Assembly (NCBI GenBank): GCA_021846685.1
Contig: JAJZWL010000007.1
Span: forward strand, 1-40,721
DNA length: 40,721 nucleotides
Reading direction: 5' to 3'
Origin: a bacterium
GTDB lineage: Bacteria > Patescibacteriota > Dojkabacteria > JAKAPS01 > JAJZLI01
Numbering within the stretch: position 1 is the first letter of the stretch; each line of letters starts with the position of its first letter. The position numbers were made by a program, and so were the translations under genes. Under the pieces are notes generated by a model. That model had not been told where the DNA came from. It did not search any database and saw nothing but the letters and a program-made list of their open reading frames with translations. Shown here piece by piece: positions 1-40,721 of the stretch.

Positions 1-301
1 CCGGGTAAGTGTCATGAATGAGTTTTAGTGTAATACCTATATTTTCGACTCGCTGCCCTTCATCAATAATTACAAGATCAGCATTTCCAATATAAGACTT
101 TAATTCAACGGCTGATTTGTTAGTTAGACCAATAACTACGTCTGGATCATCACAATTTAGATATAGTGGTGATTTAAATCGTTTTGCTACTTCTTTGGCT
201 AAGGTAGTCTTGCCTACCTGGCGAGCTCCATAGAGGATGGCAATAAGCCCATTAGAAAGAACCTCTTCAATATGTTTCTGTTCATATCTTTGAATATACA
301 T
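1..301 (-). CDS. AAA+ ATPase (DUF4143-type), N-terminal part, runs off the left edge
   Basis: Reverse complement from ATG at 301 reads MYIQRYEQKHIEEVLSNGLIAILYGARQVGKTTLAKEVAKRF...ADLVIIDEGQRVENIG with Walker A GARQVGKTT and Walker B-like LVIIDEGQ. Open to position 1; absent from the ORF track because it is truncated. Confidence 0.85.
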   Translation of the reverse strand, partial: MYIQRYEQKHIEEVLSNGLIAILYGARQVGKTTLAKEVAKRFKSPLYLNCDDPDVVIGLTNKSAVELKSYIGNADLVIIDEGQRVENIGITLKLIHDTYP

Positions 302-362
302 AGCTACAGTTTATCATAAAACTCCGATTAACGCGAATCACATATCGAAAAATAGCACTTTA

Positions 363-557
363 ATGCGAGTGGTTATGCTTTTATTTATTATTTTTCTTAA
401 TAATATAAATAATGTGTCTGGATTAGACTTTGAATTATATATTGCTTATATACTTAAAACTAAAGGCTATACAAATATTAAATTAACAGAAAAGTATGCT
501 CTAGTACTAGATAATAAGGTGTTTTCAAAACTCTTCAATATCAATTTTCTCTTTTAA
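363..557 (+). pseudogene. Possible N-terminal fragment of an Mrr-like restriction endonuclease
   Basis: SGLDFELYIAYILKTKGYTNIKLTEKYALVLDNK resembles the FExYVAxLLxxxGYxNVxxTxxxxDxGVD entry motif of Mrr-type endonucleases but stops shortly afterwards. Confidence 0.35.
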
Positions 558-591
558 AGATTTTTAGCTACAATTACAATATAATAAATAT

Positions 592-1257
592 ATGTATATT
601 TATCTTGATGAAAGCGGAACACTTACTGGCGGTGCTGGAGATTATTTCATCGTAGCTTCTTTTACAGTTGGTGATATAAGAAAAATTGCAAAGGAATTTC
701 GTAAATGGCAAAAGAGTAAATTACCTAAAAAATTAAAGGTGAAACCAGAGGTTAAATTTAATGATAATATTAATAATACATTAAGGCTAAAAACTTTAAA
801 ACATTTTGCAAATCAGGATATTCGAATTTTCTATACTTTCTTAAAAAAGAAAAATATTCCACTGGAATACTATAAAAAGGGTAAGGTGCACGAAACAGGG
901 TTGTTGTATACAGAAATTGTAAAATCAACACTTGGTTTATATATACCTATTACTGATAAACAGGTTTTTGTTATCAGAGATAGAAGAACACTAAAAGGAG
1001 TAACAGTAGAACAATTTAATGACACTATTATTGCAAGTCTATTACCAAATCTTCCAGCAAAAGTCGTGTTTCAAATACAAGCTGTAGATTCAACATCCAG
1101 TGCACAAGTACAAATTGCAGATTGGATTTGTGGTGCATTAGCACATTATTATGAAGGTAAACCAATGGGAAAAGAATTTTATGCTGTATTGAAGGGGAAT
1201 ATTGTTCAAGAAAAAGAATTATTCTCGGAGAAATGGACAAAGGTATGGGAGAAATAA
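592..1257 (+). CDS. DUF3800 domain protein
   Basis: N-terminal YIYLDESGTLTGGAGDYFIVASFTVGD and C-terminal VDSTSSAQVQIADWICGALAHYYEGK match the DUF3800 pattern (DES...D...QIADxxxG). Confidence 0.8.
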   Translation: MYIYLDESGTLTGGAGDYFIVASFTVGDIRKIAKEFRKWQKSKLPKKLKVKPEVKFNDNINNTLRLKTLKHFANQDIRIFYTFLKKKNIPLEYYKKGKVHETGLLYTEIVKSTLGLYIPITDKQVFVIRDRRTLKGVTVEQFNDTIIASLLPNLPAKVVFQIQAVDSTSSAQVQIADWICGALAHYYEGKPMGKEFYAVLKGNIVQEKELFSEKWTKVWEK

Positions 1258-1285
1258 AAAAGACCCACTTTCATAGGTCATTTTT
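1252..1285. terminator. Putative intrinsic terminator after the DUF3800 gene
   Basis: AAAAAGACC-cactttcata-GGTCATTTTT hairpin with A/T flanks immediately after the stop codon. Confidence 0.45.
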
Positions 1286-1423
1286 ATTGGAGCGACGGTG
1301 CTATCAATGTTGTTCCTAAACTCATTACTGAATCTCTGACTCAGGAGCATCTAGGCACTAAATAGTTTATTATTATCAGCTCCAAATATATTATATCACC
1401 ATTGTCAATAATTACAATTAGCA

Positions 1424-1700
1424 GTCTTGTCCAATACGAAAACATACTGAAATGGTAATTGATTCTAATACAGAAACATACTGAAAGAAGAATTGAAAAA
1501 GAAGAAGTGAGTCGTCATAATATATTTAGAATGAATATAAATATGAACGACTCACGTATAGTAAGTATAAAACAATTAGAAGAGATAATAAATGGATTAA
1601 ACTGTTGTCACCTATACTCAAACCATTAAGATTGAGAATGGAAATTGACGAAAACAGGAGAGTTCTCTATGGCCTTCAATAGACAGACATCTTTACACAG
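1424..1700 (+). mobile_element. Probable IS/transposon remnant (end repeats plus start of a decayed ORF)
   Basis: Direct repeats CCAATACGAAAACATACTGAAATGG (1431-1455) and CTAATACAGAAACATACTGAAAGAAG (1467-1491); perfect 9-bp inverted repeat GTGAGTCGT/ACGACTCAC (1507-1515/1547-1555); short ORF from 1531, MNINMNDSRIVSIKQLEEIINGLNCCHLYSNH*. Confidence 0.35.
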
Positions 1701-1773
1701 GGAAGTTTCTCCAGTTCTATGACAACAGTATTGCTTGATATTTGTATTTCTTCATGACCATTTAAATATATTT

Positions 1774-2196
1774 CTAGAAATTTTCTAGTGAAATAGAATA
1801 TTTTTTAAATTTGTCAAAATGACCTTTAATATCATGAGAGATGAGTTTCATGTCTTTTTCTATTGCGAGAGCCATATACAATGCATCATATATCGTAAGA
1901 CCATACTCTGTACTTATTTTAATAGTTTCTTGCATTAATGAAGAAGATAGAGGCTCTATTGTCCATGGATATGAAAATAGTTCTAATGATATTTTATCAG
2001 ATTCTTTTATTCCAATCTTTTTCCCACGAATTAATGCGTTTATAACCTCCAAAATTAAAAGTTCTGGAATGATAATATTTATTTCCCCAGTTAGAAGATT
2101 TGTAAAAATGTTTTTAGAGTTGCTTACTAAATCCTCATCTTTTTGATTAAACCATTTCACTGCAACTGACGCATCTAGTATGAACGTGTTATCCAT
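1774..2196 (-). CDS. PIN-domain toxin (VapC-like)
   Basis: FILDASVAVKWFNQKDED..., ELLILEVINAL, STEYGLTIYDALYMALAIEKDMKLISHD: acidic PIN motifs in the expected order. Adjacent to an AbrB-type antitoxin. Confidence 0.9.
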   Translation of the reverse strand: MDNTFILDASVAVKWFNQKDEDLVSNSKNIFTNLLTGEINIIIPELLILEVINALIRGKKIGIKESDKISLELFSYPWTIEPLSSSLMQETIKISTEYGLTIYDALYMALAIEKDMKLISHDIKGHFDKFKKYSISLENF

Positions 2197-2201
2197 GGCA
2201 A

Positions 2202-2498
2202 TTAGTGCTTTTCTCTATCGTCTGATATAAATTTTGTTAGATTTGTACTGGTTTTCTTGATATTTTTTGATAGTTGATTCCATTGTTTTTCTGCTTCCTC
2301 TGCTGTCATATATTTTTTCGCAACTTGATATGATGCATTTGGAAGTTTTTCAAGTTTAAAGCCTGACTTAGTAGTTTCTATCTTTACAAGGACATTACCT
2401 TCAACTGGAATTTTTAAAGCATCTCTAATCTTCTGAGGTATTGTCATCTGCCCCCTTTCCCTAATAGTTGTAACTTCTTGTATATAAACTGTATTCAT
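2202..2498 (-). CDS. AbrB/SpoVT-type antitoxin
   Basis: TTIRERGQMTIPQKIRDALKIPVEGNVLVKIE swapped-hairpin AbrB motif. Start moved from 2507 (inside the -10 box) to ATG at 2498. Confidence 0.88.
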   Translation of the reverse strand: MNTVYIQEVTTIRERGQMTIPQKIRDALKIPVEGNVLVKIETTKSGFKLEKLPNASYQVAKKYMTAEEAEKQWNQLSKNIKKTSTNLTKFISDDREKH

Positions 2499-2534
2499 AC
2501 TAATCATACTATACGATTAGTATGAATTTGTCAA
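2493..2534 (-). promoter_or_regulatory. Promoter and 13-bp palindromic operator of the AbrB/PIN module
   Basis: TTGACA (2534-2529), 17-nt spacer, TAGTAT (2511-2506). Perfect inverted repeat ATTCATACTAATC (2493-2505) / GATTAGTATGAAT (2515-2527) overlaps the -10 and the start codon. Confidence 0.7.
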
Positions 2535-2761
2535 TTGTTAGTCTTGTCATATGAATAATAACATTGAAATGAAATAAGGAATAATTGAAAAAATAACCCT
2601 TAAATTTGTAAACAAAGGTGTGAGTAGCTTAATAAGTTTATTTGAACATAATCACAACCGAAAGTGCAATTATTCAATTGGTCGAGACGGGAGATCTAGA
2701 GGACGTAAGTGGATGAAAAAAGGATAGTTATTACATAAAAAGAGAGAGACGCTATAACTAT

Positions 2762-3894
2762 TTATGGTATAAGTTGAGGTAAAGAAAAAAGAGCCTCCCC
2801 AAAAGGAATAATCTCAATTTCACCAATATGTTGACGGAATGTTCCACCATAAATCATATAACATTTTGCAAGAGGATAATCCTTTTTAAAAATATTGAGA
2901 TTATAAAGATCTGATGAGGAGATATTTCTCTTACTTTTAATTTCAAAAGCATGTAGTCCGTTCTTTCCATAAGCAATAAAATCAACTTCAATTCCACTTT
3001 CAGTTCTGTAGTAAAAAAGCTTATATTTTCGTTGTAAATAATCATTAATTGCACGTAAATTTTGAAAAAATAAACTTTCTAAGGCAATTCCACCAATTTC
3101 TTCTGGTTGATCTAAGGGACCCATAGATCTAATCGCTCGGTATACTCCAACATCAAAAAAGTAAAATTTATTGTGTGCTATAAGACGACGTTTGGCTCTT
3201 TTAGAAAAAACTGGGAGTCTAACACCCAAGAGTAAATCTTCAAGAGCAACAAAGTAATCTTCAACTACTTTGCGATTTACTGCTGCATCTCGAGATACTT
3301 CAGATATATTTAAAATGGATCCTTGAGAAAAACTGGCTGTTTCTAAAAAACGCGCAAACGCTCCTATGTTACGGCTGATTCCTTCTTGGATTACTTCTTG
3401 TTGTAGATATGTTTGTACATAACTAGACAAATAATTTTCTCTATTTTCTTCACTAAAAATTGAAGGAAGGCTACCAAAGCGCATGCACTCCTTCACATTA
3501 AAATCTGCCCCTAACTCCAAGGCAGTTAAAGGATACATAAAGTACGTTAAGGCTCTTCCTCCTAAAAGATTTTGACCACTTCGTCTCAATTTTCTAGCAC
3601 TTGAACCAGTCATAATGAATTTATATTTTTTCCTCTCAATAAGACGATGTACCTCATTAAGAAGTTCAGGAATTCGTTGGATTTCATCAATTATAATCCA
3701 ATCAATAAATGTATCTGGGATCATTTCAGAAAGACGTGAAGGATTAGCCAATAAACGATTGCATGTTTCTGCATGTAAAAGATCTATATAAAGTGCATTA
3801 GGAAAGTTGTTAAGAACCCAAGTTGTTTTACCTGTACCTCTACCTCCAAAAAGGAAAAAACTTTTATGAGTTGCTTCAATAATCTGTTATACAT
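2762..3894 (-). pseudogene. AAA+ ATPase (DUF4143-type) with N-terminal frameshift
   Basis: ORF 3751-2762 has IIDEIQRIPELLNEVHRLIE...FIMTGSSARKLRRSGQNLLGGRALTYFMYPLTALE and the C-terminal DUF4143 region (FYYRTESGIEVDFIAYGKNGLHAFEIKSK). The same frame continues upstream with IIEATHKSFFLFGGRGTGKTTWVLNNFPNALYIDLL (Walker A) but has no ATG before TAA. The natural start ATG at 3894 (MYNRLL...) lies in another frame. Confidence 0.75.
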
Positions 3895-3900
3895 AAGTCC

Positions 3901-3935
3901 AATATACTGTGGGTTATGGACTTGTCAAGTCCATA
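3901..3935 (-). promoter_or_regulatory. Promoter plus palindrome upstream of the DUF4143 ATPase
   Basis: TTGACA (3928-3923), 16-nt spacer, TATATT (3906-3901), then 6 nt to ATG at 3894. Palindrome TATGGACTTG-T-CAAGTCCATA (3915-3935) covers the -35. Confidence 0.65.
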
Positions 3936-4016
3936 TTTACACAACATACATTCTGGATTTATTGAAGATATACTAATATGGTATATTTAAATTTTATTTT
4001 TTCCTTTTTTGTAACT

Positions 4017-7000
4017 TTATTGTATTACAACATAATTCCAAGAATAAGTACTGTTCTGCTCTGGTGCTTTTGTAAAGTTTATGCTAAATCCTGTTGTAGT
4101 TTCAGATACATATACACCAAGATTTGAAGCTCCTGTGAGGGCATTATTAGGAGTAATTATAACAATTGGAGTCATCTTATATGGTGAAGTGAATTTCAAA
4201 TTAAACTGATTTCCTAATGCAGGAGAAGATCCCGTAGTAAGAGTAATATTCCCTGATATATCAGTTGATCCTGCAGTTAAAGTTGTAGTAGCTCCTGTTC
4301 CTGAAGAAGCAGTTGGAGATATTTTTGGAAGTACACCAATTGGGACTATATGGCCTGCTATTAAAAAATCCCCTGTTATATCGAGTGTTCCTGATATATT
4401 AGTATTCCCAGTTATGTTTAAATTCCCATTACTACTCATACTAAGTACACTCATGACTCCAGAGGAGGACATTATTGGATTATAGTATTCATTTTTTACT
4501 AACATCAATATTTTACCTCTGAGATAAGTTTTGCCATTATATGTAAAGGTACTTGCTCCAGGTGTACTAGAAGAAAGAGAATTTAATGCCATTCCGACTA
4601 CTTGCCCAGGAGATGTTGCATCCTGCCCATATCCTGAAAAGATTGAGCCTGTTATCATATCCCCTGTATTAATTGCACCATTAAAATTTGTAACCTTTAC
4701 TAATACTCTCCCTGCAAGTGCTAAAGGAATCGACCCTGGTAAATATTGTTGATGTAAAGTAATTCCAGGATTCGTGGATATTACACCAAGGGTATTTTGA
4801 GAATACGGATGTGTAGTAGGAATAGCTACAAAATTGTTTATACTGTTTGAAGCAGAGTGTGTGCCACTAATACTTACTACATCCGCGGCAGAGGCACCAT
4901 TTGAACCTATTACATTTTCTGCAAGATCTGCTGGTATTCCTCCAGTTGTAATAGATCCTGCAAAGATAGCATTACCATATTTATCAAGAGAGAATATATC
5001 TTTGTAATTACCACTAATATTTGATGATATAGTAAAATCTCCAGGAGATGTAGAATGTGTTAATAGAGAAGAATAATATACTGTTGATACATTACCACTA
5101 TTATTCTGTCCTCCTATCTCATATACATACCCGTTGTATTCTACTGATGTGCCCCAACCTGTAGCAGCTGGCAGAGAACTCGTGGATGTCCAAGACCCTA
5201 GTGTTCCATTACTATTGATAGGGGCATAATCTACTGTCGAGACATAAGCATTACTACTGTTCTGTCCTCCTATCTCATATATATATCCATTGTATACTAT
5301 TGATGTGGCATCCCGGATAGCTACAGGAATGGATGTTGTGGCTGTCCATGCTCCTAGTGTTCCATTGCTATTGATAGGGGCATAATCTACTGTGGAGACA
5401 GTAGAGCTACCGTTCTGTCCTCCAATCTCATACACGTATCCATTGTACTCTACCGATGTGGCTTCGCTTGTAGCTACAGGAATGGAGGTCGTGGATGTCC
5501 ATGTTCCTAGTGCCCCATTGCTATTGATAGGGGCATAATCTACTGTGGAGACAGTAGAGCTACCGTTCTGTCCTCCTATCTCGTATACATATCCATTATA
5601 TTCTACTGATGTGGCCTGAAATGTAGTTTGTGGAAGAGAGGTTGTGGATGTCCATGCTCCTAGGGTCCCATTTCCATTGATAGCTGCATAATATACACTC
5701 GACAAATAACCACTACTGTTGGATCCTCCTATCTCATACACGTATCCATTGTATTCTACTGATGTGGCATAATCTGCTGCCACAGGAAGAGATGTTGTGG
5801 GTGTCCAGGATCCTAGTGTTCCATTTCCATTGATAGCTGCATAATATACTGTCGAGAGCCAATTACTTCCACTATACCCCCCTATCTCATACACGTATCC
5901 TCCATATGTCACAGAGGTTCCCGCTGATATCCCAACATTTGCAGTATTAGCTGTTGGGGGTGCTGTACTTGTTGTTGCAACTGAGCCTGAATCTGTATAG
6001 GTAACTGTAGTGCCTCCTGAAACTGATGCAAGAAACTTTTCTCCTCCTGAACTTGTTCCTTTATATATGTTATACCCCGTTGCACCTGTGTCCTGTGTCC
6101 AAGACAGTGCTATTGGATATGCTGTCGTTCCTTCTGCAGCCGATACCTCATTTGACACTGTTGTCTCTCCTGCAGTAGTTGTTGCTGTTATTTCATAATA
6201 ATATGTTGTTGAAGCTGCAAGATCTGCACCTACCGTACCTGATGTTCCCACTGCTGCTGCTAATCCAGATGGTACAGATATCAAAGGAAATGGGGTTGTT
6301 GAAGGCCAAGATGAAATTGCAGGATTTGGAGTAGAGTTATAGTTGTTTTTTCCAAAATTTAAACTAAATCCAGAAGATTGAATATCTAAAGGAGAAGCTG
6401 CAGTTATTAATGTATTACTCGGATTTGTAAGATTTATAGCTCCTCCAAAATTACTAGCCCCTTGTACTGATAACCCTCCTCCTATATTCATATCCCCCGA
6501 CAGATTTATATTTCCTCCATTATTCTGTGCTGTCTGAAGATTTGTTAAAACACTACCTTTAGTATTTTGAGATAATCCACCCTCTTTTAGTGCTTTAAAA
6601 TAATATACTGTCGATACAGTTTCACTGCTATTACCATTAACCCCGCCTATTTCATATGCATAGCTATTGTATACTACAGTAGTAGCATTTCTTATGGGAA
6701 CTGGAAGAGAGGTTGTTGCTGTCCAAGGACCCAAAGAGCCATTGCTATTGATTGGTGCATAATTTACTGAAGAATAAGCTGTGGATCCTCCACTACCTCC
6801 TCCTATCTCATATATATATCCTCCTGATTCTACAGTAGATTGAGAAGAAGAGATTCCTATATTGGGTAATGAAGATGTGGTTCTCCATCTGCCAATAGTC
6901 CCATCAGTGTTGATTGGTGCATAATACACTGTTGTTAATGCAAGGTTAGTTCCATAACTGAATCCCCCAACTACATATACATATCCATTGTATGTAACTG

Positions 7001-10000
7001 AATCAGGTTGAGATCCTATAGCTTGAGGTAGAGAAGTCGTCGATTGCCATGTACCTAATGTCCCATTACTGTTAATTAGTGCATATTCTACTGTGGATGT
7101 TGCAGCTGTTGTATATCCTCCTATCTCATACACATATCCATTGTATTCTACTGATGTGGCTCCATCTGTAGCAGCTGGTAAGGAGGTCGTGGCAGTCCAG
7201 GATCCTAGTGTCCCATTACTATTGATTGGGGCATAATCTACTGTTGAGACAGTACTACTACCATTGTATCCACCTATCTCATATACGTATCCGTTGTATT
7301 CTACTGATGTGGCATAACCTATCCCCACATTTGCAGTATTAGTTGTAGGTGGTGCTGTACTTGTTGTAGCAACTGAGCCTGAATCTGTATAGGAAACTGT
7401 TCCTCCTCCTGAAACTGATGCTAAAAATGTCTCTCCTCCACTTGCTGTCCCTTTATATATGTTATATCCTGTCGCACCTGTATCCTGTGTCCATGATAGT
7501 GCTATTGGATATGCTGTCGTTCCTTCTGCAGCCGACACCTCATTTGATACTGTTGTCTCTCCTGCAGTAGTTGTTGCTGTTATTTTATAATAATATGTAG
7601 TGGAAGCTGCTAAATCTGACCCTACACTACCAGAGGTACCAACACTTGCTGCCAAACCCGATGGAACAGATATCAAAGGTAGTGGAGTCGTAGCTGTCCA
7701 AGATCCTAATGTCCCATTGCTATTGATCGAGGCATAATCTACTGTAGATAACGGGTCACTACCACTGTTTAGACCTCCTATCTCATATACATATCCATTG
7801 TATTCTACAGATGTGGCACCTTGTGTTGCTACAGGCAGAGATGTCGTTGAAAGTACTCCAGTATCTGTATAACTATTAGTATTACTTGTATACTCTACAG
7901 AATTTGTAAAATTAGTATTACTCGATCTGTATATAATATATCCTGTTGCACCTGTAACTGCATTCCATGTAAGTGGAATCTGGTTCGTATTTGTTGTAGC
8001 AGTATTAGTTGTAGGAGGAGTTGTACTTGTTGTTGCAACTGAGCCTGAATCTGTATAGGTAACTGTAGTGCCTCCTGAAACTGATGCTAAAAATGTCTCT
8101 CCTCCACTTGCTGTCCCTTTATATATGTTGTATCCTGTAGCACCTGCGTCTTGAGTCCAAGACAGTGTTATTGGATATGCAGTTGTCCCTTCTGCCGCCG
8201 ACACTTCAGAAGATACTGTACTTTCTCCATTCGGAGTCGTTGCTGTTATTTCGTAATAATATGTAGTTGATGCCGCAAGATTTGATCCTACACTCCCAGA
8301 TGTCCCTACCGCAGCAGCTAATCCCGATGGAACAGATATAGGTACAGTCTTAACCGTCATAGCTTTTGATGGAAATGATTGTCCATTATTACTCTGTGCT
8401 ACTACCTCATAATAGTATGTTCCAGATGATAAAATTCCTCCCGTATTTGAAGTAGTTCCCGATGCAAGACCAGTTGGTGCAGGCAGTCCTTGTACATTTA
8501 GATCAGAAGACGCTAATAAAACATTCTCATTTACTGTTAAATCACTACTTGGTGTTTGCCCTAAACTTATAAGAGTATTATTTGCTCCATTACTACCATT
8601 TGAGGTTACAGAAAATATACCCGAATTCGTACTGTAAATCTGAGAGTAATATACACTATTCAGATATGTACCTCCTACACTACCTTGTCCTCCTATCTCA
8701 TATACATATCCATTGCTCTCTATACTTGTAGAATAAAATATCCCTTGAGAAAGGGGAGTGGTAGTTCCCCATGCTCCAAGTACTCCATTAGATTGAATTT
8801 GAGAATAATATACACTTGATAAATAAGTACTACCTGTATATCCTCCTATTACATATACATATCCTTTATACTCTATAGAACTTGCATGAATAATGTTTTG
8901 AGGAAGAGATACTGCTGTGTTCCACGAACCAAGAACTCCATTACTACCTATTTTAGCATAATATACACTCTGCAATGCATGATAACTTCCATTATTATTT
9001 TGACCTCCAAATAAATATATATATCCTCCATATTCTGCACTTGTCGCATAAATAATAGCCTGAGGTAGAGAAGTAGTTGTACTCCATGATCCGAGAGCTC
9101 CATTACTACCTATTTGAGCATAATATACAGTTGAGACATAACCTCCATTAAATCCCCCTATTACATATATATATCCGCTATATACAACTGATGTTGAAAA
9201 TTCTGTCAATTCAGGAATAGCAGTTGTACTATTCCATGCACCTAAAGAACCATTACTCTGAATTTTGGCATAGTATACATTTTTACTATTATATCCACCC
9301 ATTTCATATATATATCCATTATATTCTACTGATATAGCATTCTGATTAGCAGATGAAAGAGGAGTCGTTGCAGTCCATGCACCTAAGGAGCCATTACTCT
9401 TAGTTTGAGCATAATATACACTAGTAACGGGAAGGTTAGAAGAATTATCTCCTCCTATTTCATACACAAAACCTGCATATGTAACTGAAGTTGAACCTTG
9501 AAGTCCTTGAGGAAGAGAGGTTGTCGTATTAAAATTACTCAATTGACCTAAATTACTTGTATTTACAGATCCCATATTCAATCCAAAATTTGTTGAATTC
9601 AGTGTTAATGAAGACGCAGATGATATATTACTCCCATTACTATTTGTTAATGATATATTCCCTCCTATAGATGTACTCCCCCCTATAAAGGAATTTCCTC
9701 CTACTGTAAGATTATTCGCTATATTAGAATTTCCACCATTATTCTGAGTCACACTAAGTGCACTTTGAGGACTCGCAGATACATTTTCATTAACTATTTC
9801 TCCCGAAGAAGAAAGTGAGAAAAAATATACTGTTGAAACATGTGTAAGATTACCGTTTCTTCCCCCTAGAACATATACATACCCTCCATATGTTACTGAT
9901 GTTGCACCCCACAACTCCTGAGGCAATGAATTTGATGAAGTCACCCAGGAGCCTACTCCTCCTCCTGATAATAACGGGGCATAATATACCGTTGATAATT

Positions 10001-13000
10001 CACCACTATTACCAGATCCTCCCATTACATATACATACCCTCCAGACTCTATTGATGTCGCACCATACAACGCTTGAGGCAATGAATTTGATGAAGTCAC
10101 CCAGGAGCCTACTCCTCCTCCTGATAATAACGGTGCATAATATACTGTTGCAACAAGATTTGGGGTATCTCCCCCCATTTCATAGACATACCCATTATAT
10201 ATTACAGAGGTAGATACTGCAGTACCCACAGGAAGGGACTTTGTTGGTGTCCAAGTGCCTAAAGCTCCATTTCCGTTGATTGAGGCATAGTATACTGTTG
10301 CTAAATGAGTATTATCCCAACCTCCTATCTCATATACATATCCATTGTATTCTACTGAGGTGGCACTTCTTTCTGCAGTAGGAAGAGATGTAGTTGTACT
10401 CCATGAACCCACTCCTCCTCCCGATAATAATGGTGCATAATATACTACAGATGAATAACCACTACTACTTGCTCCTCCCATCACATATACATATCCTCCA
10501 TACTCTACTGAGGTGGCATTCTCCAATCCCTGAGGTAAGGAATTTGTAGAAGTCACCCAGGATCCTACTCCCCCTTCCGATAATAATGGTGCATAATATA
10601 CACTCGATGAATAACCACCACTACTATTAACTCCTCCTATCTCATACACATATCCACTATATTCTACTGATGTGGCACGATCCAAACCAAGAGGTAAGCT
10701 AGTAGTAAATGGTATATTTGAATTTGTATCAGTAAATGAGTTGGTAGAGGATATGTACTCTACAGAATTTGTAAAATTAGAATTACCAGATCTGTATATA
10801 ACATATCCTGTCGCACCTGTAACTGCATTCCAGATTAATGATACCTCATTTGTATTTGTTGTTGCTGTATTAGTTGTAGGCGGAGTTGTACTTGTTGTTC
10901 CTGTATTTCCTGAATTTGTATATGAAGTAGTTGACCCTCCTGAAACTGATGTTAGAAATGTCTCGCCTCCTGAACTTGTCCCTTTATATATATTGTAGCC
11001 TGTGGCTCCACTGTCTTGAGTCCACGACAAAGCTATTGGATATGCAGTTGTACCTTCTGCAGCCGAGACTTCAGACGACACTGTACTTTCTCCATTCGGT
11101 GTCGTTGCTGTTATTTCGTAATAATATGTAGTTGATGCCGCAAGATTTGATCCTACACTACCAGATGTGCCTACACTTGCTGCTAATCCCGATGGAGAAG
11201 ATACATCTTGATTTGCATTTACAGTTATACTTTGAGACGGAAATGATTGTCCATTGTTACTCTGTGCTACTACCTCATAATTATATACTCCTGCATTCAG
11301 TTGCCCTCCTCCTATACTTGGTGTCCCCGTAAGACTAGTTGGTGCAGACAGTCCCTGGACATTTAGATCTGCAGAAGTAAGCACAGTATTCCCATTTATA
11401 CTGTTAATCCCTGACCCTGAAGCTGATATATTACCTCCCAGAATTATATCTCCTGTATTATTCAAAACACCTGTGTTATTCAAACCTCCTGTGTTATTCA
11501 AAACACCATAATTATTGATCCCAGAAGACGATATAGTATTTGCAACATTCAAATTTCCCTGAGACGCACCAGATATATTCGCATTCGTATTAGGAGTAAC
11601 AGCTGAAACTCCTCCCCCATTATCAAAATAACTATTAGTTGAAGAAGTCTCTTTATAGGAATTTGTGAAATTAGAATTTACAGATCTATAGATATTATAT
11701 GAACTAGCTCCTAATACAGAATTCCAAGAAAGAGATACTCCATTTGTATCCGTTGTCGCAGTATTAGTTGTAGGTGGAGATGTACTTGATGTTGAGTAAT
11801 TTCCTGAATTTGTATAGGTACCCGTGCCATAAACTGAAGTTAGGTAGGTCTCGCCTCCTGAACTTGTTCCTTTATATATGTTGTATCCCGTTGCCCCACT
11901 AACCTGTGTCCAAGACAGTGTTATCGGATATGCTGTCGTTCCTTCTGTTGCAGAAACCTCATTTGACACTGTAGTTTCCCCATTCGGAGTTGTTGCTGTT
12001 ATTTCGTAATAATATGTAGTTGAAGCTGCAAGATAAGATCCTACACTTCCTGATGTCCCTACTGTTGCTGTTAACCCCGATGGCGCAGATACAGGGACAG
12101 TCGTAACCTTTATACTTTGAGACGGAAATGATTGTCCATTAGTATTAGGTTGATAATCATTAGTATGTTTTGCTACCACCTCATAATAGTATGTTCCAGG
12201 TATCAATGCTCCCCCTGTAACTGAAGGAACGCCTAGTAGACCAGTTGGAGTAGAAACTCCTTCAATATTTAAATTAGCAGATGTGAGTATAGTATTTCCA
12301 TTTATACTGTTATTTCCATAACCAGTAACTTGTAGATTTCCATTTATAGAGGCCTGTCCTTGTATACTAAATTGAGAATAATAAACCGTTGATAAATTAT
12401 TAAAACCTTCTCCTCCCATCACATATACATATCCTCCATATTCTACTGAGGTGGCGTGATTTAACCCTGTAGATACAGGTAAACTATTATTAGATGTTAT
12501 CCACGCACCTATTCCTCCCCCAGATAATAATGGTGCATAATACACACTTGATACCCACCATGAACCACTTCCATATCCTCCCATCACATATACATATCCT
12601 CCATACTCTACTGAGGTGGCTCCCCATATATCATTTAAAGGTAATTGATTACTAGAAGTTGTCCACGCCCCCACTCCTCCTCCAGACAATAATGGAGCAG
12701 AATATGTACTAGATACTTCATTTCCATTATTATTCTCCCCTCCCATGACATATACATACCCCCCATATGTAACTGAGGTAGCTTTACTCAAACTCTGGGG
12801 TAAAGAATTTGAAGAGGTACTCCACGTACCTATTCCTCCTCCGGATAATAATGGTGCATAATATACACTTGACGAATAACAACTATTATCACCACACCCG
12901 CCCATCACATATACATACCCTCCATACTCTACTGAGGTGGCACCATACAATCCCTGAGGTAAGGAATTTGTAGAAGCACTCCACGTACCTACTCCTCCCC

Positions 13001-15119
13001 CGGATAATAATGGTGCAGAATATACTGTCGATACTGAATTAATACCAGTACTCCCTCCTATCTCATATACATATCCTCCATATGTTACTGATGTAGATTG
13101 ATATAGCCCAATATTTGCAGTATTAGTTGTTGGCGGAGTTGTACTTGATGTTGAGGAATTTCCTGAATTTGTATAGGTTGTATTACCTCCATAAACTGAA
13201 GTTAAAAATGTCTCGCCTCCTGAACTTGTTCCTTTATATATATTGTATCCTGTCGCTCCACTAACCTGTGTCCAAGACAGTGTTATCGGATATGCAGTTG
13301 TCCCTTCTGCAGCCGAGACCTCATTTGACACTGTTGTCTCTCCTGCAGTTGTAGTTGCTGTTATTTCATAATAATACGTTGTGGAAGCTGCAAGATAAGA
13401 TCCTACACTCCCTGATGTCCCTACTGTTGCTGTTAACCCCGATGGTGCAGATATCAAAGGAAATGGAGTTGTTGTATTCCAAGAACCAACAGATCCATTT
13501 GTATTTATATGAGCATAATATACTGTGGATAATCCACCATTATTACCATATCCTCCCATCACATATACATATCCTCCATATTCTACTGAGGTCGCACCAT
13601 ACAATGCTTGAGGCAATGAATTTGTAGAGGTACTAAAAGGAGATACTAATATATTATTATTTGCATTAGGATTTATAGTAAGATTTGTACTACTGTTTAG
13701 TACATTTGCCCCGGTATTGTCTAAATTCAAAGATCCACCTCCAAAAGAAGCAGAACCTGGCATATTAATATTCCCAGATGAATTGAGTAAAAGAAGGTTA
13801 TTTGCTCCTACTCCAGAAACATAACCTTGCAACTCAGAAGCGTTAAGTCCCGGGATCTGTATATTAGGATATTGAGTGTAATTACTGTCTCCCTCCTTAG
13901 AATAAGGAGTAGCATGCGTTCCTTGTTCTACCTTTATTCTTTCAAAGGCTATATTTGATCCTCCTGTATTAGGATTTGCAACATTTAACTCTACAACTAC
14001 ATTAGTTGTATTTGTAGGAGTTGTCCCAGTAGCTGTTAAATATGTCCATCCTGTACCTGTTGCAAGTGAAAGAGTCCCTATGTCTGAAAGAAATGTTGTT
14101 CCATTATACGCTTCCAATACAGCACTGTTTGTGCCAGTACTTCCTTCATTAAACAGATAACCAGAGATTGTAATATTTATACCTGCTGGTACTGGCATAG
14201 GTTGGCTTAATAGAGTGGATGCAACAGTTCCACTATAAACAAAAAATGACCCCTGTGCAGATCCGCTATTACCAAGGGATCTCCAACCTTGAGAGATACT
14301 AGAAGAAGGTCCCCAACCTGCTAGACCTAGTTCTGCAGATGAGTTAAATAATAAATTAGGGTTATTCGTACCATTTCTAACTATACCACCTCCAAATGTA
14401 GAGGTTCCTGATAAATTTAAATTACCAGAACTTGTTACACAATTAGAACCAGAGAAAAAACATACACTTCCTGTACCTCCTGCTCCATTTAAAGTAAGTG
14501 TATTTGACCCTGTAGCATTTACCTGAGGATTTGTCCCCGATAAGGTTATATTCCCTGAACTGTTTGTTGAAACTATCTGATTGGGTCCAGTTGAAGAGGA
14601 AGGAGCTAATCCTTGAAGTAAAGCAGAATTCATTGCATATGCTACCTGGTCTATACTCTGCAAAGGAGTCATTTGTCCATCCCAAGCACTTCCGTTATAT
14701 ACATTTACTCCTAGATAATAATTAGAAGATCCTTCAAATAAAGATCCATTCAAAGCTGCATATTTACCTAATTGAGCATTAAAAACTCCATTCTGTATTT
14801 CATTTGAAGGAGTATTAGTATTAGAAAAATACTGAACCTCTCCCCATAAAGCTCCATTTAAAGTTCCCGAAGTAGTACCTGCAGAACTCATTGCTCCTGC
14901 AGTAGGAGTTGCACCAGGTGCACAGGCTGTGGCTATAGTAGAGTTATATATACAAAACGCTACATAATAATTACCAGTTAATAAATCCCCTTGAGAATTC
15001 TCTAGTCTTCCTTGATAATTTAATAACGATTGAGGAGCTGCAAATACACTACTAGACGCTAAAAATATAGCAAACGATATGCTTAATAATATAATAAGTG
15101 CCTTACGTAAAATTCTCAT
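4017..15119 (-). CDS. Giant secreted modular surface protein (3700 aa): signal peptide, CBM-like jelly-roll region, five 6-motif kelch propellers, FN3-like modules, tail-fibre-like C-terminus
   Basis: Single uninterrupted ORF; N-terminal MRILRKALIILLSISFAIFLASSSVFAAPQSLLNYQGRL; about 30 copies of [V/I]xY[G/N]GYVY[E/V][I/M]GG; six SxPSGLxAxVGTSGSVG...TTYYYEITATT...LSWTQxxGATGYNIYKG modules; C-terminal DLAENVIG...PLALAGRVLVKVTNFNGAINTGDMIT...KILMLVKNEYYNP. Confidence 0.92.
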   Translation of the reverse strand: MRILRKALIILLSISFAIFLASSSVFAAPQSLLNYQGRLENSQGDLLTGNYYVAFCIYNSTIATACAPGATPTAGAMSSAGTTSGTLNGALWGEVQYFSNTNTPSNEIQNGVFNAQLGKYAALNGSLFEGSSNYYLGVNVYNGSAWDGQMTPLQSIDQVAYAMNSALLQGLAPSSSTGPNQIVSTNSSGNITLSGTNPQVNATGSNTLTLNGAGGTGSVCFFSGSNCVTSSGNLNLSGTSTFGGGIVRNGTNNPNLLFNSSAELGLAGWGPSSSISQGWRSLGNSGSAQGSFFVYSGTVASTLLSQPMPVPAGINITISGYLFNEGSTGTNSAVLEAYNGTTFLSDIGTLSLATGTGWTYLTATGTTPTNTTNVVVELNVANPNTGGSNIAFERIKVEQGTHATPYSKEGDSNYTQYPNIQIPGLNASELQGYVSGVGANNLLLLNSSGNINMPGSASFGGGSLNLDNTGANVLNSSTNLTINPNANNNILVSPFSTSTNSLPQALYGATSVEYGGYVYVMGGYGNNGGLSTVYYAHINTNGSVGSWNTTTPFPLISAPSGLTATVGTSGSVGSYLAASTTYYYEITATTTAGETTVSNEVSAAEGTTAYPITLSWTQVSGATGYNIYKGTSSGGETFLTSVYGGNTTYTNSGNSSTSSTTPPTTNTANIGLYQSTSVTYGGYVYEIGGSTGINSVSTVYSAPLLSGGGVGTWSASTNSLPQGLYGATSVEYGGYVYVMGGCGDNSCYSSSVYYAPLLSGGGIGTWSTSSNSLPQSLSKATSVTYGGYVYVMGGENNNGNEVSSTYSAPLLSGGGVGAWTTSSNQLPLNDIWGATSVEYGGYVYVMGGYGSGSWWVSSVYYAPLLSGGGIGAWITSNNSLPVSTGLNHATSVEYGGYVYVMGGEGFNNLSTVYYSQFSIQGQASINGNLQVTGYGNNSINGNTILTSANLNIEGVSTPTGLLGVPSVTGGALIPGTYYYEVVAKHTNDYQPNTNGQSFPSQSIKVTTVPVSAPSGLTATVGTSGSVGSYLAASTTYYYEITATTPNGETTVSNEVSATEGTTAYPITLSWTQVSGATGYNIYKGTSSGGETYLTSVYGTGTYTNSGNYSTSSTSPPTTNTATTDTNGVSLSWNSVLGASSYNIYRSVNSNFTNSYKETSSTNSYFDNGGGVSAVTPNTNANISGASQGNLNVANTISSSGINNYGVLNNTGGLNNTGVLNNTGDIILGGNISASGSGINSINGNTVLTSADLNVQGLSAPTSLTGTPSIGGGQLNAGVYNYEVVAQSNNGQSFPSQSITVNANQDVSSPSGLAASVGTSGSVGSNLAASTTYYYEITATTPNGESTVSSEVSAAEGTTAYPIALSWTQDSGATGYNIYKGTSSGGETFLTSVSGGSTTSYTNSGNTGTTSTTPPTTNTATTNTNEVSLIWNAVTGATGYVIYRSGNSNFTNSVEYISSTNSFTDTNSNIPFTTSLPLGLDRATSVEYSGYVYEIGGVNSSGGYSSSVYYAPLLSEGGVGSWVTSTNSLPQGLENATSVEYGGYVYVMGGASSSGYSSVVYYAPLLSGGGVGSWSTTTSLPTAERSATSVEYNGYVYEIGGWDNTHLATVYYASINGNGALGTWTPTKSLPVGTAVSTSVIYNGYVYEMGGDTPNLVATVYYAPLLSGGGVGSWVTSSNSLPQALYGATSIESGGYVYVMGGSGNSGELSTVYYAPLLSGGGVGSWVTSSNSLPQELWGATSVTYGGYVYVLGGRNGNLTHVSTVYFFSLSSSGEIVNENVSASPQSALSVTQNNGGNSNIANNLTVGGNSFIGGSTSIGGNISLTNSNGSNISSASSLTLNSTNFGLNMGSVNTSNLGQLSNFNTTTSLPQGLQGSTSVTYAGFVYEIGGDNSSNLPVTSVYYAQTKSNGSLGAWTATTPLSSANQNAISVEYNGYIYEMGGYNSKNVYYAKIQSNGSLGAWNSTTAIPELTEFSTSVVYSGYIYVIGGFNGGYVSTVYYAQIGSNGALGSWSTTTSLPQAIIYATSAEYGGYIYLFGGQNNNGSYHALQSVYYAKIGSNGVLGSWNTAVSLPQNIIHASSIEYKGYVYVIGGYTGSTYLSSVYYSQIQSNGVLGAWGTTTPLSQGIFYSTSIESNGYVYEIGGQGSVGGTYLNSVYYSQIYSTNSGIFSVTSNGSNGANNTLISLGQTPSSDLTVNENVLLASSDLNVQGLPAPTGLASGTTSNTGGILSSGTYYYEVVAQSNNGQSFPSKAMTVKTVPISVPSGLAAAVGTSGSVGSNLAASTTYYYEITATTPNGESTVSSEVSAAEGTTAYPITLSWTQDAGATGYNIYKGTASGGETFLASVSGGTTVTYTDSGSVATTSTTPPTTNTATTNTNQIPLTWNAVTGATGYIIYRSSNTNFTNSVEYTSNTNSYTDTGVLSTTSLPVATQGATSVEYNGYVYEIGGLNSGSDPLSTVDYASINSNGTLGSWTATTPLPLISVPSGLAASVGTSGSVGSDLAASTTYYYKITATTTAGETTVSNEVSAAEGTTAYPIALSWTQDTGATGYNIYKGTASGGETFLASVSGGGTVSYTDSGSVATTSTAPPTTNTANVGIGYATSVEYNGYVYEIGGYNGSSTVSTVDYAPINSNGTLGSWTATTSLPAATDGATSVEYNGYVYEIGGYTTAATSTVEYALINSNGTLGTWQSTTSLPQAIGSQPDSVTYNGYVYVVGGFSYGTNLALTTVYYAPINTDGTIGRWRTTSSLPNIGISSSQSTVESGGYIYEIGGGSGGSTAYSSVNYAPINSNGSLGPWTATTSLPVPIRNATTVVYNSYAYEIGGVNGNSSETVSTVYYFKALKEGGLSQNTKGSVLTNLQTAQNNGGNINLSGDMNIGGGLSVQGASNFGGAINLTNPSNTLITAASPLDIQSSGFSLNFGKNNYNSTPNPAISSWPSTTPFPLISVPSGLAAAVGTSGTVGADLAASTTYYYEITATTTAGETTVSNEVSAAEGTTAYPIALSWTQDTGATGYNIYKGTSSGGEKFLASVSGGTTVTYTDSGSVATTSTAPPTANTANVGISAGTSVTYGGYVYEIGGYSGSNWLSTVYYAAINGNGTLGSWTPTTSLPVAADYATSVEYNGYVYEIGGSNSSGYLSSVYYAAINGNGTLGAWTSTTSLPQTTFQATSVEYNGYVYEIGGQNGSSTVSTVDYAPINSNGALGTWTSTTSIPVATSEATSVEYNGYVYEIGGQNGSSTVSTVDYAPINSNGTLGAWTATTSIPVAIRDATSIVYNGYIYEIGGQNSSNAYVSTVDYAPINSNGTLGSWTSTSSLPAATGWGTSVEYNGYVYEIGGQNNSGNVSTVYYSSLLTHSTSPGDFTISSNISGNYKDIFSLDKYGNAIFAGSITTGGIPADLAENVIGSNGASAADVVSISGTHSASNSINNFVAIPTTHPYSQNTLGVISTNPGITLHQQYLPGSIPLALAGRVLVKVTNFNGAINTGDMITGSIFSGYGQDATSPGQVVGMALNSLSSSTPGASTFTYNGKTYLRGKILMLVKNEYYNPIMSSSGVMSVLSMSSNGNLNITGNTNISGTLDITGDFLIAGHIVPIGVLPKISPTASSGTGATTTLTAGSTDISGNITLTTGSSPALGNQFNLKFTSPYKMTPIVIITPNNALTGASNLGVYVSETTTGFSINFTKAPEQNSTYSWNYVVIQ
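5060..5935 (-). repeat. Kelch block 5 (six motifs), including a 62-bp exact repeat
   Basis: Six GGYVYEIGG/NGYVYEIGG motifs. Identical 62-mers at 5362-5423 and 5515-5576, offset 153 bp (51 codons). Confidence 0.8.
5941..6287 (-). repeat. FN3-like module inserted before the first motif of kelch block 5
   Basis: SVPSGLAAAVGTSGTVGADLAASTTYYYEITATTTAGETTVSNEVSAAEGTTAYPIALSWTQDTGATGYNIYKG; flanked by TTPFPLI and VGISAGTSVTYGG. Confidence 0.75.
6580..7860 (-). repeat. Kelch block 4 (six motifs) interrupted by an FN3-like module (about 7332-7680)
   Basis: Six xGYxYEIGG-type motifs. FN3 copy sits between TTPLPLI and VGIGYATSVEYNGYVYEIGG. Confidence 0.75.
8000..8345 (-). repeat. FN3-like module between kelch blocks 3 and 4
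   Basis: SVPSGLAAAVGTSGSVGSNLAASTTYYYEITATTPNGESTVSSEVS..., preceded by GTYYYEVVAQSNNGQSFPSKAMTV. Confidence 0.7.
8640..9530 (-). repeat. Kelch block 3 (six motifs, most diverged)
   Basis: Motifs AGFVYEIGG, NGYIYEMGG, SGYIYVIGG, GGYIYLFGG, KGYVYVIGG, NGYVYEIGG. Confidence 0.75.
9820..10705 (-). repeat. Kelch block 2 (six motifs), including a 59-bp exact repeat
   Basis: Six GGYVYVMGG-type motifs. Identical 59-mers at 9919-9977 and 10075-10133, offset 156 bp (52 codons). Confidence 0.8.
10862..11205 (-). repeat. FN3-like module between kelch blocks 1 and 2
   Basis: SSPSGLAASVGTSGSVGSNLAASTTYYYEITATTPNGESTVSSEVS... Confidence 0.7.
11758..12095 (-). repeat. FN3-like module between kelch blocks 1 and 2
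   Basis: SAPSGLTATVGTSGSVGSYLAASTTYYYEITATTPNGETTVSNEVSATEG... Confidence 0.7.
12370..13640 (-). repeat. Kelch block 1 (six motifs) interrupted by an FN3-like module (about 13118-13455)
   Basis: Six GGYVYVMGG/EIGG motifs. FN3 copy between TTTPFPLI and IGLYQSTSVTYGGYVYEIGG. Confidence 0.75.
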
Positions 15120-15143
15120 ACAATATATTGAATTTATATATAT

Positions 15144-15172
15144 AATATATGGAATTTATAAGAATTTGTCAA
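15144..15172 (-). promoter_or_regulatory. Sigma70-type promoter of the giant surface protein gene
   Basis: TTGACA (15172-15167), 17-nt spacer, TATATT (15149-15144), about 24 nt upstream of the start codon. Confidence 0.7.
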
Positions 15173-15240
15173 TAAAAAAATTGGGGGATTTATTAAATAA
15201 ATATAATACCTAAACAAAAATGACTAATTTTTATTATTAT

Positions 15241-15651
15241 TTATTTGGATCTTTTTCTTTTTTGAGGATTTTTTGCAGAACTTGTTTTTTTACCTTTATT
15301 AGTTCTATTTAAAGATTTTTTGCTATTTGTATTTTTCACTTTTTTGACTACAGGAGTAGTATCTTTTTTACTAACATTTTTTTTACTTTTAGAATTAGAA
15401 ACTGTAGTTTTTGAAATTGCATTTTTTGCAACAACTTCTTTTTCAGATTTCATTTCTGGAATTTTCGATTTTTCAGCTTTCTTAACAGCCAATTTAGAAA
15501 AAAATCTAAAATCACCATAAAAAGCAGAAACTATTAGATATAAACCAACTAGAACAAAAATAACTACTGCTTCAATAAATACAGAAGAAATACCTACTAA
15601 AAGGATTAAAAGACCTACTGCAAATATTAAAAACTTTTTATAAATACTCAT
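15241..15651 (-). CDS. Small membrane protein with Lys/Ser-rich C-terminal tail
   Basis: Two N-terminal hydrophobic segments followed by a highly basic low-complexity tail. Confidence 0.7.
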   Translation of the reverse strand: MSIYKKFLIFAVGLLILLVGISSVFIEAVVIFVLVGLYLIVSAFYGDFRFFSKLAVKKAEKSKIPEMKSEKEVVAKNAISKTTVSNSKSKKNVSKKDTTPVVKKVKNTNSKKSLNRTNKGKKTSSAKNPQKRKRSK

Positions 15652-15672
15652 ATAGTTTAGTATGATAACATA

Positions 15673-16320
15673 TTATGTCTTATCTCTCAAGACGTTCTTC
15701 AACGCAGGTATATCTGTATTCCATTTATCTTCAAAAAACCACTCTTCTCCCTTAAATTGTAGCTTATATAAAGACTCCCTTTTATATACACTTCCTAGAT
15801 ATACATATTCCATATTTTCATCCTTTGCATACTCTATGGTTTTAGTCATCATACCTATACCTAGCCCCATTGAGATATACTCTGTGTCATAAAAAGGATA
15901 TGCGTAATGCAAAATTTTGTCTTTCAAAAAACATATACAATACCCTACCGTTCTTGCTTCTGTGTTAAATTTTAAAATAGTATTAAATGAAGTTTTTTTG
16001 TTTTTCACTATATCTTTTATTTTATTTGCAGACATAGTATTTTTCCCAAATTTTTGAGAATAAAAAGTTTTTCCCATAGCATGTATATTCCAGTCATAAT
16101 CTAGAAGGGGTAAATTCAATACTTCAAATCCTAGATTTGGATTTTTTCTTAAAACTCTTCTATTTTCAGAACTTAAAGAAAAATCTTTAATAGATACTCT
16201 TAAAGATTGGATTTTTTGCATTACACCCTCTCCTTTTCTTGTTAGGACAAAGCCTCTGTCATACATTGAAGGTATCTTGTCTTCATCTTTTTCTATAACT
16301 TCTTTTTCGTATATATACAT
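15673..16320 (-). CDS. ATE/Bpt-like aminoacyl-tRNA-protein transferase family protein (GNAT-fold C-terminal region)
   Basis: YDRGFVLTRKG...SLRVSIKDFSLSSENRRVLRKN matches the ATE motif LRVxxxxFxPSxSQRRVLKRN. FYDTEYISMGLGIGMMTKTIEYAKDENMEYVYLGSVYKRESLYKLQFKGEEWFFEDKW matches FxDPxxxxLSLGxYxxLxxIxxAxxxxxxYxYLGYYIxxxxKMxYKxxFRPxE. Confidence 0.6.
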   Translation of the reverse strand: MYIYEKEVIEKDEDKIPSMYDRGFVLTRKGEGVMQKIQSLRVSIKDFSLSSENRRVLRKNPNLGFEVLNLPLLDYDWNIHAMGKTFYSQKFGKNTMSANKIKDIVKNKKTSFNTILKFNTEARTVGYCICFLKDKILHYAYPFYDTEYISMGLGIGMMTKTIEYAKDENMEYVYLGSVYKRESLYKLQFKGEEWFFEDKWNTDIPALKNVLRDKT

Positions 16321-16375
16321 AACTTATATATTATATCAAAAAAATATAGATAATCTTAAAAACCTGAGGAATTAT

Positions 16376-16966
16376 TTATTTTTTAGGAGTACTTGTACTA
16401 CTGTGAGTCCTTAAATTACTAGGGATACTAGACTTGCTAGGGGTACTAGATGTATTAGGAGTACTTGCGTGTGTTTTGTAGTAATTAATAATTGCTTTAT
16501 ATACTTGAGATTGTTTAGATAAATTTTCAGTGAATAAAACATTATTCCTATTAATCTTCATTTCATCTAAAGCACCATATGAGTATGTAGGTGTTAAATG
16601 AGACAAAGAATATTGAGGAGAAGCAGACTTAGTCTTAGCACTTGTACTGGAAGCACTTAAAAAGAATACATTTTTAAGATACAGGGAAGAAGAACTCTCA
16701 CCTACGACTTTACCAAAATATATGTTTAAATTAGAATCATTTAAAACTACTGCTTGATATCCTGAATTATTTTTCTGAGAAGCATAAGCTGCTGCTAAAT
16801 TCCCTTGGGAAAAAAATAATGACTTTAGAATAAGTACTATAGCTATTAATATTACTACCGCAAGAACTACAGGTAACACTAATTTATTATTTTTCTTCTC
16901 TGAAAAATCGGAAGGTGCATCCTTTGTTTCTGCATATTTTGAAAAATTTGTCTCCAACGTACTCAT
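16376..16966 (-). CDS. Hypothetical single-pass membrane protein with Ser/Thr/Pro-rich tail
   Basis: TM VVLAVVILIAIVLILKSLFF near the N-terminus; C-terminal STPNTSSTPSKSSIPSNLRTHSSTSTPKK. Confidence 0.65.
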   Translation of the reverse strand: MSTLETNFSKYAETKDAPSDFSEKKNNKLVLPVVLAVVILIAIVLILKSLFFSQGNLAAAYASQKNNSGYQAVVLNDSNLNIYFGKVVGESSSSLYLKNVFFLSASSTSAKTKSASPQYSLSHLTPTYSYGALDEMKINRNNVLFTENLSKQSQVYKAIINYYKTHASTPNTSSTPSKSSIPSNLRTHSSTSTPKK

Positions 16967-17206
16967 ACTCAGTATACTATTTTAAAAAGAATAAAAAGTC
17001 AAGATTACATATGGGAGACTATGCAAATATATTAATTTACACTTTGCAATGGTAATGGAAATAAATAAGGTTATACTACTGATAATAATATAATAATATT
17101 TATATAGCATATATATCTACTTCACGTACATATATGCATATATTCTAGCTATGCCTATTGAAATTATACTTTAAATAGACAATTATTGTATTATAAATTT
17201 CTTTAT

Positions 17207-18085
17207 ATGATATTATATATACTTATGGGAGGAATTTTTTTTCTATTAATGTATTCTTTACTTTTAGGTGTAATTCACGGAATTACGCCAGATGAGCATA
17301 CCTGGCCAATTACATTTAGCTATGCAATTGGAGCTTTCTCTACAAAAAAAGGTATATTTGTAGCCTTCCTATTTACCCTAGCCTTTACTGTACAAAGGGC
17401 GATAGCATCTGAAATAGTATATTTAGCTGTTATAAACGTAAAAATCTTTTATTCCATAAACGGATACATATATACAATAGTGGGTATAGCAATGCTAATA
17501 GCAGGGTTATATGTCATGAATAAGCGCAGTATACTTCATGTTGACCTATTTCCATCATCTTGGCTAGGGAAAAAACATACTCATGATACAACTGAGCATG
17601 TAAATGAGATTAAACCTTCTATGGCTTTAATCCATGGATTTATAGCAGGATGGGGATTTGGAGCATTTGCAATAATACTATATACAATAATAGTCCCTCA
17701 AATGCCTAATGCATATGTAGCATTTCTTCCTGGAGTAATGTTTGGACTAGGAACAATGGTTGTACAAGCTATATTTGGAGGATTTTTTGGTCGATGGATT
17801 AGAAAAATGAAACTTCCTGAGAAAAAAGGAATAGAAGTAGCCTCAAAAATTGCAGGGACTACACTTACTTATGGAGGTTTAGTGTTCATCCTAGGCGGAA
17901 TTATTACTCTAGCACTTCCTAAAATTGCTAACTTCTCTATAAATACAGGGATTAATGTAGGGAATCTCCATCATTTAGGTATAGGGTTTGTTATGGTAAC
18001 ATTCACAGTACTTGTAATAGGAATCGGTTCTCTAATTCACTTTGTAAGAGTAGTAAAAAAAGAATATGAAACAGATGGAAAATAA
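17207..18085 (+). CDS. NicO-like (nickel/cobalt family) or related polytopic membrane transporter
   Basis: Multiple TM segments with LGVIHGITPDEHTWP (HX4DH-like motif), His-rich loop KKHTHDTTEHVNE, and HGFIAGWGFGAFAIILYTIIVPQMP. Track start 17186 is TTG; ATG at 17207 preferred. Confidence 0.55.
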   Translation: MILYILMGGIFFLLMYSLLLGVIHGITPDEHTWPITFSYAIGAFSTKKGIFVAFLFTLAFTVQRAIASEIVYLAVINVKIFYSINGYIYTIVGIAMLIAGLYVMNKRSILHVDLFPSSWLGKKHTHDTTEHVNEIKPSMALIHGFIAGWGFGAFAIILYTIIVPQMPNAYVAFLPGVMFGLGTMVVQAIFGGFFGRWIRKMKLPEKKGIEVASKIAGTTLTYGGLVFILGGIITLALPKIANFSINTGINVGNLHHLGIGFVMVTFTVLVIGIGSLIHFVRVVKKEYETDGK

Positions 18086-18977
18086 AGATAAAGAAACTCT
18101 ACAAATAATAAAAAAAAACATTTATTCAAAAGGCTTTGATTCTTTAATAAATAAGAATAATATATCTAAAAGTAAAAGATCCTCAGTAATTGGGATTGGA
18201 GGATCTCATATTTATTTCTCTCTTCTCGAAGGACTTACAATTGTTAAAAGTTATAAAGAATCAATTGATTTTAAAGACAAAGAAAATTTTTTTGAAAACA
18301 TTATCTATCTATATAAAAATAAAGATTTTCAATCATCTAATACTTCTGTGATTTTTTCTTATCCATTTTTACCATATAAAAAAGGAGACCTAATTGACGG
18401 GAAATATATGAAAAATACAAAAATAACAAAAGTATTACCTTTTTCAGATGAGACATTTACACTCTCTGAAAAGTTAAATCATAATTTTAATATTTTAAAT
18501 GATGCAGTTGCTGTTAATTTATATAATCTGTATAAAAATAAGGACTATGACATACATATAGCAGCTATAGCAGGAACAGGGGTTAATATTTCATACACGA
18601 AAAATAACGAAATTTTAAATTCTGAATTTGGAAATATTAAAATACCTGAAAGTATGAATATGGAAGATATACTTAAAATATATAAAGAGGCTACATTTGA
18701 AAAAGTAATTACAGAACATTCACTAAAAAAAACAGCACGATTACACAAAATAGACCTTGAATATTTAAAAAAAATTTCGGCAAAAATATTTGCACTGGCC
18801 ATCCTCTCTTTTATAGAAGACAAAAAGAGTGCCTCTATATTGTTTCAAGGTTCTTTTATTTGCAAAGACAAGAAATACAGAGATCATGTCGTAAGAATAA
18901 TACACAAATATTATAAAGGAAAATTACATATTAATTATAATAACCTTTCAGATATAAAAGGAGCTTCTTTAATATAA
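18066..18977 (+). CDS. ASKHA-superfamily sugar-kinase-like protein, closest by eye to eukaryotic-type hexokinase
   Basis: IGIGGSHIYFSLLEG (phosphate-1-like), FSYPF, ILNDAVAVNLYNLYKNKDYDIHIAAIAGTGVNISY...EFGN (hexokinase LINDTVGTLxAxxYxDPxxxxGxIxGTGxNxxY...EYGxF), late ILFQGSFICKDKKYRDHV (DGSxYxxxPxF). Confidence 0.6.
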   Translation: MKQMENKDKETLQIIKKNIYSKGFDSLINKNNISKSKRSSVIGIGGSHIYFSLLEGLTIVKSYKESIDFKDKENFFENIIYLYKNKDFQSSNTSVIFSYPFLPYKKGDLIDGKYMKNTKITKVLPFSDETFTLSEKLNHNFNILNDAVAVNLYNLYKNKDYDIHIAAIAGTGVNISYTKNNEILNSEFGNIKIPESMNMEDILKIYKEATFEKVITEHSLKKTARLHKIDLEYLKKISAKIFALAILSFIEDKKSASILFQGSFICKDKKYRDHVVRIIHKYYKGKLHINYNNLSDIKGASLI

Positions 18978-18981
18978 GATT

Positions 18982-19794
18982 ATGAAAATTAAAGTTGAAG
19001 ATTTTAATTTGCAATATACACTTGAATCCGGACAATGCTTTAATTTTAATAAGGTATCTTACAATAAATACTCAGGAGTTATTAAAGATAAATTCATTAC
19101 AATAGAACAAGTAAACGATATTCTTAAAATAGACTCTTTTCCCAATATAAAAGAAATAGGGATTAGAGAGTATTTTAATCTGGATATAAATTATGAAAAT
19201 ATTTTAATACAACTTGCAAAAGACAATAATATATCTAAAATAATTGAAAAATATAGAGGATTAAGAGTTATTAATCAAGACGAATATGAATGTATGTTCT
19301 CATATATTATTTCTAGCTTTAATTCTATACAAAAAATAAAAAAAACTATTGCATACCTTTCTAAACACCTGGGAGAAAGAATAACAGGGGATGTATACTC
19401 CTTTCCTAATATAGAAAAATTAAAAAATGCTGATATAAAAATACTGAGAGAAGCCAAATTAGGATATAGAGATAAATATATAAAAGAAAGTGCTTTTAAA
19501 ATTATAAATGATAATATAGATATATATGATATTAAAAATTTGGATTATACTACAGCAAAAAAGAAACTGAAAGAATTTCCAGGAATAGGAGATAAAGTAG
19601 CAGATTGTACAATGCTATATTCAATGAATTTTCATAATGCATTCCCTATTGATACATGGATAAATAAGTATCTCACTTTCAATTTCAAGAATAATAAAGA
19701 AGGAAAAGAAATTCTACAGAAAAAATTTAACGGTTTCGCTGGATGGGCACAACTTTTTATTTTTACTGATATTAGATCTATTAAAAATATCTAA
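18982..19794 (+). CDS. ogg: 8-oxoguanine DNA glycosylase, OGG1-type HhH-GPD
   Basis: FNLQYTLESGQCFNF; EYECMFSYIISSFNSIQKIKKTIAYLSKHLGE; LKEFPGIGDKVADCTMLYSMNFHNAFPIDTWI (HhH, catalytic Lys in GDKVADC, Asp in PIDTW). Confidence 0.87.
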   Translation: MKIKVEDFNLQYTLESGQCFNFNKVSYNKYSGVIKDKFITIEQVNDILKIDSFPNIKEIGIREYFNLDINYENILIQLAKDNNISKIIEKYRGLRVINQDEYECMFSYIISSFNSIQKIKKTIAYLSKHLGERITGDVYSFPNIEKLKNADIKILREAKLGYRDKYIKESAFKIINDNIDIYDIKNLDYTTAKKKLKEFPGIGDKVADCTMLYSMNFHNAFPIDTWINKYLTFNFKNNKEGKEILQKKFNGFAGWAQLFIFTDIRSIKNI

Positions 19795-19876
19795 ATAAAA
19801 GATAAAAAAGAATTGATAAACCTCTTTAAATTAATAATACCTAAGCATAAAATAAATATAATGCGCACATATATAC

Positions 19877-19906
19877 TTGACAATAACTATAGGCCTGAAT
19901 TATAAT
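19877..19906 (+). promoter_or_regulatory. Sigma70-type promoter, predicted leaderless
   Basis: TTGACA (19877-19882), 18-nt spacer, TATAAT (19901-19906), then CCCGTT and ATG at 19913. Confidence 0.8.
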
Positions 19907-19912
19907 CCCGTT

Positions 19913-20560
19913 ATGATTGGAGAAGTATTAAATCCACCACATGAGCCAAGTACAAGCAGAAGAATTCTTACAGGACTCCTCTCTGCCACTACATTAGCTG
20001 CTGGAGTTGCATTGTATCACCCTAAAGCTCCTGCTGAAACACAAACAAAAGAAAATCCTCAAAATATGTCTGTTATTCCTACAGAATCTTCTCAAAATCC
20101 TACAACAAGTGAGTTAGGGTCAACATTAGCACCTTTTCTTATGCAAGATGAGCAAAATCCACAACTAAAAAATGGTATTCCGCTATTGTCACACTCCCAG
20201 GTATATATTCAAATAAATAAAAACAAGGATAATGGTCTCTACAATACTACAATATACACAGGAATTCCTCCAAAAGAATTTAAAACCATAAAAAATGCAT
20301 TACAGAACCCTTTAGACAAAGTTACTGTAAGAGATTTTGGTGTTACAGATGGTTCTGAAAATATCAATCTTTATTCTTCTAATGCCAAATTAATAAAAGT
20401 ACAAGATTCTCAATATATTATTGCGGCCAACTTTCCTAATAATAAAAATAATATAGGTTCAGAACTTATTAAAGAAAGTTTTACATCATATATAGCATTT
20501 AACATAGTCTCTTCAAAAGGGACAGATATAATGTCTGCATATTTCATACAAGCACCCTAA
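19913..20560 (+). CDS. Hypothetical protein with one N-terminal hydrophobic segment
   Basis: MIGEVLNPPHEPSTSRRILTGLLSATTLAAGVALYHP... Track start 19877 is a TTG inside the -35 element. Confidence 0.7.
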   Translation: MIGEVLNPPHEPSTSRRILTGLLSATTLAAGVALYHPKAPAETQTKENPQNMSVIPTESSQNPTTSELGSTLAPFLMQDEQNPQLKNGIPLLSHSQVYIQINKNKDNGLYNTTIYTGIPPKEFKTIKNALQNPLDKVTVRDFGVTDGSENINLYSSNAKLIKVQDSQYIIAANFPNNKNNIGSELIKESFTSYIAFNIVSSKGTDIMSAYFIQAP

Positions 20561-20587
20561 ATTATTATTGAGTATATTTAAATAACT

Positions 20588-21457
20588 TTATAAAATTTTT
20601 AAATCTCGAAGTAATATATATCCCTTAGTCCAATACACAGAACTGAATACTGACAGAAATGCAGATATATACAAAGCTATTACAAATCCTACTACCTCTG
20701 CTGTGATTCCTATAAATAAATTATGAGATATTAAAGACAAAGATACATTAACTATTAAAAAATCTATTGCTGATACAAAGATTAAGGACAAAATTATAAA
20801 AACTAAAAAATAAAAAGAGATTAATCTGAAATATCCAAATTTATTATTCCAGAAAGATTTATATGTTATTCTAATTGAATCTATAATATCTGTATTCTTA
20901 TCGATTATAAGTCTTACTCCTATAAATGAAAGAGCAAAAACAACTATAAAAGCAAATAGAAATACAAAAGCTATGAAAATATTTAATACCGGAATAGATG
21001 AAAGTATAATACTAAATAATATTAAAAAAACAACAGAAACAGCTATAACAATAATATAATAAACAAAATAATATATAATATATTCTTTCCATTTTTCTTT
21101 TCCTCCATTCCATACCTCAGTAAAACTTTCTTTTTTTTGAGAATTAAGAATATAGTTTATTAATGCTGTAGAAGAAAAAGAGTTTAAAAAAATAGACAAT
21201 AACAATAATATAAATAATACTAAACCTATTATAGCTGCCTCATTTGCATGAGAAATAAGGATCTTTGTTAAATGAGTAATGTATTCTTTTTTGACAGTTG
21301 TAGGAATCTTAATATTATAATAATGAAGTATAAAAGTAAGAGAGGTTATTAATACAGAAATAATCCCTAGATAAAACACATTAATATTTTCAAAAAATAT
21401 TAAAACTGCGTCTTTTGAAATTGAAAATAATTTATTAAAAGAAAAATCATCCATCAT
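20588..21457 (-). CDS. Polytopic membrane protein of unknown function
   Basis: Several long hydrophobic segments (YIIYYFVYYIIVIAVSVVFLILFSIIL, LISFYFLVFIILSLIFVSAI). Confidence 0.7.
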   Translation of the reverse strand: MMDDFSFNKLFSISKDAVLIFFENINVFYLGIISVLITSLTFILHYYNIKIPTTVKKEYITHLTKILISHANEAAIIGLVLFILLLLSIFLNSFSSTALINYILNSQKKESFTEVWNGGKEKWKEYIIYYFVYYIIVIAVSVVFLILFSIILSSIPVLNIFIAFVFLFAFIVVFALSFIGVRLIIDKNTDIIDSIRITYKSFWNNKFGYFRLISFYFLVFIILSLIFVSAIDFLIVNVSLSLISHNLFIGITAEVVGFVIALYISAFLSVFSSVYWTKGYILLRDLKIL

Positions 21458-21546
21458 ACTTATTATTATACATTATGAATGGGTGGATTTATACATACCT
21501 GTAAATTACATAGTTATATAAATTTAGATTATTCTACTTTTATTAT

Positions 21547-21831
21547 CTAGTGTTTATGTATTAATTCTTCTTTTACTTTCTCATCTAAAAAGATTTTTAC
21601 TAATGATTGATAAGGAACATCTTTCTTATTTGCTATCTCTTTAAGATTATCTAATAACATCTGGGGAATCCTTATAGTCATAGTCTTTGTTGAAGGTTTA
21701 AGATTAGAGAATGTTATATTCTGATATGCCTTACTCCAATCTATATATTCTGTACTATCATGAGTATTCCAAAATTCTCTCTCTTCTTCTTCATTTTTAA
21801 ATTGTGGTATTTGTCTTAATTTTTTATTCAT
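21547..21831 (-). CDS. brnA: BrnA-like CopG/RHH antitoxin
   Basis: EREFWNTHDSTEYIDWSKA..., MTIRIPQMLLDNLKEIANKKDVPYQSLVKIFLDEKV; overlaps the end of the BrnT-like gene. Confidence 0.85.
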   Translation of the reverse strand: MNKKLRQIPQFKNEEEEREFWNTHDSTEYIDWSKAYQNITFSNLKPSTKTMTIRIPQMLLDNLKEIANKKDVPYQSLVKIFLDEKVKEELIHKH

Positions 21832-22139
21832 AGTTTATTTATATTATTAAATATTAATCTTTCTTTTTTACTCTGATCTCTTGCAGATATTACTCTTATC
21901 TTATTATTCCTCTTTGTAAATACAATAAATAACAATCTATTATTCCCGGTAACCCCTAAAGCCTGAAATCTGATCTCTTTACTAGAATGATTTTTATCTT
22001 CATTAATAATTAATGGTTTATTATAAAATACTTCTTCACATTCCTTTATACTTACTCTATGCTTTAATTTATTTTTTAATAAATTACCTTCATCCCAATC
22101 AAAACCTTCAAATTTCTTAAAATCAAAACCTGTTCCCAT
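21828..22139 (-). CDS. brnT: BrnT-like toxin
   Basis: FDWDEGNLLKNKLKHRVSIKECEEVFYNKPLII...RFQALGVTGNNRLLFIVFTKRNNKIRVISARDQSKKER. Start moved from 22166 (inside promoter spacer) to ATG at 22139. Confidence 0.87.
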   Translation of the reverse strand: MGTGFDFKKFEGFDWDEGNLLKNKLKHRVSIKECEEVFYNKPLIINEDKNHSSKEIRFQALGVTGNNRLLFIVFTKRNNKIRVISARDQSKKERLIFNNINKL

Positions 22140-22148
22140 ATGTAAATT

Positions 22149-22177
22149 ATAGTACAATACATTCAATTAATTGTCAA
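22149..22177 (-). promoter_or_regulatory. Promoter of the BrnTA module
   Basis: TTGACA (22177-22172), 17-nt spacer, TACTAT (22154-22149), 9 nt to ATG at 22139. Confidence 0.7.
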
Positions 22178-22214
22178 TATTAATAAATATATATAAATAC
22201 CTTGTTTTCCTTAA

Positions 22215-22298
22215 ATTAATTCTTTATTAATTTTACAATCCTTCTACTCATATAAAACAATTTTCTGGTTCGATTAGTGCTACATTGAAGGAGAATTT
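22215..22298. repeat. Left copy of an ~80-bp direct repeat flanking the YafQ/DinJ module
   Basis: ttctttattaattttacaatccttctactcatataaaacaattttctggttcgattagtgctacattgaaggagaat; near-identical to 22959-23038. Confidence 0.75.
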
Positions 22299-22375
22299 TA
22301 TATTTTTGTTATATAATATTATTTATACACTTTATTTGAACCTGAGTGAGTGCCTAAAGCTAATAACTTTATTAC

Positions 22376-22606
22376 TTATTTGTTATTGTATTCCCATATT
22401 ATTCTTACATCTCCAGTCACCCAACTGCTCCAAACATTATCAAACTCTATACTATTTACTTTATAGGTCCTTAATGATGGATAATTTGGATTATTTGACA
22501 ATAGATTCAATGATTTTAAAATTCTTTTTTGAAGTAAGGTATTTCTTTTTGCAATCTTTCTATAATCTTTATTAAAACTAGAAGTAAAAATTAATTGATA
22601 CATCAT
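22376..22606 (-). CDS. YafQ/RelE-family mRNA interferase toxin
   Basis: MYQLIFTSSFNKDYRKIAKRN...LKSLNLLSNNPNYPSLRTYKVN...VWSSWVTGDVRIIWEYNNK: RelE-fold YafQ pattern. Confidence 0.88.
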   Translation of the reverse strand: MMYQLIFTSSFNKDYRKIAKRNTLLQKRILKSLNLLSNNPNYPSLRTYKVNSIEFDNVWSSWVTGDVRIIWEYNNK

Positions 22607-22914
22607 TTTACAATCTTATTCAAATATCTCTCTAATTCACCCTTATTTTTTGTATCTACAATAATACCTTTATCTGTTTTACCTTCTTCTATACTCTTCA
22701 TCTCTTCATCAGATAGAGGTACTGGATCGTATGATAAAGATAAATCAAATGGTATACTATTTTTATCTACTATTTGTTTAAAAAATATTGTTATTGCCTG
22801 AGAAGTTGTTAATCCTAATTCAGATAATATAGATTCAACCCTATCTTTTAAAGGTTTCTGAATCCTTATTTGGGTATTATCTTCTTTCTTTATACTTCTA
22901 TTATCCATAATCAT
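22603..22914 (-). CDS. RelB/DinJ-family antitoxin
   Basis: IRIQKPLKDRVESILSELGLTTSQAITIFFKQIVDKNSIPFDLS; overlaps the toxin start. Start at 22914 or 22908 preferred to 22938. Confidence 0.88.
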   Translation of the reverse strand: MIMDNRSIKKEDNTQIRIQKPLKDRVESILSELGLTTSQAITIFFKQIVDKNSIPFDLSLSYDPVPLSDEEMKSIEEGKTDKGIIVDTKNKGELERYLNKIVK

Positions 22915-22923
22915 AAATACATC

Positions 22924-22945
22924 ACAAATGTAATGCATTTGTCAA
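22924..22945 (-). promoter_or_regulatory. -35 region and palindromic operator candidate for YafQ/DinJ
   Basis: TTGACA (22945-22940) overlaps inverted repeat ACAAATG-taatg-CATTTGT (22924-22942). The -10 is weak. Confidence 0.5.
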
Positions 22946-22958
22946 TACAATTTCAATA

Positions 22959-23038
22959 AATTCTTTATTAATTTCACAGTCTTTCTACTCATATAAAATA
23001 GTTCTCTAGTGCGATTAGTACTACATTGGAGGAGAATG
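22959..23038. repeat. Right copy of the ~80-bp direct repeat flanking YafQ/DinJ
   Basis: ttctttattaatttcacagtctttctactcatataaaatagttctctagtgcgattagtactacattggaggagaat; see 22215-22298. Confidence 0.75.
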
Positions 23039-23357
23039 TATCGAATTGGATTATTCAATTTTAATATTTAAATAATTTCAAATCCTAAAACTTTTTTAAT
23101 ACAGGAAATATTTTATTTAAATCAGAACAAAAGAATATTATTGAGATAACAGATTCAATACAAAGAACTGTCAAAGAGAACGTTGTCAAACAAAAACTTT
23201 CCTTGGACAGGAGTTTTTCCTAATCTTACTGCATTACATACAGAAGTTCCTTCTGAGCTACCTATAAAATTTATTCTGAATTTATATCCAAAGTCCAGAA
23301 TGTATGTGACGAATACAAAAGATCGACTTCTATTGTTAAAAGTACTAACATTTAAAT

Positions 23358-23630
23358 ATGAAAACTATAACTGCAAAAGAATTTCAACGTAACCATGCAT
23401 CTATTGTTAAAGAGGTGGCTAATGGTCACAAATATGAAGTTACCTTCCATCGCAAACCTATTATCGAGCTGATACCAAAATTTAAGAAAACAACCAAGGA
23501 TACTGAACCTGGAAGTCATTCAGCATTAGTTAAGTCTCTGAGTTATACACGGCCTGTTAAAGGTGATCTTTATGATCTACCATATAAGCAGTTACGAAAA
23601 AATTTGTTAAATCAAAAATATGGCAAATGA
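23358..23630 (+). CDS. Phd/YefM-family antitoxin
   Basis: MKTITAKEFQRNHASIVKEVANGHKYEVTFHRKPIIELIPKF. Confidence 0.85.
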   Translation: MKTITAKEFQRNHASIVKEVANGHKYEVTFHRKPIIELIPKFKKTTKDTEPGSHSALVKSLSYTRPVKGDLYDLPYKQLRKNLLNQKYGK

Positions 23631-24019
23631 ATTTGTGTTTATAGATACTAAATATACTCATGGAGTTATTATTTCATCGTTCCAATTACAATATGGTGTT
23701 AACTGCAGTAATATCAATACCTGAATAGTCTATAGTTTGCACATCAATATTATCTCTTTCTACCTTACTATACTTTATAGAATCACAAAAATATGATAAA
23801 GAAATTGCCCACAGTTTTATGAAAGGATACAAAATATTGGATATGGACAATAGGGATTACAAGTGGACTGAGACCAACGACCAAGGAGACTTTGAGGATG
23901 CTCTACAAGTAGCATGTGCCAGGCGCCACAACTGTTCATACTTACTAACACTTGATAAAAAATTCAGCAATATGTATGGCAAGTATTTATCAATCCACAC
24001 AATTATGGAGAGTGAGTGA
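23620..24019 (+). pseudogene. Decayed PIN-domain toxin partner of the Phd antitoxin
   Basis: Overlapping start MANEFVFIDTKYTHGVIISSF... stops early. PIN C-terminal part reappears at 23819-24019 (DFEDALQVACARRHNCSYLLTLDKKFSNMYGKYLSIHTI). Confidence 0.7.
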
Positions 24020-24079
24020 TAGTGATAAAATTCAGAAAAAGTGTAGGTACCCCGTAAACTGTAATATAATTCTAAAACA

Positions 24080-24340
24080 AGGTAGAATAACTAAGATACT
24101 AGAACAAACTAAAAAACCACAAGGGATGTTATCTCTATTCCCTGCCTCTGTTCATCAATATCACAATTCAAATAGAGAGTATCTTCTTTATTATTTTTTT
24201 AATTTTCTTGAATATAACTTACTAATGTAGTTCCCCCAACTTGGCCTTGCTCCAAGTACAATAATAGCCCTGTTTTCTTTAAGTAAGTCTTTAAAAAACA
24301 AATTTTCGTAATAATCTCGGTACCATACGAGGAATTACCC
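24080..24340 (-). pseudogene. Relic of a DUF4143-type AAA ATPase N-terminus
   Basis: Reverse strand reads, with frame changes, MVPRLLRKF../YYENLFFKDLLKENRAIIVLGARP(frameshift)QVGGTTLV...SKLYSRKLKK*...DTLYLNCDIDEQRQ. Confidence 0.55.
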
Positions 24341-24502
24341 AATATGAGTCTTGTCTACAAGAAAATAACATTAAAATATGGATAAGAAATAAAAACCTCT
24401 TTATAAAAGGTATCATTTCAATTTAACTATAAAGCTCACATTATAATGTACAATAAATATTAATTATTTAAGATAATTCCTCAATACATTGATTTTCTAA
24501 AA

Positions 24503-24531
24503 TTGACAGAATATGATACAATTCATTATCT
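24503..24531 (+). promoter_or_regulatory. Promoter of rpoD, predicted leaderless
   Basis: TTGACA (24503-24508), 17-nt spacer, TTATCT (24526-24531), 6 nt to ATG at 24538. Confidence 0.65.
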
Positions 24532-24537
24532 GAAAGT

Positions 24538-25665
24538 ATGGTTCAAACAAAAAAAATAAAAAATAATTCACTAACAGAGACACTTATTGAAAAGGCTAAA
24601 TTAAAAGGTTTTCTTACTGAAGAAGATATACTTAATAATATAACCTTTATAGAAAATGAGATCGATATGTTAGACTCTCTTTTTATTAGACTAGAAGAGG
24701 AAAATTTAGACCTGATCTACGATGAAGATAGGCCTAAAGAAACAACTCCTACAACTAAAAAATCTAATAAAAAAGAAGTTCTCTCCCTAGAGGAAAAAAT
24801 TAAAATACTTAGAAGCATTCAAGCAAATATTGACTCTGATCCAATTAGGGCATATCTACAAGAAATAGGTAAAATACCTCTATTAACAGGACCTGAGGAA
24901 GTAATTCTGGCAAAAAGAATTAAAAAGGGAGATAAGAAAGCAAAAGAATATCTTACTACTTCAAATTTAAGATTAGTTGTTTCTATTGCAAAAAAATGGG
25001 CAAGAAAAGGAAGTTTAGACTTACTAGATCTTATTCAAGAAGGAAACTTAGGATTAATGAGAGCTGTAGATAAATTTGACTACCGAAAAGGATATAAATT
25101 TTCTACTTATGCAACTTGGTGGATAAGACAAGCTATAACAAGAGCTATTGCTGACCAAGAAAGAACTATTAGAGTTCCTGTCCATATGATTGAAACCATT
25201 CATCAAATGCAAAAAGTAAGAGGAAAATTAGCTATTGAACTTCAAAGAAATCCTAAACCTGAGGAAATTGCGGCTTCAATGGGAAAAACTGTCGAACAGG
25301 TACAAGAGATTATAAAAATATCTCAATACCCTACATCTCTATCTACACCAGTTGGAGATGATAATTCTAATACAATAGCAGATTTTATCCCAGATGAAGA
25401 TAATCCAAGACCTTCAGATATAGCAAGTAGAGATTATCTTAAAAAGCAAATACAAGAAGTTTTAATGACCCTTTCAGATAGAGAACGAAAAGTAATTGAA
25501 CTTAGATTTGGACTTCAAGATGGAGTTGCTAGAACTTTAGAAGAAGTAGGAAGAGAATTTAAAGTAACAAGAGAAAGAATAAGACAAATAGAAAGTAAGG
25601 CCTTAAAAAAACTAAAAAACAAAGAGGTAGAAAAATTACTTACAGATTATAGGGAAATAAATTAA
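24538..25665 (+). CDS. rpoD: RNA polymerase primary sigma factor (sigma-70)
   Basis: [135 protein letters not shown]. Confidence 0.97.
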
Positions 25666-25756
25666 CCTTGCACTTTCCCCTAAATAAATAAATAATATAG
25701 ACAAAAGAGACTAAATATGTTAAAAGAGAGCATATTATTTATTAATAACCTATATT

Positions 25757-26392
25757 ATGAATGAAATGACTATATTTTTATTAAGAAATGGAATACAAGA
25801 GCATACATTGTTTATACTACTTGCAGTTCCTATAGCCGCAACAATAATACTCTTTGCCAGAGATATTATAGGCATTCAATCTTTCAACCTATATACTACA
25901 GTTATAGCCGTACTCGCATTTGCATCTACTGGACTATTCCTGGGAATAACCATCACTATTCTTATATTAATATTTGATTATATAGTCAGATACTTTATAA
26001 AGGATTTAAAATTACATTATGCTTCAAAAGTTGCAATTGTGATATCTATAGTAGCTTTATCTATAATTCTATCATTATATATATCTCACAGTGCATTTAA
26101 TCTGAATACTCATATATCAGTATATTCAATGTTAATACTTTTATTGCTTGCAGATTCTCTCTCATTTACAAAGATAAATAAGGGTAATTCAAAAGGCAAT
26201 ACTGTCTATTTAGAAACAATAATTCTAGCACTTGTAACCTTTATTGTAATTGATAATTCTATTACTCATATGCTACTGTTAAAATACCCATACATCTCTG
26301 TATTGGCAATTTTAATTGATATATACATAGGAAAATTCTCAGCATTAAGACTTAGAGAATTCTATAGATTTAGAAATATATCCAAAGAATGA
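25757..26392 (+). CDS. 7TM membrane protein resembling the 7TM part of the inactive-transglutaminase/7TM family
   Basis: LRNGIQEHTLFILLAVPIAATIILFARDIIGIQSFNLYTTVIAVLAFASTGLFLGI; ATGA overlap with the downstream ATP-grasp/protease gene. Confidence 0.7.
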   Translation: MNEMTIFLLRNGIQEHTLFILLAVPIAATIILFARDIIGIQSFNLYTTVIAVLAFASTGLFLGITITILILIFDYIVRYFIKDLKLHYASKVAIVISIVALSIILSLYISHSAFNLNTHISVYSMLILLLLADSLSFTKINKGNSKGNTVYLETIILALVTFIVIDNSITHMLLLKYPYISVLAILIDIYIGKFSALRLREFYRFRNISKE

Positions 26393-27798
26393 TTAAACTT
26401 TTAGACGAATATAAAAAATTATCAGCAACTACATTAGGAATTAATGATAGGAATTTAAACTATATAGATAAAAATTCAATAAATCTGTCTAATTCAAAAA
26501 TAAGAATTAAAAAAATACTTAATAAAAATAATATACCTACTCCTAAAACTATTACATTAATAAAAAATTTAAAAGAATTAGAGGATTTTGATTTTAATTT
26601 ATTGCCTAATAGCTTTGTTATTAAACCAAATAAAGGATTAGGAGGTGAAGGTATAATTATTATTTATGGAAGAAAGAAAAAAAGAAAAGAAACAGAAGAA
26701 GATGCTTGGATAGCACCTAATAAACAAATACTTACAAAAACAGATTTAAAAATACACCTTCTAAATATTATTAATGGATACTATTCTATTAATAAAAAAC
26801 AAGATATTGTAATCTTTGAAGAAAGAATTATTAATTCTCAATTTTTAAAAGAAAGTTTATTTATAAAAGAAGGATTACCAGATATTAGAGTAATAATATT
26901 TAAAAATTTCCCGATCATGGCAGAATTAAGAATTCCAACTATTGAATCAAAAGGGAAATCTAATCTTCATTCAGGAGGAATTGGGGTTGGAATTGATATA
27001 GCTCTCGGAATTACCACTAATGCAATTATGAAAGATAGCTATATAGAGACCCACCCTGATACAGAAGAAAGACTTAGTGGAATAACTATACCTCAGTGGA
27101 ATAAAATTCTAAACCTATCCATTCAATCAAGTATGGCAATTAAATCTAAATTTAGTGGAATTGATATAGCATTAGATAAAGACAAAGGGCCTCTTGTAAT
27201 GGAAATAAATGCTAGACCTGGACTGGCAATTCAAATAGCTAATAAGTCAGGATTAAAAGAGAGACTGGAAGCTGTTTCAAAATTAAAAATTAAGAATCCA
27301 GAATCTGCAATTATAGTTTCAAAAGAAATATTCGGAGGGGAAATAGAAGAAGAAATAGAAGAAATAACTGGGAAAATAATTCTCGGAAGATTTACAAAAA
27401 TAAAAATTAATGATGACTCAGAAATATACAAAGCTAAGATTGACACTGGAGCGTATGTCACTTCCATATCTCAAGATATAGCAGAAAAATTAGGATTTAA
27501 ATATTTAATAGAGCAATTTGATAAATTTGGGATTCAAATAACAAATAATATTGGAGCTATTTATGACACCAGAGATAACATACTCAAAGAAAACCCTGGA
27601 TTAAATCTAACTGTAGTAAAATCTGCAAATGGAATGACTATACGCCCAGTAATAAACCTATCAATACATTTTGTAGAAGAAGAAATAAGTGTTGAAACTA
27701 AAGCAACTATAACATCTCGTTCACACATGAAACATGAATTAATTATAGGACGAAGAGATCTTAAAAATTTTCTTGTTGACGTAACAAGAAATACATAA
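26389..27798 (+). CDS. ATP-grasp ligase (RimK-like) fused to a C-terminal RimB-type retropepsin-like protease domain
   Basis: ATP-grasp: FVIKPNKGLGGEGIIII, LHSGGIGVGIDIALG, VMEINARPGLAIQIAN. Protease: YKAKIDTGAYVTSIS (DTGA), then SRSHMKHELIIGRRDLKNFLVD. Confidence 0.87.
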   Translation: MIKLLDEYKKLSATTLGINDRNLNYIDKNSINLSNSKIRIKKILNKNNIPTPKTITLIKNLKELEDFDFNLLPNSFVIKPNKGLGGEGIIIIYGRKKKRKETEEDAWIAPNKQILTKTDLKIHLLNIINGYYSINKKQDIVIFEERIINSQFLKESLFIKEGLPDIRVIIFKNFPIMAELRIPTIESKGKSNLHSGGIGVGIDIALGITTNAIMKDSYIETHPDTEERLSGITIPQWNKILNLSIQSSMAIKSKFSGIDIALDKDKGPLVMEINARPGLAIQIANKSGLKERLEAVSKLKIKNPESAIIVSKEIFGGEIEEEIEEITGKIILGRFTKIKINDDSEIYKAKIDTGAYVTSISQDIAEKLGFKYLIEQFDKFGIQITNNIGAIYDTRDNILKENPGLNLTVVKSANGMTIRPVINLSIHFVEEEISVETKATITSRSHMKHELIIGRRDLKNFLVDVTRNT

Positions 27799-27812
27799 TA
27801 AGATTGTTCTTA

Positions 27813-28181
27813 ATGAATAAAAAGAGTAAACAGAATAAACATACAAAGATTTTTCTTTTTTTACTGTTAGTTTTTATAATATCCTTTTTTATCTCAACGC
27901 AATTCTTACTACCTGTAAAAAATTCTCAAGGCACACTAATCGTTAGAAATATATATATAGTCACTAGTGAAATTTTCTTTATTCTATTCTTTTTTATACT
28001 AACTATAATTGACTTTACAGGGAAAATATCTTTCTTGAATATACTTAAAAATGCTATATTAATACCAATTACTATAATTTCACTAGTACTACTCAATGTT
28101 TTTTCAAATCTAAATCTACTCATGATAATAACAATCCCACTCTCTGGAGTAATACTCTATATAATATTATCTATGATATAA
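27813..28181 (+). CDS. Small polytopic membrane protein
   Basis: About four hydrophobic segments. Track start 27804 is TTG; ATG at 27813 preferred. Confidence 0.6.
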   Translation: MNKKSKQNKHTKIFLFLLLVFIISFFISTQFLLPVKNSQGTLIVRNIYIVTSEIFFILFFFILTIIDFTGKISFLNILKNAILIPITIISLVLLNVFSNLNLLMIITIPLSGVILYIILSMI

Positions 28182-28189
28182 TTTAGGTT

Positions 28190-29770
28190 ATGAAAAAAGA
28201 AAAAAAATTAATAGCAGTATCTTTGCCTTATGCTAATGGAGAAGCACATATAGGTCATATTGCAGGGGGATATCTTCCAGCAGATATATATTATAGATTT
28301 ACTAAACTTATGGGAGAAGATAGTATATTTGTATCTGGATCTGATATGCATGGATCTGGAGTATTACTCTCTGCAGAAAAAATAAATATGGATCCATTAG
28401 AGTATGCATTAAAGAATCATGAGAATTTTAAAAAAGTATTTGAAGAACTTGATATAAAATTTGATATTTATTCCAATACACATACAGATATTCATAAACA
28501 AACAGTAAATGAAATTTTTCTGGACCTGTATAAATCAGGATATATTACAATTAGAGAAGAAGAACAACCTTTTTGTGAACACGATAATAAATTTATACCA
28601 GATAGGTTTGTAGAAGGTATTTGTCCTGTATGTGGAGAAATTAATGTAAAAGTAGGCGAAAGTTGTGATAAATGTGATACTTTAATACTTTTTGAAACTA
28701 TAAAATCTCCAAAATGTAAATTATGTAGAAATATACCTATATTAAAAAAAACTAAGAATTTTTTTCTAGAACTTGAAAAATTTCAAGAACAATTAGAACA
28801 ATATATATTATCAAAAAAAAATTTCAGAAAAAATGTCAAAGATTTTTCACTAGAGTATATCAAAGAAGGGCTTCTTCCTAGATCTATTACCAGAGATATG
28901 AGTTATGGACTTTCAATTCCAATAGAAGGTTTTGAAAATAAAATTATATATGTCTGGTTTGAAGCTTTGATAGGTTATATATCAGCAACAAGAGAAATAA
29001 AAAAAGACTGGAAAGAATATTGGGGTAATAATAGTAAATCGATTTTTTTTATGGGAAAAGACAATATAGTATTTCATAGTATAATTTTACCTGCTATACT
29101 TCTTGCCTCAAGTGAAAAATTTAATTTGCCTTATGAAATAGCTGCTAATGAATATTTACTTTTAGAAGGACAAAAAATGTCTAAAAGTAAAAATCATCTA
29201 CTATTAGCAAAAGATGCTCTAGAAAAATATGGGAAAGATAACTTAAGATTTTATATTGCCATAAGCTTGCCAGAAAACAAAGATTTCAATTTTAAAGAAA
29301 AAGAATTAATTACCATTGTAAATACAACACTGTCTTCAAATATAGGGAATTACGTAAATAGAACTCTGACATTTGCATATAAAAATTTTAATGGTCTAAT
29401 AGAAAAATTTGAATCTATTGAAGACACCAATTATATTAATAGCACATTTGAAGGAATAATAACTGAATTCTCTAATTTTAAAATAAAATCAGCACTCTCT
29501 CAAATAATAGCATTTTCTGATCATGCAAATAAAAGATTTGATACACTCAAAATATGGGAAAATAAGGATAAAAAAAATATGTATATTCTAGCTCAATATG
29601 TATATGCATTAGGTATATTACTTTCACCTATAATTCCAGAATCTTCTTTTAAAATATTAGATATACTTAACATAGATGCAGAAAATAAAACTTTTAAATA
29701 TTCTCCTTATTTTGGAAAAATAAAAAAGCCCTATATAATATTCCCTAAAATAGAAATTAAATATGATTGA
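28190..29770 (+). CDS. metG: Methionyl-tRNA synthetase
   Basis: SLPYANGEAHIGHIAGGYLPADIYYRF; ICPVCG..GESCDKCDTL..PKCKLC; LLLEGQKMSKSKNHLL. Confidence 0.97.
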   Translation: MKKEKKLIAVSLPYANGEAHIGHIAGGYLPADIYYRFTKLMGEDSIFVSGSDMHGSGVLLSAEKINMDPLEYALKNHENFKKVFEELDIKFDIYSNTHTDIHKQTVNEIFLDLYKSGYITIREEEQPFCEHDNKFIPDRFVEGICPVCGEINVKVGESCDKCDTLILFETIKSPKCKLCRNIPILKKTKNFFLELEKFQEQLEQYILSKKNFRKNVKDFSLEYIKEGLLPRSITRDMSYGLSIPIEGFENKIIYVWFEALIGYISATREIKKDWKEYWGNNSKSIFFMGKDNIVFHSIILPAILLASSEKFNLPYEIAANEYLLLEGQKMSKSKNHLLLAKDALEKYGKDNLRFYIAISLPENKDFNFKEKELITIVNTTLSSNIGNYVNRTLTFAYKNFNGLIEKFESIEDTNYINSTFEGIITEFSNFKIKSALSQIIAFSDHANKRFDTLKIWENKDKKNMYILAQYVYALGILLSPIIPESSFKILDILNIDAENKTFKYSPYFGKIKKPYIIFPKIEIKYD

Positions 29771-30503
29771 TACTCATGCACATATAAATAAATTTTATTA
29801 TCCTAATATAGATGAGATCTTAGAACAGGCTCTCCTCAATGGGATTGAAAAAATAATAGTACCAGGAACATCTTTACAAGATTCTAGAGACAATCAACAG
29901 TTTAAAAATAATATGCTTTTTTATGCGATAGGAATTCATCCAGAAACTCAAGATGTAGTAACAAGAGAAGTTCTAGAAAAGATTTATAGTCCAGAAATAA
30001 TAGCTATAGGAGAATGCGGTTTGGATTATTATTACAAATATACGACTCCAGAAGAACAAGAAAAAAAATTTAGAGTACAAATTGAATATGCTATTGAAAA
30101 AAAACTTCCACTAATTGTACATACAAGAGAGGCACTTCAAGATACATATAATATTCTCTCTGATTACTATAAAAATGGAGATAGTGATAAAGGAGTTATC
30201 CATTCTGCTGCAGGAGATATTAAAATTTTAGAAAAAATTGAAAATTTAGGATTCTATCTTTCTTTTAATGGAATTTCTACTTTTCATAATGCACAAAATA
30301 TAAGAGATATAATTTTCGATACAGACACCTCTAAAATATTAATAGAAACTGATTCACCTTTTCTTTCTCCTGTTCCTGTAAGAAATCAGAAACAGAATTC
30401 TCCTTCTAATATTAAATATATTCTAGAAAATATTCAGGATATTAAGGGGAAGGATTTACAAAAAATTATCTATAATAATTCAAAAAAACTTTTCAACATT
30501 TAA
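29763..30503 (+). CDS. tatD: TatD-family metal-dependent hydrolase
   Basis: MIDTHAHINKFYYPNIDEIL; AIGECGLDYYYKYTTPEEQEKKFRVQIEYAIEKKLPLIVHTREA; ILIETDSPFLSP. Confidence 0.95.
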   Translation: MIDTHAHINKFYYPNIDEILEQALLNGIEKIIVPGTSLQDSRDNQQFKNNMLFYAIGIHPETQDVVTREVLEKIYSPEIIAIGECGLDYYYKYTTPEEQEKKFRVQIEYAIEKKLPLIVHTREALQDTYNILSDYYKNGDSDKGVIHSAAGDIKILEKIENLGFYLSFNGISTFHNAQNIRDIIFDTDTSKILIETDSPFLSPVPVRNQKQNSPSNIKYILENIQDIKGKDLQKIIYNNSKKLFNI

Positions 30504-30504
30504 T

Positions 30505-31425
30505 ATGAAAAATATATCAGAAATATTAAAAAAAACAAGAATACAAAGTGGACTCACTTTAGATGAAATAGAATCTAATACAAAAATAAAAAAATCTTAT
30601 TTAGAATTTATTGAAAATGGTGAATTTAATAAACTACCTTCAATATCTGCAGCTAAAGGTTTTATAAAAATATACTCCAAATATTTAGGACTAAACTATG
30701 AAGAAGCATTGGTAATATTCAGAAGAGAGAATAAAAATGAAGAAAATCATATGCTTACAAAGAAAAAAAGACGCATAAAAGTTAACTCAATAAAAAATAA
30801 ATATATCTCTTTATATATTTTTCTCATATCCCTAATATTAATACTGGCTCTAATTTACGGAATACACGAGTATATAATATTTAAAATGCCACCAAAAATA
30901 GAAATGTATACCCCATCTTCTCAAAATTTCACAACACATAATTCTTCAGTACTTTTTTCAGGAAAAATCACACTAGGAGATTATATCTATATAGACGGAG
31001 ATAAAATAAATAATATTAATTTAAATGGTACTTTTTCTCAAAAAGTAGGACTGCAAGAAGGATTAAATAATATAAACATAAAGATAAAAAATCCTCTTGG
31101 AGGACAGAATATTAAGTACTATGAAATTGATTATGTTAATAATTTCAATAATAAAATAAATGCAAAAAATGCTTTTTATATAAATATAAAAGATATCTCT
31201 AAACCTATATTTTTAAATGCTACTACGCAGAATAAAACTATATATAATAAAATTTTAAAAGGAGATATCAAAATAAAAGGTATTGCAAGTATAGTATTAA
31301 GCATAGGACAAATACAAAATGTTAAAATATTTTATAAAGGAAAAAATATAGCTCCATCAGGGATAGGATTTTCCATTATTATAATAAAATATAATAATGG
31401 AAAAATTAGTGTAACAAAAAATTAA
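30505..31425 (+). CDS. RodZ-like HTH membrane protein
   Basis: ISEILKKTRIQSGLTLDEIESNTKIKKSYLEFIENGEFNKLPSISAAKGFIKIYSKYLGL, then a single TM and Ig-like extracytoplasmic region. Confidence 0.8.
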   Translation: MKNISEILKKTRIQSGLTLDEIESNTKIKKSYLEFIENGEFNKLPSISAAKGFIKIYSKYLGLNYEEALVIFRRENKNEENHMLTKKKRRIKVNSIKNKYISLYIFLISLILILALIYGIHEYIIFKMPPKIEMYTPSSQNFTTHNSSVLFSGKITLGDYIYIDGDKINNINLNGTFSQKVGLQEGLNNINIKIKNPLGGQNIKYYEIDYVNNFNNKINAKNAFYINIKDISKPIFLNATTQNKTIYNKILKGDIKIKGIASIVLSIGQIQNVKIFYKGKNIAPSGIGFSIIIIKYNNGKISVTKN

Positions 31426-31448
31426 AAAATTATGTTATATTATATAAT

Positions 31449-31742
31449 ATGGAGATAGTATATAGTACATTAATGATTATAATTTCAGTATTAATTATAG
31501 TAATATTGATTATACTTATAAAAACAATATTTGATATAGATAAAAATGTTGTTAAAGGAAAAGATATTATAGAAAATGTTTCTGATATCACAAAAAATGC
31601 AAAAGAAGAACAAGAAAAGATCCAAAACGTTATAAACGATAAAATAGATAAAGTAACTTTTATATCTAAATTAAAAATAGTAGAAAATTTAGTAGGAACA
31701 ATTTCAAAAATTTATAAAAATAAAAAAAAGGATAATCATTAA
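31449..31742 (+). CDS. Small single-TM protein
   Basis: N-terminal TM plus coiled, charged tail; stop overlaps the start of the ftsA-like gene. Confidence 0.65.
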   Translation: MEIVYSTLMIIISVLIIVILIILIKTIFDIDKNVVKGKDIIENVSDITKNAKEEQEKIQNVINDKIDKVTFISKLKIVENLVGTISKIYKNKKKDNH

Positions 31743-32965
31743 TGGCTATATTTGGAAAAAAAACAAAAGAAGATAATAACGCATTTATATCACTAGATAT
31801 AGGGACAGAATTTGTTAAAACATTAATATGTAATATAGAAGAGGATAATGTCATAATTTCAGGATATGGGAAAGTCAGACAACCAATACACGCTATGAAA
31901 GGTGGAGTTATTACAAATATCAAAAGCGTTATAACTACATGTCAAAAATCAATTGATCTTGCAATGGAAGAACTTGAGGATACACCAATACCAACTAAAG
32001 TTGTTGTAGGTATTGCAGGAGAATTAGTAAAAGGAGTTGGAATAAAGATTAATTATGAGAGAGAAAATCCAGAAAAAAATATTGATGAAAAAGAAATAAA
32101 AAATATTTTAGATAAAGTTCATGATACCGCTTATGAAGAAGCTATGAAGAAATTCACTGCATCTACTGGATCTGATAAAACTCAAATTAAACTCATTAAC
32201 GCAACAGTTACAGATACATATATAGATGATTATAAAATTACAACTCCTATTGGGTTAAAAGGTAAAAAAGTTACTTTAAATATATATTTTGTATACACCC
32301 CTTTGATATTTGCAGGTGCACTAGATGATATATTAAAAGAATTATCTCTTTCTCCCATAATAATAGCTGTACAACCTTTTGCCATTGCAAGATCCGTTAG
32401 AGGAGCCAGAGAGTCTAGTTTTGATGCAATAATTATAGATATAGGAGGAGGAACTACTGATATAGCACTCATTTCGCAAGGAACTTTTCAAGACACACAA
32501 ATGTTCGCAATGGGAGGGCGATCTTTTACAAAAAGAATTGCAGCCGATTTATCAATATCATATGATGATGCTGAAAATTTAAAAATTCAATATACAGAAC
32601 AAGATATAGACAGAGGAAAAGCATTGCAAATAAGAGATGCTGTAAAAAAAGATTTAGATCTCTGGATATCTGGTGTTGAAATATCATTAGAAGAAATGGA
32701 AAATATTAAAATATATCCAGATCAGATACTATTATGCGGAGGAGGATCTAAACTTTCTGAAATAAGAACAAAATTAGTTGAATATCCTTGGTCAGTACTA
32801 CTTCCATTTAATCGAAATCCGAAAATAAACTTTTTATCTCCTGAAAAAATAGATGGAGTTATCGATAAAACACTTAAATTAACTAAACCTGAAGATGTGA
32901 CCCCTGTATCCTTAGCTCGAATTGTTTTAGACATAATAAAAGATGATGTTATTATTGCTATATAA
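31742..32965 (+). CDS. ftsA: FtsA-like actin-fold cell-division ATPase
   Basis: FISLDIGTEFVKTLICNIEEDNVIISGYGKVRQPIHAMKGGVITNI; DAIIIDIGGGTTDIALISQG; MGGRSFTKRIAADLSISYDDAENLKIQY; ILLCGGGSKLSEI. Confidence 0.87.
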   Translation: MAIFGKKTKEDNNAFISLDIGTEFVKTLICNIEEDNVIISGYGKVRQPIHAMKGGVITNIKSVITTCQKSIDLAMEELEDTPIPTKVVVGIAGELVKGVGIKINYERENPEKNIDEKEIKNILDKVHDTAYEEAMKKFTASTGSDKTQIKLINATVTDTYIDDYKITTPIGLKGKKVTLNIYFVYTPLIFAGALDDILKELSLSPIIIAVQPFAIARSVRGARESSFDAIIIDIGGGTTDIALISQGTFQDTQMFAMGGRSFTKRIAADLSISYDDAENLKIQYTEQDIDRGKALQIRDAVKKDLDLWISGVEISLEEMENIKIYPDQILLCGGGSKLSEIRTKLVEYPWSVLLPFNRNPKINFLSPEKIDGVIDKTLKLTKPEDVTPVSLARIVLDIIKDDVIIAI

Positions 32966-32967
32966 AT

Positions 32968-34833
32968 ATGAAAGATACTAAAGTATTCGTCGATTTAGAT
33001 GACGAAATAACATTTATAACTGAAAAAATTATAAATACTGATACAAACAGGGTAATATTAGTAGTTCCAGAAAGATCAGACATTATAACTTCCCTAGTTG
33101 GCCTAAAAATGCTGCGTAAGGTTATTGATAAAAATGACAAAGATGTAGTTATTGTCACAATGGATGAACAGGGAAAAAATATAGCACTGAATGCGGGCTT
33201 CATATCTGTGTCTAAAATAGGAGATGTAAATGAAGAAGTCTGGAGAGAAACTGTAAGAATAAAAAAACGAATACATGATGCTATGTCAATGTCTAATAAG
33301 GTTCCTTTTAAAGATGAATTATATAAAAGTGTTGACAATAGAGAAGAAACAAAGAAAGCTCAACAAGAAAAATTTTTTGAATATAAACCAGAGGAAAATA
33401 CTCCAATTCCTTTAAATTCAACCACTGAGAGTGTAGATAATAAAAAAATCAATCCTGATAAAAGAGGAAATATCAAAAGAGTTGAATTTAATAAAGAACC
33501 AATATCCTCCTCTAAGAAAGTATCTCTTGACGGATTTGAACTAATAGCAGGAGGAGATGTTGCCTCTTTCAAAGATACTGAGAATATAGATAAAAATATT
33601 AACCCTGATAGAAGTAAAGCACCTTTTGAAAATAATGAATTTAAAAGAGATATAAATAAAACAAACAAATTTAAAAGTATTTTCTTTAAGGATAATAATA
33701 AAAATAAAAGATTTAATAAATTAATAATTTTCTTAGGAATTTTTATTCTTCTGATTATATTTATTATTTATTATTTATTCTTAACAGTATCGACTGTTAG
33801 TATAACGATGTCAGGGAAAAAAATTCAATCTCAATCAACAATAACCATAAATCCTAATATATCTAGTATAAATGGTCATAAATTAGAAATCCCATCCAAA
33901 ATAGTCTCTATAAGTGAATCTGGTTCAAATTCAATTCCTACCACAGGAACTAAAACTATTCAAACAGGAAGCTTTGCCTCAGGATCAATAACGTTTTCTA
34001 ATACCTCAACAAGTGCTGTAACAATACCTGCCTCTACTCAATTTACAGATTCCAATAATATATCATTTGTAACTACCTCATCTATCAAAGTACCTGCAGC
34101 GACTGTAACACGTACTACTACATCTCAAACAATTAATTATGGTACTGCAACTCAAAATGAAACACTCAATACAAATACAGGAATTGGTGCAAATGATACA
34201 TTTTCTAATTCTAATTATTCAAGCATTACAGCTACTAATCCTTCTGCATTTTCTCAAGGAAATGAAAGTACATCTACACAACAAGTTGTTACTGCAAATG
34301 ACGCTAATAATTTACAAAGTACACTATCTCAAGAATTATTTGCAAGAGGAAAAGGCAAATTATCATCCTCTGGAAATATGAAGATAATACAACAATCAAT
34401 AAAAAATATTATTGTAAATAAAAATTTCGATCACACAATAGGATCAGTAGCTTCTGTATTAAATCTTTCTATGAATACGAAAACAGTAGCTCAAGAGTAT
34501 AACAGTAATAATATATATTCTGCTATAGTCAAGAATCAAGAATACTATGGAAATACAATAAATAATGTCAAATTTTCTATAACAAGAATTTATACAGATT
34601 CATCAGGAAACATTAAAATTTCAATTAATTACACAGGGATATTATTTAAAAATATAAATAAAAATAATATACTTAATACTATTAAAGGAAAATCATTCTC
34701 AAGTGCTAAAAACTATATACAAGGAATGAAAAATATAAACAAAGTATCAATTCAGGATAATCCATATATATTCTCAATAATAGGACTTCTACCTTCAAAT
34801 AAAAATAATATTAAAATTAAAGTATTAAACTAA
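32968..34833 (+). CDS. Membrane protein: N-terminal Rossmann-like region, TM, baseplate-J-like extracytoplasmic domain
   Basis: VFVDLDDEITFITEKI..RVILVVPERSDIITSLVGLKMLRK; TM LIIFLGIFILLIIFIIYYLFLT; TGSFASGSITFSNTSTSAVTIPASTQFTDSNNISF resembles baseplate-J-like modules. Confidence 0.7.
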   Translation: MKDTKVFVDLDDEITFITEKIINTDTNRVILVVPERSDIITSLVGLKMLRKVIDKNDKDVVIVTMDEQGKNIALNAGFISVSKIGDVNEEVWRETVRIKKRIHDAMSMSNKVPFKDELYKSVDNREETKKAQQEKFFEYKPEENTPIPLNSTTESVDNKKINPDKRGNIKRVEFNKEPISSSKKVSLDGFELIAGGDVASFKDTENIDKNINPDRSKAPFENNEFKRDINKTNKFKSIFFKDNNKNKRFNKLIIFLGIFILLIIFIIYYLFLTVSTVSITMSGKKIQSQSTITINPNISSINGHKLEIPSKIVSISESGSNSIPTTGTKTIQTGSFASGSITFSNTSTSAVTIPASTQFTDSNNISFVTTSSIKVPAATVTRTTTSQTINYGTATQNETLNTNTGIGANDTFSNSNYSSITATNPSAFSQGNESTSTQQVVTANDANNLQSTLSQELFARGKGKLSSSGNMKIIQQSIKNIIVNKNFDHTIGSVASVLNLSMNTKTVAQEYNSNNIYSAIVKNQEYYGNTINNVKFSITRIYTDSSGNIKISINYTGILFKNINKNNILNTIKGKSFSSAKNYIQGMKNINKVSIQDNPYIFSIIGLLPSNKNNIKIKVLN

Positions 34834-35048
34834 ATATAAGGTTAATACTTTTAACCCACATTATGCTGTTTGAAATGGAGAAAATACCTTCAGAGACCTT
34901 AAAGTGTTTATTACTTACAATTCCAAAATGAACTATGTAAATCTCAAAATCACTTATACAGAATACAACATTTGTTTTCTTTAAATAACCTCAGTTATAT
35001 TTAATTATTGAGATAAAAATTTTAATGTATATCTTGAAATTAATAGCT

Positions 35049-35798
35049 TTAATTTGTTATTACTATTTTTTTAACTATAACTTTCAATAAAGGTCTATGA
35101 TGTGCTTTTGAATTTACAGGGACATTTCCTATTTTATTAGCGACACTCATACCACTTGTAACCTTTCCAAAAACAGTATACATTCCATTTAATTGAGTAT
35201 CTTTCCCTAAAGTAATAAATACTTGTGAACCATTTGTATTTGGACCACTATTAGCCATAGCTATAACTCCTGTAGCAAAAGGAATAGATTTCACATTAGA
35301 AACATATGTATACCCTTTCTTTTTATAACTGTTTATTAATAATTGAGGCATACCTAAACTTACAGGATTAATTTGATCTTTGAATGTATAACCTGGACCT
35401 CCAGTTCCTGTTCCAGTTGGATCCCCTGTTTGAATCATAAACCCTTTTATAACTCTTTGAAATATAACATTATTATAAAAACCAGATTTTGCTAAGAAAA
35501 CAAAATTATTAACTGCTAAAGGTGCAGCTGCTGAATATAATGTTAAATGAATATTCCCATATGATGTTTCTATAGTAGCTTTATAATTTTTATTTTTATT
35601 TATACAAAACTTTGGATATGCTGAATATTTTTTAACTGAAGGTTGATATGCTATATTACATGGATTTGAAAGACTAAAATTGATTTTATTGCCAGTAGAT
35701 ACATACACTAAAAGTATCATTATAGCTAAAACAATTACAGCTAAAATAGAATACTCAATCAGAGTTATTTTTTTCACATTAATATTATCCATATTCAA
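35049..35798 (-). CDS. Cyclophilin-type peptidyl-prolyl cis-trans isomerase, membrane-anchored
   Basis: TSYGNIHLTLYSAAAPLAVNNFVFLAKSGFYNNVIFQRVIKGFMIQTGDPTGTGTGGPGYTF...GVIAMANSGPNTNGSQVFITLG; N-terminal TM. Confidence 0.95.
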   Translation of the reverse strand: MNMDNINVKKITLIEYSILAVIVLAIMILLVYVSTGNKINFSLSNPCNIAYQPSVKKYSAYPKFCINKNKNYKATIETSYGNIHLTLYSAAAPLAVNNFVFLAKSGFYNNVIFQRVIKGFMIQTGDPTGTGTGGPGYTFKDQINPVSLGMPQLLINSYKKKGYTYVSNVKSIPFATGVIAMANSGPNTNGSQVFITLGKDTQLNGMYTVFGKVTSGMSVANKIGNVPVNSKAHHRPLLKVIVKKIVITN

Positions 35799-35839
35799 CT
35801 AGAGATATTAACATAAAATATAGAGTTTCTCAAATTTAT

Positions 35840-38017
35840 ATGCTAAACTTTGGTATAACAATGGGAAGAAAGAAAAAATCTGCAATTGAAAAAAGCTTAG
35901 CCACTAAAAAGGGGCCTAAATTTGAAGGACAAGATACATATATAATTATAGGTATAATCCTTCTTATATTATCCTTACTCTCCTTTGCTGGGGTTTTTAT
36001 ACATATAAATGCTTTAAAATTTCTATATATTATACTTGGAGAGGGAATTATAGTTTTTGCAATATTCTCCTTCTTATTATCTTTAAGATTTTTAGGTACT
36101 AAAATAAAATTTAATACAATTTCTTCAATTATAGGGTTGTTTATATTTATAGTATCAATACTTTCATTTATAAATTTAATTTACTCACAAAGTATTTCTT
36201 TCATACTATCATCTCATGGTAAGGCTGGCGGAGCAGTAGGATATATCGTTTCTGAATATCTTCGATCAGAATTAACCAGGGTTGGATCTATAATTATACT
36301 TATCCCAATTATTATAATCTCCTTAATGATGTCTCTATCATTTTCATTTTTAGAATCTATAAGAAAAATAAAAGAATCTATAAATTATGTGTTTGAAAGA
36401 ATACAGGAATTATCTTCAAAAGAACCTAAACAAGAAAAGAAAGAAGATAATAATGATAATATTCAAAAAATAGAATTTGAAGTAACAGGAAAAAATGATG
36501 ACACAATGGTAGGATCTTTATCAGGAAAGAATACCCTTTTAAAGAAAAATCCTTTAAAGAGAAAAACAGAGATTGAAACCATTCGTTTTGATAATTGGGA
36601 ACTACCTTCAATTAATTTTTTAAATGAGATAAAAAGAATAAATGTAGTTAATAATGATGATATAAAAAGAAATTCTGAAATTATAGAAAGAACATTAGAA
36701 AGTTTTAATATAGTATCTCGAGTTGTAGATATATCTATAGGTCCAGTGATTACAAGATATGCATTACAAATAAAAACAGGGACAAAAGTTTCAAAAATTA
36801 ATACACTATCAAGAGATATTGCTCTTGCACTAGCAGCTCCATCAGGTTCTGTTAGAATTGATGCTCCTATTCCTGGAACATCTTTAGTTGGAATAGAAAT
36901 GCCTAATCCTAAATCTCAAATTGTCTCATTTAAAAATTTAATAAATAGTTCTGAATTTAATGATCCTAGTAATAAAATCCCACTTGCTATGGGAGAAGAT
37001 GTTACAGGAGAAATAATTATAAAAGACTTATCTTCTATGCCTCATCTTTTAGTAGCAGGATCTACAGGATCTGGAAAAAGTATGTTGATAAATTCATTTT
37101 TATTAGGATTATTATATAAACATTCTCCAGATACATTAAAATTAATACTGGTAGATCCAAAACATGTAGAACTTTCAGTTTATAATGGGATCCCTCATTT
37201 ATTAACTCCAGTTATTACTGACATGAATAGTGTAAATAATGCACTTAAATGGTCATTAGTAGAAATGACAAGAAGATATGATCTATTAAAAAATGAAGGT
37301 GTACGGAATATAGATGGGTATAACGCAATAAAAGAAAAAGAAGATAAATTATCAAATATAATAATAGTAATTGATGAAATGGCTGATTTAATGCTTACAA
37401 AAGGAGTAGAAATTGAAAATTCTATTGTAAGATTAGCTCAAATGGCAAGAGCTGTAGGAATACATCTTATACTTGCTACTCAAAGACCTTCTGTAAATGT
37501 TATAACTGGGCTTATAAAAGCAAATATACCTGCAAGAATAGCACTTTCAGTATCTTCCTCTATAGATTCAAGAGTAATATTAGACCAAATGGGAGCGGAA
37601 ACACTACTAGGAAAGGGAGATATGTTGTTTAAGTCACCAGATTTAGGAAGAACAATAAGACTTCAAGGGCCATTAGTAACAGAAGAAGAAATATCAAGAG
37701 TTATTACATTTATATCTAAACAAGGAGTAGAATTCTCCTCCTATAATGAAGAAATTCTTAAACCTCAAAATCAAAGTTTACAAGATGATTCAGCACAAGG
37801 CTCATATGAGGATCCACTATTCCCTGATGCAGTAAGAGTTGTAGTTAATGCAAAAAGAGGATCTGCATCAATACTTCAATCAAAATTAAAAATAGGTTAT
37901 GCCAGAGCTGCTAGATTAATCTATGAATTAGAAAGTAATGGCGTAGTAGGACCTCAAGATGGATCCAAACCAAGAGAAGTATTAATTGATGATGCAGATA
38001 ACTTTTTATCAGAGTAA
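35840..38017 (+). CDS. ftsK: FtsK/SpoIIIE DNA translocase
   Basis: N-terminal TM segments; HLLVAGSTGSGKSMLINSFLLGLLYKHSPDTLKLILVDPKHVELSVYNGIPHLL; IIVIDEMADLM; LATQRPSVNVITGLIKANIPARIALSVSS; C-terminal winged-helix gamma domain. Confidence 0.97.
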   Translation: MLNFGITMGRKKKSAIEKSLATKKGPKFEGQDTYIIIGIILLILSLLSFAGVFIHINALKFLYIILGEGIIVFAIFSFLLSLRFLGTKIKFNTISSIIGLFIFIVSILSFINLIYSQSISFILSSHGKAGGAVGYIVSEYLRSELTRVGSIIILIPIIIISLMMSLSFSFLESIRKIKESINYVFERIQELSSKEPKQEKKEDNNDNIQKIEFEVTGKNDDTMVGSLSGKNTLLKKNPLKRKTEIETIRFDNWELPSINFLNEIKRINVVNNDDIKRNSEIIERTLESFNIVSRVVDISIGPVITRYALQIKTGTKVSKINTLSRDIALALAAPSGSVRIDAPIPGTSLVGIEMPNPKSQIVSFKNLINSSEFNDPSNKIPLAMGEDVTGEIIIKDLSSMPHLLVAGSTGSGKSMLINSFLLGLLYKHSPDTLKLILVDPKHVELSVYNGIPHLLTPVITDMNSVNNALKWSLVEMTRRYDLLKNEGVRNIDGYNAIKEKEDKLSNIIIVIDEMADLMLTKGVEIENSIVRLAQMARAVGIHLILATQRPSVNVITGLIKANIPARIALSVSSSIDSRVILDQMGAETLLGKGDMLFKSPDLGRTIRLQGPLVTEEEISRVITFISKQGVEFSSYNEEILKPQNQSLQDDSAQGSYEDPLFPDAVRVVVNAKRGSASILQSKLKIGYARAARLIYELESNGVVGPQDGSKPREVLIDDADNFLSE

Positions 38018-38752
38018 TGTTAAAATTTCAGGAATAGAATCAGTTACAACTATAGTATGTTCAAAGTGCCCTGATAAAGAGTGATCTTTAGTTCTGATCG
38101 TCCAACCATCAGCTTCTTCTATAATAGAATCTTTCCCCATATTTATCATACTCTCTATTGCTAAAGTCATGTTTTTTTGAAGTTTCATTCCTATACCTTT
38201 CTTTCCATATCCAAGAATAAAAGGATCTTCATGGAGTTTATATCCAATTCCATGCCCTGCAAGTTCTTTTACAACCGAAAAACCTTTTTCTATAACAGGG
38301 ATTTCCATTGCATGAGAAATATCTCCAGCGAAATTACCAGCTATAGCCATCTTTATACCTTCATCTCTAGATTTTCGTACTGTATTCAAAAAATCTGTTA
38401 CAGATTGATCTTTTTCTCCTACTTGAAAAGATATAGCAGCATCTGTATACAACCCTTTATATATAACTCCATAATCTAGAGATACTATATCTTTATTTTT
38501 TATTTTATAATCAGATGGAATTCCATGAACGACCTTATCATTTATACTAATACATAAGGATTTAGGAAATTTCTTGTAATGTAAAAATGCTGGAGTAACA
38601 CCATAACTTTCACATAAATCCATAGCAATATGATCAAGATCTTTCTCTGATACACCAGGTTTAGAATGAGATTTAAGATTAGCTAAAATTTTAGCTAAAA
38701 TTTTACCTCCTTTCCTCATGTACTCAATTTCAGTTTTACTTTTTGGATTCAT
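38009..38752 (-). CDS. map: Methionine aminopeptidase type I
   Basis: KTEIEYMRKGGKILAKIL; VVHGIPSDYKIKNKDIVSLDYGVIYKGLYTDAAISF; GHGIGYKLHEDPFI. Confidence 0.97.
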   Translation of the reverse strand: MNPKSKTEIEYMRKGGKILAKILANLKSHSKPGVSEKDLDHIAMDLCESYGVTPAFLHYKKFPKSLCISINDKVVHGIPSDYKIKNKDIVSLDYGVIYKGLYTDAAISFQVGEKDQSVTDFLNTVRKSRDEGIKMAIAGNFAGDISHAMEIPVIEKGFSVVKELAGHGIGYKLHEDPFILGYGKKGIGMKLQKNMTLAIESMINMGKDSIIEEADGWTIRTKDHSLSGHFEHTIVVTDSIPEILTLL

Positions 38753-39299
38753 TTTCTATTATTGATAAAATTGTTCTTAATATAACTTCCTTTGTATTAT
38801 TTGCATCAATTTGTATTAATTTTTCATTATAATACTCTCTAATATCTTTTATATTAGTAATGTAAGAATCAAGTCTTTTTTCTACACTTTTAAGACTTAA
38901 ATCATCTACCCTTGACTCAGTCTTACCCCTTGTTTTAATTCTTTCTAAAATATTATCTGTTTTAATGAGAAATTCAAAAATAAAAGACAATTCCTTACCA
39001 TTACTTTTAAGAAAATTATCTAAAATTATAGCTTGAGATAAGGTTCTTGGAAAAGCATCAAATAAAATATTTGGACTTTTAAAATTAATTTCTGTTAATA
39101 CTAACCTTGATATTATATCATCTGGAACCCATAATCCCTTACTCCAATATTTATTATACAGATCAATTCCTTCTTTAGACTTATCATTATACATATTCCT
39201 TAAAATTTTACCACCAGATATTGATACAAAATCATCACTTAGCATAAAAGCTTGAGTACCCTTCCCCGATCCAGATGGTCCTATAAAGCTTATAATCAT
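38736..39299 (-). CDS. adk: Adenylate kinase
   Basis: MIISFIGPSGSGKGTQAFMLSDDF; LFDAFPRTLSQAIIL; TRGKTESRVDD. Start at 39299 preferred to 39353. Confidence 0.92.
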   Translation of the reverse strand: MIISFIGPSGSGKGTQAFMLSDDFVSISGGKILRNMYNDKSKEGIDLYNKYWSKGLWVPDDIISRLVLTEINFKSPNILFDAFPRTLSQAIILDNFLKSNGKELSFIFEFLIKTDNILERIKTRGKTESRVDDLSLKSVEKRLDSYITNIKDIREYYNEKLIQIDANNTKEVILRTILSIIENESKK

Positions 39300-39340
39300 A
39301 ATATTTAAGTAATAATATAAAAATGATAAACTAAATATAA

Positions 39341-40441
39341 ATGAACATATCAAAAACAGCTAATATAAATATAGATAAATACCTCTTTTATATAATGTCA
39401 TTCATACTAAGTATATCTTTAATATTATCATATATTTGGTATTATTATAAATTTCATACACTTAATCTTTTATTAATGCTGTTTGAAACTATAATAATAT
39501 TACTATTATATTTTTTCGAATATCTATATAGAAAAAATAATAGTGAATTTATTAATATATTAAAATATATATCTTTTATTATCCTTTCAATCTTTATATA
39601 TTTTTATAAAAATCCATCTATATACCTAATTATGATTTTAATATTAATAATATATATTATTATCTATGAGAAAAATACCTATTTAACAAAAATATTATTT
39701 GCAGTAACCCTTTTAAGCTTTTACATAACATATATAATATCTAAAACACCTATTATTACATATTTAATATATTTAACTATTTATCTTGTAATTTTCTTTT
39801 TTTTATACCATTACAAAAAGAATTATTTAAAAAGAATTATTTATTTAAAAAATATAGAACATAAAAATAAAATAGAAATAGTTAAAAAACAAAAAAATAA
39901 TATCTCTGTTAGAAAAATGAGGAGAATAATAATATCTAATATAGAAGAGATTGCTAAAAGTTTTGAATATGAATATTTTTCTTATCAAACAAGCACATAT
40001 CTGAAAAATATATTTTTTGAAAATAATTTTGAAAATGAAGATCTACACTTTAGAATTGATATCACCAATATAGAGGAAGTTATTGAGGAGGTTATTGATG
40101 AATATAGAAAATATTATATCCTTAATGTAACTCTTGAAAGTACACTCGATAAAGAAAAATATGTGGTTACAGATAGAGAGAAATTTAAGAATTTAATAAG
40201 GTTAATTTTTGACTTTGGAAAAGAGAATAATATAAAAATCAAACTCTCAGTTTCAGGAAGTGATATTAAATCAGAATTTATATTTGATGATATAATTCTT
40301 AATTACATCCATAATAAAACTATTGCTGAAATTCAAAAACAAACATTATGGATAAGAATATTAGTAATAATAGCTAAAATCACTGGAAATACCTACAAAC
40401 GAGATACAAATAGCTTAATTTTAACTTTAAAAAAAATATAA
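39341..40441 (+). CDS. Membrane protein with degenerate histidine-kinase-like C-terminus
   Basis: About six TM segments, then MRRIIISNIEEIAKSFE..., VVTDREKFKNLIRLIFDFGKENNIKIKLSVSGSD resembling a DHp/HATPase N-box, without a clear catalytic G-box. Confidence 0.5.
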   Translation: MNISKTANINIDKYLFYIMSFILSISLILSYIWYYYKFHTLNLLLMLFETIIILLLYFFEYLYRKNNSEFINILKYISFIILSIFIYFYKNPSIYLIMILILIIYIIIYEKNTYLTKILFAVTLLSFYITYIISKTPIITYLIYLTIYLVIFFFLYHYKKNYLKRIIYLKNIEHKNKIEIVKKQKNNISVRKMRRIIISNIEEIAKSFEYEYFSYQTSTYLKNIFFENNFENEDLHFRIDITNIEEVIEEVIDEYRKYYILNVTLESTLDKEKYVVTDREKFKNLIRLIFDFGKENNIKIKLSVSGSDIKSEFIFDDIILNYIHNKTIAEIQKQTLWIRILVIIAKITGNTYKRDTNSLILTLKKI

Positions 40442-40448
40442 ATAAAAA

Positions 40449-40721
40449 ATGGAGATAAGAGAACTTTCATACAAAAAACAAGTCAAAAAAGATATCTTTA
40501 TTAATTTTATTATATCCTTAAGTATTATATTCATATTCCTAATATATTCTGAATTTATAGGTTTGAAATTTTCAATAATTAATATATCTTTGTCCTTATT
40601 AAGTTTAATAATACTATTAATTATTTATCATTTGATATTCAATAAAAAAAATATTTATAAAAATAATTTAATAGAAATTTTTTCTATATTTTATTTTTCT
40701 ATATTCTATGTATATATATTA
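40449..40721 (+). CDS. Membrane protein, truncated by the right edge
   Basis: MEIRELSYKKQVKKDIFINFIISLSIIFIFLIYSEFIGLKFSIINISLSLLSLIILLIIYHLIF..., open to the window end. Confidence 0.6.
   Translation, partial: MEIRELSYKKQVKKDIFINFIISLSIIFIFLIYSEFIGLKFSIINISLSLLSLIILLIIYHLIFNKKNIYKNNLIEIFSIFYFSIFYVYIL

Follow-up and report, generated by a model that had tools for sequence, protein, structure and literature searches.

Five predicted six-bladed kelch propellers in one giant secreted protein of a CPR-like bacterium

Locus and domain layout

The window, by which we mean the whole 40,721-nt stretch of DNA that was analysed, carries on its reverse strand a gene for a giant kelch protein, whose features are collected in Table 1. 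The signal peptide proposed in the original prediction is clear from the sequence: the N-terminus is hydrophobic, it ends in a cleavage-like site and it stands out in the hydropathy scan. Secretion by way of a Sec-type signal peptide is a well-supported prediction. The same scan revealed no membrane segment at the C-terminus, and no LPXTG motif was seen there; a sortase gene is present in the source genome.

Table 1. Features of the giant kelch protein gene, in window coordinates
Feature	Position	Strand	Basis
Promoter-like TTGACA-17-TATATT, about 25 nt 5′ of the start codon	15144..15172	(-)	read in sequence
Giant kelch protein gene (3,700 aa; mature 375 kDa; pI 4.1)	4017..15119	(-)	ORF
Signal peptide, aa 1–28 (...SSSVFA/AP), sole hydrophobic segment of the protein	15036..15119	(-)	sequence and Kyte-Doolittle scan
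Conserved N-terminal module, aa 29–240 ('LNYQGRL...MTPLQSIDQVAYA')	14400..15035	(-)	family comparison
CBM/phage-tail-like module, aa 245–415, ending in 'EQGTHATPY'	13875..14387	(-)	phrog_5339, E 1.6e-4
Kelch propeller 1, blades 1–6	12345..13652	(-)	motif and repeat HMM
FN3-like module in DA loop, blades 1/2 of propeller 1	13113..13448	(-)	
Linker: fibre-like stretches and FN3-like modules (GH85_C-type)	10743..12344	(-)	
Kelch propeller 2, blades 7–12	9771..10742	(-)	motif and repeat HMM
Short tail-fibre-like linker	9561..9770	(-)	sequence
Kelch propeller 3, blades 13–18	8604..9560	(-)	motif and repeat HMM
Linker containing FN3-like modules	7866..8603	(-)	
Kelch propeller 4, blades 19–24	6570..7865	(-)	motif, repeat HMM and AF2/Foldseek
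FN3-like module in DA loop, blades 1/2 of propeller 4; lacking in the sister-species orthologue	7329..7667	(-)	
Short tail-fibre-like linker	6321..6569	(-)	sequence
Kelch propeller 5, blades 25–30	5025..6320	(-)	motif, repeat HMM and AF2/Foldseek
FN3-like module in DA loop, closing D strand/blade 1 of propeller 5; lacking in the sister-species orthologue	5937..6275	(-)	
Conserved C-terminal stalk region ('ADLAENVIG...ALAGRVLVKV...NGAINTGDMITGS')	4350..5024	(-)	
C-terminal beta-sandwich, H-type-lectin/tail-fibre-like (weak)	4020..4322	(-)	

Several neighbouring genes on the same strand could be assigned. Upstream of the giant gene, the gene at window positions 15673–16320 (-) matches the arginyl-tRNA-protein transferase C-terminal domain (ATE_C, 33 bits), which has a GNAT-like fold. 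Toxin–antitoxin-like genes lie at 1774–2507 (-), 21828–22166 (-) and 22603–22938 (-), comprising a PIN domain with a small upstream partner, a BrnT-type toxin and a RelB-type antitoxin. The gene at 2762–3751 (-) codes for an AAA_14/DUF4143 ATPase and is longer than the listed ORF. A break in this gene was ruled out, as the P-loop (GGRGTGKTT) is found upstream in the same frame.

The conserved N-terminal module shows 70–87% identity among other members of the family and weaker similarity outside it. The next module had been described as CBM-like; it has no Pfam match, and the match to a PHROG virion structural protein lends weak support to a CBM/tail-like character. At the other end of the chain, the last 100 residues are predicted to form a beta-sandwich (pLDDT about 55–87), the remaining model being of low confidence. 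Compared with BFVD, this model matched predicted proteins of phages and giant viruses (E 1.8e-10 to 1.5e-6), one of them over 113 columns at 2.3 Å, and its match to a solved tailspike was weak (E 0.02). The tail-fibre-like C-terminus of the original prediction is thus moderately supported by a model that is partly of low confidence. As to an H-type lectin identity, PF09458 scored 15.4 bits, under its cut-off of 24, and the assignment was left unproven. Searching PDB sequences with either terminal region or with the first linker returned no significant match.

Collagen-like stretches and FN3-like modules had both been proposed as linkers between propellers. For the former, no obvious Gly-X-Y periodicity was seen; by eye, the Gly/Asn/Ser linkers resemble phage tail-fibre sequence. 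FN3-like modules do serve as linkers, but three of them sit inside rings. Their best Pfam match is GH85_C (PF21910; 32–34 bits against a cut-off of 27), whereas Pfam fn3 reaches 11.9 bits against a cut-off of 25. The module occurs in six copies with 70–88% DNA identity to the reference copy.

Thirty repeats and ring closure

A regular-expression search finds 30 xGYVYxxGG motifs in the protein, and a repeat HMM built from its own repeats detects exactly 30 strong domains (45–84 bits), all remaining matches scoring about 0 bits or below. Once the FN3-like insertions in blocks 1 and 4 are recognised, the blades group as 6/6/6/6/6: motif spacing inside blocks is 47–55 aa, and it is 166 and 168 aa at these insertions. 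Both the thirty motifs and the five groups of six proposed at the outset therefore hold on recounting. Two Pfam models, Kelch_1 (PF01344; 149 bits against a cut-off of 20.1) and the KLHDC2/KLHL20 kelch domain (PF24681; 160 bits against 50), score so strongly that the 30-repeat pattern is not a matter of chance. With double-glycine-motif repeats above the Pfam cut-off, the protein belongs to the kelch beta-propeller superfamily.

Each repeat can be read as four strands, A ('ATSVEY'), B ('GYVYEIGG'), C ('STVYYAPI') and D ('GSWTATTSLP'). In the sequence, the G-x-W D strand is missing from repeats 6, 12, 18, 24 and 30, and a lone 'TTSLP'-type D strand stands ahead of each of the five blocks. Because an orphan D strand comes first and the sixth repeat is without one, the rings are expected to close through an N-terminal D strand. 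The kelch rings of KLHL20 and Keap1, in contrast, are closed by a C-terminal A strand (PMC6720452, PMC4668279).

Structure prediction was run on two of the blocks, as an AlphaFold2 model of residues 2415–3385 covering propellers 4 and 5. The pLDDT is mostly 80–92 in propeller 5 and about 70–88 over most of the length of propeller 4, and it is mostly below 50 in linkers and FN3 inserts. In Foldseek comparisons, propeller 5 aligned over 274 columns with complete six-bladed KLHL12 and SAKe6 targets of 281–289 residues (TMt 0.83–0.86, rmsd 2.2–2.4 Å). A second set of alignments extends over about 355 columns to Keap1 (TMt about 0.8); we infer that it corresponds to propeller 4 with its insertion, which its length fits. 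The models thus predict a closed six-bladed propeller with high confidence for propeller 5 and with moderate confidence for propeller 4 with its insertion. Propellers 1–3 carry the same closure signature and would form closed six-bladed rings as well. Taken together with the relatives, whose arrays are mostly multiples of six, these data bear out the closed propellers of the original prediction: the 3,700-residue chain is very likely a fibre bearing five closed kelch rings of six blades each.

The loops of the blades differ markedly in their variability. BC loops are distinct in 29 of 30 cases, with lengths of 5–12 residues, and all 25 parsed DA loops are distinct, two of them being FN3 junctions. 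The CD loops have 9 residues in all cases. In the kelch propellers of Keap1 and KLHL20, the BC and DA loops make up the ligand face (PMC4668279; PMC6720452). Judged from the sequence, the hypervariable BC and DA loops would thus support a recognition role.

Relatives and array growth

The source genome comprises 783,518 bases at 92.8% completeness and lacks uL30 (PF00327), which is present in 13 of 14 control genomes. The absence of this ribosomal protein is a hallmark of CPR. The small size and the lack of uL30, a single marker in a 93% complete genome, are supportive of a CPR/Patescibacteria-like identity, and the bacterium encoding the giant kelch protein is probably host-dependent.

A search of 97 genomes at E 1e-10 recovered kelch-array relatives from every one of the eight family genomes and from one of the two remaining members of the order, but from no other genome; one additional genome of the class was matched by a broader kelch family model. 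Large kelch arrays are thus well supported as a family-level expansion, with two or more kelch giants per genome. One chain, itself truncated, reaches 42 blades, and the four arrays counted in one 0.9 Mb genome add up to 102 kelch blades. The related contigs are MAGs. Their bin names look like mine sites and may tie them to a CPR survey of acid mine drainage sediments in southeast China (PMC12153355).

To count blades, we used an HMM that started from the window repeats and was refined iteratively with those of the relatives. Automatic counting of complete arrays in the relatives and the window gave 38 of six, 3 of twelve and 3 of eighteen blades, that is, 44 of 54; after inspection, which restored missed blades in L061, L066 and L074, about 47 of 52 arrays have 6, 12 or 18 blades, although the counted arrays share ancestry and are not independent observations. 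True five-blade arrays exist in L015 (last block), L056 and L060, L067 has an apparent four-blade array and L062 a single isolated repeat match. A block size of six thus holds throughout the window protein but not in every relative, and six blades represent a strong preference rather than a law. As to the 5×6 architecture in related genomes, multiples of six are mostly kept, and the proteins of the sister species have at least 7×6 (L049) and at least 6×6 (L050) blades, both being 5′-truncated at contig ends. Runs of 12 and 18 blades without linkers also occur among the relatives. In strand number, two or three six-bladed rings would be as consistent with such runs as one large ring.

Several of the related proteins have features of their own. 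The source genome itself (G000) contains a second giant kelch protein (C29; L009:4184-9898), 1,904 aa long, whose 12 blades follow one another without linkers. The gene directly after it matches the WxL-interacting protein peptidoglycan-binding domain (PF06030) at 18.5 bits, below the cut-off, and its product is a possible anchoring partner. The L061 ORF (G005:C32; 3398-13747) contains exact repeats of about 595 nt, and assembly may have created its run of 18 linker-free blades. In L060:1277-2974, a different repeat ('GYSILGSNGNIYYFG') follows the five-blade array at ORF residues 300–370, possibly another propeller type fused to the kelch array. Long Tyr/Trp/Cys-rich insertions ('YSYQYCYYYPYTYTYYEPVYVWYY...') are found in propeller loops of L074 (2205-4295) and L067 (2446-4743).

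How such arrays grow can be approached through a tree of propellers. Propellers 4 and 5 of the window protein group with the matching C-terminal propellers of two sister species, on branches that are in part poorly supported. Propeller 3 falls together with the first complete propeller of one of these species, and propellers 1 and 2 are most closely related to each other. In G001, propellers alternate in type, in step with spacers that are alternately long (about 300 aa, FN3-like) and short (about 135 aa); blade identity peaks slightly at offset 12 in L049, L050 and L015. On the strength of the tree grouping, the alternation and the offset-12 peak, arrays appear to grow through duplication of whole propellers or propeller pairs.

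All three in-ring FN3-like modules (propellers 1, 4 and 5) are located in DA loops and share their flanks, with 'TTPFPLIS' or a similar sequence before and 'NTAN' after the module. At the insertion sites of propellers 4 and 5, the orthologous propellers of the sister species read straight across, and no comparable insertion gap was found in blocks of multi-propeller relatives. In a tree of the modules, the insert at residue 559 groups with the copy at 1013, and the inserts at 2486 and 2950 group with the copy at 2264; the grouping partners are neighbouring linker copies of the same protein. The simplest reading is a lineage-specific copying of FN3-like modules into closed propellers; the alternative is their loss in the sister species.

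Possible function and wider context

We consider it fairly probable that the giant kelch protein is a secreted multivalent binding fibre of a CPR-like bacterium, made of six-bladed rings and spacers, with a diversified ligand face and growth by propeller duplication. In this arrangement, the conserved N-terminal and the tail-fibre/lectin-like C-terminal modules would bracket a chain of independent closed kelch rings, joined by fibre-like and FN3-like spacers, and each ring would be closed by an N-terminal D strand completing the sixth blade. The face formed by BC and DA loops would be diversified from blade to blade, three propellers adding an FN3-like module in a DA loop, and would presumably bind host-surface or matrix ligands, either glycans or proteins. 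Five propellers could confer avidity or several specificities, and duplication of whole propellers or pairs would keep the blade count mostly a multiple of six. Surface display, ligand binding and a role in host or substrate contact or in symbiosis are putative, and the adhesin role suggested at the outset is plausible.

The main rival is a surface-layer or biofilm-matrix protein, whose propellers would be spacers or units of kelch-to-kelch self-assembly. S, G, T and N make up half of the residues, the best structural matches include designed six-fold SAKe kelch proteins, one of them with 'self-assembled' in its title, and genomes encode more than one kelch giant, all of which fits a matrix role; yet variation is concentrated in the BC and DA loops of an otherwise conserved blade, as for a recognition face, and propeller number varies among close relatives, so we regard this role as rather unlikely. 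A domesticated or resident phage tail fibre, suggested by the C-terminal fold and the fibre-like linkers, is improbable given the clear Sec-type signal peptide and the occurrence of kelch arrays throughout the bacterial family. Moreover, the window carries chromosomal housekeeping genes (by sequence, for a sigma factor and MetG-like, FtsK-like and TatD-like proteins), the viral contigs searched gave no relative and phage collections yielded one weak partial match.

Catalysis offers another reading, in which the chain would be an extracellular enzyme with kelch propellers of the sialate mutarotase/epimerase or galactose-oxidase type. The mutarotase/NanM kelch families are matched weakly: the Pfam NANM model passes, like other kelch models, when summed over the whole protein (67.9 against 45), but the NCBIfam epimerase (YjhT/NanM) and permuted mutarotase models reach 29.1 against 256 bits and 79.5 against 243 bits. 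Since the blades of one propeller resemble each other, no unique catalytic residues stand out, and galactose oxidase is seven-bladed, unlike the six-bladed rings here; an enzyme chain is thus very improbable. We give the least credence of all to an open repeat array or an assembly artefact, in which the sixes would be coincidental or made by assembly. The gene is repetitive, short-read MAGs can collapse or expand repeats and exact repeats do occur in one related gene, L061. However, no exact repeat in the window gene reaches 80 nt, which makes misassembly or short-read repeat collapse unlikely, multiples of six recur across independent assemblies, and every block has the closure signature, accompanied by a closed predicted model.

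Kelch propellers and repetitive propellers are already known. The BTB-kelch proteins KLHL12, KLHL20 and Keap1 share with the giant protein the fold, the six blades, the double-glycine motif and the BC/DA ligand face; the giant protein differs in being secreted, in having five propellers per chain and in the lack of a BTB domain, for which it has no Pfam match and which sets it apart from the BTB-kelch (KLHL) family. SAKe6 proteins, symmetric six-bladed kelch designs that rank with the closest structural matches (TMt 0.81–0.86), consist of a single designed propeller, whereas the giant protein is natural and has five in a chain. Phage tail fibres and tailspikes (BFVD A0A6J5T5J5, LCMAC202 tail fibre; phi297 gp61) are similar in the C-terminal sandwich and fibre-like linkers, but the giant protein has its own signal peptide, a chromosomal context and kelch propellers. 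Pereira and Lupas (2022) described highly repetitive beta-propellers with amplified and homogenised blades, kelch being among the listed families (PMC9218822). Their globally repetitive propellers often exceed the usual blade number of the lineage, and the largest set, of 47 blades, resisted division into rings (PMC9218822); the counts found here, in contrast, are mostly multiples of six and point to growth by whole propellers. In open-access full text we found no natural chain of five to seven kelch rings, no kelch arrays in Patescibacteria/CPR, no kelch adhesins or giant kelch proteins and no FN3-like modules inside kelch rings, all of which is weak evidence of absence.

The family thus presents a natural case of propeller amplification filtered to a fixed ring size, including linker-free runs of 12 and 18 blades, and the fixed ring size bears on how expanding repeat proteins retain a closed fold. 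A more tentative proposal is that kelch propellers serve this CPR family as a recognition array able to evolve: propellers or pairs would be duplicated or lost between species, binding-face loops would diversify and FN3-like modules would be copied into DA loops, altering host range or adhesion while the six-blade constraint is kept. Little is known of host recognition and attachment in CPR bacteria, and these family-wide giant secreted multi-propeller proteins are a testable candidate for that role.
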